Shown: in pieces, positions 1 through 60,338 of the stretch
How the letters are laid out: each line of letters starts with the position of its first letter
Numbering within the stretch: the first letter of the stretch is position 1
NCBI GenBank assembly: GCA_021831125.1
Contig: JAKBNI010000002.1
Span: forward strand, 1 to 60,338
DNA: 60,338 nucleotides
DNA from: Actinomycetes bacterium
GTDB lineage: Bacteria; Actinomycetota; Acidimicrobiia; Acidimicrobiales; RAAP-2
Reading direction: 5' to 3'
The notes under the pieces: model-generated
What the model saw: only the letters and a program-made list of their open reading frames with translations
Told to the model about the DNA's origin: nothing
Database searches by the model: none
Made by a program: the position numbers and the translations under genes

Positions 1-124
1 GGACGCCGCCCGGGCCAAGGAACTTGACAGGTTCCTCCAGCGCTACAACACTTCTCGCTACCACACGGCCGTCGGGGGTCCTCCCATCAGCCGCGTGATG
101 AACGTGGCTGGGAGTTACAGCTAG
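1..124 (+). mobile_element. IS481-family transposase, C-terminal fragment cut by window start
   Basis: Reading from base 2, the frame gives about 40 residues ending in RYNTSRYHTAVGG, PPISRV and NVAGSYS before TAG at 122-124. The pattern YN-x-x-R-x-H-[TS]-A-x-GG-x-PPxxR near a C-terminus is typical of the DDE-domain end of IS481/IS3-like transposases, where it follows the last catalytic Glu. The catalytic residues lie outside the window, so completeness cannot be judged. The stop codon overlaps the stop of the next gene on the other strand, so no terminal inverted repeat can be placed between them. Confidence 0.75.
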
Positions 125-840
125 GGGACGAAGCCCCAGCAGTTGAACCGGAACGGCGCGTTGCCGTAGCCGTCCAACGACTGGGTCTCGCAGCGCACGT
201 CGCTTAGTCCCGACGCCTCGAGGAGGCCCACCGTCCACTCCCGGTCGTAGTACAGGTGCTCGAGCCCCGCGTAGCGACGCGCGTAGGCCGCCTCGCCCCC
301 GGCGGCCCGGACCCGCCGGCGCAGGTCCTCGGCGCGTCGGGCGGCGTCGGCCAGGTCCAGGATCGCGACGGCGCGAGTGGCGCGCGACACCATCGCCTCG
401 GCGACGCGCGCCGCGTAGTCGAGCGTCGGGAAGTAGATGAAGGTGCTCATCGAGACGACGACGTCGACCCGCGGCTCCGGGGCGAGGTCCAGGGCGTCAG
501 CGACGGCGAACTCGCCCTCGGGGATGGCCCGGGACGCGAGGCCCAGCTGGACCGACGAGCGGTCGATGCCCCCCACGCGCACGCCGGCCTCGGCCAGCGG
601 GAGGAGGAAGGCCCCCGCCCCGCAGCCCACGTCGACGACCGAGCCGCCCGCGGCGAGCCCGAGGGTCGCTCCCCAGCGTGCCACGTACTCGCGCCACGCC
701 CGCTCCGTCACGCCGCCGTGAGCCGAGTCGTAGCCGTCGGCGTCGATGAGACCCTGAAGGACGGATCCCGCGGCCCCGGGTAGGGCCCGCGACGCCCAGA
801 CGGCGTCCCAGCCCGTCGTGACGTCGCGACCGTCGGACAC
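121..840 (-). CDS. class I SAM-dependent methyltransferase
   Basis: The protein is about 239 residues. The SAM-binding motif I is VVDVGCGAGAF, followed by an acidic residue at the end of the next strand (GGIDRSS) and the motif-IV-like VDVVVSMSTF, so the fold is a Rossmann-type methyltransferase. The substrate is unknown. The ORF track starts at 1215, inside rlmN; I choose the GTG at 840 (first residues VSDGRDVTTGWDAVW), 11 nt after the rlmN stop, which makes the two genes an operon. Its stop TAG interlocks with the transposase stop in one CTAG tetramer. The C-terminus may have been altered by the IS insertion. Confidence 0.7.
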   Translation of the reverse strand: MSDGRDVTTGWDAVWASRALPGAAGSVLQGLIDADGYDSAHGGVTERAWREYVARWGATLGLAAGGSVVDVGCGAGAFLLPLAEAGVRVGGIDRSSVQLGLASRAIPEGEFAVADALDLAPEPRVDVVVSMSTFIYFPTLDYAARVAEAMVSRATRAVAILDLADAARRAEDLRRRVRAAGGEAAYARRYAGLEHLYYDREWTVGLLEASGLSDVRCETQSLDGYGNAPFRFNCWGFVP

Positions 841-851
841 CTCGCGGAACG

Positions 852-1919
852 TTAGGTCGCGACGCCCTCGCGCGGGGGTCGGGCCCCTCCGGGGCGCAGG
901 CCGACGCGTCGGCCCCGGCTGACCTGGGCCAGCTGACCGCACGCGGCCGCGATCGAGCGGCCCCGCGTGTTGCGCACGGTCGCGTTCAGCCCGCGCGCGA
1001 CCAGCCCGTCGCGGAAGGCCGTCACGCGCGCGGGCGCCGAGCCCCGCACCAAGAAGCCCGGGGTGGGGTTGAGCGGGATGAGGTTGACGTGGGCGCGCAG
1101 CGGCGCGGCGAACTCCACCAACTCGGCCAGGGCCGCGTCGGTGTCGTTGACCCCGTCGATGAGCGCCCACTCGAGGCTGAGCCGCCGGCCGGTGCGCTCG
1201 ACCCACGTGGTGCACGCGGCGAAGAGCCGCTCGAGCGGGTAGCGGCGATTGAGCGGGACCAGCTCGTCGCGCGCGGCGTCGTTCGCCGCGTGCAGCGAGA
1301 GCGCCAGGGTGACCGGGAGGCCCTCGGCGGCGAGGCGCTCGATGGCCGGGGCCACCCCGACGGTGGAGACGGTGAGGTGCCGGGCCGAGAGGCCGACGTC
1401 GCCCCCGAGGCGCCGCAGCGCCGCGACGGTGACCGCGTAGTTGGCGAGCGGCTCGCCCATGCCCATGAAGACGACGTTGGAGAGACGGGCCGGGCGGGCC
1501 TCACGCCGGGCCACCACGACCTGCTCGAGGACCTCGCCGAGGGTGAGGTGGCGGGTGAAGCCGGCCTGGCCCGTCGCGCAGAACGTGCAGCCCATCGCGC
1601 AGCCCGCCTGGGAGGAGACGCACACCGTCACGCGGTCGTCGTAGTGCATCAGGACCGTCTCGATGGTCGCCCCGTCGGGCAGCGAGAACAGCCACTTGCG
1701 CGTGCCGCCCCGGTCGCTCACCACCTCCTCGACCGGGGTGAGCGCGGCCGGGTGGGCGGCGCCCAGGCGCGCGCGCAGGGCGCGCGGGACCGTCGTCACC
1801 TCGTCCAGGCCCTGACCCTCGGCCCACAGGCCCCGCCACAGCTGGTCCAGGCGGTAACGGGGCTCGCCGGCGAGCTCGTCGGCGAGCTCGTCGCGGGAGA
1901 GTCCGTAGAGTGAGGCCAC
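852..1919 (-). CDS. rlmN: dual-specificity 23S rRNA/tRNA adenine-C2 methyltransferase RlmN
   Basis: The radical-SAM enzyme methylates C2 of A2503 in 23S rRNA and A37 in some tRNAs. The protein has 355 residues, the usual family length. The radical-SAM cluster motif CxxxCxxC is seen as CAMGCTFC (C107, C111, C114), followed by ATGQAGF. Also visible are the SAM-binding GMGEPLANY and the C-terminal VRNTRGRSIAAACGQL, which carries the second catalytic cysteine. The start is GTG at 1919. There is no Shine-Dalgarno sequence, but TAGCGT ends 6 nt before the GTG, suggesting a leaderless mRNA. The methyltransferase gene follows in the same operon. Confidence 0.95.
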   Translation of the reverse strand: MASLYGLSRDELADELAGEPRYRLDQLWRGLWAEGQGLDEVTTVPRALRARLGAAHPAALTPVEEVVSDRGGTRKWLFSLPDGATIETVLMHYDDRVTVCVSSQAGCAMGCTFCATGQAGFTRHLTLGEVLEQVVVARREARPARLSNVVFMGMGEPLANYAVTVAALRRLGGDVGLSARHLTVSTVGVAPAIERLAAEGLPVTLALSLHAANDAARDELVPLNRRYPLERLFAACTTWVERTGRRLSLEWALIDGVNDTDAALAELVEFAAPLRAHVNLIPLNPTPGFLVRGSAPARVTAFRDGLVARGLNATVRNTRGRSIAAACGQLAQVSRGRRVGLRPGGARPPREGVAT

Positions 1920-1925
1920 GCGACC

Positions 1926-1931
1926 ACGCTA
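1926..1931 (-). promoter_or_regulatory. putative leaderless -10 element of rlmN
   Basis: On the minus strand TAGCGT is followed by exactly 6 nt (ggtcgc) and then the GTG start of rlmN. This fits a TANNNT -10 box with transcription beginning at the G of the start codon. No -35 consensus is seen. Confidence 0.5.
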
Positions 1932-2060
1932 GGGGCGACGTCCGCCCGCCCGCGGCGGCGCGAAGGGGACACCACGCTCACCACCGACGACGTCACCCGC
2001 CACCTCGGCCTGCTCGACGGGGTACGACGCTCGCGCCCGGGCGGGCGCGAGCGCTGGACC

Positions 2061-2066
2061 TACCAT
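2061..2066 (+). promoter_or_regulatory. putative leaderless -10 element of the YjbR-like gene
   Basis: TACCAT is followed by 6 nt (ggccgg) and the ATG at 2073. The spacing equals that of several other genes here without a Shine-Dalgarno sequence. Confidence 0.4.
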
Positions 2067-2072
2067 GGCCGG

Positions 2073-2318
2073 ATGGTCGCGCGACTGATCGACCAGTCCC
2101 ACCTCGCGATCCGCACCGGCTTCGCCGAGCGCGACGCCCTCTGCGAGGCGGCCCCGGCGACCTTCAGCGTCCCGTCGGCGATGAGCGCGCACATGACCGT
2201 CGTGGCCGACCTCGTCGGCGGCGACCGCGGGGCGATCGAGGCGGCCCTGGACGCGGCGTGGCTCCTCCAGCGCGACCTCGACGAGGGCCGGCCCGAGCCC
2301 CCTCGCGGGTCTGCTTGA
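2073..2318 (+). CDS. MmcQ/YjbR-like (double-wing DNA-binding type) small protein
   Basis: The 81-residue product has the C-terminal pattern of the MmcQ/YjbR family: ETF-like PATFSVPSAMSAHMTVV and a final helix with ALDAAWLLQR. The family is small, of unclear function, and often called DNA-binding from structure only. The frame stays open upstream to 1914 and reads family-like residues (DDVTRHLGLL, RERWTYHGR), but has no ATG, GTG or TTG there. Either the gene really starts at ATG 2073, supported by a leaderless -10, or the N-terminal part is broken. Function is not assigned. Confidence 0.5.
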   Translation: MVARLIDQSHLAIRTGFAERDALCEAAPATFSVPSAMSAHMTVVADLVGGDRGAIEAALDAAWLLQRDLDEGRPEPPRGSA

Positions 2319-2355
2319 CTCTCTAGCGGCCCCTCCCGGGGCGGACTGGAGGACC

Positions 2356-3132
2356 ATGGAACTCTCGAACACCTCGGCCGTCGTCACCGGCGGCGCGTCG
2401 GGCCTCGGTGAGGCCACCGCGCGCGCGCTCGCGGCCCGGGGGGTCGCCGTCGTGGTGGCCGACCTCAACGACGGCGCCGGCGAGGCCCTGGCCAGCGAGA
2501 TCGGTGGGGCCTTCGCCCACTGCGACGTCACCGACCCCGACCAGGTCATCGCCGCGATCGAGGCCGGCCGGGCCCGCGGCCCCCTGCGCTCGGTCGTCAA
2601 CTGCGCCGGCATCGGCTGGGCGACCCGCACGATCGGCAAGGACGGCGAGTACGCCTCGGCCCACGACCTCGACCTCTACCGCAAGGTCATCGAGGTCAAC
2701 CTCGTGGGCACCTTCAACGTCTGCCGGCTCGCGGCGACCGCCATGAGCCACAACGAGCCCGACGCCGACGGCGGGCGCGGCGCGATCGTCAACACCGCCT
2801 CGGTGGCGGCCGAGGACGGCCAGATCGGCCAGGTCGCCTACTCCTCCTCCAAGGGCGGGGTCGTCGGGCTGACCCTGCCGCTCGCGCGCGACCTGGCCGT
2901 GGTGGGCATCCGGGTCAACACCATCCTGCCCGGGCTGATCGACACCCCGATCTACGGCTCGGGGCCGGCGAGCGAGGAGTTCAAGGCCCGCCTGGGCACC
3001 GGGGTCCTCTTCCCCAAGCGGCTCGGCCACAGCGAGGAGTTCGCCAGCCTGGCCGTGGAGCTCCTCGCCAACAGCTACATGAACGCCGAGTCCATCCGCC
3101 TCGACGCCGGCATCCGCATGCAGCCGAAGTAG
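2356..3132 (+). CDS. short-chain dehydrogenase/reductase, 3-hydroxyacyl-CoA dehydrogenase-like
   Basis: This 258-residue classical SDR has the nucleotide-binding [10 protein letters not shown] (residues 11-20), an acidic residue after the second strand (VVADLND, NAD preference), the structural NCAGIG and the catalytic Ser plus YSSSK. The [13 protein letters not shown] stretch and [15 protein letters not shown] resemble type II 3-hydroxyacyl-CoA dehydrogenases (HSD17B10-like), so a role in acyl-CoA oxidation is likely, but the substrate is inferred. GGAGG precedes the ATG by a few bases. The gene appears monocistronic. Confidence 0.8.
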
Positions 3133-3178
3133 CCCCTCGGGCCCGGGGACGAGGCGAGCGCGAGCGCACCCGCTGGTT

Positions 3179-3184
3179 TACGCT
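3179..3184 (+). promoter_or_regulatory. putative leaderless -10 element of the MarP-like gene
   Basis: TACGCT is followed by 6 nt (tcggcc) and the GTG start at 3191; there is no Shine-Dalgarno sequence. Confidence 0.5.
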
Positions 3185-3190
3185 TCGGCC

Positions 3191-4339
3191 GTGGACTGGT
3201 TCGACCTGATCATCGCCGTGCTGGTGCTCCTGGCCGCGATCACCGGCTGGGCCGACGGCGCCATCACCCGGGTGCTCCACGTGGCCGGCCTGGCCGTCGG
3301 GTTCTTCGCGATGGTGGCGCTCGCCCCCTCGCTCTCGAGCCGGATCACCCACGGGGTCGCGCGCCCGGTCGTGGCGCTCGTGATCGTGGGGGTCGGCACG
3401 GTGCTGTGCGGGGTCGCCGGGCGGGTGCTGGGCGGGTTCTTCTCCCGGGCCCTGCACACGATCCACTTGGGCGTCGTCGACCGGGTCGGCGGGGTGCTGG
3501 TGGGCGCCGCCTCGGCCCTCGTCGGCTGCTGGCTCATCGCCGGCCTGCTCGCCTCGACGACCTGGGGCTCGGTCGCCACCCAGGTCCAGGGCTCGGCGAT
3601 CCTGCGCGCGGTCGACGCGGTGATGCCGCCCCTGCCGGCGGTCGAGCAGCGGGTCCAGACGCTGCTGCGCCAGGCCGACCTCCCGGCGATCTTCGCCGAG
3701 GTCATCGCCCCGACGCTCACCCCGCCGCTGGCGCTCACCCGCCTGCCGGCCTCGCGCAGCCCGGTCGGGGGTCCCCCGGGCGTCGTGAAGGTCCTCGCGA
3801 CGGGGGGCTGCGCGGGCGCCTCGGAGGGCACCGCGTTCTACGTCCGGCCCGCGATCGCGGTGACCAACGCCCACGTCGTCGCGGGCCGCCGTCGCGTCAC
3901 CGTCGACGGCGCGCCGGCCACCGTCGTCGCCTACGACGCCACCGACGACCTCGCCCTCGTGCGGGTGTCGAGGGCCGGGGCGCCCCTGCCGCTCTCGAGC
4001 GCGGCCCCGGCCCGCGGCCAGCGCCTCGACGTGGTCGGCTTCCCGCTCGACGCCGCGCGCACCCTCACCCCGGCCTACATGGAGGGCCCCACCACCGCCC
4101 TCAGCCGTGACATCTACGGCGGCCACCTGCAGGCCCGCACCTTCTACGTGCTCGAGGCCCGCGTCGAGCCGGGCAACTCGGGCAGCCCGGTGCTCGCGGG
4201 TGGGCGGGCCGTGGCGGTCGTCGAGTCCATGTCGGCGAGCCAGCCGGCCACGGGCTACGCCATCCCGGTCTCGGTGCTGGCGCCCCTGCTCGCGCACGTG
4301 GGCACCCGGCCGGTCTCGACCGGCGCGTGCGTCAACTGA
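3191..4339 (+). CDS. MarP-like membrane serine protease (CvpA domain plus trypsin-like domain)
   Basis: The 382-residue protein has about four N-terminal membrane segments (residues 1-125) of the CvpA/colicin-V-production type, then an extracytoplasmic chymotrypsin-fold protease. The catalytic triad is seen as H228 in TNAHVV, D253 in DDLALV and S330 in EPGNSGSPV. Two cysteines of the protease domain are visible. This is the architecture of Mycobacterium MarP (Rv3671c), which protects against acid and oxidative stress by cleaving periplasmic targets. The same role here is inference. The start is GTG, probably leaderless. The 3' end overlaps the opposite-strand gene by 8 bp. Confidence 0.85.
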   Translation: MDWFDLIIAVLVLLAAITGWADGAITRVLHVAGLAVGFFAMVALAPSLSSRITHGVARPVVALVIVGVGTVLCGVAGRVLGGFFSRALHTIHLGVVDRVGGVLVGAASALVGCWLIAGLLASTTWGSVATQVQGSAILRAVDAVMPPLPAVEQRVQTLLRQADLPAIFAEVIAPTLTPPLALTRLPASRSPVGGPPGVVKVLATGGCAGASEGTAFYVRPAIAVTNAHVVAGRRRVTVDGAPATVVAYDATDDLALVRVSRAGAPLPLSSAAPARGQRLDVVGFPLDAARTLTPAYMEGPTTALSRDIYGGHLQARTFYVLEARVEPGNSGSPVLAGGRAVAVVESMSASQPATGYAIPVSVLAPLLAHVGTRPVSTGACVN

Positions 4340-4730
4340 GCGGGGGACCCCCCGGCGCCCGGCCGCTCCCGGCGCGCGCCCCGACGTGGGGTGAGCGCAC
4401 GACGTAGGTGGTGGGCGCCCACGAGCGCGGGACCGACCGGTACTCCCCGCGCCGCTCGAGGCGCGTGGCGCGGCGCCCGCGGGTGCCGCCGAGCACGGTC
4501 AGGCTGAGCCCGGCGGCGACGATCGCGAGGCCCACCACGAGGGTCAGGGCCGAGTGCAGGCAGCTCCCGGCGCCGCCGAGGTGCGCGCCCGAGGACGTGC
4601 AGGCGCCCGTCCCGCTGCCGCCCGCGACGATGACGGCGACGCCCGCCGCGACGCCGACGAGACCCGTCGCGACGGCGAGGAGGAGCGCGCGCGGGACCCG
4701 AGCGCGCGGCGGGTCCGAGTCCTGGCCCAT
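4332..4730 (-). CDS. small two-helix membrane protein, unknown function
   Basis: I place the start at ATG 4730 (MGQDSDPPRARVPRAL) because GGGGAGGG lies just upstream; the longer ORF start in the track lacks such a signal. The 132-residue product has two hydrophobic segments (LLLAVATGLVGVAAGVAVIV and ALTLVVGLAIVAAGLSLTVL) separated by a short loop with two cysteines (GTGACTSSG, GSCLHS), and a basic C-terminal tail. No family is recognised. It converges on the MarP-like gene with an 8-bp overlap. Confidence 0.5.
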   Translation of the reverse strand: MGQDSDPPRARVPRALLLAVATGLVGVAAGVAVIVAGGSGTGACTSSGAHLGGAGSCLHSALTLVVGLAIVAAGLSLTVLGGTRGRRATRLERRGEYRSVPRSWAPTTYVVRSPHVGARAGSGRAPGGPPLS

Positions 4731-5372
4731 CACCCTCCCCTGGTCTAACGGTGGCGAGAGTGAACCGTACGCACCGAGACTCACCAGGGGGTCCCCGGGG
4801 GCCCAACGACGCCTCAACGCGGGGGACCCGCCTCCACCGGTCCGCCCCCGACCGGTCGTCACTGGGCGCGACGCGGGGAGGTCCCCAGGCGTCGACGACC
4901 GAGCGGGCGCGGAAACCTACAGATTATGTAGTCCCTGGTGTAGGGCGTCGCCGGTCTTGACCGTTGTGGCGCCATTGGGATAGACCGGTTCGTCGCAAGG
5001 GCACGCGTCGCGCCGGCCGGGGGCCGGCGCGACGTTTACGTGGACCCGGAGGACAGCCCGTGAAGAGACGCGTGGCCGCCCTCGGCGCGCCGTGCCTCGC
5101 CGGGACCCCCCCGCCCTGGTGGGATCCGGGGGGCCGCCGGCGCGGCGAGCGCGATGAGCCGCGACTAGATCGAGACCCTCACGACCGCGACGATCCAGGC
5201 CCGCGTGATGCTGAGCCCGTGCACCGACACCTTCGGGCACCGGGGCCGTCGAGGTCGCCACGCGCGGGCTGGAGATCGAGGCGACCTCGGGAACCCACGA
5301 CGCCGCGACCCTCTCGTTCGGCGCGTCCTACCCCTCGCCCACCCCGAGCGTCGCCCACTCAGCCGCGGCGGC
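4731..5372. other. gene-poor stretch with possible decayed secreted-protein gene
   Basis: No ORF here is convincing. It holds a possible promoter (TTGACC 4957-4962, 18 bp, TAGACC 4981-4986), a perfect hairpin at 5006-5034, and a GGAGG-preceded GTG near 5060 reading MKRRVAALGAPCLAG, which looks like a signal peptide but soon becomes low-complexity. A stretch in another frame near 5250-5370 reads VEVATRGLEIEATSGTHDAA, as real coding sequence might. A frameshifted, decaying gene is possible. Confidence 0.35.
5006..5034 (+). repeat. perfect 13-bp inverted repeat with 3-nt loop
   Basis: The arms CGTCGCGCCGGCC and GGCCGGCGCGACG pair perfectly around GGG, and TTTACG follows on the plus strand. It could be a terminator or attenuator in front of the decayed reading frame at about 5060, but there is no real T-tract and no clear upstream gene to terminate. 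Confidence 0.5.
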
Positions 5373-6734
5373 TCAGATCGCCGCGAGGTCGGCCACGTTG
5401 TCGAAGCGCGCGAACTCCCCGCGCCAGGTCAGGTGGGCGGTCCTCGTCGGGCCGTTGCGGTTCTTGCCCACGATGACCTCGACGTCGGACTTCTGGTCGT
5501 TGGGCACGTCGCCGTAGATCTCGGGGCGGAAGAGGAAGAGCACCACGTCGGCGTCCTGCTCGAGCGAGCCCGACTCACGCAGATCCGACATCATCGGACG
5601 CTTGTCGGCGCGATCTTCGAGCTTGCGGCTCAGCTGGCTGAGCGCCACCACCGGGCACTCGAGCTCGCGGGCGAGGATCTTGAGCGACCGGCTCATCTCG
5701 GCCACCTCGACCTGGCGGTTCTCGGCCCGGCCCCGACTGCTCATGAGCTGCAGGTAGTCGATGATGACGACCCCGAGGTCGCCGTTCTGCTGCTTGACCC
5801 GCCGCGCCCGGGCCCGCACGTCCATCACGGTGAGGCTGGGGTTATCGTCGATGAAGACCTTGGCCGACTGCAGGAAGCTGAAGGCCTCGTGGGCCCGGTT
5901 CCAGTCCGCCTCGGAGAGGTCGCCGGTGCGCAGCTTGGACGAGTCGATGCGCGCGGTCGAGGCGAGGATGCGCTCGGCCAGCTCCTGGCGGCTCATCTCG
6001 AGGGAGAAGAAGAGCGCCGGACGCCCGACGACGGCCCCGACGTGGATGAGGATACCCAGCGCGAAGGCCGTCTTACCGGTGGCCGGGCGGGCGCCGACGA
6101 TCGTCATCGAGCTCGGCTGGAGCCCCTGGAGGACGGCGTCGAGGGCGTGGTAGCCGGTGGACAGGCCGTTCAGCTGGCCCCGGGTCTCGCCGCGCTGCTC
6201 GAGGATGTCGGCCTCGGCGAGCAGCAGGCGCTGGAGCGGTGAGACCGAGTCGGTCTTGCGCTCGTCGCCGATCGCGTTGATCTTGCGCTCGGCCTCATCG
6301 AGCAGGCCCACCACGTCGTCGGTCGCCTGGTAGGCGTCGTCCATGATCTCCCCGGCGGCGGCGATGAGCTTGCGCTGCTGGGACTTCTCGCGCACCAGCT
6401 CGGCGTAGTGCTGGGCGTTGGCGACCGAGGGCGTGTTCATCTGCAGAGAGCTGAGCAGCGCCAGCTCCACCCCGACCGCGCCGTGCTCGTGGAGCTTGGC
6501 CTGGACCGTCACGTAGTCGACCGGCTCGCCGGCGTGGGCGAGCGCCACGACCGCCGAGAAGATCTGGCCGTGCAGGGGACGGTAGAAGTCCTCGGCGGTG
6601 ACCGTCTCGTAGGCCACCGAGACGGCCTCGGGCGAGAGCAGCATCGCGCCGATAAGGGACTCCTCGGCCTCGAGGGCGTGCGGCGGGACCCGCCCGCCCG
6701 ACGACGCGGTCCGCGGGGTCTCGATCTGGGTCAT
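5373..6734 (-). CDS. dnaB: replicative DNA helicase DnaB
   Basis: The hexameric 5'-3' helicase unwinds DNA at the replication fork. I use ATG 6734 (MTQIETPRTASS), which has GGAG just upstream; the track start is 13 codons longer. The 453-residue protein has the N-terminal primase-binding domain (PPHALEAEESLIGAML) and the RecA-like domain with Walker A GARPATGKTAF, Walker B VVIIDYLQLM and the C-terminal RPEIYGD region. No intein is present. It is the last gene of the rpsF-ssb-rpsR-rplI-dnaB series, but a hairpin in the 147-bp gap after rplI may separate it. Confidence 0.95.
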   Translation of the reverse strand: MTQIETPRTASSGGRVPPHALEAEESLIGAMLLSPEAVSVAYETVTAEDFYRPLHGQIFSAVVALAHAGEPVDYVTVQAKLHEHGAVGVELALLSSLQMNTPSVANAQHYAELVREKSQQRKLIAAAGEIMDDAYQATDDVVGLLDEAERKINAIGDERKTDSVSPLQRLLLAEADILEQRGETRGQLNGLSTGYHALDAVLQGLQPSSMTIVGARPATGKTAFALGILIHVGAVVGRPALFFSLEMSRQELAERILASTARIDSSKLRTGDLSEADWNRAHEAFSFLQSAKVFIDDNPSLTVMDVRARARRVKQQNGDLGVVIIDYLQLMSSRGRAENRQVEVAEMSRSLKILARELECPVVALSQLSRKLEDRADKRPMMSDLRESGSLEQDADVVLFLFRPEIYGDVPNDQKSDVEVIVGKNRNGPTRTAHLTWRGEFARFDNVADLAAI

Positions 6735-6840
6735 AGGTCTCCAACGGTCGCCGACGGGCCATGTGCAGCACAAGATGCCAAGGCTGCGTTTTTCCTGTGG
6801 ACGGCCACGCGACGATTGTGGACCCGCCCTGTGACGCGAA

Positions 6841-6863
6841 ACGCCGGGGCAGGGCCCCGGCGT
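6841..6863 (-). terminator. GC-rich hairpin between rplI and dnaB
   Basis: ACGCCGGGGC and GCCCCGGCGT form a perfect 10-bp stem with a 3-nt loop. It sits 19 nt after the rplI stop on the transcribed strand and is followed by TTCGCG. There is no long T-tract, so termination may be partial. Confidence 0.5.
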
Positions 6864-6881
6864 GCCGCGAGGTGGGGGTCG

Positions 6882-7328
6882 CTACTTCGCGACGACCTCC
6901 AGCGAGATCGTGGCGGTCACCCCGTCGAAGAGGAAGGCCTCGAGCGTCGCCGGACCGACCTCCTTCAGGTGCTCGCCCATGCGGATCTGGTGGCGGTCGA
7001 GGGTGACCCCGGTCGCCCGGCGCAGCGCGTCGGCGACGTCGCCCTCGGTCACCGACCCGAACAGACGGCCGTTCTGGCCGGCCCGGGCCTCGAGGGTGAG
7101 CGTGGCCGCCTCGATCGCGGCCTTCTGGGTCAGGGCCGCGTCGCGACTCTTCACGTCGAGCAGGTCACGGGCCTTGCGCATCGCGGTGGCCTGGGCCTCG
7201 GTCGCGTCGCTCGCCACGAGGGCCGCCCCCGAGGGCAGGAGGAAGTTGCGGGCGTAGCCCGGCCGCACCGCGACGATGTCGCCGCGCCGGCCGAGGCCGG
7301 CCACGTCGGTTCGCAGCAGCACCTTCAT
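6882..7328 (-). CDS. rplI: 50S ribosomal protein bL9
   Basis: The 148-residue protein has the two-domain bL9 layout: the N-terminal rRNA-binding domain [19 protein letters not shown] with [14 protein letters not shown], a long central helix, and the C-terminal domain ([16 protein letters not shown]). It binds 23S rRNA near the L1 stalk. The ATG overlaps the rpsR stop in an ATGA, implying translational coupling. Confidence 0.95.
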
Positions 7329-7759
7329 CGCTCGTCCCCCTCGCTCGCCGCCTCGAAGACCTCCTCGGCGACCGAGGCGTCCTCGAGCAGCTCGGCCGTC
7401 GGGGTCGACTCGGACTCGGGGGCCTCCACCGACTCGCCGCGCGGCGGGCGCCCGCCGCGGCCGCCGCCGCGGCCCCGGCGCTCGGTCACCGTGCGCTGGG
7501 TGTAGGGCAGCAGGGCGAGCTCCCGGGCCGTCTTGATCGCCTCGGAGACGTCACGCTGGTGCTGCTGGCAGTTGCCCGACACCTTGCGGCCGCGGATCTT
7601 GCCGCGGTCCGAGATGTACTTGCGCAGCTGGGCCAGGTCCTTGTAGTCGACCCGGTCCACGCCGTGCTGGCAAAACGCGCAGGGCTTCTTCTTCACCCCG
7701 CGGCGCGTGTCCACCTTGGGCGCGCGCTTGGGGGGCTTGGGGTTGTTGATCCGGGGCAT
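7325..7759 (-). CDS. rpsR: 30S ribosomal protein bS18 with long C-terminal tail
   Basis: Residues 1-90 are a normal bS18 ([56 protein letters not shown]), with the Cys motifs of zinc-binding type S18. About 50 extra residues follow: an Arg/Gly run ([15 protein letters not shown]) and then an acidic tail rich in Glu, Ser and Ala. The total is 144 residues against the usual 75-90. I start at ATG 7759, which overlaps the ssb stop by one base (TAATG). Tail function is unknown. Confidence 0.93.
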
Positions 7760-8208
7760 TAGAAGGGCTCCTCGTCGAAGTTGTAGGTCGTGGGCTCGTT
7801 GGGCCGCGGGGTGGAGCGCTCGGGCGCCGAGTAGCCACCGCCCTCGCCCCGGGGGATCTTCGTGACGACCGCGGTGGCGTAGCGCAGCGACGGGGCGATC
7901 TCGTCGGCGTTGATCTCGACGATCGAGCGCTTCTCGCCGCTCTCGGTCTCCCAGCTGCGCTGCTCGAGCCGGCCCGTGACGATGACCCGGGTGCCCTTGG
8001 TGAGCGAGTTCGCCGCGTTCTCGGCCATCGCGCCGTAGCCGGCCACCTCGAAGTAGGAGACGCGCTCCTCCCACTCCTGGGTCTGGCGGTTCTGCCAGCG
8101 ACGGTTCACCGCCACCGACAGCCGCACGGCCGCCTGGCCGCTGTTGAGGAACTTCAGTTCGGGGTCCCGCGTGATGTTGCCCACCACGGTGATCGAGTTG
8201 TCGGGCAT
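7759..8208 (-). CDS. ssb: single-stranded DNA-binding protein
   Basis: The 149-residue OB-fold protein ([45 protein letters not shown]) binds ssDNA during replication and repair. The acidic C-terminal tip that docks partner proteins is FDEEPF, a variant of the usual DDDIPF. The linker is short. It lies between rpsF and rpsR as in other Actinobacteria. Confidence 0.95.
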
Positions 8209-8232
8209 GGTCTCTCCTTGACTGCGCCGACC

Positions 8233-8556
8233 CTAGGCCTCGGCCGCGACGCGGGCCGGGGCGCGGTCGTGCCGGCGCAGGATCTTGAAGCGCAGGACCT
8301 CGTCCGACAGGGTCAGGATGCGATCCAACTCGTCGACGGTCGACGACTCCCCCGCGAACTCGACCACCACGTAGTAGCCCTCCTTGCGCTTCTTGATCTC
8401 GTAGGCCAGGGGACGCTTCCCCCAACGGTCGATGGCGCCGGGGCTGCCGCCGTGGCTGCGGATCGTCTCCAGGGCGCGGTCGAGGGCCTGCTGGATCGAC
8501 TGGGCGTCGACGGTCGTGTCGAACACGATCATCGTCTCGTAGGGCCGTAGGGCCAT
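8233..8556 (-). CDS. rpsF: 30S ribosomal protein bS6
   Basis: The 107-residue protein shows the ferredoxin-like bS6 pattern ([54 protein letters not shown]). It heterodimerises with bS18 on the 30S platform. The start ATG has AAAGGAAC upstream. It heads the rpsF-ssb-rpsR-rplI operon. A TAGACT element about 90 nt upstream is the likely -10. Confidence 0.95.
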
Positions 8557-8591
8557 ATGGCTGTTCCTTTCCCTCTGGACCGGCGTGCCGG

Positions 8592-8609
8592 GCCCCGCGG
8601 AACCGGGGC
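8592..8609 (-). promoter_or_regulatory. candidate leader hairpin of the rpsF operon
   Basis: On the transcript, GCCCC and GGGGC arms enclose an 8-nt loop containing CCG. Known bS6:bS18 autoregulatory leaders expose a CCG in a loop or bulge ahead of rpsF. Only this short stem and the CCG are seen, so the call is tentative. Confidence 0.3.
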
Positions 8610-8644
8610 AGGGGTCTCACTGTGCTCGCCGGGGCGAGAGGACG

Positions 8645-8650
8645 AGTCTA
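8645..8650 (-). promoter_or_regulatory. putative -10 element of the rpsF operon
   Basis: TAGACT on the minus strand would start transcription near 8638, leaving a leader of about 80 nt that contains the candidate S6:S18 hairpin and the rpsF Shine-Dalgarno sequence. Confidence 0.35.
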
Positions 8651-8704
8651 GCAAGGGCTCGGTGGGGCCCTCGGGGCCACCACCGGACGCGCCCGGGAGA
8701 GGAC

Positions 8705-9523
8705 CTAGCGCAGCTCCTCGGGGGTCTCGTAGACCTCGTCAGGGCCGGGGAAGGTCCCGGCGCGCACGTCGGCCGCGTAGTGGGCGATCGCCTCGGTGAT
8801 GAGGGCCCCCGCGTCGGCGTAGCGGCGCACGAACTTCGCCGAGCGGCCCCGGGCGAGACCGAGCAGGTCGTGGAAGACCAGGACCTGCCCGTCGGTGTCG
8901 GGGCCGGCCCCGATCCCGATCGTGGGGATGTCCAGGTCCTCGGTCACCCTCGTCCCGACCAGGCTGGGCACGCCCTCGACCACGATCGCGTAGACGCCCT
9001 CGTCCTGGAGGACCTTCGCGTCGAGGCTCAACTGCTCGGCCGCCTCGCGGGTCTTCGCCTGGACTTTGAAGCCGCCGAAGGCCATGACGCTCTGGGGGGT
9101 GAGGCCCAGGTGGCCCATCACCGGGATCTCGGCGTCGAGGATGGCGCGCACGACCTCGCGTCGGACCCGCCCGCCCTCGAGCTTCACCGAGTCCGCCCCG
9201 GCGCGGATGAGCCGTCCCGCGTTGGCCACGGCCTCGTGGGCGCCCGTGTGGTAGCTGAGCCAGGGCAGGTCGGCCACGACGTGGGCGTCGGGCGAGGCGG
9301 CCGCCACGGCGCCGACGTGGTGGCACATCGCCTCGATCGTGACGTGCAGGGTGTCGGCGTGGCCCAGCACGACGTTGGCCAGCGAGTCGCCCACGAGGAT
9401 GATGTCCACCCCCGCCGCCGAGGCCAGGCGCGCGCCGGGCTCGTCGTAGGCGGTCACCATGACCAGGGGCTCCGCCCCCCGGCGGCGCTTGCGGGCCCGG
9501 ATGGCCGGGGCGCTCAGCCTCAC
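8705..9523 (-). CDS. panB: 3-methyl-2-oxobutanoate hydroxymethyltransferase (ketopantoate synthesis)
   Basis: PanB transfers a hydroxymethyl group from methylenetetrahydrofolate to alpha-ketoisovalerate in pantothenate/CoA synthesis. The 272-residue protein has the TIM-barrel signatures MVTAYDEPGARLASAAGVD, ILVGDSLANVVLGHADT, KLEGG, MGHLGLTPQSV and TIGIGAGPDTDGQVLV(F)HD. I choose the GTG at 9523 instead of the track start, because it overlaps the upstream stop as GTGA. The rest of the pan pathway is not in the window. Confidence 0.93.
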   Translation of the reverse strand: MRLSAPAIRARKRRRGAEPLVMVTAYDEPGARLASAAGVDIILVGDSLANVVLGHADTLHVTIEAMCHHVGAVAAASPDAHVVADLPWLSYHTGAHEAVANAGRLIRAGADSVKLEGGRVRREVVRAILDAEIPVMGHLGLTPQSVMAFGGFKVQAKTREAAEQLSLDAKVLQDEGVYAIVVEGVPSLVGTRVTEDLDIPTIGIGAGPDTDGQVLVFHDLLGLARGRSAKFVRRYADAGALITEAIAHYAADVRAGTFPGPDEVYETPEELR

Positions 9524-9942
9524 CGCCCGGCCTTCGAGGCGACGGGGGCCCGGCGCGCGACACGCCCCCCGGCGTGCCACTTGCGCGCGAGGTGGTGGAA
9601 CGCGCAGGCCGCGCAGACCTCCACCGCGTAGCAGGTGACCGGCTCGGCGCGTCGCTCGAGCTTGGCGAGTTCGGCCCGGGTCGTGGGGCAGGTGCCGCCG
9701 GCCGGCAGGCGCGCTCCGAAGACGTAGGTCACCTCGACCAGCTCGGCGTCACCGCACACCGGGCAGCGCTCGCCCGAGCGGCGCCCCACGTTGCGCGCCG
9801 CGCGAACCAGCTCGGGGTGGGCGTCGCAGACGTCCTCGACGCCTATCTGGCCGGCCGCGAGCCGGGCCAGCAGGGTCCGGCGAACCAGGCCAAACTCGAC
9901 CACGGCCCCGACGTTGGAGGTGGCGGCCAGGCGCTGATCCAT
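9520..9942 (-). CDS. DUF5318-type zinc-ribbon protein
   Basis: The 140-residue protein matches the layout of the actinobacterial DUF5318 family: an N-terminal VVEFGLVRRTLLARLAAGQI segment, EDVCDAHPELVRAARNVG, a CPVCGDAELVEVTYVFG knuckle and a second CAACAFHHL. The four cysteines could bind zinc. Function is unknown. It is translationally coupled to panB (GTGA). The upstream TAGTCT 8 nt before the ATG suggests a leaderless mRNA. Confidence 0.7.
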   Translation of the reverse strand: MDQRLAATSNVGAVVEFGLVRRTLLARLAAGQIGVEDVCDAHPELVRAARNVGRRSGERCPVCGDAELVEVTYVFGARLPAGGTCPTTRAELAKLERRAEPVTCYAVEVCAACAFHHLARKWHAGGRVARRAPVASKAGR

Positions 9943-9950
9943 TAGCGGCG

Positions 9951-9956
9951 AGACTA
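9951..9956 (-). promoter_or_regulatory. putative -10 element of DUF5318-panB
   Basis: TAGTCT on the minus strand lies 8 nt before the ATG at 9942, close to leaderless spacing; no Shine-Dalgarno sequence is seen. Confidence 0.4.
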
Positions 9957-10015
9957 CCCCCGGGGGTGCGACGGACGGCTCCGGGCCGCCCGCCGGGCGC
10001 GACGGAACCGGTACG

Positions 10016-10038
10016 TCGATATATCGAAGTGATATGAT
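10016..10038 (+). promoter_or_regulatory. padR promoter with overlapping operator-like dyads
   Basis: The stretch contains a perfect 12-bp palindrome TCGATATATCGA (10016-10027), an inverted repeat ATATC-gaagt-GATAT (10021-10035) and a near-consensus -10 TATGAT (10033-10038) ending 8 nt before the padR ATG. It is strikingly AT-rich for this genome. A PadR dimer binding here would block its own promoter; this is inference. Confidence 0.55.
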
Positions 10039-10046
10039 GGTCCGCG

Positions 10047-10658
10047 ATGTTGGACGTAGCCATCCTCGGCCTGCTCATGGACCGCGACCACCACGGCTAC
10101 GAGATCCGCTCCCAGCTGCGCGAGCGCCTCGGGGTCTCGGCGAACGTGTCGTTCGGCTCGATCTACCCGGCCCTGGCCCGCCTCGAGCGCCACGGCCTGG
10201 TCGAGGCCGTCGCCCCGGCCACGCCTCGTGCGACGGCGGTCTCCACCGGGTCGCTCGCGGGCGAGCGCGCGTCGTTGCGCACGCTGCGCACCTCGGCCGG
10301 CCTCGGCCGGCGAGGTCGCAAGGTGTATCGCATCACCGAGCGGGGCCGCCAGGAGTTCCCGGCGCTGCTCGCCGACCCCACCACCGTCGACGACGGCCGC
10401 ACGTTCTCCTTGCGCGTGGCCCTCGCCCGGTACCTCACGCCGGCCCTGCGCGTGCGCCTCCTGGAGCGCCGCCGCCAGGACCTGCTCGAGCGCCTGGCCG
10501 AGGTGCGCCAGGGCGCCGACAACCCCGACCTCGACCCGTACGCGCGCTCGGTGATGAGCCACGCCGCGCACAGTGTCGAGTTGGACCTCGAGTGGATCGA
10601 CGACCTGTTGTCCCTCGAGCGCAGTGACTCAGAGACGTTCGCCCGAGAGGCGAAGTAG
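10047..10658 (+). CDS. PadR-family transcriptional regulator
   Basis: The 203-residue protein has the PadR winged helix (MLDVAILGLLMDRDHHGYEI, VSFGSIYPALARLERHGLV, GRKVYRITERGRQEF) and a C-terminal coiled-coil dimerisation region (residues 130-195). It begins without a Shine-Dalgarno sequence, behind an AT-rich dyad that is probably its own operator. Only 12 nt separate it from ino1, so both are co-transcribed, as in mycobacteria where a PadR gene neighbours ino1. The effector is unknown. Confidence 0.88.
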   Translation: MLDVAILGLLMDRDHHGYEIRSQLRERLGVSANVSFGSIYPALARLERHGLVEAVAPATPRATAVSTGSLAGERASLRTLRTSAGLGRRGRKVYRITERGRQEFPALLADPTTVDDGRTFSLRVALARYLTPALRVRLLERRRQDLLERLAEVRQGADNPDLDPYARSVMSHAAHSVELDLEWIDDLLSLERSDSETFAREAK

Positions 10659-10670
10659 GAAAGGAGAGCC

Positions 10671-11768
10671 ATGGGCAAGATCCGCGTGGCCATCGCGGGC
10701 GTAGGCAACTGCGCCAGTTCGCTCGTCCAGGGCGTGACGTACTACAAGGACGCCAAGCCCGGCGACCACGTACCGGGCCTCATGCACGTCGTCCTCGGCG
10801 ACTACCACGTGGCGGACCTGGAGTTCGTCGCCGCCTTCGACGTCGACGCCTCCAAGGTCGGCAACGACCTGGGCAAGGCCATCGACGCCGGCCAGAACAA
10901 CACCCTCAAGTTCGCCGAGGTCCCCTCGCTGGGCGTGACGGTCCTGCGCGGCCCGACCCTCGACGGGCTCAACTCGTACTACCGCGCGGCCATCGAGGAG
11001 TCCCCGGCCGAGGCCGTCGACGTGGCCCAGGCGCTGCGCGACGCGCGCGCCGAGGTGCTCGTCTCGTACCTGCCCGTCGGCTCCGAGGAAGCCCAGCGCT
11101 CCTACGCCCAGGCGGCCCTCGACGCCGGCGTGGCCTTCGTGAACGCGATCCCGGTGTTCATCGCCTCGGACCCGGTCTGGGCGAAGAAGTTCACCGACGC
11201 CGGCGTGCCGATCATCGGCGACGACATCAAGAGCCAGGTCGGCGCGACCATCGTGCACCGCGTCCTCAGCCGGCTGTTCGAGGACCGCGGCCTGACCCTC
11301 GACCGCACCTACCAGCTCAACGTCGGGGGCAACATGGACTTCAAGAACATGCTCGACCGCGAGCGCCTCGAGTCGAAGAAGGTCTCCAAGACCCAGGCCG
11401 TCACGAGCCAGCTCGAGCTCAACGACATCGCGGCCGACAACGTCCACATCGGCCCGAGCGACCACGTGCCGTGGCTGCTCGACCGCAAGTGGGCCTACAT
11501 CCGCCTCGAGGGACGCAACTTCGGCGACGCCCCCCTGAACGTCGAGCTGAAGCTCGAGGTCTGGGACTCGCCCAACTCGGCCGGGGTGATCATCGACGCG
11601 GTGCGCTGCGCCAAGCTCGCGCTCGACCGTGGCGTCGGCGGCCCGCTGCTCGGCCCGTCGGCCTACTTCATGAAGTCCCCGCCCGTCCAGTACCACGACG
11701 ACGACGCCCACGACATGGTCGAGGCCTTCGCCGACGGCACCCTCGTGAACCAGGTCTGGCCGGCCTAG
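10671..11768 (+). CDS. ino1: inositol-3-phosphate synthase
   Basis: The enzyme converts glucose 6-phosphate to 1L-myo-inositol 1-phosphate with NAD, feeding phosphatidylinositol and mycothiol synthesis. The 365-residue protein is of the short actinobacterial type: Rossmann motif [48 protein letters not shown](V)HR and [12 protein letters not shown], with the Lys-rich [10 protein letters not shown] active-site loop. AAAGGAGAG precedes the ATG. It follows padR in one operon. Confidence 0.95.
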
Positions 11769-11829
11769 CCGCCCCGCCACCGGGTCCACGCCCGGCGCCG
11801 CGGTGCTCGTGCCGGGAGGTCCGGCCCGC

Positions 11830-11835
11830 CACACT
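11830..11835 (+). promoter_or_regulatory. putative leaderless -10 element
   Basis: CACACT is followed by six G residues and the ATG at 11842. It keeps the A at position 2 and T at position 6 of TANNNT. The G run could instead act as a weak ribosome-binding site. Confidence 0.3.
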
Positions 11836-11841
11836 GGGGGG

Positions 11842-12264
11842 ATGACCTTCGCCGACGCACCCCGCTCCGAGGTGGGCACGCGGGCGTGGTTCCGGCGTCG
11901 CGGGCCCTCCTGGGTGCTCCAGGCCGCCTCGGCCGTGGCCGCGCTCGTGGGCCTCGCCCAGGGGGCCCACCGGTGGGCCGGTTTCGCCTGCTGGGTCCTG
12001 CTCGTGCTGGAGGGGGGACTCCTGCTCGCCACCGCGAGCACCCTGTGGCGACTGCGCCACGTGCTCGCCCAGCGCCTGGCGAGCGGCGCCCTCGCGCCGG
12101 CGCGCCCCCTCCGGCGCGCGGTGCGCCTCGAGGGGCTCGTCGTGGGCCTCGTGGCCCTCGTCGTCGGACTCGACGCGACGTACACGTACCGCCCGCGAGC
12201 GGTCGGGCTCGCCCTGGTCTTCTTCGGGGCCCAGCTCCTCTACGACCGGCGCGCGCGCCGCTAG
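11842..12264 (+). CDS. small multi-pass membrane protein, unknown function
   Basis: I use ATG 11842 (MTFADAPRSEVGTRAW) instead of the GTG-type start at 11803. The 140-residue protein has about three to four hydrophobic segments (VLQAASAVAALVGLA, FACWVLLVLEGGLLLATAST, LEGLVVGLVALVVGLDA, AVGLALVFFGAQLL) and basic ends. No family is recognised. Its TAG interlocks with the cca stop in a CTAG tetramer. Confidence 0.55.
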   Translation: MTFADAPRSEVGTRAWFRRRGPSWVLQAASAVAALVGLAQGAHRWAGFACWVLLVLEGGLLLATASTLWRLRHVLAQRLASGALAPARPLRRAVRLEGLVVGLVALVVGLDATYTYRPRAVGLALVFFGAQLLYDRRARR

Positions 12265-13679
12265 CGCGCCGCCCACCAGGCGCGCAGGCGCTCCTCAGCC
12301 TCGCGCGCGTCGATCTCGCCCTCGTCGAGGCGGATCTCCATGAGAAAGTCGAGCGCCCGTCCGACCTCGGGACCCGGCGCGATGCCGAGCACCTCCATCA
12401 CCCGCACCCCGTCGATCGCCGGGCGCAACGCCGAGAGGTCCTCCTGGGCGCGCAGCTCGACGATCCTCTCCTCGAGCTCGTCCATCCGCCGGGCGAGCTC
12501 GGCGGCCTTGCGGGCGTTGCGCGTCGTGCAGTCGCAGCGGGTCAGCTCGTTCAGGTCCTCGAGCAGGTCTCCGGCGTCGCGCACGTAGCGGCGCACCGCC
12601 TTGTCGCTCCAGCCCAGCTTGTAGGTGTGAAAGCGCATGTGTAGCTCCACCAGCGCGGCGACGCGCTCGACGACCTCCTGGGGGTACTTGAGCGCCACGA
12701 GACGCTTGCGGGTCATCTTGGCGCCGACCACGTCGTGGAACCGGAAGGTGACCCCCTCCTCGGTGATGGACCGGGTCGCCGGCTTGCCCACGTCGTGGAA
12801 GAGCGCGGCCAGACGCAGCACGAGCCGGGGCGAGGCCTTGTCGACCACCGCGTAGGTGTGGCGCAGGACGTCCTTGTGTCGGTGCACCGGGTCCTGCTCG
12901 AGCTCGAGGGCGGGCAGCTCGGGCAGGAACCGCGCGGCGAGCCCGGTGCGCACGACGAAGTCGAGGCCGACCGAGGGCCGGTCCGTCACGAGGAGCAGGT
13001 CGAGCTCCCCGCGCACCCGCTCGGCCGAGACCTTGTCGATCTGCTCGGCCATCGCGCGGGCCGCGGCCTCGACGGCCGGGTCGATGGCGAAGGCGAAGCG
13101 CGCGGCGAAGCGCGCGGCGCGCAGCATCCGCAAGGGGTCGTCGCGGAAGAGCGTCGCGGGGTCGATCGGAGTGCGAACGACGCCGTCGGCCAGGTCCTGG
13201 AAGCCGCCGAAGTAGTCGAAGAGGGTCTGGACCCCGGTCGTCCCCCGGACCAGCGCCACGACGTCGAGGGCCAGTGCGTTGATCGTGAAGTCGCGGCGCG
13301 ACAGGTCGGTCTCGAGCGAGTCGCCCCACTCGACGGCCGGCTTGCGCGAGTGGTCGACGTAGGACTCGGAGCGGAAGGTCGTGACCTCGCAGGCCAGGCC
13401 GTTCGAGGCGAGGATCCCCCCGAGGGTGCCGAAGGCGCGGCCCTGCTCCCAGATCGAGGTGCACAGGGGCCGCATGATCCGCTCGACGTCGTCGGGGCGG
13501 GCCTCGGTCGTGAAGTCGATCTCGCGCTCGCCCGCGCGCTCGGCCCCGAGCAGGGCGTCGCGCACCGCGCCCCCCACGGCGTACAGGGAGAACCCGGCCT
13601 CGTCGAAGGCGACCGCCAGGGGTCGGGCGAGGTCGGCGAGCTCTTGGAGTCGGGTGTCGGCGTCAGCGAGTGAGATCAC
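12261..13679 (-). CDS. cca: CCA tRNA nucleotidyltransferase with HD domain
   Basis: The enzyme adds or repairs the 3' CCA of tRNA. The 472-residue protein has the class II nucleotidyltransferase head (YAVGGAVRDALLG, EIDFTTEA, LSRRDFTINALALD, FRDDPLRMLRAARFAARF) and a C-terminal HD phosphohydrolase domain (LRLAALFHDVGKPATRS), as in mycobacterial PcnA. The start is GTG; TAACCT lies 9 nt upstream. It is divergent from the DUF6049 gene across 58 bp, the same order as in Mycobacterium but without the mutT gene. Confidence 0.93.
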   Translation of the reverse strand: MISLADADTRLQELADLARPLAVAFDEAGFSLYAVGGAVRDALLGAERAGEREIDFTTEARPDDVERIMRPLCTSIWEQGRAFGTLGGILASNGLACEVTTFRSESYVDHSRKPAVEWGDSLETDLSRRDFTINALALDVVALVRGTTGVQTLFDYFGGFQDLADGVVRTPIDPATLFRDDPLRMLRAARFAARFAFAIDPAVEAAARAMAEQIDKVSAERVRGELDLLLVTDRPSVGLDFVVRTGLAARFLPELPALELEQDPVHRHKDVLRHTYAVVDKASPRLVLRLAALFHDVGKPATRSITEEGVTFRFHDVVGAKMTRKRLVALKYPQEVVERVAALVELHMRFHTYKLGWSDKAVRRYVRDAGDLLEDLNELTRCDCTTRNARKAAELARRMDELEERIVELRAQEDLSALRPAIDGVRVMEVLGIAPGPEVGRALDFLMEIRLDEGEIDAREAEERLRAWWAAR

Positions 13680-13688
13680 GGTCCATCG

Positions 13689-13694
13689 AGGTTA
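13689..13694 (-). promoter_or_regulatory. putative -10 element of cca
   Basis: TAACCT on the minus strand ends 9 nt before the GTG start; the spacer is slightly longer than the usual leaderless geometry. Confidence 0.3.
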
Positions 13695-13723
13695 CGACGC
13701 CGGGCGCGACGCACCCGCGACGG

Positions 13724-13729
13724 TAGCCT
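13724..13729 (+). promoter_or_regulatory. putative -10 element of the DUF6049-murJ operon
   Basis: TAGCCT lies 8 nt before the ATG at 13738, in the 58-bp divergent gap with cca; no Shine-Dalgarno sequence is visible. Confidence 0.35.
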
Positions 13730-13737
13730 GGTTGGGC

Positions 13738-15699
13738 ATGGCCCACCGACCTCGGACCTGGTGGCGGGCGATCGCCGGGGCCGTCGTGGTGGCCCTCGGC
13801 ACGCCCCTCGGCCACGGGGCGATAGCCGGGGCGGCGCCGTCCCCGACGCCCACCCTCCTCCACCAGCAAGAGGTCGTCACCCTGGGCGCCACGGGTGCGG
13901 CGACCCTCGGGCTCACCCTGGGCGCGGCCCCCTCGGCGACCCTGCGGGCCACGCTCTTCCCCGCGCTCATCACCCGCGGGGCCCTCGAGGGGGTGGTGGC
14001 CGGCCACTCCCCCGGCGTGGCCGCGGTCGCCTCGACCCCGGCGATCCCGTTGCGCTGCGCGCGCCACGGCACGGCGAGCCTCCAGGTCACCCTCACCACG
14101 ACCCGCCGGGCGGCCGCGCCGACGTGCGACGGGTCCCGCCCCCGCCTGCGTCTGACGTGCGCCCCGGGCCACTGCGACGGGGTCTACCCCCTGCGCCTCG
14201 TCCTCGACCAGGGCACCACCCACACCGTCTGGTGGTCGCTCGTCACGATCCGGGGGCGCTCGAGCGTGACCCCCCTGTCCGTCGCCCTCGTCGAGACGCT
14301 CACCCGGGCCGACCTGGCCCACCCCCTGCGCACCGCCGACGCCCTGCGCGCGATCGCGCGCGCCGGGGCCACCCCGATCACCCTCGGCGCCGACTACGGA
14401 GCGCTCGGCCCGATCATCCTGGGCAAGGACCGCTCGGCCCCGGGACCGACGGACGTGGCGGCCGCCCTCTCGCGGGCGCTCGCGAGCGGCGAGCACCGGG
14501 CGGTGGACGCCCCGCCCAAGGAGGCCGACTTCGCGGGCCTCGCGGCCCACCACCTCGACACCCAGGTCCTCCAGCAGGTCAACCTGTCCTCGGACCTGCT
14601 GCGAACCCTCACCGGGCGCTACGTCGACGGGCCCGTCCTGCTCTCGGGTCCGATCGCGCCCGCCGGGCTCGTGGCGCTCGCGCGCGCGGGCGATACCCGG
14701 GTCGTGCTCGCCGAGGACGCCCTGGCCGCGGCGCCCTCGGCGACGCTCACCTGGGGCACGCCCTTTCGGGTCGTCGGCGCCGGCGGGGCTCTCGCCCTGG
14801 CGACCGACGGTCCCCTCTCGGCGCTGCTCGAGGGAGGGGCGGCCTCAGCCGGGCTGCGCACCGCCCTCGTCCTGGGGACCCTCGACTTCTTGCACTACGA
14901 GGCCCCCAACGCGCCGGCCCCGCGGGCCGTCGTGCTCTCCGCCCCGCTCTCGGCGACCGCGCCCGCTCTGATCGACGACCTCACCGCGGGCCTCGGCCAC
15001 GACCCCTTCGTGCGCACCACGACCCTCACCCCCCTCTTCGACGCCGGCCTCGTGGGCGCCGACGGCGCCCCGGCGACGCGCGCACTGGCCCCCGTCGCGA
15101 CCTCGACCTGGTCGGGGCGCAACGTCGCCTCGCTGCTCACGGTCATCGGGGAGGTCAACTCCTTCGCCCAGGCGGTGCGCAGCGGCCCCGTGGCCACCGC
15201 TCTGCGGGTGGCGGTCGCCAGCGCCGAGCGGGTCGGCTCCCCGCAGCGGCGCCAGGCCGCGATCGCCCAGGCCCAGGCCGCCCTCGACGCGCAGCTCGGG
15301 CTCGTCACGGTCGACGCGAGCACCATCACCCTCGCCGGGCCGGGCAACGCGCTGCCGGTGACCATCCACTCGAGCGCCGGCTACGACCTCTCGGCGGTGG
15401 TGCACGTCTCGGCCGAGGGCCTGGCCTTCCCCAAGGGCTCGGCGGTGGCGGTCGACCTCAACGCGCCGACGGTCTCGGTCGACGTGCCGACGGCCCGGGC
15501 CACGGCGAGCTCGGTCACCCTCCAGGTCTCACTCACCACGCCCAACGGGCAGCTGGAGCTCGCCCGCAGCGCCGTCCAGGTGAGGATCGCCGGGACCTCC
15601 GTCGTGGGCTACCTGCTCACCGCGCTCTCCCTGCTGGTCCTCGCGTGGTGGTGGTGGCGCACCTCGCGCCGGCGCACCGTGGGCCGGCACGCCCGATGA
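13738..15699 (+). CDS. DUF6049-type secreted, C-terminally anchored protein
   Basis: I start at ATG 13738 (MAHRPRTWWRAIAGAVVVAL), an N-terminal signal peptide. The 653-residue protein is mostly extracytoplasmic beta-rich sequence, and ends with one membrane helix (VVGYLLTALSLLVLAWWWW) and a basic tail. Its place directly before murJ and next to cca matches the Rv3909-type DUF6049 protein of mycobacteria, thought to be linked to cell-wall synthesis. Function is unproven. The stop overlaps the murJ start (ATGA). Confidence 0.75.
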   Translation: MAHRPRTWWRAIAGAVVVALGTPLGHGAIAGAAPSPTPTLLHQQEVVTLGATGAATLGLTLGAAPSATLRATLFPALITRGALEGVVAGHSPGVAAVASTPAIPLRCARHGTASLQVTLTTTRRAAAPTCDGSRPRLRLTCAPGHCDGVYPLRLVLDQGTTHTVWWSLVTIRGRSSVTPLSVALVETLTRADLAHPLRTADALRAIARAGATPITLGADYGALGPIILGKDRSAPGPTDVAAALSRALASGEHRAVDAPPKEADFAGLAAHHLDTQVLQQVNLSSDLLRTLTGRYVDGPVLLSGPIAPAGLVALARAGDTRVVLAEDALAAAPSATLTWGTPFRVVGAGGALALATDGPLSALLEGGAASAGLRTALVLGTLDFLHYEAPNAPAPRAVVLSAPLSATAPALIDDLTAGLGHDPFVRTTTLTPLFDAGLVGADGAPATRALAPVATSTWSGRNVASLLTVIGEVNSFAQAVRSGPVATALRVAVASAERVGSPQRRQAAIAQAQAALDAQLGLVTVDASTITLAGPGNALPVTIHSSAGYDLSAVVHVSAEGLAFPKGSAVAVDLNAPTVSVDVPTARATASSVTLQVSLTTPNGQLELARSAVQVRIAGTSVVGYLLTALSLLVLAWWWWRTSRRRTVGRHAR

Positions 15700-17300
15700 G
15701 CGTCGACGCCCGTCACTCCACCCGGGTCGCCTCGATGGCGGCCGGGACGCTCGTCTCGCGCCTGACGGGCCTGGTGCGGGTGTTCGTCCTGGCCTGGGTG
15801 CTCGGCTTCACGCCGATCGCCGACGCCTTCAACCTGGCCAACACCGTGCCCAACATGCTCTTCGACGTCGTGCTCGGGGGCGTCGCCACGGCCACCTTCA
15901 TCCCGGTCTTCGTCGAGACCCTGGCCCGCGACGGCGAGCGCCGGGCCTGGCGGTCGATCTCCTCGATCGTCACCCTGGCCTCGGCGGTCCTCGTCGTGGC
16001 GTCGGCGCTCGCGTGGGTCTTCGCGCCCTGGATCATCCAGGGCTTCACGTTCGTCGCACGCCACTCGAGCTCGCCCGCGGCGGCGACCGACGCCGTGGTC
16101 GCCGCCCAGAGGGCATTGGCGACCACGCTGCTGCGCTGGTTCGTCCCCCAGATCTTCTTCTACGGCCTCATCGGCCTCGCGACGAGCCTGCTCAACGTCC
16201 GTCGGCGCTTCGCGGTCGCCGCGTGGGTGGCGATCGCCAACAACGTGGTCGCGATCGCCGCCCTCGTCTGGTTCCACCTCGTGGACCCCACGCCCGTCCT
16301 CGAGGACCTCTCGGGGAGCCGCGACCTCGCCTGGCTCGGAGCGCTGACGACGGCCGGGGTGGCCGTCCAGTTCCTCCTCCTCGTGCCCTCCCTCGTGCGC
16401 AGCGACCTCTGGCGGATCCGGCTGCGCTTCGACCTGCGCGACCGAGCGGTGCGCACCGTGGCCCGGCTCAGCGGGTGGACCCTCGGCCTGGTCGCGGCGA
16501 ACCAGGCGTCCCTCTACGTGGTGCTGGCCCTGGCTTTCGGGATCGGCGGCGACGGGCCGGTCAGCGCCTACACCTACGGCTGGTCGTTCATGATGATGCC
16601 CTACGCCGTGGTGGTGGTCTCGGTGACCAACTCGCTCGCCCCCCAGCTGGCCGGGCTCGCCACCGAGGGCCGGCCCGAGGCGTTCGCCGAGCGGCTGCGC
16701 TTCGGGCTGCGCCAGTCGCTCGTGATCATCCTGCCCGCGACGGCCGCCCTCATCGTCCTGTCCCAGCCGCTCGCGGCGATCCTGCTCAACCGCGCCGACG
16801 CGCGCGTGCCCCTGCTCGCCGGCACGGCCATCGCGGTGCTCGCGGCCGGCCTGCCGGGGTTCTGCGTCTTCCAGCTGTGCGTGCGCGGGCTCCAGGCGAT
16901 GCAGCGGGCCCGTGAGGTCTTCTTGCTCTACCTCCTCGAGAACGGCGTCGCGGTCGCCTTGTGCGTGGCGCTCGGGCGCCACTCGCTCGCGGGACTCTGC
17001 GCCGCCGTCTCGATCGGCTACACCGTGGCGGCCCTGGCCGCCCTCGGAGCGCTCGCGCTGCACCGGGTCGACATCGTCGCCGCGGTGGGGGGCGTCCACG
17101 TGCGTCGCAGCCTGGTCGCGACCCTCGTGGCCGCCCTCGCGATGGCCGTCGTCTACGCCGGGCCCTCCTGGAGCCACGGGCTCCGTCTCGTCGCCCGCTT
17201 CGGCGCGGCCGGTCTCGCCGGCACGCTCGCCTACCTGCTCGTGGCCTCGCTGGGCGCACGGCGGGCCCGGCGCGCGGCGCGCCCGCGTGCCAGGCTGTAG
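15696..17300 (+). CDS. murJ: lipid II flippase MurJ (MviN)
   Basis: The flippase moves lipid II across the membrane for peptidoglycan synthesis. The 534-residue protein has about 14 membrane helices and the MOP/MviN signatures ASMAAGTLVSRLTGLVRVF, GFTPIADAFNLANTVPNML, FFYGLIGLATSLLNVRRRF and a GLPGFCVFQLCVRG loop. ATGA coupling to the DUF6049 gene fixes the start at 15696. No C-terminal kinase-like domain is present, unlike the longer mycobacterial MviN. Confidence 0.93.
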   Translation: MSVDARHSTRVASMAAGTLVSRLTGLVRVFVLAWVLGFTPIADAFNLANTVPNMLFDVVLGGVATATFIPVFVETLARDGERRAWRSISSIVTLASAVLVVASALAWVFAPWIIQGFTFVARHSSSPAAATDAVVAAQRALATTLLRWFVPQIFFYGLIGLATSLLNVRRRFAVAAWVAIANNVVAIAALVWFHLVDPTPVLEDLSGSRDLAWLGALTTAGVAVQFLLLVPSLVRSDLWRIRLRFDLRDRAVRTVARLSGWTLGLVAANQASLYVVLALAFGIGGDGPVSAYTYGWSFMMMPYAVVVVSVTNSLAPQLAGLATEGRPEAFAERLRFGLRQSLVIILPATAALIVLSQPLAAILLNRADARVPLLAGTAIAVLAAGLPGFCVFQLCVRGLQAMQRAREVFLLYLLENGVAVALCVALGRHSLAGLCAAVSIGYTVAALAALGALALHRVDIVAAVGGVHVRRSLVATLVAALAMAVVYAGPSWSHGLRLVARFGAAGLAGTLAYLLVASLGARRARRAARPRARL

Positions 17301-17317
17301 CGACCGAAGAAGGGGAC

Positions 17318-18163
17318 ATGGCCAACGTCAAGGTGGTGACCGACAGCGCGAGCGACCTGCCCGAGGGGCTCGCGCGCGAGTACGGGATCGAGGTCGTGCC
17401 GCTCACGATCCGCTTCGGCGACGAGGAGTTCACCGACCGCGAGGACCTCTCCCCCGAGGAGTTCTGGGCCAAGTGCCGGGTCTCGCCCACCCTGCCCGAA
17501 ACGGCGGCCCCGTCGCCCGGTCGCTTCCAGGACGCGTACCGCCGAGCCCGCGCCGAGGGCCGCGACGGCGTCCTCGTGCTCACCATCTCCTCGGCCCTGT
17601 CGGCCACCCACGCCTCGGCGACGATCGCCGCCGAGGCGACGTCCGGCGAGGTCGCGGTACGCGTCGTCGACACCCGCAACGTCGCCATGGGCCAGGGCCT
17701 CATCGCGATCGAGGTGGCCGAGCGCGCCCGGGCCGGCGCCGGGCTCGACGAGCTCGAGGCCGTCGCCCGCGACGCCATGGCCCGCGCGGGGGTCGTCGCG
17801 ACCCTCGCGACCCTCGACCACCTCATCCGCGGCGGGCGCGTCGGTGGGGCGAAGGCCCTCATCGGTCAGGTCCTGTCGATCAAGCCGCTCGTCGCCCTGC
17901 GCGACGGCGTCGTCGCCGAGGCCGGTCGCGCCCGCACCCGCGCCAAGGCCCTCGCGGCCTGCGCCGAGCGGGCCCGGGCCGCGGCGCCCCTCGCTCGCCT
18001 CGCCCTCATCCAGGGCGGGTGCGACGAGGCCGACGTGGCGGCGATGCGCGCGCTCGTCGCCGACGTCGCGGTCGCCCACCCGGTCCTCGAGGCCGACATC
18101 GGACCGGTCGTGGGGACCCACGCCGGGCCCGGGGTCATCGGCCTCACGTGGCTGCGGGCCTGA
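17318..18163 (+). CDS. DegV-family fatty-acid-binding protein
   Basis: The 281-residue protein has the DegV signatures [57 protein letters not shown] and the C-terminal [15 protein letters not shown]. Family members bind a fatty acid, and some (FakB) present it to a fatty-acid kinase; no kinase gene is seen here. AGAAGGGG before the ATG is a good ribosome-binding site. It occupies the place where mycobacteria carry sigM. Confidence 0.88.
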
Positions 18164-18168
18164 CCCAC

Positions 18169-18174
18169 TAGGGT
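18169..18174 (+). promoter_or_regulatory. putative leaderless -10 element
   Basis: TAGGGT is followed by 6 nt (cgggac) and the GTG start at 18181. It may give trxB a promoter separate from the murJ-degV operon. Confidence 0.5.
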
Positions 18175-18180
18175 CGGGAC

Positions 18181-18495
18181 GTGGACGACGTCCCCGCGAG
18201 CGAGCCCGACCTCGTCGACCGGGCGCTCGGCGCCCTGGACCACGGCCTCGACGTCGTGCACGACAAGGTGCTGCGTCCGATCATCCTGGCCGGACGGGCC
18301 GTCGCCTACGGGCTGGTCGTCGCCCTCGCCGCGGTGGTGCTCGTCGTGGTCGTCGTCGTGGGCGTGATGCGCCTGCTCGACGTCTATGCTTTCGCGGGCC
18401 GCGACTGGCTGAGCTACGCCGCCGTGGGCGCGCTGTCACTGGCCGCGGGACTGGTGATCTGGCGCCGTCGTCGTCCCGTGCGAGTGAGGAAGTAG
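18181..18495 (+). CDS. small two-helix membrane protein before trxB
   Basis: The 104-residue product has an acidic N-terminus ([17 protein letters not shown]), two membrane helices ([18 protein letters not shown] and [16 protein letters not shown]) and a basic end. No family is recognised. The GTG start is probably leaderless. The TAG stop shares one base with the trxB GTG (TAGTG), so the two are translated together. Confidence 0.6.
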
Positions 18496-19448
18496 TGCGC
18501 CACACGCGAGTGCTCATCATCGGGTCCGGCCCGGCCGGGCTCACCGCCGCCGTCTACGCCGCCCGAGCCCAGCTCTCCCCCCTGGTGATCGAGGGTGAGC
18601 CGTCCTCCACCTCGGACCAGCCCGGGGGCCAGCTCATGCTCACCACCGACGTCGAGAACTTCCCCGGCTTCCCCGAGGCCGTGTCGGGCCCCGAGCTCAT
18701 GGCCCGCATGCGCGAGCAGGCCCTGCGCTTCGGCGCCGAGCTCCAGGTGAGCCGGGTCCAGCGGCTCGACGTCGCCGCGCGCCCGTTCCGGGCGTGGCTG
18801 AGCGGCGACGGCGAGGCGCCCAGCGTCTCGGCCGACGCCGTGATCCTGGCGACCGGGGCGCGCTCGTTGATGCTCGAGGTGCCCGGCGAGGACCGACTCT
18901 TGAGCCACGGGCTCTCCACGTGCGCCACCTGCGACGGCTTCTTCTTCCGCGGACAGGACATCGCGGTCGTGGGCGGGGGCGACTCGGCGCTCGAGGAGGC
19001 CCTCTTCCTCACCCGCTTCGCGAGCTCGGTCACCGTCGTGCACCGACGCCACGAGCTGCGCGCCAGCAAGATCATGCAGCAGCGGGCGTTCGACCACGAG
19101 AAGATCCGCTTCGCGTGGAACACCGTGGTGACCGAGGTGCTCGGCGACGAGCGGGTCGAGGGCCTCGCCGTGCGCGACGCCGTGACCGGCGCCGAGGACC
19201 GCCTCGGGGTGACCGGGGTCTTCGTCGCCATCGGTCACGTGCCCAACGTCACCCTGGTCGAGGGCTCGGTCGAGCTGGCCGAGGGCGGCTACGTGCGCAC
19301 CGGGCCGGGCTCTCTCACGAGCGTCGAGGGCCTCTTCGCCGCCGGTGACGTCCAGGACCACGTCTACCGCCAGGCGATCACCTCGGCCGGCTCGGGCTGT
19401 GTCGCGGCGATCGACGCCGAGCGGTGGCTCGAGGCGCAGGGGCTCTAG
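18495..19448 (+). CDS. trxB: thioredoxin-disulfide reductase
   Basis: The flavoenzyme reduces thioredoxin with NADPH. The 317-residue protein has the FAD motif [19 protein letters not shown], the redox-active CATC ([12 protein letters not shown]), the NADPH-binding [18 protein letters not shown] with HRRHELRAS, and the FAD-binding [18 protein letters not shown] 18495 overlaps the upstream stop. trxA and a CwlM-like gene follow, the order seen in mycobacteria. Confidence 0.95.
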
Positions 19449-19458
19449 GCCCACTCGC

Positions 19459-19464
19459 TAGTCT
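19459..19464 (+). promoter_or_regulatory. putative -10 element before trxA
   Basis: TAGTCT lies in the 52-bp gap between trxB and trxA, with a leader of about 30 nt that carries GAGGAGG before the trxA ATG. Confidence 0.35.
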
Positions 19465-19500
19465 GGCCACCGGCGCCGTCGCGGCGTCGAGGAGGTTGCC

Positions 19501-19836
19501 ATGAGCGGAACGATCACCACCCTGAGCGACGCCACCTTCGACGAGGTCGTCGGCGGCTCGGACAAGCCGATGCTGGTCGACTTCTGGGCGGAGTGGTGCG
19601 GCCCGTGCAAGCTGATCGCCCCCATCCTCGAGGAGCTGGCCGTCGAGCACGCCGAGTCCTTCGCGATCGGCAAGCTCGACGTCGACCACAACGTCCGGAC
19701 GGCCACCAAGTTCTCGGTGATGAGCATCCCCACCCTGCTGGTCTTCAAGGACGGCCAGGTCGTGGGCCGTCTGGTGGGCGCGCGCCCCAAGGGCGCGCTG
19801 CTCCAGGAGATCACCTCGATCCTCTCCGCGGCCTGA
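19501..19836 (+). CDS. trxA: thioredoxin
   Basis: This 111-residue classical thioredoxin has the redox site [13 protein letters not shown], the buried Asp in MLVDFW, the cis-Pro in [12 protein letters not shown] and the C-terminal [19 protein letters not shown] lies 5-6 nt before the ATG. It is paired with trxB. Its stop overlaps the first codons of the CwlM-like gene. Confidence 0.95.
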
Positions 19837-20783
19837 GCGGGACCGACCTCCGCCCGGGGGCCACGGGTGAGGCCGTGGCCGAGCTCCACCGGCGTCTCGG
19901 CGTCCTCGGACTCGTGCGCACCGAGGGGCCGCCCGACCTCTACGACGACCAGACGGTCGCCCTGGTCGAGGCGTTCCAGCGCACCCGGGGGCTCGCGCTC
20001 ACCGGGGTGTTCGACGAGCTCACCGCGGCGCGCCTCGCCGAGGCCCGGTGGCGCCTCGGCGAACGCCTGCTCTATCTCGCCCAGCCCCACCAGCGCGGCG
20101 ACGACGTGGCCGCCCTCCAGGTGGCCCTGGCCCAGCTCGGCTTCAACCCCGGGCGCATCGACGGCATCTTCGGACCCCTCGCCCACGAGGCCCTCTCGGA
20201 GTTCCAGCGCAACTGCGGACTCGAGGCCACCGGGGTCCTGACCCTCGCCACGTACCGCGAGCTCGTGCGCCTGCGATCCCCCGGGCCGGCCCGCAGCCTC
20301 GTCACCGAGGCCTGGACCCGCGCCGGCCTCGACGTCCCCCACCAGGTGTCGGTCCTGGTCTGCGGGGTCGGTCCCCTGGCCGAGGCCCTCGCCGATTCCT
20401 GGGCCGGCACGACGGGCGTCCACACCCGCCTCGGGGTGCGAGCCGAGGCCGCGGTCGAGGCCGCCAACGACCTCGACGTGGCCCTCGTGCTCTCGATCGT
20501 GCCCAGCGCCGGGGTTCGGGGGGTCCGTCTCCACTACTGGGCCGGCCCCACCTCCCACAGCCGTGCCGGCGAGACGGTGGCGTCCTCCCTGGCCAGCGCC
20601 CTCTCGACCATCGACGGCGGCCCGCGGATCGAGGTGACGGGCCTCGCGCTGCCGATCCTCGCCGGCACCCGCATGACGACCCTGCACGTCGAGCACGGCG
20701 CGCTCGACGCCGGGATCGTTCACCGAGTCGTCACGGCACTGCGCACGGCGACGACCCACCTTTTCCACAGCGAGGGCGCCTAG
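19833..20783 (+). CDS. cwlM: CwlM-like protein: two peptidoglycan-binding repeats and a degenerate amidase domain
   Basis: In mycobacteria CwlM is a non-catalytic amidase homologue that activates MurA. Here two PG_binding_1 repeats are seen ([18 protein letters not shown] and [20 protein letters not shown], each ending in an AFQRT/EFQRN-type helix), followed by an Amidase_3-like fold. The zinc ligands are missing: the usual SIHAN is SIVPS and no DxGHGG is present. The conserved N-terminus needs a start near CTG 19833, which overlaps the trxA TGA (CTGA); the next GTG at 19875 would cut the first repeat. The start is therefore uncertain. Confidence 0.75.
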
Positions 20784-20877
20784 GTCGGTCGCGCGAGCGT
20801 CCCCCATCCCTTGACTGGCGCTGAATTCGGCCCCTGACGGGCGATAACCCACAACTTCATCCACAAGTTGGGGAAAA

Positions 20878-20909
20878 CTTCAACGTGAGGGTTAACCTCA
20901 GGGTTGAAG
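20878..20909 (-). terminator. nested hairpin terminating the rpmH-to-parB operon
   Basis: CTTCAAC/GTTGAAG arms enclose TGAGG/CCTCA arms. On the minus strand the hairpin is followed by TTTTCCCC, so it looks like an intrinsic terminator just after the parB stop. A second stem CAACTT/AAGTTG (20852-20870), with a DnaA-box-like TCATCCACA in its loop, lies beside it on the cwlM side. Confidence 0.6.
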
Positions 20910-20910
20910 G

Positions 20911-21837
20911 TCACCGGGGCTTCGAGATGGCGATGTAGAGCCGCTCCAGGTCGTCGAGGTCCGCGAAGTCGATGATTATCCGGCCGTTGCGACCCTTGAG
21001 GTCGACGTGAACCCGGGTGTCCAGGTAGTTCTCGAGCAGGTGCTCGAGCTCGGCGACGCTGGCGTCGGGCACCGGCCGCAGGCGCGGAGTCCCCTCGTGC
21101 TCGCGCGCCGTGCCCGTCGGCGTGAGGGGACGGGGCTCGAGGAAGAGCTTCACCGCCTCCTCGGTCGCGCGCACCGAGAGCTCGTTCTTTATCACCCGGG
21201 CGACCAGCGTGGCCTGGGCGTTGGGGTCGCTCACCCCGAGCAGGGCGCGGGCGTGACCCGCCGTGATCTGGGAGTTCGCCAGCGCGCTCTGGGCCACCTC
21301 GCCCAACTGGAGTAGTCGTAACGTGTTCGTAACATAGGCGCGACTCTTGCCCACCCGTTGGGCCACCTGGTCGTGGGTGAGACTGAACTCGTCGACGAGC
21401 TGCTGGTACGCCGCGGCCTCCTCCAACGGGTGCAAGTCCACCCGGTGGAGGTTCTCGACGACCGCCTGCTCGAGTGAGAGCCGGTCGTTGACGTCGTCTT
21501 GGAGCAGGACCGGAACGACCTCGAGCTGGGCCAGGGCCGCCGCCCTCCAGCGCCGCTCCCCCGCGATGAGCTCGTAGTGGTCCTCCTCGCCCTCCACGGG
21601 GCGCACGATGATCGGCTGGAGGACGCCGAGCTCGGCGATCGAGGCAGCGAGGGTCGCGAGGCTCTCGTCGTCGAAGGACTTGCGCGGCTGGAAGGGGTTG
21701 GGGCGGATGGACCCGACCGCCACCATGCGCAGCGGCCCCGCCACCTCCTCCGCGACCACTGGCTCCCCCGTCTCGCCCGCGGGGGCCTCGGGGATCAGGG
21801 CGCCGAGTCCCTTGCCGAGTCCGGGTTTCCTAGCCAT
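20911..21837 (-). CDS. parB: chromosome-partitioning protein ParB
   Basis: ParB is a CTP-dependent clamp that loads at parS and spreads. The 308-residue protein has KPGLGKGLGALIP, the CTP-binding PNPFQPRKSF and ELIAGERRWRAA, the HTH region (DQVAQRVGKSRAYVTNTLRLLQL) that reads parS, and a C-terminal dimerisation domain. The ATG overlaps the end of parA by 8 nt. Three perfect parS sites lie just upstream of parA. Confidence 0.96.
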   Translation of the reverse strand: MARKPGLGKGLGALIPEAPAGETGEPVVAEEVAGPLRMVAVGSIRPNPFQPRKSFDDESLATLAASIAELGVLQPIIVRPVEGEEDHYELIAGERRWRAAALAQLEVVPVLLQDDVNDRLSLEQAVVENLHRVDLHPLEEAAAYQQLVDEFSLTHDQVAQRVGKSRAYVTNTLRLLQLGEVAQSALANSQITAGHARALLGVSDPNAQATLVARVIKNELSVRATEEAVKLFLEPRPLTPTGTAREHEGTPRLRPVPDASVAELEHLLENYLDTRVHVDLKGRNGRIIIDFADLDDLERLYIAISKPR

Positions 21838-22603
21838 TCAAGATCTCCTCTGCTAGCAGGCGGTACGCCTTGGCACCCTTGGACGAGGGGTCGAAGACGG
21901 TGATGGGCTGGCCGAAGGACGGGGCCTCGGCCAGGCGGACGGTGCGCGGGATCACCGTGTGGCACAGCTCCTCTTCGAAGTAGCGCCTGACCTCGCGAGC
22001 CACGTCGCCCGAAAGGGTGTTGCGCGAGTCGTACATCGTGAGGACGACCTTCGAGATCCGCAAGGTCGGGTTGAGGTTGTCGCGCACCAGGTTCACGATC
22101 CGCTGGAGCTGGGTGAGCCCCTCGAGGGCGTAGAACTCCGTCTGGACGGGCACGATGATGTCCGTCGCGGCCGCGAAGGCGTTGATGGTGATCAGTCCGA
22201 GCGAGGGCGGGCAGTCGATGAAGATGAAGTCGAAGTCGCCCTCGACGGACCCCAGGGCCCGCTTGAGGCGCATCTCGCGGGAGATTATCGACGAGAGCTC
22301 CTGCTCGACCCCGGCCAGGTCCAGGGTCGCCGGCGCGACGAAGAGGTTGTTGTAGCCCGTGGGCTCGACGATGTCGACCATGGGGACGTCGTTCAAGAGG
22401 ACGTCGTAGACCGAGCGCTCGAAGCGCCGTCCATCGACGCCAAGGCCCGTGGTGGCGTTCCCCTGAGGGTCGAGGTCGACGACCAGGACCCGCATGCCCT
22501 TCTCCGCCAGAGCGGCGCCGAGCGAGATCGTCGTGGTGGTCTTGCCCACCCCACCCTTCTGGTTGGCGACGGCGTAGATCCTCATCGTGGTGGCGTCAGC
22601 CAT
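21830..22603 (-). CDS. parA: chromosome-partitioning ATPase ParA (Soj)
   Basis: This 257-residue ParA/MinD-type ATPase has the deviant Walker A ANQKGGVGKTTTTISLG with signature lysine, a DLDPQGNATTGLG motif and Walker B FIFIDCPPSLGL. It positions ParB-parS complexes on the nucleoid. GGAAGAGG precedes the ATG at 22603. It has only a short N-terminal extension before MRIYAVAN. Confidence 0.96.
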   Translation of the reverse strand: MADATTMRIYAVANQKGGVGKTTTTISLGAALAEKGMRVLVVDLDPQGNATTGLGVDGRRFERSVYDVLLNDVPMVDIVEPTGYNNLFVAPATLDLAGVEQELSSIISREMRLKRALGSVEGDFDFIFIDCPPSLGLITINAFAAATDIIVPVQTEFYALEGLTQLQRIVNLVRDNLNPTLRISKVVLTMYDSRNTLSGDVAREVRRYFEEELCHTVIPRTVRLAEAPSFGQPITVFDPSSKGAKAYRLLAEEILNG

Positions 22604-22689
22604 GAGCCTCTTCCCAGGGGTGAGATGAACCGACGAAGCGTCGAGACAAAGCCATTCAACTCCCTTTTGCCCACACCGTCAAGTACCCA

Positions 22690-22705
22690 TGTTTCACGTG
22701 AAACA
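22690..22705. other. parS site 1
   Basis: TGTTTCACGTGAAACA is an exact 16-bp palindrome and an exact match to the bacterial parS consensus. It lies in the gap between parA and rsmG. Confidence 0.95.
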
Positions 22706-22729
22706 TCCCGGGGCCGCAGAGGCGCGCGA

Positions 22730-22745
22730 TGTTTCACGTGAAACA
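22730..22745. other. parS site 2
   Basis: A second exact TGTTTCACGTGAAACA, 40 bp from site 1 centre to centre. Confidence 0.95.
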
Positions 22746-22820
22746 AATCCTGACCCAAACCCGGTATTTCTTTGAGTTTATCGACGACGGGGGAGTCGCC
22801 CCACACGGGGGCGGGATGGG

Positions 22821-22836
22821 TGTTTCACGTGAAACA
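22821..22836. other. parS site 3
   Basis: A third exact TGTTTCACGTGAAACA, directly abutting the rsmG stop codon (22837), 91 bp from site 2. Confidence 0.95.
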
Positions 22837-23469
22837 TCACCACAGCGGGCGCCGGGTCGGGATCCCCGAGGGGCGCGGGAAGAGGTCCTCGGTCTCACGG
22901 GTCTTCTCGAGGACCCGATAGGAGAACCCCCCCGCCGCGTGCGCGCTCGCGCGAAGGCCGAGCTGGGAGAGGCCGTCCTCGGGCCAGCGTCCGGGCTCGC
23001 CCCCACCGGGCGGGTCCGACACGATCGTGAGGCCGCCGAGGCGGAGGAATCGAACGGAACACTCCGCGGTGACCGCCGGGGGAGCGAAGGACCTGGCCGT
23101 GACCAGGTCGAAAGTGCCCTCCAGGGACTCGACCCGCGCCGCGTCCTCGGCCCGCGCCACCACTACCGAGAGTCTGGGCGGAGAGCCTTCCTCCCCGACC
23201 ACCTCGCGCAGGAACGAACCGCGCCGTTCCATCGAGTCGAGTAGGACGGTCTCGCATCGCCAGTGCGCCGCGAGGATCAGACCGGGAAGTCCCCCACCGG
23301 AGCCGAGATCGAGGTACCGCGCGGGGGGGCCAGCGCGAAGGGACTCCCAGACCAGGGAGAAGCCGTGAGCGTGGGCGATCTGCCCCTCCAGGTCCTGAGG
23401 ACCTAAAAAGCCCCGCGCCCTCGACTCCTCGAGGGCGCGGGGCAGCCAGTCGCGTGGCGGGAGCGTCAC
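22837..23469 (-). CDS. rsmG: 16S rRNA (guanine527-N7)-methyltransferase
   Basis: RsmG methylates G527 in the 530 loop of 16S rRNA. The 210-residue protein has the SAM motif YLDLGSGGGLPGLILA, ETVLLDSMERRGSFL and FDLVTARSFAPPAV. The start is a GTG that overlaps the jag stop (GTGA). Neighbours on both sides are the usual jag and parA. Confidence 0.93.
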   Translation of the reverse strand: MTLPPRDWLPRALEESRARGFLGPQDLEGQIAHAHGFSLVWESLRAGPPARYLDLGSGGGLPGLILAAHWRCETVLLDSMERRGSFLREVVGEEGSPPRLSVVVARAEDAARVESLEGTFDLVTARSFAPPAVTAECSVRFLRLGGLTIVSDPPGGGEPGRWPEDGLSQLGLRASAHAAGGFSYRVLEKTRETEDLFPRPSGIPTRRPLW

Positions 23470-24386
23470 GCCGGAGCGATCACCACGAATCGCCGGGGCT
23501 CCTCACCCTCCGAGCGGGTCGTGACGCGATCGTCGTCGACGAGCGAGTCGTGGACCGCCTTGCGGTCGGCGGGCGACATCGGCTCGAGAGCCCGCTCCTC
23601 ACCGGTGTTGGCCACCTCGTCCGCCACCTGGCGCGCGAACCGGCCGAGGGCCGCGACGCGGCGCTCGCGGTAGCGGGCCACGTCGACCAGGATCCGATCG
23701 GTGCGGCCCTCGCTCTTCGCCTGGACCACCGTCCTCGTCACCTCCTGCAGGGCCTGGAGGGTGGTGCCGCGGGGCCCGACGAGGATCCCCAGCTCGGTGG
23801 GCGGGTCGGCGTCCACCGCCAGCTCGACGGTCTCCTCGTCGATCTCTCGGACGCTGACCTGCGCGTCGATCCCCATCACCCCCAGGAGGCCGACGAGGAA
23901 CTCCTTCGCCAACTCTCCCTGCTCGGCGAGCGAGATGCTCTCCGCCATGGTGTTCTCCTTCTTCTTCTCGGTCGTCTCGGTCTTGGGCGCCCTCGGGGGG
24001 CGCTCACGTCTCTCGGTCCCAGACGGGGCGGACCCGGTCTCCGAGGGCCCCTCGGACGACGCGGACCGGGCCGGAACCGTCGAGCGGCTGCGGCTGCGCC
24101 GGCTTCGTCCGTTGCCCTCGGCGCGCTCGCCGGTGTCGCGCTCGCCCCCGTTGGTCGACTCCCGGCTCCGGCCCCGCTCGGCCGGTCGGCGTCCACGCTT
24201 GGGTCGGGGCTTCACGGGGCGGACCCGAGCCCGTACCCGGTACTCCCCACGGACGCGGCCGAAGAGGCCGCTCTTGGGCTCCTCCACCACCTCGACCTCA
24301 GCGTCGTCGCGGGTCACGCCGAGGTGCGCCAGGGCCCGCTCGGTGGCCTCGTCGACAGTCTTGCCCGTGGTCTCAACCCACTCCAT
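23466..24386 (-). CDS. jag: RNA-binding protein Jag/KhpB with KH and R3H domains
   Basis: The 306-residue protein has a Jag_N domain (MEWVETTGKTVDEATERAL, GLFGRVRGEYRVR), a long basic, Arg/Ser/Glu-rich linker (residues 55-145), a KH domain with the GxxG-type GILVGPRGTTLQALQ and a C-terminal R3H domain (ADRKAVHDSL). It is expected to bind small RNAs and mRNA and to influence cell-wall growth. An in-frame ATG at 23948 (MAESISLAEQGEL) is preceded by AAGGAG and could start a KH-R3H-only form. Confidence 0.9.
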   Translation of the reverse strand: MEWVETTGKTVDEATERALAHLGVTRDDAEVEVVEEPKSGLFGRVRGEYRVRARVRPVKPRPKRGRRPAERGRSRESTNGGERDTGERAEGNGRSRRSRSRSTVPARSASSEGPSETGSAPSGTERRERPPRAPKTETTEKKKENTMAESISLAEQGELAKEFLVGLLGVMGIDAQVSVREIDEETVELAVDADPPTELGILVGPRGTTLQALQEVTRTVVQAKSEGRTDRILVDVARYRERRVAALGRFARQVADEVANTGEERALEPMSPADRKAVHDSLVDDDRVTTRSEGEEPRRFVVIAPA

Positions 24387-24389
24387 CGG

Positions 24390-25388
24390 CTATCGAGCCT
24401 TTCTCTTGCGCTTGTCCCGAGACCGCGGATGACTCTGAGGTCGAGGGTTAGGCTTCGGGGGATTGGCGGCGGCGCCCCGGGTGGGGGGACGCTTGGCCGG
24501 TGCCTTCGCGGGCGTGGTCGCCGCCGGCTTCTCCTCGGCGGAGCCCGGGATCTCGACCGGACCCTTCGCCTGGGCGAGGCCGTGGCGACGCGGGTCGGAC
24601 ACCCCGGTGCGGAACATGATGTCCTGGGTGATGATCCGGATGATCGTCGAGACGATCATGTAGAGCACGACCGCCGCCGGAATCACGAGGTAGATGTAGG
24701 CGAAGACGATCGGAAGGAACCGCTGCATCATCTGGGTCTGGCTGGGCATCTTCTGACCGGCCGCCAGGGCGCGCTTGTTGATCTGGGCCATCTGGAAGTA
24801 CTGGAGCAGGACCGCCGCGACCACGAAGCCGAAGAAGGGGAGTGCCCCCACCCACGAGCCGTGCGCGCTGATCGGGAAGGGGCGCAGGCTGAGGTCGAGT
24901 CCCAAGGAGTTGATGTGGCCGCCCGAGTGGATCAGGTTGTCGTACATCTTCGAGTTGTGCGGGATGTAGCGCGGGTCCGAGACCAGCTGTCCCGCCTTGT
25001 TCGCCACCGTGTTGGAGAGTCCCTTGATCACCTCGTAGAGCACGATGAGGAAGGGCGTCTGCAGCAGCATCGGCAGGCACCCGCCCAAGGGGTTCACACC
25101 CTCCTCGCGGTACAGGCGCATCAGCTCCTCGTTGAGGACCTGGCGGTTCTCGGGCCCGCGGTACTTCTGCTGCAATTTCTTAATCTCGGGCTGAATTTTT
25201 TGCATCGCCATCATCGAGCGGGTGCTCTTGACGGTGAGCGGGGTCAGCACGCCCATGATGATGATCGTGAGCAGGACGATCGCCACCGCGTAGTTGGGCA
25301 CGATCCCGTAGAGGAAGGCGAGCAGCCAGGCGATGGCGCTGAAGACCGGCGAGAAGACCTGGCCGAAGAAGTGGGTGATGGAGCTCAT
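24390..25388 (-). CDS. yidC: membrane protein insertase YidC
   Basis: The insertase folds membrane proteins with or without SecYEG. The 332-residue protein has the 60 kDa/Oxa1 core of about five helices: [19 protein letters not shown]-like segment, the [18 protein letters not shown] coiled loop, [19 protein letters not shown] and a late [20 protein letters not shown], and then a basic Pro/Lys-rich tail. There is no large N-terminal periplasmic domain, as in Gram-positives. ATGA couples it to yidD. Confidence 0.94.
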
Positions 25389-25621
25389 CGTGCGTTTCTC
25401 CTGGCCTCAGGGGGTTCGGGGACGAGGTCGATCCCGTGGGGACCGAGGGGTCGACAGCGCGAGAGTCGCCGCAGGGCCAGGGCGCTTCCGCGGGCCGCTC
25501 CGTGCAGCGCGATCGCCTCGGCCGCGTACTGGGAGCACGTGGGATAGAACCGGCAGGCGCTGACCCGCCCGGCTCGGGCCCACTGGTAGAGGTGGATCAG
25601 GCTCACGAGAGCCCGAGCCAC
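25385..25621 (-). CDS. yidD: membrane protein insertion efficiency factor YidD
   Basis: YidD assists YidC-dependent insertion. The conserved part is [14 protein letters not shown] and [20 protein letters not shown] with three conserved Cys positions. The track starts at 25684, inside rnpA. I prefer GTG 25621 ([13 protein letters not shown]), 7 nt after the rnpA stop, because it gives the family's usual length (78 residues) and follows AGGGG. The stop overlaps the yidC ATG. Confidence 0.85.
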
Positions 25622-25628
25622 CGGGCCC

Positions 25629-25952
25629 CTAGCGCGGGGCGAGCTCTCCGAGGGCTCGACGGAGGTGGTCGTGGAGTTGGTCATAGTTCAGTTCCGCGGT
25701 TCCTACACCGCATTTGATCAGGTACTTCCCGGGAAGAGGTCGGGGTTCCATCCCGTCGAGCAGGGCCCGGAGGCGTCGGCGGATCCGGTTCCTCACCACC
25801 GCGGGCCCCACGGGCCGGCCGATGGCGAAGGCCGCCGCGACTCCCGGGTCGGGTCCAGCCACGAAGCGGATGCTCAGTGGCCCGCTGCGAGCCCGCGCCG
25901 TCGGTGTGGCGAAGAGCGCGAACTGCCGGCGGGTGTGGACCCGGTCCGGCAC
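25629..25952 (-). CDS. rnpA: ribonuclease P protein component
   Basis: RnpA binds the RNase P RNA and aids 5' maturation of tRNA. The 107-residue protein shows [10 protein letters not shown] and the basic [15 protein letters not shown] helix typical of RnpA. The N-terminal RTRREF-like motif is degenerate ([11 protein letters not shown]). The start is GTG 25952, 5 nt after the rpmH stop. Confidence 0.9.
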
Positions 25953-25957
25953 GCGGG

Positions 25958-26092
25958 CTAGACCGTCAGGCGGTGACGGCCCTTGGCCCGACGGGCCTTG
26001 AGGACGGCGCGCCCGGCCCGGGTCCGCATGCGGGCCCGGAAGCCGTGGGTCTTGGCCCTCTTCCTCTGGTTCGGCTGGTAGGTGCGCTTCAC
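25958..26092 (-). CDS. rpmH: 50S ribosomal protein bL34
   Basis: The track shows a 110-residue ORF; the real gene is the last 44 codons starting at GTG 26092 ([22 protein letters not shown]). It ends [11 protein letters not shown]. This short basic protein heads the operon rpmH-rnpA-yidD-yidC-jag-rsmG and is divergent from dnaA, the near-universal arrangement. Confidence 0.95.
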
Positions 26093-26165
26093 GAAAACCT
26101 CATTCTCGTCGACGTCGCGCGGGCGTCCGGTCCGCTGCGGAATCCCGGACGCACGATGGCGAGCC

Positions 26166-26171
26166 ATCTTA
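26166..26171 (-). promoter_or_regulatory. putative -10 element of the rpmH operon
   Basis: TAAGAT on the minus strand is close to TATAAT and would give a leader of about 65 nt before the rpmH GTG. Confidence 0.4.
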
Positions 26172-26227
26172 TCCCACGGGTCTTCGTCGCCTCTCAGGCT
26201 CCCCGGGCACGCTCGCGCGAATGGGTG

Positions 26228-26287
26228 TATGGTGGCCCTCCCTGTCGGAGAGAGACCGTTTCCCCTTGTGGGAAGGGTTGTGGAAAA
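26228..26287 (+). promoter_or_regulatory. dnaA promoter region with DnaA box
   Basis: An extended -10 TGTATGGT (TATGGT 26228-26233) is followed downstream by TGTGGAAAA (26279-26287), the complement of TTTTCCACA, one mismatch from the DnaA box TTATCCACA. Further TGTGG cores lie at 26267 and 26302. The layout fits DnaA autoregulation of its own gene. Confidence 0.45.
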
Positions 26288-26316
26288 CATCGGTGACGGC
26301 CTGTGGAGGAACGATC

Positions 26317-27690
26317 GTGCAGAACGGTGAGGAGGTGTGGACCCAACTGCGCGAATCGTTGCGGGGTAACGCCTCTGAGGCGGTGTGGGCGGCCGGCCTG
26401 AGCACGCTCAGGCTTGTGGATTACCGTGGGGACGAGCTGGTGATCGGCGCACCCAACCAGATCCAGCTCCAGCGCGTCCAGCAGCGCTACCTCCCCTTCA
26501 TCACCGAGCAGGCCCAGCGCGTCATCGGACCCGAGGTCCAGGTCTCGCTGACCGTCGCCGAGGTGCCCGCCCCCGCCCCGCCGGCCGAGCCCGCCCCCGC
26601 CGCGCCGACCCCAACCGCGAGCGCGCCCGCATCGTCGACCTACGCCGCGAGCGTCGACGCCCCGGCCCGGCTCGACCCGCGCATGACCTTCGACTCGTTC
26701 GTGCCCGGCCCCTCCAACCGGCTCGCCTTCGCCGCGGCCCAGTCGGTAGCCGAGACGCCGGGGCGCGCCTACAACCCGCTCATGATCTACGGGAACTCGG
26801 GCCTGGGCAAGACCCACCTGCTGCACGCCATCGGCAACTACGTCCGTGAGAACTACCCCGGTCGCCGGGTCCTCTACGTCTCCACCGAGACGTTCCTCAA
26901 CGACTTCATCCGGGCGATCCAGACCAAGACCCAGCTGGCGCTCCACGAGCGCTACCGCGAGAACGACGTCTTGCTGATCGACGACATCCAGTTCATGGAG
27001 CAGCGCGGCGAGACCTTCCACGAGGAGATCTTCCACACCTACAACGCCCTCCACGGCGAGGGCAAGCAGATAGTGCTCACCTCGGACCGCTCGCCGCGCG
27101 ACCTCGCCGGGCTCCAGGACCGCTTCCGCAGCCGACTGCTTCAAGGACTCGTCACCGAGGTGGACCAACCCGACCTCGAGACCCGTATCGCCATCCTGCG
27201 CTCCAAGGCCGAGGCCGAGGGGATCGCCCTGCCCGACGAGGTGACCGAGTGGATCGCCCAACGGGTGCGTGACAACATCCGCGAGCTCGAGGGGTCGATC
27301 ACCATGCTGCGGGCCTTCGCGAACCTGCGCCAAGAGCCGATCACCCTCGAGCTCGCCCGCACCCACCTCACCAACCTCGGCCAGGAGCAGGCCGTCCTCA
27401 AGCCCGAGACGATCCTCGCGGTCGTCGCCGAGTTCTACGGCCTCTCGGTCGACGAGGTGCGCGGCTCCAAGCGGCTGCGGCCCCTGGTCCACGCCCGTCA
27501 CGTGGCGATGTTCCTGATCAGGGAGATGCTGAACAACTACTCGTACCCGATGATCGCGCGAATCTTCGACGGGCGCAACCACACCACGGTCATCAGCGGG
27601 GTGGAGAAGATCCGTGACCAGTTGGGCTCGAACCCCGACCTGTTGAATCAGATCAACCACCTCAAGCGCCGACTTCAGGGCGAGACGTGA
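26317..27690 (+). CDS. dnaA: chromosomal replication initiator DnaA
   Basis: I start at GTG 26317 ([15 protein letters not shown]) behind GGAGGA; the track start is 32 codons earlier and includes promoter sequence. The 457-residue protein has domain I, a Pro/Ala-rich domain II (residues 85-110), the AAA+ domain III with Walker [12 protein letters not shown] and Walker [10 protein letters not shown], and domain IV with the DnaA signature [16 protein letters not shown]. It binds DnaA boxes and opens oriC. Confidence 0.97.
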
Positions 27691-27941
27691 GCTGTGGGCA
27701 AGGTGTCTCCCAGGGTGTTGGGTTCACGTGGGTGCGTCGTGGGCTACCCACATCACGTGAAGGTTCACCCCTGAGGGTTGAGGGAGTTACCGACAGGACT
27801 GTGGGGGGAGGGCCCTCCTGATTGGCCGTGGGGACCAGGGGCGACGGAAGTACCCTCACCAATCCACAGACCTACTACTACCGACACTCCTTCCATCGAA
27901 CATCCACACCGTAACCTCAGGGGACGAAGAAAGGCAGAGCC
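27691..27941. other. candidate replication origin (oriC) between dnaA and dnaN
   Basis: The 251-bp gap holds DnaA-box-like sequences: TTGCCCACA (complement at 27693-27701), AATCCACA (27861-27868) and CATCCACA (27901-27908). Between the last two lies CTACTACTA (27872-27880), which reads TAGTAGTAG on the other strand, the form of DnaA-trio elements. A dyad TTCACGTG (27723-27730) and CACGTGAA (27754-27761) lies on the left. The place between dnaA and dnaN is the usual actinobacterial oriC. Boxes are imperfect and the region is short. Confidence 0.6.
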
Positions 27942-29039
27942 ATGAAGTTCAGATCCGAGCGTGACCTGCTCGTCGACGCACTGGGGGCGGCGAGTCGGGT
28001 CGTGACGACGCGTCTGGTCGGGGCGACCTCGGGGATCCTGCTCTCACTGACCGGCAACCAGCTAGTCGTCACGGGCACCGACCTCGACCTCACGGCGCGA
28101 ACGACGATCGAGGTCGTGGGGATCGAGGACGGCGCGACCGTGGTCCCGGCGCGTCTGGTCGTCGACGCGGTTCGCTCCCTCGAGCCCGGGGCGGTCACCG
28201 TGGAGGCCCATGACGAGACCGTCGAGGTCTCACTCGGCCGTGCCCGCTTCTCGCTGAGGACCTTCCCGGTGGCGGACTACCCCAAGCTGCCGCCGGTGAG
28301 CGGGCCGCTGACCTCGGTGGCGGCGTTCGAGCTGATCCAGGGCCTCACCCAGGTGGTGCGCGCCGCCGCCACCGACGACGCCCGTCCCCTGTTGACCGGC
28401 GTGCTGTTCACCTCGAACGAGGGCTCGCTCCGTCTCATCGCGACCGACTCCTACCGTCTGGCGGTGCGCGACGTGCCCGGCGTGGCCGGGTTCACCGCGA
28501 CCGACCTGCTCGTCCCCGCCCGGGCCCTGCACGAGCTCCAGCGCACGGCGAACCAGCTGCCGGCCGACGCCGAGATCGCGGTCGCGCTCTCGGACGCCGA
28601 GATCGGCTTCATCGCCGGCGCCACGTCCATCGCCTCGCGGCTCATCGACGGGAACTACCCCTCGGTCCTCCAGCTCATCCCCGCGAGCTACCCCAACCAG
28701 CTGCGCGTTGCCAAGGACACCTTCTTGACCTCGCTGCGGCGGGCGCGGCTGCTCGCGAAGGATTCGACCTCCTCGGTGCGCCTGACGGTGAAGGACCGCA
28801 CGGTTGAGATCCGCACCCAGAGCCACGACGCCGGGGACGTCGAGGACAACGTCGACGCCGACTTCCGGGGCGACGAGATGACGATCGCCTTCAACCCGAG
28901 CTTTCTCATCGACGGGGTGGAGGCGGTGCCGGGTGACGAGGTGGTGCTCGAGATGAGCGACGCCGTGCGGCCGGCCATGGTCCACGGGGTCGACGACCTA
29001 GCCTTCCGCTACCTCCTCATGCCCGTGCGAGTCCAGTAG
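27942..29039 (+). CDS. dnaN: DNA polymerase III sliding clamp (beta subunit)
   Basis: The 365-residue protein has the three clamp domains: MKFRSERDLLVDALGAASRVV, LIQGLTQVVRAAATDDARPLLTG-type second domain, and a third domain ending with FRYLLMPVRVQ. The family motif ITGTDLDL is seen as VVTGTDLDLTA. AAAGG precedes the ATG. It dimerises round DNA and tethers the polymerase. Confidence 0.96.
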   Translation: MKFRSERDLLVDALGAASRVVTTRLVGATSGILLSLTGNQLVVTGTDLDLTARTTIEVVGIEDGATVVPARLVVDAVRSLEPGAVTVEAHDETVEVSLGRARFSLRTFPVADYPKLPPVSGPLTSVAAFELIQGLTQVVRAAATDDARPLLTGVLFTSNEGSLRLIATDSYRLAVRDVPGVAGFTATDLLVPARALHELQRTANQLPADAEIAVALSDAEIGFIAGATSIASRLIDGNYPSVLQLIPASYPNQLRVAKDTFLTSLRRARLLAKDSTSSVRLTVKDRTVEIRTQSHDAGDVEDNVDADFRGDEMTIAFNPSFLIDGVEAVPGDEVVLEMSDAVRPAMVHGVDDLAFRYLLMPVRVQ

Positions 29040-29050
29040 GACCCCGCGAG

Positions 29051-30132
29051 GTGGGCCTCAGCGAGCTCACGCTGCGCGACTTCCGGCTGTTCTCCGAACT
29101 GGTCGTCCATCCCGACCCCCGCGCGATCACGGTCTTCCTCTCGGCGAACGGCACCGGCAAGACGTCGGTCCTCGAGGCCGTCCACGTCCTGGCGACCGCC
29201 CAGTCGTTCCGCACGCCCTCGGCGGCGGACATGGTGCGCAACGGCCGCGACGTCGCCGAGGTCCACGGGGTCCTGCTCCAAGGGGAGCGGCGGATCCAGG
29301 TGGACCTCACCCTCACGCGGGGCGCGCGCGCCACGGCCAAGCGCATGCTCGTCAACGCTCAGCGACCCCGCTCTCGCACCCAGCTCGCCGAGGCCCTCCC
29401 CCTCACGGTCTTCACCCCCGAGGGGGTGGAGGTCGTGCGAGGGGCCCCCGAGCACCGCCGGACGTTCCTCACCACCCTCATGACCGACGAGGACCCGCTC
29501 GCCAGCGAGGCGGTCGAGCGCTACGCGCGCGTCCTCACCCAGCGCAACGCCCTCCTGCGCTCCCTCGAGGGGGGCGGGCTCAGCGCGAGCCAGCGGGCCG
29601 AGCTCGAGGTGTGGACCGAGGAGCTCGTGCGCGAAGGGGAAGCCCTCGTCGACCTGCGACGCGGGGTCCTCGCACGGCTCGGGCCGCTCGCGGCCACGGC
29701 CTACGAGGAGCTGGCCGGGGAGGTCGGGGGAGTGGAGCTGGCCTACGAGGCCTCCTGGACCGGGGGGCTCGCCGAGGCCCTCGCGCGCGCTGAGCGCGAC
29801 GATCGGCTCCGGGGCCGCACCGGGGTGGGCCCACACCGCGACGACGTGCTCGTGCGCCTCGAGGGCCGCGACGCCCGGCGCCAGGCCTCCCAGGGAGAGC
29901 AGCGCTCCCTCGCCCTGGCACTGCGCCTGGCCGGCCACGAGCTCGTGCGCGCCTGTCGAGGCGTCGAGCCGATCCTGCTGCTCGACGACGTCTTCAGCGA
30001 GCTCGACCCCCGACGGGCCGACCGGCTCCTCGCGATGCTGCCCGGGGGACAGACCCTGGTCACCACCGCCTCCCCGCTGCCCACGGCGCTCAGCCCCGGC
30101 GTGGTCGTGGACCTCACGAAGGCGGTGGCGAG

Positions 30133-30136
<4 letters not shown>
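29051..30136 (+). CDS. recF: DNA replication/repair protein RecF
   Basis: RecF is an SMC-like ATPase that helps load RecA at gaps. The 361-residue protein has LTLRDFRLFSELVV, a Walker A region reading SANGTGKTSVLEAVH, GPHRDDVLV, the signature ASQGEQRSLALALRLA and Walker B ILLLDDVFSELDPRR. The first Gly of Walker A is Ser (usual GxNGxGKT). GTG start 11 nt after dnaN; the stop overlaps the next gene (GTGA). Confidence 0.94.
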
Positions 30137-32515
<2,379 letters not shown>

Positions 32516-32524
32516 GGCGACGAC

Positions 32525-35005
32525 ATGGCCCGACGCACGAACACCACCCCCCCGAACGACGGAGGCGACCCCGTCGAGGTCCTCGGCTACGTCGAGCCCA
32601 TCGAGATCAACCTCGAGATGGAGCGCTCCTTCCTCGAGTACTCGATGTCGGTCATCGTCAGCCGGGCGCTCCCCGACGTGCGCGACGGGCTCAAGCCCGT
32701 GCACCGGCGCATCCTCTACTCGATGTTCGACCAGGGCCTGCGCCCCGACCGGCCCTACACCAAGTGCGCCAAGGTCGTCGGCGAGGTCATGGGCACCTAC
32801 CACCCCCACGGCGACTCGGCGATCTACGACGCCCTGGTGCGCATGGTCCAGGACTTCTCGATGCGCCACCCGCTCGTCTCGGGCCACGGGAACTTCGGCG
32901 GGACCGGTCCGGACGAGGGCGCCGCGGCCATGCGCTACACCGAGTGCCGCCTCGCCCCGATCGCCCTGGAGATGCTCGACTCGATCGACGAGGACACGGT
33001 CGACTTCGAGCCCAACTACGACAACTCCACCCAGCAGCCCGTCGTGCTGCCCTCGCGCTTCCCCAACCTGCTCGTCAACGGCAGCCAGGGCATCGCCGTG
33101 GGGATGGCGACCAAGATCCCGCCCCACAACCTGGGCGAGGTGATCGACGCGACCCTGCACCTCATCGCCCACCCCGACGCCACCCCCGACGACCTGATGG
33201 CCTTCGTCAAGGGCCCGGACTTCCCGACCGCCGCGCAGATCCTCGGCCGTCAGGGGATCCTCGACGCGTACCGGAGCGGGCGGGGCTCGATCAAGGTGCG
33301 CGCCGTCGCCGAAATCGACGAGGTCGGCCGCGACACCCGCATCGTCGTCTCCCAGTTCCCCTACGAGGTCTCGGTCGAGTCGATCGAGGAGAAGATCTAC
33401 GACCTCGTCAAGAGCGGCGAGGTCGACGGGATCGCCGCGGTGCAGAACGACTCCGCCGGGCGCCAGGCCCGCCTCGTGATCCGGCTCAAGCGCGACGCGA
33501 ACGCCAACGTCATCTTGAACCAGCTCTACAAGAACACCGCCCTGCAGACCACCTTCGCGGTGAACATGCTCGCGCTGGTCGACGGGGTGCCGCGCACCTT
33601 GAACCTGGCCCAGGCGCTCACCCACTACGTGGCCCACCAGGTCGAGGTCGTCACGCGCCGCAGCCGGTACCGCCTGGCCAAGGCGGAGGCCCGGGCCCAC
33701 ATCGTCGAGGGCCTCTTGAAGGCGATCGACATGCTCGACGCCGTGATCGCCGCGATTCGGGGCTCCGAGGACCGCCCGGCCGCCCGGGTGGCCCTCATGG
33801 CCGCGCCGTTCGACTTCTCCGAGGAGCAGGCCAACCACATCCTGGACATGACCCTCGGACGGCTCACCCGGCTCGGGCGCAGCGAGCTCGAGGAGGAGAT
33901 GGCCCGCCTGCGCGAGACGATCGCCGAGCTGCGCGCGATCCTCGCCGACGAGACCCGCCTGCGCGGGGTGATCAGCCAGGAGCTCACCGCGACCCGGGAC
34001 AAGTTCGCGACGGCGCGACTGACCCAGATCGTGAACGACCCGGGCGAGCTCGGGGTCGAGGACCTGATCGCCGACGAGGAGATCGTCGTGACGATGACCC
34101 GCGCGGGCTACGTGAAGTCGGTGGCGGCCGACGCCTTCAGGACCCAGGGCCGGGGCGGCCGGGGCGTCCAGGGCGCCAAGCTGAAGGACGAGGACTTCGT
34201 CGACCAGATCATCCACACCACGACGCTCGCCTACCTCCTGCTCTTCTCGAACCGGGGCCGGGTCTTCCGACTGCGGGGCCACGAGATCCCGATGAAGGAC
34301 CGCACGGCCAAGGGCACGGCCATCGTCAACCTGCTCAACCTCCAGCCGGGCGAGTCGATCCAGGCCATCGTCTCGACCGACGACTTCCCCGAGGACAAGT
34401 TCCTCGTCTTCGCCACCGCGAACGGCACGGTGAAGAAGACCGCCTTCAGCGAGTACGACAAGTCCCGGCGCGAGGGCTGGATCGCCATCAACCTGCGTGA
34501 GGGCGACGAGGTCGTGCGGGTCGTGCCCACCACGGGTGAGGACGACCTGATGATGCTGAGCTACCGAGGGATGGCCATCCGCTTCGCCGAGTCCGAGGTC
34601 CGCGAGATGGGCCGCGACGCGACCGGCGTGCGCGGGATCAAGCTCAAGGGCGACGACCGGGCCATCTCGCTCGACGTGGTGCGCGACGACGCCGACCTGT
34701 TCGTGGTGACCGACACCGGCTACGGCAAGCGCGTCAAGGTCGAGCGGTTCAACCGTCAGGGCCGCGGCGGCCAGGGCGTGCGAGCGATCAGGCTCACGGC
34801 CGCCCGGGGCTTCGTGGCGGCGGCCTTCATGGTCCACCTCGACGACGAGGTGCTGCTCGCCTCGAGCGGGGGGGTGCTGATCCGCACCGCGGTGCGCGAG
34901 GTCTCCTCCCAGGGCCGCGACGCGACCGGGGTGCGCGTGATGAACCTCGACGAGGGCCACGCCGTCGCGGCCGTCGCGGTCGTGCCGGCGGGCGAGGGGG
35001 ACTGA
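32525..35005 (+). CDS. gyrA: DNA gyrase subunit A
   Basis: This 826-residue subunit has the breakage-reunion domain with [17 protein letters not shown], the quinolone-region [15 protein letters not shown] and the catalytic Tyr in AMRYTECRL, and a C-terminal beta-pinwheel whose GyrA box reads [10 protein letters not shown]. The quinolone-region positions appear as GDSAIYD, the residues found in many susceptible Gram-negatives (Ser, not the mycobacterial Ala); this is a description, not a resistance call. It lies 9 nt after gyrB. Confidence 0.97.
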
Positions 35006-35031
35006 GGCCGCGCCCCGACGGCGCCCTCGGG

Positions 35032-35037
35032 CAGAAT
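35032..35037 (+). promoter_or_regulatory. putative leaderless -10 element
   Basis: CAGAAT is followed by 6 nt (gtcgcg) and the ATG at 35044. It differs from TANNNT only at the first base. Confidence 0.35.
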
Positions 35038-35043
35038 GTCGCG

Positions 35044-36348
35044 ATGAGCGCACGTGAGATGACCGCCGAGGAGGCGGCCGGACTGGTTCGACCCGTGGAC
35101 GGCATCGGCTACGGGCTCATCACCGGCACGCCCACGGCCCTGTTCCGGGCCCTCGCGGCCCGCGACGACTGGGAGGACCTCCTCATCACGGGCGGGCTCG
35201 CCCTGGGGAGCTACGACGCGCTCTTCACCCACCCCGGGGTCCACTACCGCTGCCCGTTCTTCGGGCCCGGCGAGCGCCGCGCGGCGGCCGCCGGCGGGGA
35301 CGTGCAGTACGTGCCGAGCTACTTCCGCCACTGGGGGCTGCACGTCGCGCTCTTCCAGCCCCGGGTGATGATCGTGCCCTGCTCGATGCCCGACGCCGAG
35401 GGCAACGTGTCGCTCTCGCTCTACAACGGCGCCACCCTCGAGGCGATGCGGGCCGCCGGGCGCGACCCCGAGCGGCTCCTCATCGCCGAGTGCTCGCCCC
35501 ACTTCCCGCGCACGCTCGCCCTCGAGGGCCACTCCAACACGCTCAGCCTGCGCGACGACGTCGACGTGGTCGTCTACACCGACGAGTGGCCGACGGTCTT
35601 CCCCAACGTCCCCGGCGGCGAGGTCGACCGAGCCATCGCCGCCCACGCGGCGCCCTTCGTCCCCGACGGGGCCACCCTCCAGACGGGGATCGGGGCGGTG
35701 CCGAGCCTGGTCGCCCAGGCCCTCATCGAGGGCGACGGCGGGGACTACGGGGTCCACTCCGAGATGTTCACCGACGGCCTCTACGAGCTGATCAAGGCCG
35801 GCAAGGTGACCAACGCGCGCAAGACCCTCCACCAGGGCCAGTGCGTCATCACCTTCGCCGCGGGCACCCGCGAGATGTACGACTTCATCCACGAGAACCC
35901 GATGATCGGCGTGGCCCCGGTGTTCTACACCAACGACCCGCACGTCATCGCGAAGAACCACCGCGTCGTCTCGATCAACTCGGCCGTCGAGGTCGACTTC
36001 TCGGGCCAGATCATGGCCGAGTCGATCGGACCCCGGCAGTTCTCGGGGGTGGGAGGTCACCACGACTTCGTGGAGGGGTCGAGCCTGAGCCTCGATCACG
36101 TCTCGCTCATCTGCTTCGCCTCCACCACGACCGTCGAGGGCGTCGTCAAGAGCCGGATCGTCCCGTCCCCGACCCCCTTCGCCGGGGTCACCTCGCCGCG
36201 CCAGCTGGCCCAGGTCATCGTCACCGAGCACGGCGCCGCCGACCTTCGGGGCAAGACCGTGCGCGAGCGCGCCGAGGCCCTCATCGCCATCGCCGACCCC
36301 CGCTTCCGCGACGAGCTGGACGAGCGCCTCGCCGACCTGACGCCGTAG
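35044..36348 (+). CDS. acetyl-CoA hydrolase/transferase family CoA-transferase
   Basis: The 434-residue protein belongs to the class I CoA-transferase group that includes 4-hydroxybutyrate and acetate CoA-transferases: LQTGIGAVPSLVAQAL, the catalytic Glu in GVHSEMFTDGL, INSAVEVDFSGQI(M)AES, GGHHDFVEGS and VVTEHGAADLRGKT-type end motif (VIVTEHGAADLRG). The acceptor and donor are not evident; short-chain acyl-CoA handling is inferred. Its TAG overlaps the GTG of the ABC-F gene (TAGTG). Confidence 0.85.
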   Translation: MSAREMTAEEAAGLVRPVDGIGYGLITGTPTALFRALAARDDWEDLLITGGLALGSYDALFTHPGVHYRCPFFGPGERRAAAAGGDVQYVPSYFRHWGLHVALFQPRVMIVPCSMPDAEGNVSLSLYNGATLEAMRAAGRDPERLLIAECSPHFPRTLALEGHSNTLSLRDDVDVVVYTDEWPTVFPNVPGGEVDRAIAAHAAPFVPDGATLQTGIGAVPSLVAQALIEGDGGDYGVHSEMFTDGLYELIKAGKVTNARKTLHQGQCVITFAAGTREMYDFIHENPMIGVAPVFYTNDPHVIAKNHRVVSINSAVEVDFSGQIMAESIGPRQFSGVGGHHDFVEGSSLSLDHVSLICFASTTTVEGVVKSRIVPSPTPFAGVTSPRQLAQVIVTEHGAADLRGKTVRERAEALIAIADPRFRDELDERLADLTP

Positions 36349-37946
36349 TGCTCATCGTCACCGGGCTGGGGATCGAGATCGGGGGCCGCCGGCTCGTCGA
36401 GCCGACGTCGTTCACGATCGGCGACGGCGAGAAGGTCGGGCTCGTCGGGCGAAACGGCGCGGGCAAGTCCACGCTCTTGAAGGTCCTGCTCGGCCAGGCG
36501 ACTGGCCAGGTCCGCCACGAGGGCACCGTCTCGATCCAGGGGACGCTCGCCCACCTGCCCCAAGAGCCGATACCGGGCGGGCTCGGCGTCGAGCCGATCG
36601 GGCTGAGCCACGTGCTGAGCGCCCGGGGCATCGACGCCCTCGACGCGGCGATGCACGAGGCCCGTCACGCCCTCGCCCAGTCCCCCGACGAGGCGACCAT
36701 CGCGCGCTTCACCGGGCTCGAGGAGGAGTTCCGCGAGCGCGGCGGCTACGTCGCCGAGGCCGAGGTCGCCCGCCTGGCCGACGGGCTGGGCCTCGCCCAG
36801 GGCCTGCTCCTCGAGGACCTGGCGAGCCTGTCGGGGGGCCAGCGCCGCCGGGTCGACCTGATGCGCGTCCTCTACCAGCGGCCCGAGGTGATGGTCCTCG
36901 ACGAGCCGACCAACCACCTCGACAAGGCGGCCAAGCGCTGGCTCTTCGACGAGCTCGCGCGCTTCGCCGGCACCGTCCTCGTGATCAGCCACGACCTGCC
37001 CCTGCTCGACGCGTCGATCGACCGGGTGCTGGCGCTGCGCGAGGGACGGCTCCTCGACTACCGGGGCAACTACACGAGCTACCTGGCCCAGGACGAGGCC
37101 CGCCGTCAGGGCGAGGAGAGGCTCGCCGCGCGCCAGGACGCCAAGATCGACCAGTACGCGCGCCTGGCCGACTCGATGCGCGGCCAGACCGCCAAGCGGG
37201 CCCGCCTGGCCAAGGTCCTCGACCGGCGGGTCGAGCGCCTGCGCGACGAGCGGGTCAGCGTCACCGCGCGCGAGCGCGCCGTCTCGTTCCGCCTGCCCGA
37301 CCCCCCGCGCAGCGGCGACGTGCCCCTCGAGGTGAGGGGGCTCGGCGTGCACTACGGGCGCCTGCGCGTGCTCGACGACCTCGACCTCACGATCGGGCGC
37401 GGCGACCGGGTGGCCATCGTCGGGCGCAACGGGGCGGGCAAGTCCTCGCTGCTGCGCTGTCTCGCCGGGGCCCAGTCGCCCACGGCCGGCACCGTGCGCT
37501 ACGGCGCCCACGTCACGGTCGGCTACTTCGCCCAGGAGAACGAGCAGCTCGACTTCTCGGCGACGGTGCTAGAGAACCTGGCCGACTCGGTGGTCGCGAC
37601 CGACCCCGGACGGCGAGCGCTGCTCGGCGCCTTCGGACTCACCGGCGAGGCCGCCCACCAGCGTCCCGGCACCCTCTCGGGGGGCGAGCGGGCGAAGCTG
37701 GCGCTCGCCAAGCTGGCCTCCTCGCGGGCCAACCTGCTCGTGCTCGACGAGCCGACCAACAACCTCGACCCCGCGAGCGTGACCGCGCTCGGCGAGCTGA
37801 TGCGCGCGTGGAAGGGGACCGTGGTCGCGGTGAGTCACGAGCGGGGCTTCGTCGAGGCCCTCGAGCCGACCCACGCCGTGCTGTTGCCCGAGGAGTTCGT
37901 CGATGTCTGGGACGACCGCTACCTCGAGCTCGTCGAGCAGCGCTAG
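36348..37946 (+). CDS. ABC-F family ATPase (ribosome-associated type)
   Basis: I start at GTG 36348 (VLIVTGLGIEIGGRRL); the track ORF begins far upstream in the CoA-transferase. The 532-residue protein has two ABC domains with Walker A GRNGAGKSTLLK and GRNGAGKSSLLR, signatures LSGGQRRRV and LSGGERAKL, Walker B VLDEPTNHLD and VLDEPTNNLD, a charged linker between them and no membrane segments. ABC-F proteins act on the ribosome or in resistance; which subgroup is unclear. Confidence 0.88.
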   Translation: MLIVTGLGIEIGGRRLVEPTSFTIGDGEKVGLVGRNGAGKSTLLKVLLGQATGQVRHEGTVSIQGTLAHLPQEPIPGGLGVEPIGLSHVLSARGIDALDAAMHEARHALAQSPDEATIARFTGLEEEFRERGGYVAEAEVARLADGLGLAQGLLLEDLASLSGGQRRRVDLMRVLYQRPEVMVLDEPTNHLDKAAKRWLFDELARFAGTVLVISHDLPLLDASIDRVLALREGRLLDYRGNYTSYLAQDEARRQGEERLAARQDAKIDQYARLADSMRGQTAKRARLAKVLDRRVERLRDERVSVTARERAVSFRLPDPPRSGDVPLEVRGLGVHYGRLRVLDDLDLTIGRGDRVAIVGRNGAGKSSLLRCLAGAQSPTAGTVRYGAHVTVGYFAQENEQLDFSATVLENLADSVVATDPGRRALLGAFGLTGEAAHQRPGTLSGGERAKLALAKLASSRANLLVLDEPTNNLDPASVTALGELMRAWKGTVVAVSHERGFVEALEPTHAVLLPEEFVDVWDDRYLELVEQR

Positions 37947-38301
37947 GTGTGAGCGCCCCTGGGCGGGTACAGCGAGTCGCTCGGAGTGGGTAGCGAGGTG
38001 GCGACGGCTCCGTGCGAGACCGCGACCAGCGAGGGGACGAGTATGGGGCGCGCGTAGCACCCCAACCGCCCCGAGCGAGCCCACGCCACGCGGGGGTGCG
38101 CCGGGCTGTCCGCGACGATGGCTCGTGATTCGAGCGCCTGGCGCAACGGCGGAGTCATCGAACGCAGCAGGAGCCGCCCCCGACCCACTACGCCGCGGCG
38201 AGCAGGTGATCCGCCACGACCACGGCCTACGCGTAGGACGCGGTGCCTCCCCTCCGGGGAGCACACCAGCCCCGGAGGGGAGGCGCCCCACCGCCGACCG
38301 A
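37947..38301. other. 355-bp spacer with inverted repeats
   Basis: No convincing gene is seen; a 71-codon minus-strand frame (37943-38158) has no Shine-Dalgarno sequence or known family. The spacer has AGCGA-g-TCGCT just after the ABC-F gene, a perfect palindrome CCTACGCGTAGG (38226-38237) and a strong hairpin (38242-38287). GGGCGGGTACAGC near 37961-37973 recurs nearly exactly at 42076-42088. Confidence 0.5.
38242..38287 (-). terminator. 18-bp-stem hairpin after the ABC exporter genes
   Basis: GCCTCCCCTCCGGGG and CCCCGGAGGGGAGGC pair perfectly over 15 bp, extended by GG/CC with one G-T pair, around a 10-nt loop. It lies 14 nt past the stop of the minus-strand permease gene. There is no T-tract. 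Confidence 0.55.
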
Positions 38302-39126
38302 CTACGCGTCGCGACGAATCAGCAGGTAGCCGCCAATTCCGAGAGCGACCACGGCGTAGAGGGCGAGCACCCCGGCGCCGACCCACGGGCTCAGCGACGA
38401 CCCCTGCCCCGCCGTCACCACGGAGGTCATCACGTCGCTGATGTGGAACGGCATGAACTTGAGGATGGGCTGGCTGAAGGACGATGGAAGGGTCTGCAGG
38501 ATGATCGGAACGACGAGGAGGAGTCCCACGTAGGTGGTGATCGCCCCGGCCGAGTGCCGGATGATCGCGGCGATCCCCAGTGCGAAGAGCCCCAGGAGCC
38601 CGATGACGACCCCGCCGCCGCCGACGGCCCTCAGCACACCCGGTTGGCTGAGCAGAGCGTGCGGTGCGGGGCTGAGCAGCAGCCCCTGCCCGAGCAGGAA
38701 GGCTCCGAAGGACAAGACTTCGCCCGCGACGAGCGAGAGGACGCCCACCAGCGCCGCCTTCGCGGCAAGGACCCGGCCGCGCCGGGGGGTGGCCGCCAGG
38801 GTCGAACGGATCGTCCCGGTCCCGTACTCGGCGCTCATCACCAGCACGCCCAGCACCCCGACGATGAGCTGGCTGAAGAGCAGGCCCTTCAGCGTGATCC
38901 CGGTCGGATCGAAGGTTGCGCGCTGGATGACGTTGAACGTGTGCCAGTTGTGCGAGACGGTGGCCCCCGCGATGGCGGCGACGCCTAGGGTGACCACGGC
39001 CATCGCGATCAGCGTCCACCAGGTGGAGCGCACGGTTCGCAGCTTGGTCCACTCCGAGCGCAGCAGGTGGGAGCGCCCGACGTGGGCGCTCGAGCGGTGG
39101 GTGGGGGAGAGGGTGACGGTCGTCAC
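38302..39126 (-). CDS. ABC-2 type transporter permease
   Basis: The 274-residue protein has six hydrophobic segments and the ABC-2 layout: an N-terminal LLRSEWTKLRTVRSTWWTL segment, YGTGTIRSTLAATPRR(GR)VLAAK coupling region and AGAITTYVGLLLVVPIIL. It should form the membrane part of an exporter with the ATPase gene 6 bp upstream. The substrate is unknown; such pairs beside two-component systems often act in antibiotic or peptide export. Confidence 0.85.
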   Translation of the reverse strand: MTTVTLSPTHRSSAHVGRSHLLRSEWTKLRTVRSTWWTLIAMAVVTLGVAAIAGATVSHNWHTFNVIQRATFDPTGITLKGLLFSQLIVGVLGVLVMSAEYGTGTIRSTLAATPRRGRVLAAKAALVGVLSLVAGEVLSFGAFLLGQGLLLSPAPHALLSQPGVLRAVGGGGVVIGLLGLFALGIAAIIRHSAGAITTYVGLLLVVPIILQTLPSSFSQPILKFMPFHISDVMTSVVTAGQGSSLSPWVGAGVLALYAVVALGIGGYLLIRRDA

Positions 39127-39132
39127 GAGGCC

Positions 39133-40065
39133 CTACTTTCCGGTCGGGACCGGGACGTCGATCGTCCGGCCGTGGTACTCGACGCTGTCACGCGTGAGGG
39201 ACATGAAGGCCTCCTCGAGCGAGGCCGTCTGGGGGGAGAGCTCGTGTAGCACGAGTTGGGCGGCGGCGGTGAGCTCACCGACGGCCGCCGCCCCGAGCCC
39301 GTGGACCGCGAGGGCCTCCTCGCCCTCGTGCTCGACGGTCGCACCTTCGCGTTCGAGCAGTCGGGCGATGTCGGCCAACCGCGGGCCGCGCACCCGCACG
39401 TAGGTGCCCGCGGTGTCGGCGATGAAGTCGTCCACCGTCCCCTCCGAGATAAGGGCGCCCCGCCCGATGACGACGAGGCGATCCGCGGTGAGGGCCATCT
39501 CGCTCATGAGGTGGCTCGAGACGAAGACGCTCCGCCCCTCGCTGGCGAGCCCCTTCAGGAGGTTGCGGACCCAGAGGATGCCTTCGGGGTCGAGGCCGTT
39601 GATCGGTTCATCGAAGAGCAGGACGCCGGGGTCTCCCAGCAGGGCCGCCGCGATGCCCAGGCGTTGGCCCATCCCCAGCGAGAACTTGCCGACCCGTCGA
39701 TGGGCGACGTCGCCGAGACCCACGGTGTCGAGGACCTCCTCGACCCGGCGACGCGAGATCCCGTTGGTCTCCGCCAGGTACTGCAGGTGGTGGTACGCAC
39801 TTCGGCCGGGGTGGATGGCCTTCGCCTCGAGGAGTGCCCCAACCTCGCGCAGCGGATGGGTGAGGTCGTGGTAGGTCCGCCCGTTGATCGACGCCGACCC
39901 GTTGTCGGGTCGGTCGAGCCCCATGATCATGCGCATCGTGGTCGACTTGCCTGAGCCGTTGGGCCCGAGGAACCCGGTGACCACGCCGGGTGGGACCTCG
40001 AAGGAGAGGTCGCGCACCGCGACCGTGTCGCGATACTGCTTGGTCAGTCCTCGTACCTCGATCAC
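39133..40065 (-). CDS. ABC transporter ATP-binding protein
   Basis: The 310-residue protein has Walker A GFLGPNGSGKSTTMRMI, signature FSLGMGQRLGIAAALLG, Walker B LLFDEPINGLDPEGI and switch His in SSHLMSEM, followed by the C-terminal regulatory extension common in bacitracin/lantibiotic-type exporters. GTG start behind GGAGG. It is divergent from a two-component system that probably controls it. Confidence 0.9.
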   Translation of the reverse strand: MIEVRGLTKQYRDTVAVRDLSFEVPPGVVTGFLGPNGSGKSTTMRMIMGLDRPDNGSASINGRTYHDLTHPLREVGALLEAKAIHPGRSAYHHLQYLAETNGISRRRVEEVLDTVGLGDVAHRRVGKFSLGMGQRLGIAAALLGDPGVLLFDEPINGLDPEGILWVRNLLKGLASEGRSVFVSSHLMSEMALTADRLVVIGRGALISEGTVDDFIADTAGTYVRVRGPRLADIARLLEREGATVEHEGEEALAVHGLGAAAVGELTAAAQLVLHELSPQTASLEEAFMSLTRDSVEYHGRTIDVPVPTGK

Positions 40066-40133
40066 CGGTGCCTCCGTCCTCGTGGGTCTCCAGTGTCGCG
40101 GTGTCGACCCGCCGTCAGCTCCACCCGGCGGCT

Positions 40134-40162
40134 ACTTCGGGGCGACTTCGGAACGACCTCGG
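40134..40162. promoter_or_regulatory. three heptamers spaced 11 bp apart
   Basis: ACTTCGG (40134), ACTTCGG (40145) and ACCTCGG (40156) recur with a period of exactly 11 bp between the divergent ABC exporter and kinase genes. Tandem direct repeats one helical turn apart are typical of a response-regulator binding site. The cognate NarL-type regulator lies 1.2 kb away. Confidence 0.55.
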
Positions 40163-40235
40163 CGCGGACGGGCCCTCCCTCCTGCGGCGGACCCCTGTCA
40201 TCCTCGCAACGGACGCCCGCCTCGAGCGCGCTCGG

Positions 40236-40241
40236 TAGCGT
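40236..40241 (+). promoter_or_regulatory. putative leaderless -10 element of the kinase gene
   Basis: TAGCGT is followed by 6 nt (cgaggc) and the GTG at 40248, the same hexamer and spacing as at rlmN. Confidence 0.5.
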
Positions 40242-40247
40242 CGAGGC

Positions 40248-41411
40248 GTGAGCGACTCTTCGCACGACGCCCCCCTGCCCTGGGTCGAGCGCATGACCCC
40301 GGCTGCCTGGACGGGCGTCGACGCCGCCGTGGCGGCCCTGCTGGCGGCGGCGACCCTCGCTCACCTCTACGCCTTCCCGTCCTCGATCCCCCGCGCGGCG
40401 CTGATCCCCCTCGACCTCGCCGCGACCATTCCGGTCGCGACCCGGCGCCGCTACCCGGCCGCCAGCCTGGTGGTCGTGACGCTCGCCCTCGCGATCGCGA
40501 CGGCCGTGGGTCGCTCCCTCGCCCCGGCTCCGGTCATCGCCCTGCCCCTGTACTCCCTGACCGTCGCCGCCGATCGACGACGCTCCCTCTACGCCCTCGT
40601 CGCCGTCGAGGCTGCCCTCCTGGCGGGACTCCTCGGGGCTGTCCTGATCCATCGAGCCGAGGGCGACGTGACGTTCAACCTGGTCCTCGCCGCCGCCAGC
40701 TGGGTCGTCGGAGATGCGGTGCGCACGCGTCGGGGCTACCTCGTGGAGCAGGAGAGGGAGCGACGGCGCCGATCCGTCGACGACGCCACCCGAGCCGTCG
40801 TCGAGGAGCGGCTGGCCATCGCCCGAGAGTTGCACGACGTCCTGGCCCACAGCCTCGCCGTGATCGCGATCCAGTCGGGCGTCGGGCGTCACGTCATCGA
40901 CTCCCAGCCCGACCAGGCGCGCGAGGCGTTGGAGACGGTCGAGCACACCAGCCGCAGCGCGCTCGACGAGTTGCGGCACGTGCTCGGAGCCCTGCGCTCC
41001 GACGACGTCGCGCGAATGCCCACGCCCGGCGTCGCCGACCTCGACGACCTGGCCGCACGTGTCACGGCGACGGGCATACCCGTCGAGCTCTCGGTCGACG
41101 GTGATCTCGCGAGCCTCGCCCCGGGACTCCAGCTCTCCCTCTACCGGATCGCCCAGGAGGCCCTCACCAACGTGGTGAAGCACGCCCCCGGGGCGCGGGC
41201 CCGTGTTCATCTGCGCGTCGACCCTGAGCAGGTCCGCCTCGAGGTGACGAACTCGCCAGGCGGCCCCGCGCGGCCCCCTGGGACCCCGGGCCACGGCCTG
41301 ATGGGGATGCGCGAGCGAGCGTCCCTCTTCGGGGGGACCCTCACGGCGGAGCCCCGGGAGCGCGGCGGGTTCGCTGTGGTCGCCCTCTTCCCCCACCGGA
41401 GGCCCCAGTGA
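40248..41411 (+). CDS. NarL-type sensor histidine kinase
   Basis: The 387-residue protein has several N-terminal membrane helices (about residues 20-165) with short loops, then a HisKA_3 dimerisation domain with the phospho-acceptor in IARELHDVLAHSLAVIAIQ and an HATPase domain (IAQEALTNVVKHAPGARARV, GHGLMGMRERASLFGG). The lack of a large outer domain suggests intramembrane sensing, as for cell-envelope stress. GTGA couples it to the response regulator. Confidence 0.9.
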   Translation: MSDSSHDAPLPWVERMTPAAWTGVDAAVAALLAAATLAHLYAFPSSIPRAALIPLDLAATIPVATRRRYPAASLVVVTLALAIATAVGRSLAPAPVIALPLYSLTVAADRRRSLYALVAVEAALLAGLLGAVLIHRAEGDVTFNLVLAAASWVVGDAVRTRRGYLVEQERERRRRSVDDATRAVVEERLAIARELHDVLAHSLAVIAIQSGVGRHVIDSQPDQAREALETVEHTSRSALDELRHVLGALRSDDVARMPTPGVADLDDLAARVTATGIPVELSVDGDLASLAPGLQLSLYRIAQEALTNVVKHAPGARARVHLRVDPEQVRLEVTNSPGGPARPPGTPGHGLMGMRERASLFGGTLTAEPRERGGFAVVALFPHRRPQ

Positions 41412-42061
41412 CCATTCGCGTCCTCGTGGCGGACGATCAGGCGTTGATTCGCGCCGGGTTCACCGTCCTGATCGATTCCTCGCCAGACTGTCTCGTCGTC
41501 GCGGAGGCGTCCAACGGAGCCGAGGCGGTCCGGCTCGCGAGCCGGACCCGGCCCGACGTTATCTTGATGGACGTGCGCATGCCCGTCATGGACGGCATCG
41601 AAGCCACCCGACTCATCGCCACCGATCCGGCCCTGAGCAACTCGCGCGTCGTCATCCTCACGACCTTCGACCTCGACGAGTACGTCTACGAGGCCCTGCG
41701 CGTCGGCGCGAGCGGCTTCCTCTTGAAGGACACGCCTCCGGACGAGCTCCTGAGCGCCATCCGCGTGGTGGCTCGCGGCGACGCCCTTCTGTCGCCGAGC
41801 GTGACGCGCCGGGTCATCGAGCAGTTCAACCGCCTCTCCCCACCCCCCTCACGCGGGGACGAGCCCTTCGCGGTCCTCACTGAGCGCGAGCGCGAGGTCC
41901 TAGCGGCCGTGGCGCGGGGACTGACCAACTCGGAGATCGCCGACGAACTGCACATGAGCGTCGCCACGGTTAAGACTCACGTCAGCCGGGTCCTCTCGAA
42001 GGTCGGCGCGCGCGACCGCACCCAGCTCGTCGTCCTCGCCTACCAGGCCGGGCTCGCCTAG
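41408..42061 (+). CDS. NarL/FixJ-family response regulator
   Basis: The 217-residue protein has a receiver domain (VLVADDQALIRAGFTVLI, phospho-Asp in DVILMDVRMPVMDG, Lys in FLLKDTPP) and a LuxR-type HTH (LTEREREVLAAVARGLTNSEIADEL, HMSVATVKTHVSRVLSKVG). Its likely target is the ABC exporter promoter with the 11-bp-spaced repeats. It converges tail-to-tail with the next response regulator. Confidence 0.93.
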   Translation: MTIRVLVADDQALIRAGFTVLIDSSPDCLVVAEASNGAEAVRLASRTRPDVILMDVRMPVMDGIEATRLIATDPALSNSRVVILTTFDLDEYVYEALRVGASGFLLKDTPPDELLSAIRVVARGDALLSPSVTRRVIEQFNRLSPPPSRGDEPFAVLTEREREVLAAVARGLTNSEIADELHMSVATVKTHVSRVLSKVGARDRTQLVVLAYQAGLA

Positions 42062-42092
42062 CTATAACCGACCGTGGCCGGGTACAGCTAGG
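42057..42092. terminator. inverted repeat holding both stop codons of convergent regulators
   Basis: CCTAGCT (42057-42063) and AGCTAGG (42086-42092) are perfect arms around 22 bp, and each arm contains the TAG stop of one of the two convergent response-regulator genes. It could form a bidirectional terminator, though the stem is only 7 bp. Confidence 0.4.
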
Positions 42093-42732
42093 TCAGCCGG
42101 CGCTCGGCCGCCCAGTGGGTGAGCTCGTAGCGGCTGGAGAGCTGGAGCTTTCGCAGGACCGAGGAGACGTGGCTCTCCACGGTCTTGATCGAGATCGCGA
42201 GCTCGGTCGCGACGTCACGGTAGGCGTAGCCGCGCGCGATCAGTCGCAGCACCTGGCGCTCGCGCGGGGTGAGCTGGTTGAGCTCGGGGTCCACCTCGGC
42301 CTCCCCGAGGTGGCCCTCGGAGGCGAACGCGTCGAGGACGAAGCCCGCGAGGCGCGGCGAGAAGACGGCGTCGCCGTCGGCCACCCGGAAGATCGCCTCC
42401 AGGAGCTCCGGGGCCGAGATGCTCTTGGTGACGTAGCCGCGCGCCCCGGCGCGCACCACCGCGATCACGTCCTCGGCCGCGTCCGAGACCGACAGCGCGA
42501 GGAAGCGCACCTCGGGCGCGACCCGCGCCACCTCGGTCAAGACGGCCTCGCCGCCGCCGCCGGGCATGTGCACGTCGAGCAGCACGACGTCGGGGCGGCG
42601 CTCGAGGATCATCTCGACGGCCGAGCCGACCTCGTCGGCCGCGCCCACGATCTCGACGTGGTCGGCCAGCTCGGCGCGCAGCCCGGCGAGGATCAGCCCG
42701 TGGTCGTCGACGAGGAAGACCCGGGGCCTCAC
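42088..42732 (-). CDS. NarL/FixJ-family response regulator of the PspC-kinase system
   Basis: I start at GTG 42732 (VRPRVFLVDDHGLILAGL), overlapping the kinase stop as GTGA; the track ORF is a 1333-residue run-on. The 214-residue protein has a receiver (DVVLLDVHMPGGGG, Lys in GYVTKSISA) and a LuxR HTH (LTPRERQVLRLIARGYAYRDVATEL, SIKTVESHVSSVLRKLQ). Confidence 0.92.
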   Translation of the reverse strand: MRPRVFLVDDHGLILAGLRAELADHVEIVGAADEVGSAVEMILERRPDVVLLDVHMPGGGGEAVLTEVARVAPEVRFLALSVSDAAEDVIAVVRAGARGYVTKSISAPELLEAIFRVADGDAVFSPRLAGFVLDAFASEGHLGEAEVDPELNQLTPRERQVLRLIARGYAYRDVATELAISIKTVESHVSSVLRKLQLSSRYELTHWAAERRLT

Positions 42733-43976
42733 GCGAGCGCCACCTCGAGGGCGACCTCGGTGCCCTCGCCGAGGGTGGAGCGCACCGTGGCGCTGCCACC
42801 GCGCGCGCCGAGGCGCTCGCGGATCGAGACGGCGAGGCCGTGGCGATCCTCGGGCACGGCGGCCGGGTCGAACCCCCGTCCCCGGTCGCGCACGAAGAGG
42901 GAGGCCGTGTCGGGCTCGACCTCGGCGTAGATCGAGACGCGCTCGGCGCCCGACCAGCGCGCCGCGTTGATCGCGGCCTCGCGCCCGGCGGCCACGAGGT
43001 CGGCCAGCGCGTCGGTGAGGGTCGCCTCGCCCACCACGACGAGCTCGACGCGCACTCCGTAGTCGCCCTCGATCTCGCCGGCGAGGGCCTCGAGCGCACC
43101 GGCGAGGGTGGCCCCGTGGTCGGTGCGCTCCGGGCCGAACAGCCACTGGCGCAGCTCGCGCTCCTGGGTGCGCGCGAGACGGGTGACCTGGCCCGGGTCG
43201 CCGGCCGAGCGCTCGATGAGGGTGAGGGTCTGGAGGACCGAGTCGTGCAGGTGGGCCGCGAGCTTGGCCCGCTCCTCGACGCGCACGCGCGAGCGGCGCT
43301 CGTCGGAGAGGTCGTGCACCAGGGTCAGCCACCACGGGGCGAGCAGCACCACGACCCCGGCCACGACGAAGGCGGCGCCGAAGATGGCGGCCGGCGCCCC
43401 GCCGTCGATCGGGCGCGAGACGAGCGCGACGAGGCGCACCCCGAGCAGCACCAGCACCAGACCCACCAGGATGCGCACGAGGGCTGAGGTCCTGGTCCAC
43501 TCCTCGCGGCGGCGCAGCAGGGGAGTGTTTCGCCCGAGCTCCTCGAGCCGCTGGCGCTCCTGGGGCGTGGCGCCACGCCACACGACGATGAGCCCGAGCA
43601 CCGCCACGAGGAAGGCCCACGAGAGCGGTCCGAGCAGCGCCTGGCTGAAGGGGTGCAGCACGAGCAGCACGAGGATCCCGATCGCCACGGCGACCGCCAC
43701 GCGCAAGAGACGGTTGCGCCCCCCGAGGAGGCGCGCGGCGATGGAGCGGTCCTCGCCCGCCCGGGGCACCGTGAGCCACAGGGCGAAGTAGACGAGCAGT
43801 CCGAGTCCCCAGAAGAGGGCCACGACGCAGGTGACGACCCGCACGGCGCGCTCGCTCACGCCCAGGCGGATGGCGAGCCCCCCGCAGACCCCCCCGACGA
43901 GGGCGTTGTCGGCCCCCCGGCGCAGGGGGCGGTGGGGGACCCCGATCTCGGCGCGCGGCGGGGTGGCGACGCTCAT
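42729..43976 (-). CDS. sensor histidine kinase with N-terminal PspC domain
   Basis: I use ATG 43976 (MSVATPPRAEIG). The 415-residue protein begins with a PspC domain (NALVGGVCGGLAIRLGVSER, VYFALWLTVP), has further membrane helices up to about residue 230, and then HisKA_3 with LAAHLHDSVLQTLTLIER and an HATPase domain (FVRDRGRGFDPAAVPEDRHG). PspC domains sense membrane state in phage-shock systems; similar kinases in Streptomyces (MacS type) respond to envelope stress. It is divergent from a second PspC gene. Confidence 0.88.
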   Translation of the reverse strand: MSVATPPRAEIGVPHRPLRRGADNALVGGVCGGLAIRLGVSERAVRVVTCVVALFWGLGLLVYFALWLTVPRAGEDRSIAARLLGGRNRLLRVAVAVAIGILVLLVLHPFSQALLGPLSWAFLVAVLGLIVVWRGATPQERQRLEELGRNTPLLRRREEWTRTSALVRILVGLVLVLLGVRLVALVSRPIDGGAPAAIFGAAFVVAGVVVLLAPWWLTLVHDLSDERRSRVRVEERAKLAAHLHDSVLQTLTLIERSAGDPGQVTRLARTQERELRQWLFGPERTDHGATLAGALEALAGEIEGDYGVRVELVVVGEATLTDALADLVAAGREAAINAARWSGAERVSIYAEVEPDTASLFVRDRGRGFDPAAVPEDRHGLAVSIRERLGARGGSATVRSTLGEGTEVALEVALA

Positions 43977-44094
43977 CGTGAGAAGTCTCGCACCACGGTC
44001 CACGGCGTGCCCTGCGGGAGAACCCCGACGGGGACCCCCTGGTGGGGGCGGGGCTCAGGGTTCCTCCCCATCGCCCGGGCGGGGCCGACCGGCC

Positions 44095-44100
44095 TAGGTT
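44095..44100 (+). promoter_or_regulatory. putative leaderless -10 element of the PspC gene
   Basis: TAGGTT is followed by 6 nt (cgggcc) and the ATG at 44107. Confidence 0.5.
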
Positions 44101-44106
44101 CGGGCC

Positions 44107-45081
44107 ATGAGCGATCCGATCGCCCCCCCGTCCGACTCCTCGACCGAAGCGCCGCCCGCCCCGGCGCCCCCGGGTGACCCGCGCACGGTGCGCCACCTCA
44201 CGCGAAGCTCGAGCCACCGGGTCCTCGGGGGGGTGTGCGGCGGGGTCGCCGAGCGCTTCGACATGGACCCGGTCGTCGTGCGGGTGATCTTCGTCGTCCT
44301 CGCACTGCTCTGGGGCTTCGGCGTCCTGGTCTATCTCGCCATGTGGGTCATCGTCCCGGGCGACGGCGCCGCGCCCGACGCGCCGCCCGCCGAGGCCGGC
44401 CACGCCGGATGGTGGCTGCGGGTGGCGCTGCCCCTCGGTGTGCTCGTCGCGGCCGCGGTGGTGGTGCTCTCGGTCGTCGGGCACGCCGGGGTGCGCCCCG
44501 CGCGGGGCCTCGGCCTCTTCTGGGTCCTCTGTCTGGTCGTGCTGGCGGTCGTGGCCCTGCGCGGGCCCTCGCGGCGCTTCACCCTGCGCCGGTTCTTCGC
44601 GCTGGTCTTCTTGGCGTTCGTGAGCCTCGTCACGCTGGCCGTGACGGCCTTCCTCGTCGCGCTCTCGGTCATCGGGGTGCCCGTCGAGGGCGGCTCGGGC
44701 GTGCACACCTTCACCCCGGTCGCGCTCGACCAGATCCCCGCCGCCTATCACGGCGCCTACGGCGAGACGCGCGTCGACCTCACCCAGGTTCCCTTCGGAA
44801 CCGGCACCTACCTCGTGCGCGCCACCCAGGCGGTCGGCCAGCTGGTCGTCGAGGTGCCCACCGACGTGCGCGTCGTGGTGACGAGCCACGTCGGCATCGG
44901 CCAGTCCTCCGGCCCCGGCTACGGTCCACGGGCGGTCTATCCCGCACTCACCACGGGCCGCGTCGCCACGGTGGTGCTCGACCTCTCGGTGGGCATCGGG
45001 CGCATAGAGGTCGACCAGGTCCCGGTGCGACCGAGGACCCCGACCGCGACCACCACCACCTCGCTCCCGGCGAAGGGCTAG
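44107..45081 (+). CDS. PspC-domain membrane protein with C-terminal adhesin-like domain
   Basis: The 324-residue protein has a Pro/Ala-rich N-terminus, a PspC domain (HRVLGGVCGGVAERFDMDPV, VYLAMWVIVPG), three further membrane helices and an outer beta domain with VGQLVVEVPTDVRVVV and VLDLSVGIGRIEV repeats, like the LiaF/toastrack-type domains. It probably works with the divergent PspC kinase in envelope-stress sensing. Its TAG interlocks with the next gene's stop in CTAG. Confidence 0.82.
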   Translation: MSDPIAPPSDSSTEAPPAPAPPGDPRTVRHLTRSSSHRVLGGVCGGVAERFDMDPVVVRVIFVVLALLWGFGVLVYLAMWVIVPGDGAAPDAPPAEAGHAGWWLRVALPLGVLVAAAVVVLSVVGHAGVRPARGLGLFWVLCLVVLAVVALRGPSRRFTLRRFFALVFLAFVSLVTLAVTAFLVALSVIGVPVEGGSGVHTFTPVALDQIPAAYHGAYGETRVDLTQVPFGTGTYLVRATQAVGQLVVEVPTDVRVVVTSHVGIGQSSGPGYGPRAVYPALTTGRVATVVLDLSVGIGRIEVDQVPVRPRTPTATTTTSLPAKG

Positions 45082-46217
45082 GGGACGACGACCCCGCGGG
45101 CGTCGAGGCCGGTGGCGCCGGGCGCGATCGTCACCTTGCCCGAGGCGCGCGCGAGCACCTGCCAGTGGGCGCCCGAGCGGGCCGTGAAGGTGAAGACCGG
45201 CAGCCACCAGGTCGCCCCACCGCGTACGACGAAGGCGCGCAGGCTGATCGTGGCGCGCACCACGACCGGCCGGGTCGAGGCGGGAGCCCCGGGGCCGGAC
45301 GGGCCGGCCCCCCCGCGCAGGGAGTCGAGGGCCGTCGCCGGCGTCTCGAGGGCGTAGGGGACGTCGCGGGCCGCCGTGACGTCCGGGCCCGCCGCGAAGA
45401 CCAGCCGGCCCCGGGCGTCGACGCCGATGACCAGGCGCTGGTCGGTCGCCAGCCCGGCGTGGGTCACGACGAAGGTCGCGGTGATCTCGCGGTAGACGTC
45501 GCTCGGGGAGGCGCCGTCCATGATCGCGTCGACGTAGGTCGCCCGCCCGAGCGTGAGGTCGAGCCCCAGGCGGGAGAGGAGGTGCACGGCGCGCGCGCGC
45601 AGGTGGGCTCGCTCCGCGGGGTCGCGCACCGGGCCGGCCGACTGGGTGGCGGGGGCGATCGAGGGCGAGCTCGACGAGTAGCTCCACTGGGGCACGGCCC
45701 CGCCCACCACCACCACGGTGGCGCCGGGCGGCCGGCCCACCTGCCAGCTCGCCGGGGCCGCGCCGACGCGTGTCGTCGGCCCGGTGACCTTGAGGGCCCG
45801 CGCGAGGCGCCGCGCCTCGGCCGGGAGGTCCGCGGGGTGGGACAGTCGGGTCACCTCGACCGAGCCCGGCGCGACCGAGCCCGGCGCCAGCCGCAGCCGG
45901 GGAGGCGCGCCGACGCTCGGCAGGGCGGCGGCCTCCATCGCGCCGAAGGCCGCGGGGCCGGCGGTCGGGGGAGACGGAACCGCGGCGGCCACCTCCACCG
46001 CGGCGAAGGCCGGGGCGACCTGGCCGAGGGCGCTCACCGCCCCGACGGTGACGGCCACGCTCGCCGCCGCGGCGGCGGCCACCCGCCACGCGAAGGGCCG
46101 CACGACCCGCGTCGGTCGCCGCTCGGCCACCACGCGCGCGACGAGCCCTACCGGCACCGCGTAGGGCCGGCCGCCCACCGGGTCGGCCGCCCGCAGTCGT
46201 CGGTCCAGGTCGTCCAT
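45078..46217 (-). CDS. sigma-factor-linked single-pass membrane protein, possible anti-sigma factor
   Basis: I start at ATG 46217 (MDDLDRRLRAADPVG), behind AGGGAG. The 379-residue protein has a short cytoplasmic N-terminus, one membrane helix (AWRVAAAAAASVAVTVGAVSAL) and a large outer domain without a recognised family. It follows the ECF sigma gene by 18 nt, the usual place of an anti-sigma factor, but no HxxxCxxC zinc motif is seen. The role is inferred from position only. Confidence 0.6.
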   Translation of the reverse strand: MDDLDRRLRAADPVGGRPYAVPVGLVARVVAERRPTRVVRPFAWRVAAAAAASVAVTVGAVSALGQVAPAFAAVEVAAAVPSPPTAGPAAFGAMEAAALPSVGAPPRLRLAPGSVAPGSVEVTRLSHPADLPAEARRLARALKVTGPTTRVGAAPASWQVGRPPGATVVVVGGAVPQWSYSSSSPSIAPATQSAGPVRDPAERAHLRARAVHLLSRLGLDLTLGRATYVDAIMDGASPSDVYREITATFVVTHAGLATDQRLVIGVDARGRLVFAAGPDVTAARDVPYALETPATALDSLRGGAGPSGPGAPASTRPVVVRATISLRAFVVRGGATWWLPVFTFTARSGAHWQVLARASGKVTIAPGATGLDARGVVVP

Positions 46218-46235
46218 AGCTCTAGTCACTCCCTG

Positions 46236-46760
46236 TCACGAGGTGCCCGTCTCTTTCGGGTCGTCCTCGCCCACGGCCAGCGCCGCCCGGAGCCGCCCGC
46301 GGGCCCGGCTGAGCCGCACCGCGGCCGCGTTGGCCGTGATCCCGAGGTGAAGGGCCAGGTCACGGGCCTCGTAGCCGTCCCAGGCGTTCAGGGTGACGAT
46401 CTCGCGATCGTCGTCGCTGAGCGAGGCCAGCGCCTGGGCCAGGGCCACGTCGGCGACGACGCGCTCCTCGGCCGGCGGGTCGTCGGGAGCCGGGCGCAGC
46501 GAGGCCTGCAGGGCCCGGCGCCGCCCGCTCGAGCGCCGGGCGTTGCGCAGGACGTTGCGCGCGACCCCGATCATCCAGGGCCGCTCGGCGTCGACGGGGA
46601 CGTCGTCGAGGCGCCGCCACACGACGAGCAGCGTCTCTTCGACGAGGTCGTCGAGGTCGGCCGGGCTGACCGGGTAGAGGCGTCGGCGCAGGTAGTCGCC
46701 CACGGCCGAGGCGTGCTCGTCGACCAGTCGGCGAAAACGCTCCTCGTCCCTGGGGGCCAC
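46236..46760 (-). CDS. ECF-type RNA polymerase sigma factor
   Basis: I start at GTG 46760 (VAPRDEERFRRLVDEHA), with AGAGG upstream. The 174-residue protein has sigma region 2 (VGDYLRRRLYPVSPADLDDLVEETLLVVWRR) and region 4 (SLSDDDREIVTLNAWDGYEARDLALHL with an HTH ITANAAAVRLSRARGRL). Region 2 differs from typical ECF (DDLVEET for DDLVQET). It is co-transcribed with the membrane protein that may hold it inactive. Confidence 0.88.
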   Translation of the reverse strand: MAPRDEERFRRLVDEHASAVGDYLRRRLYPVSPADLDDLVEETLLVVWRRLDDVPVDAERPWMIGVARNVLRNARRSSGRRRALQASLRPAPDDPPAEERVVADVALAQALASLSDDDREIVTLNAWDGYEARDLALHLGITANAAAVRLSRARGRLRAALAVGEDDPKETGTS

Positions 46761-46789
46761 GTGCGCCTCTGTCCGCCCGGGGCGCCCTC

Positions 46790-47761
46790 TTACGGGGCCG
46801 TCTCGAGCAGGCGGGCCTCGGCCTCGCTCGAGAGCCACCGCTCCGGCCACGCACGGTCGTCCCACCACTCGGCGACGTCCTCGACGCTCTCCTCGAGGGG
46901 GCGCGCGACGAGTCCGGCCGCCTCGGCGCGGGTCGTGTCCAGGGTGGAGACGGCCTCGGGCCGCGGGCTCCAGAGGGGGAAGGCGGCCTCGAGCCCGGCC
47001 GCGAGCACGGCCTCCGCCGGGACCTCGGTGACGCGGGTGCCGGGGGGCGCGACGTGGGCCACCACCCGCTCGATCGCCCCGACGAAGGACTCACCGCCCG
47101 AGGGGGCGGCCACGTGGAAGGGCCCGGTGAGCCCGTCGGCGAGCACGCCCAGGGTGAACTCGGCGAGGTCGCGCGCGTCGATCCACTGCAGACGCGCCTC
47201 GCGCGGGCCCGGGACCGCGACGTCGCCGCCGCGCGCCGCCCGGGCGACCCAGTAGGGGAAGCGCAGGGTGTAGTCGTGCGCCCCGACGACGTAGGTCGGG
47301 CGCACGATCGTGACGTCGTCGCCGAAGCGCCGACGGGCCGCCCGCTCGCAGGCCGCCTTCAGGGGACCGTAGGAGGCGGGGGTGACGCCCGCGTCGGGGG
47401 CGAGGCCGTCGGCGGGCCACAGGTCGAGGTCGTCCTCGGAGGCCCCGAACCGGTCGGTCTCGCGGTAGGCCGAGACCGAGGAGATCTGCAGGTGCCGGCC
47501 CCCGCGGTCGCCCAGCGCGTCGGCCAGCCGCTCGACGTCGAGGGGGCGGTAGGCGATGACGTCGATCGTCGCGTCGAAGTCACGGCGCTCGAGAGCGCCG
47601 AGGTCCCCGGCCCGGTCGCCGACCAGGTGCTCGACCGCCTCGGGCAGGTCGCTCACCGTGCGCCCGCGGGTCAGCACCGTGACCGCGTGGCCGTGGTGCC
47701 AGGCGGACCAGGCGATGGCCCGCCCGACGAACGACGTCCCGCCGACGATGAGGATCCGCAC
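46790..47761 (-). CDS. NAD-dependent epimerase/dehydratase family protein (extended SDR)
   Basis: The 323-residue protein has the Rossmann motif ILIVGGTSFVGRAIA, a Ser and an SVSAYRETDRFG stretch with SYGPLKAACERAA matching YxxxK, and DVTIVRPTYVVGAHD. The sequence resembles isoflavone-reductase/mRNA-binding-type atypical SDRs. Substrate is unknown. GTG start; lepB lies 16 nt upstream in the same direction. Confidence 0.8.
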   Translation of the reverse strand: MRILIVGGTSFVGRAIAWSAWHHGHAVTVLTRGRTVSDLPEAVEHLVGDRAGDLGALERRDFDATIDVIAYRPLDVERLADALGDRGGRHLQISSVSAYRETDRFGASEDDLDLWPADGLAPDAGVTPASYGPLKAACERAARRRFGDDVTIVRPTYVVGAHDYTLRFPYWVARAARGGDVAVPGPREARLQWIDARDLAEFTLGVLADGLTGPFHVAAPSGGESFVGAIERVVAHVAPPGTRVTEVPAEAVLAAGLEAAFPLWSPRPEAVSTLDTTRAEAAGLVARPLEESVEDVAEWWDDRAWPERWLSSEAEARLLETAP

Positions 47762-47777
47762 GTCTCCGCCTCCCGAC

Positions 47778-48392
47778 CTAGAGGAAGCCGACCCGCGACA
47801 GCGGCCAGATCCGCAGGATGGCCTTGCCCACGATGTCCGAGCGCGGGACGGTCCCCCAGTAGCGGCTGTCGCAGCTGTTGGCCTCGTTGTCGCCGAGCAT
47901 GAAGTAGCTGTTCTTGGGCACGGTCACCGAGCCGATCGGCTTGCCGAGGACCGGGTTGTGGGTCCACCACTGCTTGAGCGGGTGTCCGTTGACGTAGATC
48001 GTGTTCTTGCGGCTCGTCAGGTGGTCGCCGGGCAGCCCGATGACCCGCTTGACGAGGTCGGGCACGGCGTCGCCGCACTGGACCTTCACCCCCGGGGGCG
48101 CCCGGAAGACGACGACGTCGCCGATGTGGATCGTCCCGAACTCGACCGAGAGCTTCGAGACGATGATCCGGTCGCCGATGTGCAGGGTGGGCTCCATCGA
48201 GCCCGAGGGGATGTAGTAGGTCTGGAAGGCGTAGGCCCTGATGAAGAGGGAGACCCCGACGGCGACCACCAGGACGATCAGCCACTCGAGGGCCGGGTGC
48301 ATCTTGCGCGGGCGGCTTCGTGCCTCTCCCGGGGCGACGGGGGGAGCGTCCCCCTCGACCACCGACCCGTCGGCGGAGGGGGGGCTGGACAC
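47778..48392 (-). CDS. lepB: signal peptidase I
   Basis: The 204-residue protein has a Pro/Ala-rich cytoplasmic start, one membrane helix (LEWLIVLVVAVGVSLFI) and the outer S26 catalytic domain: Ser in FQTYYIPSGSMEPTL, Lys in DLVKRVIGLPGD and the conserved SYFMLGDNEANSCDSR and GKAILRIWPL. It removes signal peptides of Sec-exported proteins. GTG start; TAACCT 7 nt upstream suggests a leaderless mRNA. Confidence 0.94.
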   Translation of the reverse strand: MSSPPSADGSVVEGDAPPVAPGEARSRPRKMHPALEWLIVLVVAVGVSLFIRAYAFQTYYIPSGSMEPTLHIGDRIIVSKLSVEFGTIHIGDVVVFRAPPGVKVQCGDAVPDLVKRVIGLPGDHLTSRKNTIYVNGHPLKQWWTHNPVLGKPIGSVTVPKNSYFMLGDNEANSCDSRYWGTVPRSDIVGKAILRIWPLSRVGFL

Positions 48393-48399
48393 CCGGACG

Positions 48400-48405
48400 A
48401 GGTTA
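48400..48405 (-). promoter_or_regulatory. putative -10 element of lepB
   Basis: TAACCT on the minus strand ends 7 nt before the lepB GTG; no Shine-Dalgarno sequence is seen. Confidence 0.4.
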
Positions 48406-48465
48406 CCGGCTCGGGACCGGCGTCCCCGGGTCGGGACCCGGGACGGGCGGGCACGCCACGGACCG

Positions 48466-48506
48466 ACTGTCAGATATACTGACCGTTGGAGTAAGCATTA
48501 CTGGAA
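48466..48506 (+). promoter_or_regulatory. hsp20 promoter with HAIR-like dyad
   Basis: An AT-rich TATACT (48475-48480) lies inside the inverted repeat GTCAG-atata-CTGAC (48469-48483). Just downstream is AGTAA-gca-TTACT (48490-48502), which also reads GAGT-N7-ACT, the core of the HspR-associated inverted repeat (CTTGAGT-N7-ACTCAAG). The outer bases of the HAIR match poorly. Confidence 0.45.
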
Positions 48507-48517
48507 GGAGGATGCCC

Positions 48518-48934
48518 ATGCTGATGCTGACCGACCCGCTGCGGCGCTGGGACCGACTCGTCGAGGACGGGCCCCAGTTGGCCGCGATGGACGCCTACCG
48601 GCTCGGCGACGTGATCACCGTGCAGTTCGACCTGCCCGGGGTGGACCCCGACACCATCGACCTGCAGATCGAGCGCGGGGAGTTGCGCCTCAACGCCAAG
48701 CGGTCGCTGGCGCTGCCCGAGGGGGCGAAGTACTTCGTGCGCGAGCGCGCCGAGACGACGATCACGCGACGGGTGCTGCTCGGTGACGTCCTCGACGTCG
48801 AGCACGTGGTCGCCGAGTACACGAACGGGGTCCTCACCTTGCGGATCCCGCTCTCGGAGCACGCCCGCCCGCGCAAGGTGCAGGTCCACGCGACCGAGCC
48901 CGAGCGCAAGGTCCTCACCGCCGAGACGGCCTGA
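48518..48934 (+). CDS. Hsp20/alpha-crystallin small heat-shock protein
   Basis: I start at ATG 48518 because AAGGAGG lies 6 nt upstream; ATG 48512 is too close. The 138-residue protein has the alpha-crystallin domain: DVITVQFDLPGVDPDTIDLQ, ELRLNAKRSLALPEGAKYF, and the terminal strands NGVLTLRIPLSEHARPRKVQV. It is a holdase chaperone. Its TGA overlaps the ATG of the MerR gene (TGATG). Confidence 0.92.
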   Translation: MLMLTDPLRRWDRLVEDGPQLAAMDAYRLGDVITVQFDLPGVDPDTIDLQIERGELRLNAKRSLALPEGAKYFVRERAETTITRRVLLGDVLDVEHVVAEYTNGVLTLRIPLSEHARPRKVQVHATEPERKVLTAETA

Positions 48935-49281
48935 TGGCCGCCGGGCCCCGCCGGGGGGTGGCGACGCCCCCCGGTGGGCGGCCCTGGCGCGAGCGCGTCG
49001 CCGACCCCGACGAGCCCCTGTTCACGATGGCGGTGGCCATCGACCTGCTGGGCACGACGCACCACACTCTGCGTCGCCTGGAGTCGGCGGTCGACTTCGC
49101 CGGTGAGCGGCCCTCGGGCAATCAGCGGCGCTACTCGGTGCGCGACCTCGAGGCGCTGAGCGCGCTGTGCGAGCTCCACGACCGGGGGCTGTCGCCCCAG
49201 AGCGTCGCCACCGTCCAGCGCGAGCTCGGGCTCTCGCTGGCCCCGGGCCGCGCGCGCCGGCCCGGTCCGGGCGCCGGGTAG
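48934..49281 (+). CDS. MerR-family regulator, HspR-like
   Basis: The 115-residue protein has a MerR winged helix: PLFTMAVAIDLLGTTHHTLRRLESA, GNQRRYSVRDLEALSALCELH and DRGLSPQSVATVQRELGL, and no effector domain or Cys pair. The length and the pairing with hsp20 match HspR, the heat-shock repressor of Actinobacteria. It may repress its own operon through the dyad upstream of hsp20. Confidence 0.82.
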   Translation: MAAGPRRGVATPPGGRPWRERVADPDEPLFTMAVAIDLLGTTHHTLRRLESAVDFAGERPSGNQRRYSVRDLEALSALCELHDRGLSPQSVATVQRELGLSLAPGRARRPGPGAG

Positions 49282-49298
49282 CGCGGGTGCCGGCTCGC

Positions 49299-49304
49299 TA
49301 CGCT
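49299..49304 (+). promoter_or_regulatory. putative -10 element of the Smr gene
   Basis: TACGCT, identical to the MarP-gene element, lies 8 nt before the GTG at 49313. Confidence 0.35.
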
Positions 49305-49312
49305 GCGGGCCG

Positions 49313-49564
49313 GTGAAGCTCACCCTCGACCTCCACGACGTCTACAACCGCGGCGAGGAGATCGACCGGGCGCTGCGCGCGGTCATCGACGAGGCCCTCG
49401 AGAAGAAGGTCCGACTCGTCGAGATCATCCCGGGCAAGGGCAGCGGCCAGCTGAAGAAGCGGGTCCTGCGCTTCCTCGACCAGCCCGACGTCAAGCCCCT
49501 CTATCACCGGGTGGAGAAGGACTCGAGGAACTTCGGGCGGATCTTCGTCCACTTCCGCTTCTAG
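49313..49564 (+). CDS. small Smr-domain protein
   Basis: The 83-residue protein is a stand-alone Smr (MutS2 C-terminal) domain: the DLH motif in LTLDLHDVY and the glycine-rich VEIIPGKGSGQLKKRV, ending with a beta-strand RIFVHFRF. Smr domains act as nicking endonucleases or RNA/ribosome-associated factors; which applies here is unknown. GTG start. Its TAG interlocks with the permease stop in CTAG. Confidence 0.8.
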   Translation: MKLTLDLHDVYNRGEEIDRALRAVIDEALEKKVRLVEIIPGKGSGQLKKRVLRFLDQPDVKPLYHRVEKDSRNFGRIFVHFRF

Positions 49565-50349
49565 GGCGCGAGGATCGCCCGGAACCGGCGGGCGGCGAGC
49601 CAGAGCCCGGCGAGCCCCAGGGCGACCAGGTAGCCGGCGCGCAGGATCATCAGGGCGTCGAACTGGCCGGTCGCGAGGCCCCGCAGCAGGGCCGCCGCCT
49701 GGTACAGGGGCGAGACTGAGACGATCGCCCCGAGCCACCGCGGGTACAGGGTGATCGGGAAGAACGTCCCCGAGAAGAGGAAGAGGGGCAGCTGGACGAG
49801 GGTCACCACGTCGAAGTCCTGCCAGCTGCGCACGTAGGTGCACCCCGCCAGCCCGACGCAGGTGAAGGCCAGGCTGGCGAGCAGCGCGCCGGGCCAGCAC
49901 AGGACGACCCACCAGCTGGTGGCGTCGCCGAGCAGCACCATGCACACGATGAACGACGCCGCGTAGAGGGCGGCGCGCGAGAGCGCCCACCACACCTCGC
50001 CCAGGGCCACGTCGGTCACGTCGAGTGGCGTCGAGAGGACGGCGTCGTAGGTGTGCGAGATCTTGAGGCGGAAGAACGGGTTGAAGATCGAGTCGATCAC
50101 CGCGCCGTTCATCGCCGAGGTCGCGAGCATCCCCGGCGCGACGAAGGTCGCGTAGCTGACGCGCTGGCCGCCCACGGGAAGCGTCCCCACGAGGTGGTTC
50201 AGCCCGATGCCGATCGAGAGCAGGTAGAAGAGCGGCTCGAAGAAGCCCGAGACGAACATCAGCCACTGCGAGCGGTACGCGAAGAAGTTGCGCTCGAAGA
50301 TGTGGATCGACCGGCGCGAGCCGAAGGCCGGCAGGACGCGGGTCGCCAT
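49561..50349 (-). CDS. ABC-2 transporter permease (second of pair)
   Basis: I start at ATG 50349 (MATRVLPAFGSRRSIH), which overlaps the preceding permease stop (TGATG). The 262-residue protein has six membrane helices in the NodJ/DrrB-like ABC-2 pattern: FFEPLFYLLSIGIGLNHLV, the YATFVAPGMLATSAMNGAV region and LFLFSGTFFPITLYPRWLG. It forms an exporter with the other permease and the ATPase. Confidence 0.88.
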   Translation of the reverse strand: MATRVLPAFGSRRSIHIFERNFFAYRSQWLMFVSGFFEPLFYLLSIGIGLNHLVGTLPVGGQRVSYATFVAPGMLATSAMNGAVIDSIFNPFFRLKISHTYDAVLSTPLDVTDVALGEVWWALSRAALYAASFIVCMVLLGDATSWWVVLCWPGALLASLAFTCVGLAGCTYVRSWQDFDVVTLVQLPLFLFSGTFFPITLYPRWLGAIVSVSPLYQAAALLRGLATGQFDALMILRAGYLVALGLAGLWLAARRFRAILAP

Positions 50350-51142
50350 CAGTCCACCAGCCGCCGACGCATCGTCACCCGGCCCCAGGCGATCCCCGCG
50401 AGGGCGATCGCGCCGAGCACGGCGACGTGGGCGAGCTGGGCCGGGAGCGCCCCCTGGCCGAAGGCCGCGGCGCGCACCAGGGCGACGCCGTGGTACAGCG
50501 GGACCAGCTGGATGATCGGGCGCAGGTAGCCGGGGTAGGACGAGATCGGGTAAAAGGTCGCCGAGAAGAGGAACATGGGCACGAAGGCGAAGCGGTAGAT
50601 CATCGTGAAGGAGGCGTCGCTCTCGACCCGGGCGGCGTAGGCCGTCAGCGGCGCCGCGAAGGCCAGCGTGATGAGGGCGCCGATGAGGGGCAGCGTGAGG
50701 CCCCACCAGGACTGGACGGCGCCGAAGGCCGCGATGATCGCCGTGTAGACGACTCCGGTGGCGAACGAGCGGGTCACGACCCAGCTGAGCTTGCCGTAGA
50801 GGATGTCGCGGGGCTCGAGCGGGGTGGCCGCGGCGGCGTGGTACACCCGGATCCACTTCACCGAGGCCAGCACCGGCCACAGGGACTCGCCCTCGCCGAG
50901 CTGGAACGTCGTGGTGGCGAGCAGGCTCGGGGCGATGTAGTGGAGGTAGCTCTGGCCCGCGACGAGGCCGTGGTGGCGGGCGACGAGGTGGCCCACGCCC
51001 ACGCCCATCGAGGCGAGGTAGAAGATCGGGAAGAGCACCGAGCTCACCACCGACCCGCGCCAGGTCTGGGCGTAGAAGGTCGCGTGGTACCACCAGCTGC
51101 GCCGCCAGCGCGCCCAGCCGAGCTCGGGGGCGACGGCCGTCA

Positions 51143-51143
<1 letters not shown>
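50349..51143 (-). CDS. ABC-2 transporter permease (first of pair)
   Basis: The 264-residue protein is a paralogue of the next gene: SVLFPIFYLASMGVGVGHLV, YLHYIAPSLLATTTFQ and PMFLFSATFYPISSYPGYL, with six membrane helices. Two similar permeases with one ATPase suggest a heterodimeric exporter like NodIJ or daunorubicin-type systems. TGATG overlaps couple all three genes. Confidence 0.88.
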
Positions 51144-52087
<944 letters not shown>

Positions 52088-52264
52088 GTCTGCCTCCCCG
52101 GGGTCGTCGACATCGCCGACGGGTCCGGAGACGACGCTACGCCCACGTCGTGACACCCCGGGTCGGCGACGTCTAACGCTAGGCCGCTCGCCGCGCTCGC
52201 GCGCGCCGGCTGGGTTGCGATCGTGTGACGGTGGGTTCTGGCGCGACGGGCCCGAACCGTGACC

Positions 52265-52270
52265 TAGCCT
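52265..52270 (+). promoter_or_regulatory. putative -10 element of the DUF885 gene
   Basis: TAGCCT would give a leader of about 20 nt that holds GGAG before the ATG at 52297. Confidence 0.35.
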
Positions 52271-52296
52271 CAAGTGACACCGTCGTGGAGGTCGCC

Positions 52297-53991
52297 ATGC
52301 CCGAGGTCCCGTCTCATCGAACCGAGGTCTTCGCGGTCGCCGACCGCTTCGTCGACGACTGGTGCGACCTGCACCCGATCGCCGCGACGTACTTCGGCGT
52401 CCCGGGCCACGACGCCGAGCTCGACGACTTCTCGCCGGCGGGAACGGACCGCTCGATCGAGCTCGTCGAGGCGGCCCTCGAGGCCCTCGCGGCGCTCGAG
52501 CCGGACGACGACGACGACCGCCTGGCCCTCGCGGTGGCGACCGAGCGGATGGCGAGCGGACGCGACCTCGATCGCGCCGGCGAGTCCGCGCGCGCCTTCG
52601 GGGTCATCTCGTCGCCGGCGATCGAGATCCGCCAGGTCTTCGAGATGATGTCGACCGACGACGCCGAGGGCGCCGACGCGGTGCGCGCACGCTTGGAGGC
52701 GGTGCCGCTCGCGCTCGCGCGCTGGCGCGAGACCCTCGAGGCGCAGATGTCCACGCGCCAGTGCGCGGCGCGGCGTCACGCGCTCGGCGTCGCGGCCCAG
52801 ATGCGCGAGGTCGCCGACGTCGGCTTCCCCGAGGTCGCCGCACGTGCGGCCCGGGCGGCCGGGGTCGATCCCGCGGGGCTCGAGGGTGCCGCCGCGGTGG
52901 CCGGGCGCGCCTTCAACGAGCTCGCGGGCTGGCTCGAGGGGACCTACGCGCCCGTCGCGGAGGAGTCCCCCTACGTCGGGCGCGAGCGCTACGCCCGGTG
53001 GGTCCGCCACTACACGGGCCTGGAGCTCGACCTCGAGGAGACCTACGCGTGGGGCTGGGAGGAGCTGACTCGCATCAACGCGCGCATGGACGGCCTCGCC
53101 GAGGTGCTCGCGCCGGGGGCCGCCTCACTGGTCGAGGTCGCCGAGCGTCTCGACCACGACCCCCGCTACGTGGTGCGCGGGACCGACGAGCTGCTCGCGC
53201 GCCTGCGCGCCTTCACCGACGCCACGGTGGAGCGGCTCGCCGGGCGAGAGTTCACCATCGACGAGCGGATCCGATTCTGCGACGTGCGCCTCGCCCCCGA
53301 GGGGTCGGCCGCCGCGCCCTACTACCTGCCCCCGAGCGAGGACCTGTCGCGCCCGGGCACGACCTGGTTCCCGACCCTCGGCAAGGAGGAGTTCGCCTGG
53401 TGGCGCCAGGTCACGACCTGGTACCACGAGGCCGTCCCGGGCCACCACCTCGAAGAGGGCACCATCGTGCTCAACGCCCACCGGCTCACCCGCTACCAGC
53501 GCCTCATGGCGTGGAACAGCGGCTGGGGGGAGGGCTGGGCCCTCTACGCCGAACGACTGATGGAGGAGCTGGGCGGCTTCGAGGAGCCGGCCTACGAGAT
53601 GGGCTACCTCATGAGCCAGGCCCTGCGGGCGGCGCGGGTCGTGGTGGACATCGGGCTGCACCTGCAGCTGCGCGCGCCCGCGGACTTCGGTCGCCTGGAG
53701 GGGCTGGGCGACGTCGGAGGAGCATCGTGGACGCCCGAGATGGCCGTCGCGACCCTCGTCGAGCGCGCCCTCGAGCCGCCGGATTTCGCCCAGAGCGAGG
53801 TCGAGCGCTACCTCGCGATCCCCGGCCAGGCGATCAGCTACAAGGTGGGTGAGCGCGAGTGGGTCGGGGCGCGCGAGGAGATGCGCGCCGCCCGCGGCGA
53901 CGGCTTCACCCTGCGTGGCTTCCACGATCGCGCGCTGGCCCTCGGGCCGATCGGCCTGGGCGCCTTCCGCGAGGCGCTGCGGCGGGGTTAG
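52297..53991 (+). CDS. DUF885-family protein, putative metallopeptidase
   Basis: I use ATG 52297 (MPEVPSHRTEVFAV), with GGAG 6 nt upstream. The 564-residue protein is mostly helical, has no signal peptide, and carries the DUF885 hallmark WYHEAVPGHHLEEGTI, a HExxxGHH-like variant of a zinc site, followed by WGEGWALYAERLMEELGGF. Members are thought to be M3-like carboxypeptidases or oligopeptidases, without proof here. Its stop overlaps the helicase stop in TTAG. Confidence 0.8.
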   Translation: MPEVPSHRTEVFAVADRFVDDWCDLHPIAATYFGVPGHDAELDDFSPAGTDRSIELVEAALEALAALEPDDDDDRLALAVATERMASGRDLDRAGESARAFGVISSPAIEIRQVFEMMSTDDAEGADAVRARLEAVPLALARWRETLEAQMSTRQCAARRHALGVAAQMREVADVGFPEVAARAARAAGVDPAGLEGAAAVAGRAFNELAGWLEGTYAPVAEESPYVGRERYARWVRHYTGLELDLEETYAWGWEELTRINARMDGLAEVLAPGAASLVEVAERLDHDPRYVVRGTDELLARLRAFTDATVERLAGREFTIDERIRFCDVRLAPEGSAAAPYYLPPSEDLSRPGTTWFPTLGKEEFAWWRQVTTWYHEAVPGHHLEEGTIVLNAHRLTRYQRLMAWNSGWGEGWALYAERLMEELGGFEEPAYEMGYLMSQALRAARVVVDIGLHLQLRAPADFGRLEGLGDVGGASWTPEMAVATLVERALEPPDFAQSEVERYLAIPGQAISYKVGEREWVGAREEMRAARGDGFTLRGFHDRALALGPIGLGAFREALRRG

Positions 53992-55460
53992 TCCCGACCG
54001 CGCGCGCCGACCAGGCGCACGTTACGCGCCTCGCGCCCGCGGGGCCCGCGGGCCTCGTCGAAGCGGATCCGCTGGCCCCTCGCGAGGGCGCGCTGGCCCG
54101 TGCCGGCGATCTGGGAGCGGTGCACGAAGAGGTCGTCGCCCGACTCGTCGGCGGCGAAGCCGTAGCCCCGCGCGCCGTTGTAGTTCGTGATGACGGCCTC
54201 ACGTGTGCCCGACGGTGACGCGCTCGGGCGCGGCGTGTCGCGCACCGCGCGCTCGCGCCGGGCCTGCGGGGCCGACGCGCGACGCTCGACGCGTGCGCGC
54301 GGCGACGACGGCGCCCCAGAGGGCGTGCGCGGCGTCGGGGTCACCGACCCGGTGGCGGCCTTCGGGGCGGTCGCGCCGGGCTCGAGGCCGAGGGAGCGCT
54401 GGATCTTGCGCACGTGGGCCGAGGTCTCGGGCGTCACGAGCGAGACCACGACGCCCGGCGCGCCGGCGCGCCCGGTACGCCCGGAACGGTGGACGTAGTC
54501 CGCGCTCTGGGTGGGCGGGTCGAAGTGGACGACGGCCGGCAGGGCCTCGACGTGGATGCCGCGGGCGGCGACGTCGGTGGCCACGAGGGCGCGGACCCGG
54601 CCGCCGGACATGTCCTTCAGCGCGCGGTCGCGCTGACCCTGGCTGCGCCCGCCGTGCAGCGCCACGGCGCTCACGCCGCGGTCGTTGAGCTGGCGCGCGA
54701 GCCGGTCGGCGCCGTGCTTGGTGCGGGTGAAGACGATGGCGCGCTCGTGCTCGTCGAGGAGCCGGACCGTCGCGTCCACGCGCTCGGCGTGGCCCACCGA
54801 GACGAAGTGGTGGTCGACCGGGACCTCCGCCACCGGGCCGACGACGTCGTGGCGCGCGGCGTCACGGGTGAAACTCGACACGAGCGAGGCGACCTCGGGA
54901 CCCATCGTCGCCGAGAAGAGCATCGTCTGAGGACCGGTGGCCACCTGGCCGAGGATCCGGCGCACGGCCGGGAGGAAGCCCATGTCGGCCATGCGGTCGG
55001 CCTCGTCGACGACGACCGTCTCGACGTCGCCGAGCGAGAGGGTGCCCTGGGCGAGGAGGTCCTCGAGGCGGCCGGGACAGGCGACCACGACGTCCACCCC
55101 GTGCGCGAGCGCCTTGCGGGCCGCGCCGTAGGGGGTGCCGCCGTAGACGCTGAGCACCCGGCGCGGGTCGCGCACGAGGGCCGCCAGCTCGCGCTGGACC
55201 TGGGCCGCGAGCTCGCGGGTGGGCGTGAGCACCAGGGCGCGCGGGCGGCGGGCCCGGGCCGGGGTGAGCCGGGCGAGCAGGGCGAGGCCGAAGGCCAGGG
55301 TCTTGCCCGAGCCCGTCGCGGCCTGGCCGACCACGTCGCGCCCGGCGAGGGCGTCGGGCAGGGCGGCGGCCTGGATGGGGAAGGCGTCGACGATCCCGCG
55401 TGAGGCGAGTCGCGTGACGAGCTCGGCGGGCACGCCGAGGTCGGCGAAGGTGGTGGTCAT
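53988..55460 (-). CDS. DEAD-box RNA helicase fused to a C-terminal cold-shock domain
   Basis: Residues 1-350 form a complete DEAD-box core: FPIQAAALP (Q motif), AATGSGKTLAF, PTRELAAQV, VVDEADRMADMGFLP, FSATM, VATDVAARGIHVE and YVHRSGRTGRAG. A Pro/Ser/Arg-rich linker (about 375-415) leads to a cold-shock domain: EAVITNYNGARGYGF (RNP1-like) and DDLFVHRSQIAGTG (RNP2-like), with RGQRIRFDEARGPRGREA. The ATG has GAGGAG upstream. RNA remodelling in the cold is likely; the fusion is unusual. Confidence 0.9.
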   Translation of the reverse strand: MTTTFADLGVPAELVTRLASRGIVDAFPIQAAALPDALAGRDVVGQAATGSGKTLAFGLALLARLTPARARRPRALVLTPTRELAAQVQRELAALVRDPRRVLSVYGGTPYGAARKALAHGVDVVVACPGRLEDLLAQGTLSLGDVETVVVDEADRMADMGFLPAVRRILGQVATGPQTMLFSATMGPEVASLVSSFTRDAARHDVVGPVAEVPVDHHFVSVGHAERVDATVRLLDEHERAIVFTRTKHGADRLARQLNDRGVSAVALHGGRSQGQRDRALKDMSGGRVRALVATDVAARGIHVEALPAVVHFDPPTQSADYVHRSGRTGRAGAPGVVVSLVTPETSAHVRKIQRSLGLEPGATAPKAATGSVTPTPRTPSGAPSSPRARVERRASAPQARRERAVRDTPRPSASPSGTREAVITNYNGARGYGFAADESGDDLFVHRSQIAGTGQRALARGQRIRFDEARGPRGREARNVRLVGARGRD

Positions 55461-55683
55461 GGTTCTCCTCAGGGTTGCGTGAAACCAACCCGAGGGATCC
55501 GAATCGGTCTCCGCCGCGGTCGCGGCGAGATGAGTAGGACCACCCTACCAGGCGCGCGACCGATCCCCGCCCGCCCGGGAGCGGGGTTGTGACGTTGGCC
55601 CCTAGGGGGGAGGGGGACGCCTCCTTAGCGTGAGGTGCGGCGGTGCGCCCGAGTGCTCCGCACCGCGTGAGAGTGAGGTGCCC
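55461..55683. promoter_or_regulatory. divergent spacer between DEAD-CSD helicase and hsp20
   Basis: The 223-bp gap has a 7-bp hairpin CGCCGCG-gt-CGCGGCG (55512-55527), GTAGG-accac-CCTAC (55534-55548) and a perfect palindrome CCCCTAGGGG (55599-55608). The helicase leader on the minus strand is long, as in cold-shock mRNAs. No promoter is firmly placed. Confidence 0.4.
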
Positions 55684-56133
55684 ATGGGTGACCTGAAGAC
55701 CATGAAGAGCGAGAAGCGCCTGCCGGAGGTGAGCCTCAGCTGGCCGTCGTGGCGGTGGTTCGACGACGTGTTCCGCGACGTCGACTGGCGTCCGGCGTTC
55801 CGCGTCGAGGAGTTCCAAGAGGGCGGCCAGATGGTGGTGCGCGCCGAGCTTCCGGGCATCGACCCGGACAAGGACGTCACGGTCGAGGTCGTCGACGGCG
55901 ACCTCGTCATCACCGCCGAGAAGCGCCACCACGAGGAGACGAACGAGCGCCACGTCCACCGCAGCGAGTTCCGCTACGGCATGCTGACGCGCAGCGTCGC
56001 CCTCCCCGAGGGCGTCGACGCGTCCAAGATCGAGGCGACCTACAAGGACGGGATCCTCGAGGTCCGCACGCCGATGCCCGAGACCCACAAAGAGGACGGC
56101 GCCGCGAGGAAGATCGCCATCCGCCGCGGGTGA
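55684..56133 (+). CDS. Hsp20/alpha-crystallin small heat-shock protein (second copy)
   Basis: The 149-residue protein has a Trp-rich N-terminus (SLSWPSWRWFDDVFRDVDW) and a full alpha-crystallin domain: MVVRAELPGIDPDKDVTVEV, VITAEKRHHEETNERHVHR, FRYGMLTRSVALPEGVD and KDGILEVRTPM. It is closer to classical Hsp18/HspX-type proteins than the copy at 48518. GTGAGG precedes the ATG. It lies divergent from the helicase. Confidence 0.93.
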   Translation: MGDLKTMKSEKRLPEVSLSWPSWRWFDDVFRDVDWRPAFRVEEFQEGGQMVVRAELPGIDPDKDVTVEVVDGDLVITAEKRHHEETNERHVHRSEFRYGMLTRSVALPEGVDASKIEATYKDGILEVRTPMPETHKEDGAARKIAIRRG

Positions 56134-56174
56134 CGCGCAGGCCGGTGCCGGTCGCCGCCGGCCGACCCGGGTGA

Positions 56175-56180
56175 GAGTAT
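56175..56180 (+). promoter_or_regulatory. putative leaderless -10 element
   Basis: GAGTAT is followed by 6 nt (cgagcc) and the GTG at 56187; only A2 and T6 of TANNNT are kept. Confidence 0.35.
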
Positions 56181-56186
56181 CGAGCC

Positions 56187-57335
56187 GTGAGCGTCGAGTG
56201 GGCGAGCCTCGCCGAGTTGCGCGCGCGCACGAGCGCGAAGTGGCGCCGCTACGGCGAGGACGTCCTGCCCCTGTGGGTGGCCGAGATGGACGCGCGTCTG
56301 GCGCCTCCGGTGCGCGAGGCCCTCGAGGGGGTGCTCGCGCGCGGTGACACGGGCTACCCGTGGGGCTCCGGCTACGCCGACGCGTACCGGGGCTTCGCGC
56401 GGGCGCGCTGGGGCTGGGACGGCCCGGGGCCCGACGCGATGACCCTCGTGCCCGACGTGATGCACGGCGTCGCCGAGGCGCTGGCCCTGCTCGGGGGCCC
56501 CGGTGACCCGGTCGTGGTAACCCCTCCCGTCTATCCCCCCTTCTTCGCGGTGGCGGCGCGGGCGCGCCGGCCGGTCCTCGAGGCGCCGCTCGACGCCCGG
56601 GGCCGGATCGACCCCGCGACCCTGGAGCCGGCCCTCGTCCGGGCCGCGGCGACGAGCCCGCGGGCGGTGCTCGTGCTCTCGAACCCCCACAACCCCACCG
56701 GCACCGTCCCCACGCTCGAGGAGCTCGCCCTTGTGGCGGCGCTCGCGCGACGCCACGGGGTGAGCGTCGTCTCGGACGAGATCCACTCGCCGCTCGTGCT
56801 TCCCGGGGCGCGCTTCACCCCCTACCTCTCGCTCGAGGGCACCGCCGAGGACCTGGCCGTCGTCTCGGCGTCGAAGGGGTGGAACCTCGCCGGGCTGAAG
56901 GCGGCCCTCCTGCTCGCCGGACCCGCCCGGGCGACGGACCTCGCCCGGATGGACGAGAGCGTGGCCCACGGCGCGGGTCACGTCGCCGCGATCGCCCACG
57001 CGACGGCCCTCGCCTCGGGCGGGCCGTGGCTCGACGGACTGCTCGACGCGCTCGACGAGAACCGGCGACTGCTCGGTGAGCTCCTGGCCGAGCGCTTGCC
57101 CGAGGTCGGCTACCACGTGCCCGAGGGCACCTACCTCGCGTGGCTCGACTGCGCGGCGCTCGGGCTCGAGGACCCGGGTGGCTTCTTCCTCGAGGCGGCC
57201 CGCGTGGCGCTCAGCCCGGGGGCGGACTTCGGCACCGGCGGGTCGAGCGCGGTGCGCCTCAACTTCGCGACCTCCCCCTCGATCCTCACCGAAGCGCTCG
57301 AGCGGATGGCCGGGGCCCTGGCGCGCCGGCGCTGA
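56187..57335 (+). CDS. PLP-dependent aminotransferase, MalY/PatB cystathionine beta-lyase type
   Basis: The 382-residue fold-type I enzyme has KWRRYGEDVLPLWVAEMD at the N-terminus (typical of MalY/PatB), SNPHNPTGTV, VVSDEIHSPLVLPG and the PLP lysine in SASKGWNLAGLKAAL, with RLNFATS near the end. It probably cleaves C-S bonds of cystathionine or cysteine conjugates. Start is GTG, probably leaderless. It converges on the kinase gene with an 11-bp gap. Confidence 0.9.
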   Translation: MSVEWASLAELRARTSAKWRRYGEDVLPLWVAEMDARLAPPVREALEGVLARGDTGYPWGSGYADAYRGFARARWGWDGPGPDAMTLVPDVMHGVAEALALLGGPGDPVVVTPPVYPPFFAVAARARRPVLEAPLDARGRIDPATLEPALVRAAATSPRAVLVLSNPHNPTGTVPTLEELALVAALARRHGVSVVSDEIHSPLVLPGARFTPYLSLEGTAEDLAVVSASKGWNLAGLKAALLLAGPARATDLARMDESVAHGAGHVAAIAHATALASGGPWLDGLLDALDENRRLLGELLAERLPEVGYHVPEGTYLAWLDCAALGLEDPGGFFLEAARVALSPGADFGTGGSSAVRLNFATSPSILTEALERMAGALARRR

Positions 57336-57346
57336 GACCGGGCAAG

Positions 57347-58774
57347 TCAGCGGGTCGGCGCGGGCGCGGGGTGGGGCTCGCGAACGCCCGTGGGGAGCGT
57401 CGCCTCGACCACGGTGCCGATGCCGGGGGTCGAGCGAAGGACGACGACCCCCCCGAGGAGTCGCGCGCGCTCGCGCATCCCGACCAGCCCGAGCGACGCG
57501 CCGCCGGTCGCGGGTGCGGCGTGGGGGTCGAAGCCGCGGCCGTCGTCCACGACCCGCAGGTGCAGGTCCTCCTCGCCGAAGTCGAGGACCACGTCGACGT
57601 GGTGGGCGCCGGCGTGGCGCTGGGCGTTGCGCAGGGACTCCTGGACGATGCGGAACGCGCCCAGCTCGACCTCGGGGGCGAGCCGGGCCGGGCCGCCGTG
57701 GACGGCCAGGCCGATCGTGGCCTCGCCCTGGTCGTCGAACTCGGCCACGAGGCTCGAGAGCGCGGGCACGAGCCCGAGCTGGTCGAGCGCGGGCGGGCGC
57801 AGGTCGCGCGCGAGCGAGCGCAGTCGCGTCGCCGCCTCGAGCGCCTGGTTGCGCGTGCGCTCGAGCTCGCCGGCCATCTTCTCGGTGACGCCCTCGTGGT
57901 GGGCGAGCAGCTCGAGGCGCCGGGCGAGGTGCAAGAAGAGCTGGAGCGGCTCGTCGTGGAGCTCGCGCGCGAGTCGTCGGCGCTGATCCTCCTCCAGGTC
58001 GACGATCTGGCGGGCGAAGAGCCGCGCCCGCCGCTCCTCGCTGCGCTCCTCGGTCACGTCCTCGAAGCTGAGTTGGCGACGGCGCTCGTCGCTGTCGAAG
58101 GGCATGTCGACGAGGTCCAACCGATAGTCGTGGCCGTTGGCGAGCGTGAGGACCCGTCCGGACAGGTCCGCCGACTCCACGTCGGGGCCGAGGACGCGCG
58201 CCAACGGCTGGCCGGTGACCGGTCCGAAGAGGGCGATCGCCGCGGGGTTGGCGTCGCTCACGCGCTCGTCCTCGTCGAGCACGACGATGGGCGAGCGGGT
58301 CGACTCGAAGAGACGGTGGTACCCGGCCTCGACCGCCAGCGCGCGCGCGTTGGTCGAGTCGATGCGGGCCTGGGTCGTGCGCTCGGTCTCGACGCGCCGG
58401 CCGAAGACGACCGCCACCACCACGATGACCGCGAAGTTGAGCAGGTCGTCGCCCGGGTGGCCCTCGCTGTGGGGCAGGAGCAGGTCGGGCAGCCACAGGA
58501 CGAGCGACCAGGCCGTGGTGCCGAGCGAGCCCGGGAGGCCGTAGCGCAGGGCGGCGTAGCCGATCGGCACGACCAGGATCGCGACCGGCAGTCCGGAGGG
58601 GAGCACGCCGCTCGCCAGGTCGGGGTGGACGTCGAGGAAGTAGTGCAGCGCCACGATCGCGAGCACGGTCCCCTGGATGATCCAGAACGGCCCGTCGGCG
58701 AGCGGCGGGCGTACCAGTCGGTCGACGAGGCCACGCGGTCGCGGCCCGTCGGGGGGTTCAGTCGGTGCGTCCAT
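57347..58774 (-). CDS. PAS-domain sensor histidine kinase (NarL type)
   Basis: The 475-residue protein has about four or five membrane helices (residues 25-125), a PAS domain (residues 150-230: YHRLFESTRSPIVVLDED, SDANPAAIALFG), a HisKA_3 domain with RRLARELHDEPLQLFLHLAR, and an HATPase domain (FRIVQESLRNAQRHAGA, VDDGRGFDPHA, GLVGMRERARLLGG). The PAS domain could hold a small ligand or cofactor. It overlaps the regulator gene by 17 bp. Confidence 0.9.
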   Translation of the reverse strand: MDAPTEPPDGPRPRGLVDRLVRPPLADGPFWIIQGTVLAIVALHYFLDVHPDLASGVLPSGLPVAILVVPIGYAALRYGLPGSLGTTAWSLVLWLPDLLLPHSEGHPGDDLLNFAVIVVVAVVFGRRVETERTTQARIDSTNARALAVEAGYHRLFESTRSPIVVLDEDERVSDANPAAIALFGPVTGQPLARVLGPDVESADLSGRVLTLANGHDYRLDLVDMPFDSDERRRQLSFEDVTEERSEERRARLFARQIVDLEEDQRRRLARELHDEPLQLFLHLARRLELLAHHEGVTEKMAGELERTRNQALEAATRLRSLARDLRPPALDQLGLVPALSSLVAEFDDQGEATIGLAVHGGPARLAPEVELGAFRIVQESLRNAQRHAGAHHVDVVLDFGEEDLHLRVVDDGRGFDPHAAPATGGASLGLVGMRERARLLGGVVVLRSTPGIGTVVEATLPTGVREPHPAPAPTR

Positions 58775-59450
58775 GGTCCGAGGAGCTCACGAGCCGGTGG
58801 CGGATGGCGTGGGCGACGGCCTCGGTGCGCGAGGCGACGCCCAGCTTGGCGAGGATGTTCGAGACGTAGCCCTCGACCGTGCGGGTCCCGAGGGACATCT
58901 CGGTGGCGATCTGCTTGTTGGAGCGACCCTGGGCGAGGAGCTGGAGCACGCTGGTCTCGCGCGGCGTGAGCCCCCCCACCGAGGTCGGCGCCGTCTCGCG
59001 CCGGCGTACGAGCCGCTGGGAGACCTGGCGGTCGAGGACGAAGACGCCGTCGTGGACGGCGCGCACGGCGTCGACCAGCTCCTTCGCGCTGGCCGTCTTG
59101 AGCAGGTACCCCGCGACGCCGACCTCGAGGGCCTCGGCCACGTAGGCGTAGTCGTCGTAGGCGCTGAGCACGAGGACCTTGGTCGAGGGGAACTGGGCGA
59201 GCAGCGCACGCGAGAGCTCCAGCCCGCTCATCGCGGGCAGGTTCACGTCGACCAGGGCGACGTCGGGCGAGAGGGCGGCCACCGCCTCGAGGGCCTCCTC
59301 GCCCGAGCCGGCCATGCCCACCACGGCCACGGCGTCGTCCTGGGAGAGGAGCTCGCGGGTCCCCTCGCGCACCAGGGCGTGGTCGTCGACGATGAGGACG
59401 CGGATGGGGTCGGGTCCCGGGTGGCCCGTCTCGTCCTCGGTGGCGTCCAC
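58758..59450 (-). CDS. NarL/FixJ-family response regulator beside a DosR-type box
   Basis: I start at GTG 59450 (VDATEDETGHPGPD), with GGAGG 5 nt upstream. The 230-residue protein has a receiver (VLIVDDHALVREGTRELL, DVALVDVNLPAMSG, Lys in YLLKTASAKE) and a LuxR HTH (LTPRETSVLQLLAQGRSNKQIATEM, LGTRTVEGYVSNILAKLG). The recognition helix differs from DosR (TVEGYVS, not TVKNYVS), so it need not bind the DosR-like box nearby. A 12-bp dyad in its own promoter may be its site. Confidence 0.92.
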   Translation of the reverse strand: MDATEDETGHPGPDPIRVLIVDDHALVREGTRELLSQDDAVAVVGMAGSGEEALEAVAALSPDVALVDVNLPAMSGLELSRALLAQFPSTKVLVLSAYDDYAYVAEALEVGVAGYLLKTASAKELVDAVRAVHDGVFVLDRQVSQRLVRRRETAPTSVGGLTPRETSVLQLLAQGRSNKQIATEMSLGTRTVEGYVSNILAKLGVASRTEAVAHAIRHRLVSSSDHGRTD

Positions 59451-59490
59451 GCTCACCTCCCCACTGTGGCACACCCTACGGGTACGTGTG

Positions 59491-59502
59491 CGTAGTTCTA
59501 CG
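59491..59502 (-). promoter_or_regulatory. perfect dyad in the response-regulator promoter
   Basis: CGTAG-tt-CTACG is a perfect inverted repeat 41 bp before the regulator start codon, with the 2-bp centre typical of 7-2-7 NarL-type sites. Autoregulation is inferred. Confidence 0.45.
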
Positions 59503-59520
59503 GTATCAACCCGCCATGGG

Positions 59521-59556
59521 GCCCCTCCGGCGGCCCCGTGGGGACGCCGGAGGGGC
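59521..59556. repeat. long nested hairpin
   Basis: GCCCCTCCGGCG and CGCCGGAGGGGC form a 12-bp stem, with CCCC-gt-GGGG stacked inside. It lies between the divergent regulator and the 4Fe-4S gene. No T-tract follows on either strand. Confidence 0.5.
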
Positions 59557-59581
59557 GATTTGAGCCTGATTCCTGGGGCGT

Positions 59582-59595
59582 GGGACTTTAGTCCC
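59582..59595 (+). promoter_or_regulatory. DosR/DevR-type box
   Basis: GGGACTTTAGTCCC matches all 14 bases of the core of the mycobacterial DosR consensus (TTSGGGACTWWAGTCCCSAA, WW = TT). The flanks do not match. It is 106 bp before the ATG of the 4Fe-4S membrane protein. By established knowledge, DosR activates such boxes under hypoxia, NO or CO. Confidence 0.65.
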
Positions 59596-59700
59596 TTTCT
59601 GCCCGCGGTGATTGATGGTGGTGGTGCAGGCGTGGTACTACGTACACAGGTAAGTGGAACCACGGTGATACGGACGTGGCCACACGTTGGAAGGGGCGCG

Positions 59701-60338
59701 ATGGCACTTGTCACCGAGAACGAGTCGAGGTCGGGCTTCCCGCACAGCCACCAGGTCGACCCGATCCCCGTGGCCATCCGGACCCGGCCCCCGGCCGACC
59801 CCGAGGCCACGGGCCGCTTCGCCGCGACCGACCCGCCCCGGGGACTCGACGTCGCTCGCCTGAAGCGGGTCGGGGGCATCCTGCGCGACCGCCGCCTGCA
59901 GTTCTTCCTCATCCTGCCCAACCAGATCATCTTCTGGCTCGTCATCGCGATCGGGATCGTCGGCACCGTGGTGCCGGGCCTCAACTTCGCCACCGCCATC
60001 ACCTGGTACCTGTGGTTCTGCCTGGTCTTCGTGATGATGGTGGTGGTCGGGCGGGCCTGGTGCGCCATGTGCCCCTTCGGCGGCTTCGGCGAGTGGATCC
60101 AGCGGCGCAGCTTCTTCAAGCGCACCACCAAGAGCCTGGGCCTCGGGATCAAGATGCCCGAGCGGGTCGCCCAGTACGGCTTCTTGCTCTCGGTCGGGGC
60201 GTTCCTGGTGCTCACCTGGATCGAGGAGTTCTTCAACATCGCCGGGCCGGGCAACCCGATGGCCACGAGCTTCATGGTGCTCGGCATCGTCGGCACGGCG
60301 GTCGTCTTCTTCCTCACCTTCGAGCGGCGCACGTTCTG
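59701..60338 (+). CDS. NapH/polyferredoxin-like 4Fe-4S membrane protein, cut by window end
   Basis: This open-ended frame is absent from the ORF track. Its 212 visible codons start MALVTENESRSGFP behind GGAAGGGG. A polar N-terminus of about 65 residues is followed by membrane helices (FFLILPNQIIFWLVIAIGIV, LWFCLVFVMMVVVG), the GRAWCAMCPFGGFGEW motif that resembles the Cys-x2-Cys-Pro of NapH/NosR/CcoG-type quinol-linked ferredoxin proteins, and two more helices. A role in anaerobic or redox electron transfer is likely. The C-terminal ferredoxin domain would lie beyond the window. Confidence 0.7.
   Translation, partial: MALVTENESRSGFPHSHQVDPIPVAIRTRPPADPEATGRFAATDPPRGLDVARLKRVGGILRDRRLQFFLILPNQIIFWLVIAIGIVGTVVPGLNFATAITWYLWFCLVFVMMVVVGRAWCAMCPFGGFGEWIQRRSFFKRTTKSLGLGIKMPERVAQYGFLLSVGAFLVLTWIEEFFNIAGPGNPMATSFMVLGIVGTAVVFFLTFERRTF

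Follow-up and report, generated by a model that had tools for sequence, protein, structure and literature searches.

We identified a conserved, structured RNA leader of about 75 nt (55461–55535, minus strand) at the 5′ end of the mRNA for a DEAD-box RNA helicase fused to a cold-shock domain (CSD), in a 60,338-nucleotide stretch of an Acidimicrobiales genome assembly (hereafter, the window). The leader contains one nearly invariant strand with two alternative pairing partners. It lies just outside the coding sequence (53988–55460), to which the preliminary description was confined, and was absent from that description; of the two elements, the bistable leader is more novel than the fusion. On balance, we lean toward a reading in which an RhlE/CshA-like DEAD-box helicase, serving housekeeping or cold adaptation, carries a tethered RNA chaperone and has its synthesis controlled by the refolding of this leader. 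Leader and fusion belong to a largely uncultured group of actinobacteria, and the leader, if it switches, offers a compact 75-nt system for testing how cells sense their own RNA-folding capacity.

The leader was found by comparing the stretch upstream of the helicase start among relatives. A -10-like box (TAGGGT, 55542–55547, minus strand; CTGSTAGNGT is conserved in the genus) marks the putative helicase promoter, from which the extent of the leader was estimated. It is followed by a hairpin (P1), the conserved GGAGACCGATTCG, the nearly invariant TCGAGTTGG, and the ribosome-binding site GAGGAG (55465–55470, minus strand). No Rfam family matched the leader at gathering thresholds in the window, and none, the cspA thermoregulator among them, matched up to E = 1 within 55400–55720. 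Compared with the cspA leader, the one described here is about half as long and has different helices. A conserved upstream ORF within the leader was considered and dropped because, on inspection by eye, its GTG was absent in the window clade and its frame was inconsistent.

Using a covariance model of the leader, we obtained one certain match in the genome of the window, ahead of the window helicase, and matches in 87 of 99 genus genomes (55 of the 59 good ones), nearly always as a single copy. Relatives outside the genus also gave matches, with the helicase directly downstream wherever this was checked. When 298 genomes of the order were scanned, all matches above 27.2 bits directly preceded the helicase, as did one at 26.9 bits (L125), and the remaining matches did not precede it. 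A role for the leader ahead of other genes, as part of a wider regulon, is therefore not supported, since matches without the helicase were all weak (≤27.2 bits). Two genus genomes each had two strong leader matches, located on separate contigs (G016, C49 and C79; G423, C39 and C159), through either duplication or assembly redundancy.

The leader and the CSD are separable. Two leader-bearing loci (L151 and L152) encode a helicase without a CSD and with only a basic tail, while at least three good genus genomes (G442, G446, and G178) have a long-frame CSD and no detectable leader. The leader is thus not an obligate partner of the CSD, and the CSD would not be needed for a leader switch. The three genomes represent natural losses of the leader and would be useful for comparing regulation.

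Conserved base pairing was assessed for three helices, all on the minus strand. P1 (GCCGC..GCGGC, 55513–55526) is followed by an "anti" strand, GAGACCGATTCGG (55499–55511), a shared strand, TCGGGTTGGTTTC (55481–55493), whose core GTTGG is nearly invariant, and the sequence CAACCC (55472–55477). The shared strand forms the 3′ side of the helix P-alt with the anti strand, for which 13 pairs are possible in the window, and the 5′ side of the helix P2 with CAACCC, as seen in both the P2 alignment and the fold of the window leader. P1 was paired in 100% of cells across 47 distinct sequences, with 18 cells changed on both sides and compensatory changes at four of its five pairs. P-alt (GAGACCGATTCGA with TCGAGTTGGNCTC) was kept in 90% of cells, and so, in its own alignment, was P2 (GAGTTG of the shared strand with the CAACTC that immediately precedes the ribosome-binding site).

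For P1 and P-alt together, eight pairs were changed on both sides compared with 3.6 in shuffled alignments, a value reached in 0 of 500 shuffles, and 26 cells were doubly changed compared with 8.9; sliding the partner strand reduced pairing from 93% to 28–48%. P1 and P2 together gave five doubly changed pairs compared with 2.1 (1 of 500 shuffles) and 23 doubly changed cells compared with 4.0. Both sets of counts include P1 and come from alignments fitted to the structures, and so make the individual evidence for P-alt and for P2 look stronger than it is. With two-sided changes in excess of the shuffled and slid controls, we class the element as a conserved structured RNA leader. P1 supplies much of the double-change signal; in P-alt and P2, owing to their almost constant shared strand, most changes fall on one side of the helix. 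Taken alone, P2 is best illustrated by the window subclade, which has G-C at a pair that is A-U in the other leaders.

The near invariance of the shared strand could also have another cause, namely a protein-binding or sequence constraint. It is possible, although we consider it doubtful, that the leader is a protein-binding site whose invariant GAGTTGG strand is recognized by the helicase or its CSD, a cold-shock protein, or a ribosome-associated factor, with the alternative pairing being incidental. The GTTGG core is indeed invariant in nearly all leaders, and cold-shock proteins act on their own leaders elsewhere, Escherichia coli CspA being an example (PMC9947658). Such invariance, however, is also expected of a strand that pairs with two partners, and since the leader persists before CSD-less helicases, the CSD cannot be its required reader.

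P-alt and P2 share one strand and so cannot coexist, and folding predictions place them in a temporal order. For nascent transcripts ending at the shared strand, the mean predicted probability of P-alt at 37 °C was 0.87, exceeding 0.5 in 43 of 46 leaders; for the full leader, the mean predicted probability of P2 was 0.68, exceeding 0.5 in 35 of 46. The window leader was predicted to pass from P-alt (0.97) when nascent to P2 (0.91) at full length. When both states were forced, P2 was the more stable, its median advantage being 5.3 kcal/mol at 37 °C and 8.0 kcal/mol at 10 °C. The window leader folds 3.5 standard deviations better than its shuffles, with the ribosome-binding site paired; its P2 is extended by CCTC:GAGG (55492–55495 with 55467–55470), which covers that site. 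Across all leaders, a simple count found the ribosome-binding site about equally paired in the two states (0.67 versus 0.64). An on/off reading is accordingly sound, as far as predicted structures go, for the window and several other leaders, but not established for the set as a whole. The predicted balance between the states hardly shifted between 10 and 37 °C. A purely thermodynamic (equilibrium) thermometer is unsupported because, at each temperature examined, most leaders had P2 as their ground state.

These same properties bear on a simpler account, in which the helicase is an ordinary DEAD-box enzyme and the leader a constitutive structured 5′ UTR that does not switch, serving as an mRNA stabilizer or a ribosome stand-by element. 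This account would accommodate the far stronger support for P1 than for any other element, the stability of P2 in most leaders over the temperatures examined, and the small difference between states, across the set, in pairing of the ribosome-binding site. It leaves unexplained why diverged leaders preserve complementarity between the anti and shared strands and why P-alt is predicted in nearly all nascent transcripts (43 of 46), as a plain stabilizer would not need P-alt; we give it a minority share of our confidence. We prefer to treat the leader as a candidate translation switch, with cold and autoregulation as its putative signal.

The protein downstream of the leader is a complete 490-residue ORF with an ATG start (53988–55460, minus strand). 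Pfam assigned a DEAD domain (residues 28–190, 54891–55379; 151.7 bits against a cut-off of 26), a Helicase_C domain (residues 229–333, 54462–54776; 93.8 bits against 23.5), and a CSD (residues 422–483, 54012–54197; 51.4 bits against 27, E = 1e-13), all on the minus strand and all above cut-off, in agreement with the preliminary description of a DEAD-box core, a linker, and a CspA-like domain in one ORF. The DEAD domain contains motifs Q (FPIQ), I (ATGSGKT), Ia (PTREL), II (DEAD), and III (SAT), and Helicase_C contains motifs V (ATDVAARGIH) and VI (HRSGRTGR); these columns were invariant or nearly so in an alignment of relatives. The Pfam domains together with the full motif set place the protein among the DEAD-box RNA helicases of superfamily 2.

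The C-terminal 71 residues alone matched solved cold-shock proteins (3cam, 2lxj, and 1csp) down to E = 1.2e-12, and an AlphaFold2 model of the fusion, built on a 40-sequence alignment, showed a confident, ordered helicase part, a disordered stretch at residues 369–416 (pLDDT < 50), and a C-terminal domain of five strands (420–428, 433–437, 443–447, 464–472, and 475–483; pLDDT mostly >90). The C-terminal part thus scores as a CSD in Pfam and is predicted to adopt a five-stranded OB fold, as had been anticipated. The Pro/Ser/Arg linker between the two parts (residues 361–417, 54210–54380, minus strand) is disordered and evolves without constraint. Comparison of the window gene with four sister species gave pN/pS of 0.145–0.172 for the core, 0.123–0.285 for the CSD, and 1.08–1.29 for the linker. 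As the CSD is nearly as low as the core (mostly 0.12–0.17) and the linker is near neutral, the CSD is, by these sequence-based measures, a domain under selection, attached by a tether that is free to change, and not chance read-through. The original proposal that one polypeptide couples unwinding with RNA binding is therefore supported, at the level of its domains, by family, fold, and selection evidence.

The nucleic-acid-binding face of this CSD is derived. Both RNP-like motifs noted at the outset are present, RNP1 being intact in type (RGYGF); RNP2, which reads LFVHRS in the window CSD, has its F30 replaced by R, and the platform residues W8 and F38 are N and Q. At the eight positions that stack on nucleic acid in CspB-type proteins (Bacillus subtilis CspB numbering), the window subclade keeps five (F9 as Y, F15 as Y or F and as Y in the window itself, F17, F27, and H29) and has lost three (W8→N, F30→R, and F38→Q). 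The equivalents of K7, W8, F30, and F38 are T, N, R, and Q in five of five subclade members. Elsewhere in the alignment, an aromatic residue at W8 is retained by nearly all fused CSDs, F30 by most, and F38 by about half. In a genus-wide scan, the CSD scored about 55 bits in the window subclade compared with 70–75 bits for most of the genus.

The consistent substitutions in all five members and the lower scores would fit a degenerate CSD remnant, with the tail serving as a mere basic RNA tether. This seems unlikely to us because pN/pS for the CSD (0.12–0.29) is much like the value for the catalytic core, with the linker evolving almost neutrally, and because an OB fold is predicted with high confidence. 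Judging from its residues, the selected CSD probably binds RNA, with some uncertainty, and its binding is perhaps more electrostatic and less stacking in character.

The window helicase shares the core motif set of RhlE, CshA, and DbpA. Its best NCBIfam matches were DbpA, CshA, and RhlE-type models, all below their curated cut-offs (330 against 524 for DbpA and 322 against 646 for CshA), and it differs from these proteins in carrying a CSD as a C-terminal extension. With scores this far below the cut-offs, it is none of these named types. CsdA/DeaD proteins are likewise RNA helicases tied to cold adaptation with a C-terminal RNA-binding extension, in their case the DbpA-type RNA-binding domain PF03880 (PMC8190605), in place of which the window helicase has a CSD; membership was rejected because Pfam gave no PF03880 match in the window protein. 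The CSD itself resembles CspA and CspB in its OB fold with RNP1 and RNP2 (matches to 3cam and 1csp). Those proteins stand alone, while the window CSD is covalently fused to a helicase and has W8, F30, and F38 replaced in the subclade. Two stand-alone cold-shock protein copies are also present in the genome of the window, a MAG of 2.0 Mb that is 87% complete and has Acidimicrobiales/Acidimicrobiaceae MAGs as its closest named relatives.

The fusion had been put forward as unusual. It is ordinary within the genus and apparently undescribed in bacteria: we found no description of a bacterial DEAD–CSD fusion in the open-access literature, whose coverage here is incomplete, while in 57 of 60 genus genomes a CSD lies within an open frame of at least 500 codons, the helicase having been confirmed for the genomes whose loci were retrieved. 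The architecture recurs in the class: of 60 sampled Acidimicrobiia, 11, the window and G146 included, encode the helicase core and a CSD in one frame; outside the class, in a phylum sample of 42 genomes, none of the seven long-frame CSDs examined had a DEAD core in frame. Mapped onto a tree of 111 helicase cores, presence of the CSD calls for a minimum of five changes, and well-supported branches force no fewer than three of these; the CSD was thus gained or lost repeatedly.

In a well-supported separate clade, an RRM lies C-terminal to the helicase where the CSD would be (L066–L068, L071, L074, L077–L079, L084, L088, L089, L091, and L102; motif VYVANLPW...KGFGFVDM). These RRM-fused helicases of other Acidimicrobiia (L067, L068, L074, L077, and others) are related to the window helicase and have another type of single-strand RNA-binding domain in that position, and they differ also in their conserved leader. 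Seen upstream of L066–L068, L071, L078, L084, and L102, this leader (GAGCGAGACATCGGCATA ... CCCC..GGGG CCAGGAG) is a second candidate structured leader. Acidimicrobiia-like helicases were also found on MAGs labeled Acidobacteria and Dehalococcoidia (L068 and L085), owing to misbinning or transfer.

Helicases and RNA chaperones are usually regarded as partners in trans. The repeated attachment of a single-strand RNA-binding domain, a CSD or in another clade an RRM, at the same helicase position supports the idea that the two work on the same RNA. Independent hints that both proteins act on the same RNA come from stand-alone cold-shock protein genes near helicase genes, found in relatives without the fusion (L086, L108, L111, and L112) and in a large actinobacterial genome where a DEAD-box gene comes after a cold-shock protein frame (L136). 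In L112, the cold-shock protein gene (2947–3186) is directly upstream of the helicase gene (3190–4539) on the same strand. At one further locus (L141:1876), a stand-alone cold-shock protein gene lies just downstream of a helicase that is already CSD-fused.

Taken with the domain assignments, the predicted folding order suggests how the system might work. The helicase core would open short RNA duplexes with ATP, and the CSD, about 50 residues away on a flexible tether, would grip exposed single strands nearby, raising the local substrate concentration and slowing re-annealing. In the nascent leader, the anti strand would pair with the shared strand as P-alt; once the rest of the leader had been made, the shared strand would re-pair downstream as P2, which in the window would sequester the ribosome-binding site. 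The control point would be rate-limiting refolding from P-alt to P2. Two inputs appear likely: low temperature would slow refolding and trap P-alt, so that translation stays on, and the helicase would help the leader reach P2 and thereby shut off its own synthesis.

Leader control of a cold-shock RNA-binding protein has a precedent in E. coli cspA, where a cis-acting thermosensor in the mRNA governs its translation and CspA itself, at low temperature, promotes translation of the mRNA that encodes it, so that both act (PMC9947658). The likeness to the present leader is that of a cis element in the mRNA of a cold-shock protein, with control of translation described for cspA and proposed here. 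More speculatively, and with low confidence, we suggest that Acidimicrobiia possess in this leader a new class of RNA switch, acting co-transcriptionally and reporting the RNA-remodeling capacity of the cell: with helicase activity scarce, as in the cold, P-alt would be trapped and helicase made, and with activity sufficient, the helicase would refold its own leader to P2, which sequesters the ribosome-binding site. If true, the feedback would be direct, with an RNA helicase gauging its own activity from how its own mRNA folds.

On the other side of the leader lies a divergent hsp20 gene (55684–56133, plus strand; HSP20/alpha-crystallin family, Pfam HSP20), whose conserved start is the ATG at 55684, 223 bp from the helicase gene; the divergent arrangement given in the preliminary description is thus borne out. 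The further proposal made there, a pairing of cold- and heat-response genes across one promoter region, was rejected. Within the 223-bp intergenic region, the helicase leader and its -10-like box occupy one side and a separate conserved block (GGTTGTGACGTTNNCCCCTARGG) the hsp20 side, where intergenic comparison delimits GGTTGTGACGTTGGCCCCTAGGG (55585–55607, plus strand), probably the promoter of hsp20 itself. A single stress module of helicase and hsp20 with a shared control region could account for the divergent order being kept in all subclade loci covering it; we consider it very improbable, since hsp20 is a neighbor in the window subclade only and the order is absent from other genus loci, the two conserved promoter-like blocks are separated by a variable stretch, and no CIRCE or HAIR heat-shock operator was found between the genes. 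At its other end, the helicase gene overlaps a convergent DUF885 gene (52225–53991, plus strand) by 4 bp at the stop codons (53988–53991).

Follow-up and report, generated by a model that had tools for sequence, protein, structure and literature searches.

DosR has been studied mainly as the latency regulator of tuberculosis, and a 14-bp palindromic box is known from the low-oxygen 'dormancy' programme of the tuberculosis bacterium. The published consensus of mycobacterial DosR sites is the 20-mer TTSGGGACTWWAGTCCCSAA (PMC2275270). DosR contacts bases through Lys179, Lys182 and Asn183 (PMC4082495), and the phospho-acceptor of DevR is Asp54 (PMC3029386). In the GAF-A domains of DosS/DosT, the heme ligands are the proximal His149/His147 and the distal Tyr171/Tyr169 (PMC4082495). 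In Streptomyces, GGGACCTTCGGCCC is the core of the predicted OsdR sites (PMC5069765).

Here we analyzed a 60,338-nucleotide stretch of DNA (the window), which is the entire contig C92 of an uncultured MAG of 2.0 Mb and 87% completeness. Our literature search found no paper joining DosR, a regulon and Acidimicrobi*; as its coverage was incomplete, this is weak evidence of novelty.

A conserved DosR-type box upstream of a membrane Fe-S gene

A first-pass annotation of the window had claimed an exact 14-bp DosR core upstream of a 4Fe-4S membrane gene, beside a PAS kinase/NarL-type regulator pair. Both claims hold at the following positions, the pair being encoded divergently from the membrane gene:

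59582–59595, no strand assigned: DosR-type box GGGACTTTAGTCCC, a perfect 14-bp palindromic core (exact match and conservation in sister species)
59701–60338, + strand: Fer4_5 (NapH/NosR-like) membrane 4Fe-4S protein (Pfam Fer4_5, 3.5e-10), incomplete at the contig end
58758–59456, − strand: NarL-type response regulator with the helix TRTVEGYVS (Response_reg and GerE)
57347–58774, − strand: PAS-HisKA_3-HATPase histidine kinase, the partner of the adjacent regulator (Pfam PAS, HisKA_3 and HATPase_c)

The ATG at 59701 lies downstream, 119 bp from the start of the box and 105 bp from its end. No other site in the 60 kb of the window comes within two mismatches of GGGACTWWAGTCCC; the shuffled window held 0.22 such sites on average, and no exact match arose in 30 Markov resamples. 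We estimate that about 0.02 exact matches would be expected by chance in a 2-Mb genome, which is improbable but alone not decisive. When compared with the 20-mer TTSGGGACTWWAGTCCCSAA, the core matched at 14/14 positions and the outer flanks (CGT...TTT) at 0/6, leaving the full 20-mer unmatched; since the outer positions vary among known sites, this does not exclude binding. Its location between divergent genes argues against a terminator. The source genome contains 9 two-mismatch sites against about 7 expected (the shuffle figure scaled up from the window), a count so near chance that the case rests on conserved positions.

Six sister species keep the box at −119/−120. Among them, 13/14 box columns (17/18 with the edges) are invariant, as against 17/104 flanking intergenic columns (Fisher p=2e-8), and pairwise identity is ~50% in the intergenic DNA around the box and ~93% in coding DNA. 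A near-invariant box within intergenic DNA that has diverged this far, next to coding DNA that has not, points to purifying selection on a short element, and we regard this conservation, beyond the single exact match, as the decisive evidence for the candidate box. A one-mismatch box occurs at the same spacing upstream of Fer4_5 in L059 (G100), and in G093, where the Fer4_5 start is fragmentary, GGGACTTAAGTCAC precedes it by ~120 bp. Four further lineages (L106, L112, L130 and L035) have weaker sites of the DosR-like type, GGGACCTTCGGCCC or its variants, at −82 to −127. Most Fer4_5 orthologues in the genus are without the box.

The Fer4_5 gene and its inferred promoter

A full-length relative of the Fer4_5 protein has 525 amino acids, with a Fer4_5 match of 3.2e-11 and a weak NapH-family match (29 bits, against a cut-off of 213). 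In L059, the gene after Fer4_5 encodes an Fe-S/FAD/flavodoxin oxidoreductase rather than a nap product, for which reason we propose that the Fer4_5 operon probably serves to exchange electrons between the membrane and a soluble carrier.

We predicted the promoter elements and the start by aligning the region with promoters of the TTGACA...GATAGT form, which precede orthologues that have no box:

59612–59639, + strand: inferred weak Fer4_5 promoter, with −35 TTGATG (59612–59617), a 16-bp spacer and −10 GGTACT (59634–59639)

The box center would thus lie at about −58 from the inferred start. We compared 32 orthologous promoters that share this divergent regulator, scoring a box where at least 13/14 positions matched. 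TTGACA was absent from all 7 box-bearing promoters and present in 23 of the 25 box-less ones (p=1e-5, a value that overstates independence, as 6 of the 7 box-bearing promoters come from the sister species). The missing TTGACA and the weak −35 are as would be expected of an activator-dependent promoter.

The adjacent two-component pair and TACG-rich repeats

The NarL-type regulator gene starts 125 bp from the box, divergent from Fer4_5, and the PAS kinase gene follows it. Two further elements lie in the same intergenic region:

59631–59690, no strand assigned: TACG-rich group of elements close to the start of Fer4_5 (TACTACGTA...GGAACCACG...TACGG), kept in sister species
59461–59503, no strand assigned: conserved element in the divergent regulator's promoter (CACCCTACGGGTACGTGTGCGTAGTTCTACGG), with 41/43 columns invariant in six species

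The helix of the adjacent regulator is without equivalents of Lys182 and Asn183 of DosR. This regulator stands beside Fer4_5 in at least 25 box-less promoters, which carry TACG-rich repeats. Promoters with the adjacent regulator have a mean of 2.8 TACG-rich motifs and those without it 0.5, a comparison whose p-value is descriptive since the repeat set was picked after the promoters had been viewed. The TACG-rich repeats are the probable operator of the adjacent regulator. As a binder of the box, it was a candidate that we rejected on its helix, its distribution and the motif co-occurrence; it is probably not the protein that recognizes the box. The first-pass annotation had already cautioned that this regulator, with TVEGYVS, might not be the binder, a caution borne out in that a predicted DosR orthologue with the matching helix is encoded elsewhere in the genome.

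TACG-rich repeats (e.g. TACGTAGTTCTACGG) at 59461–59503 and 59631–59690 flank both divergent genes. Upstream of Fer4_5, such repeats occur chiefly in loci that have the NarL-type regulator as neighbor; other genera have an Rrf2-type regulator in its place. The window also contains, at 41873–42276, two more GerE-domain regulator genes arranged tail to tail, whose helices (TVKTHVS and TVESHVS) are unlike that of DosR.

A DosR orthologue and a predicted heme sensor on contig C56

Five GerE-domain proteins are encoded in the genome, and the DosR helix EKTVKNYV is present in only one, on contig C56. This DosR orthologue (C56 15370–16029; Response_reg and GerE domains) has DevR 3c3w as its best structure match (2e-71), followed by VraR (7e-37). 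Alignment with DevR shows that Lys179, Lys182, Asn183 and the phospho-acceptor Asp54 are kept (helix SEKTVKNYV; receiver motif PDVAILDVRLPDG), and nearly every relative that we examined has the helix EKTVKNYV as well. The Fer4_5 gene has dosR at a distance of ~2.4 kb in G058 and a TVKNYVS regulator encoded 4.4 kb downstream in L116. We also considered a CrbR/ErdR-like acetate regulator and rejected it: the DosR-type protein scores 76 bits against an ErdR cut-off of 390 and is the sole regulator with the matching helix.

Divergent from the C56 dosR is a gene for a GAF-HisKA_3-HATPase kinase. Its GAF domain best matches the GAF-A heme domains of DosT (2vzw, 2e-40) and DevS (2w3d), and alignment with 2vzw and 2y8h places the histidine of GHPAM and the tyrosine of NLYLT at the ligand positions. 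The kinase is probably a heme sensor of the DosS/DosT type, as predicted from these residues. It has a single GAF domain before HisKA_3/HATPase instead of the tandem GAF-A and GAF-B, and we therefore call it DosS/DosT-like rather than DosS proper.

The C56 DosR is more similar to the DosR of some other genera, at up to 72%, than to that of most members of its own, at about 50–56%. G111 carries both DosR types, which suggests transfer or an old duplication.

Distribution of boxes and recurrent targets

We surveyed 120 family genomes, taking a BLAST match at E≤1e-40 as presence of a DosR relative, which is not proven orthology. Genomes with a DosR relative had 112 sites with at most one mismatch against 50 in the reversed control, whereas those without one had 4 against 8; the enrichment rates differed with p=8e-4, an optimistic value because the p-values ignore relatedness. 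Within our organism's own genus, genomes with DosR had 62 sites against 12 in the control. A looser pattern, GGGACYNNRGTCNC with one mismatch, gave 199 forward matches against 99 and was set aside as too loose to define a regulon.

Boxes were found in other promoters, including orthologous promoters across species, and several transcription units, among them genes flanking the organism's own dosR, carry them upstream. At satP-acsA (acetate uptake and activation), 13 of 29 promoters in the genus have a box matching at least 11/14 positions. Boxes also precede genes beside dosR, among them that of an uncharacterized membrane protein (boxes in two genera), and two YgaP-like TM genes; an SDR-like gene and a radical-SAM gene (TIGR04053) have paired sites between them, which are kept in three species. 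Upstream boxes occur in two genomes each at cydA, a Zn-alcohol dehydrogenase gene and a cytochrome b gene, and in one genome at a fatty-acid desaturase gene. The target classes that the first-pass annotation had expected were only partly right. Neither of the two universal-stress genes scanned had a site of at least 11/14 upstream, and the hsp20-type gene of the window (55630–56133, 3.5 kb from the box) has only a weak GTGACGTTSGCCCC site (10/14); the recurrent targets were instead satP-acsA, cydA, Zn-alcohol dehydrogenase, YgaP-like TM, radical-SAM and membrane-protein genes.

Several observations accompany this survey. The GTGACGTTSGCCCC site of hsp20 is similarly placed upstream of the gene in three species. 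The membrane protein, of ~200 amino acids and with no Pfam family above cut-off (L166 10684–11313; L298 854–1396; L276 788–1399), adjoins dosR in G000, and DosR-like boxes precede its gene in four genomes, which belong to two genera. In several genomes, the satP promoter (e.g. L198, L211 and L220) has CRP-like palindromes (TGTGA-N6-TCACA or a similar sequence) downstream of the DosR-like box and before the satP start, which suggests dual control. L040 1438–1514 (G037:C154) is a tandem array of GGGACTTAAGTCC units.

Discussion

We consider it quite probable that the box is a binding site for the C56 DosR and that the heme-GAF kinase would phosphorylate this regulator, which would then activate the Fer4_5 operon and other targets. 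At the level of sequence, the support comprises the box and its conservation, the key residues of the orthologous regulator and sensor, and a box enrichment tied to dosR. From these we infer binding, the direction of regulation, phosphotransfer and the signal. Low O2, or the binding of NO or CO, at the heme-GAF kinase would lead to phosphorylated DosR, which would bind at about −58 and switch on the membrane operon for Fe-S electron transfer; the −35 element of that operon is itself weak. The same DosR would control satP-acsA, the genes beside dosR, the YgaP-like TM genes and the radical-SAM gene, and in relatives also cydA, cytochrome b and the Zn-alcohol dehydrogenase. The adjacent two-component pair may add a second input via the TACG repeats.

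The proximity of the adjacent NarL-type regulator, whose divergent gene lies 125 bp from the box in a family that often controls neighboring genes, could mean that the box is bound by this protein, which would then control the divergent pair. We find this unlikely, given a helix (TRTVEGYVS) that lacks the base-contacting Lys182/Asn183, its retention beside Fer4_5 in at least 25 box-less promoters with TACG-rich repeats there instead, and the large distance of its gene from the boxes found at satP-acsA and next to dosR. It is also quite unlikely, in our judgment, that the box is the site of a different, unrecognized regulator whose palindrome is similar, such as an acetate-responsive factor at satP-acsA. 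The most widespread target is indeed acetate uptake and activation rather than a classical dormancy gene, and some targets are not hypoxia genes; yet the matching helix is confined to the DosR-type protein among the five GerE proteins of the genome, box enrichment tracks the presence of dosR, boxes flank dosR itself, and the cydA, alcohol dehydrogenase and cytochrome b targets fit low oxygen.

A chance palindrome with no regulatory role is very improbable and is largely refuted by the conservation footprint. A 2-Mb genome with one exact match is only slightly improbable, and the two-mismatch sites of the genome are near chance, but the box is conserved almost perfectly within saturated intergenic DNA, recurs at orthologous promoters, is enriched only alongside DosR and, sitting between divergent genes, is not a terminator.

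A DosR site thus remains our preferred reading of the box. The proposal in the first-pass annotation that a deeper lineage of actinobacteria has a DosR-like regulon gains substance from the DosR orthologue (TVKNYV), the predicted heme-GAF DosS-like kinase and the further promoter boxes, and a DosR/DosS-type regulon in Acidimicrobiales, with targets largely different from the known kind, is supported by the sequence comparisons. For the broader proposal that the DosS-DosR gas switch predates mycobacterial dormancy, and that in Acidimicrobiales it drives acetate uptake and activation and a membrane Fe-S/FAD-flavodoxin chain in place of the universal-stress/nitrate-reductase set, we see the chances as evenly balanced. 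If a conserved system of DosR, heme kinase and box does operate in environmental Acidimicrobiales, the switch would be old, its box and regulator having stayed fixed while its targets turned over; this would suggest that gases control both the use of acetate and a membrane Fe-S operon about which little is understood.

Among known systems, the NapH/MauN/NosR-type membrane ferredoxins resemble the Fer4_5 protein in having a Fer4_5 domain in a multi-TM protein, with the weak NapH match; the protein nevertheless scores well under the NapH cut-off (29 bits, where 213 are required), and the downstream gene in L059 is not a nap gene. OsdR/OsdK of Streptomyces coelicolor (PMC5069765) likewise involves a non-mycobacterial DosR orthologue whose gene has a cluster of boxes around it, and shares the site GGGACCTTCGGCCC as well as Zn-dehydrogenase and redox targets with the system described here. 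The OsdR consensus AGGGCCGATCGGCCCT (PMC5069765) differs, however, the box described here being nearer to the mycobacterial GGGACTWWAGTCCC, and the universal-stress and nitrate-reductase targets of the OsdR regulon were not found in this analysis. Compared with DosR/DevR-DosS/DosT of M. tuberculosis, the outer six positions of the 20-mer are unmatched here, the kinase has one GAF domain and is encoded divergently from dosR, and satP-acsA and the Fer4_5 operon stand out among the recurrent targets, with no box at the Usp genes checked. The two systems nonetheless have the 14-bp box core in common, the base-contacting residues of their regulators are identical, and the GAF domain of the C56 kinase is closest to GAF-A of DosT/DosS, with the heme histidine and the distal tyrosine kept.
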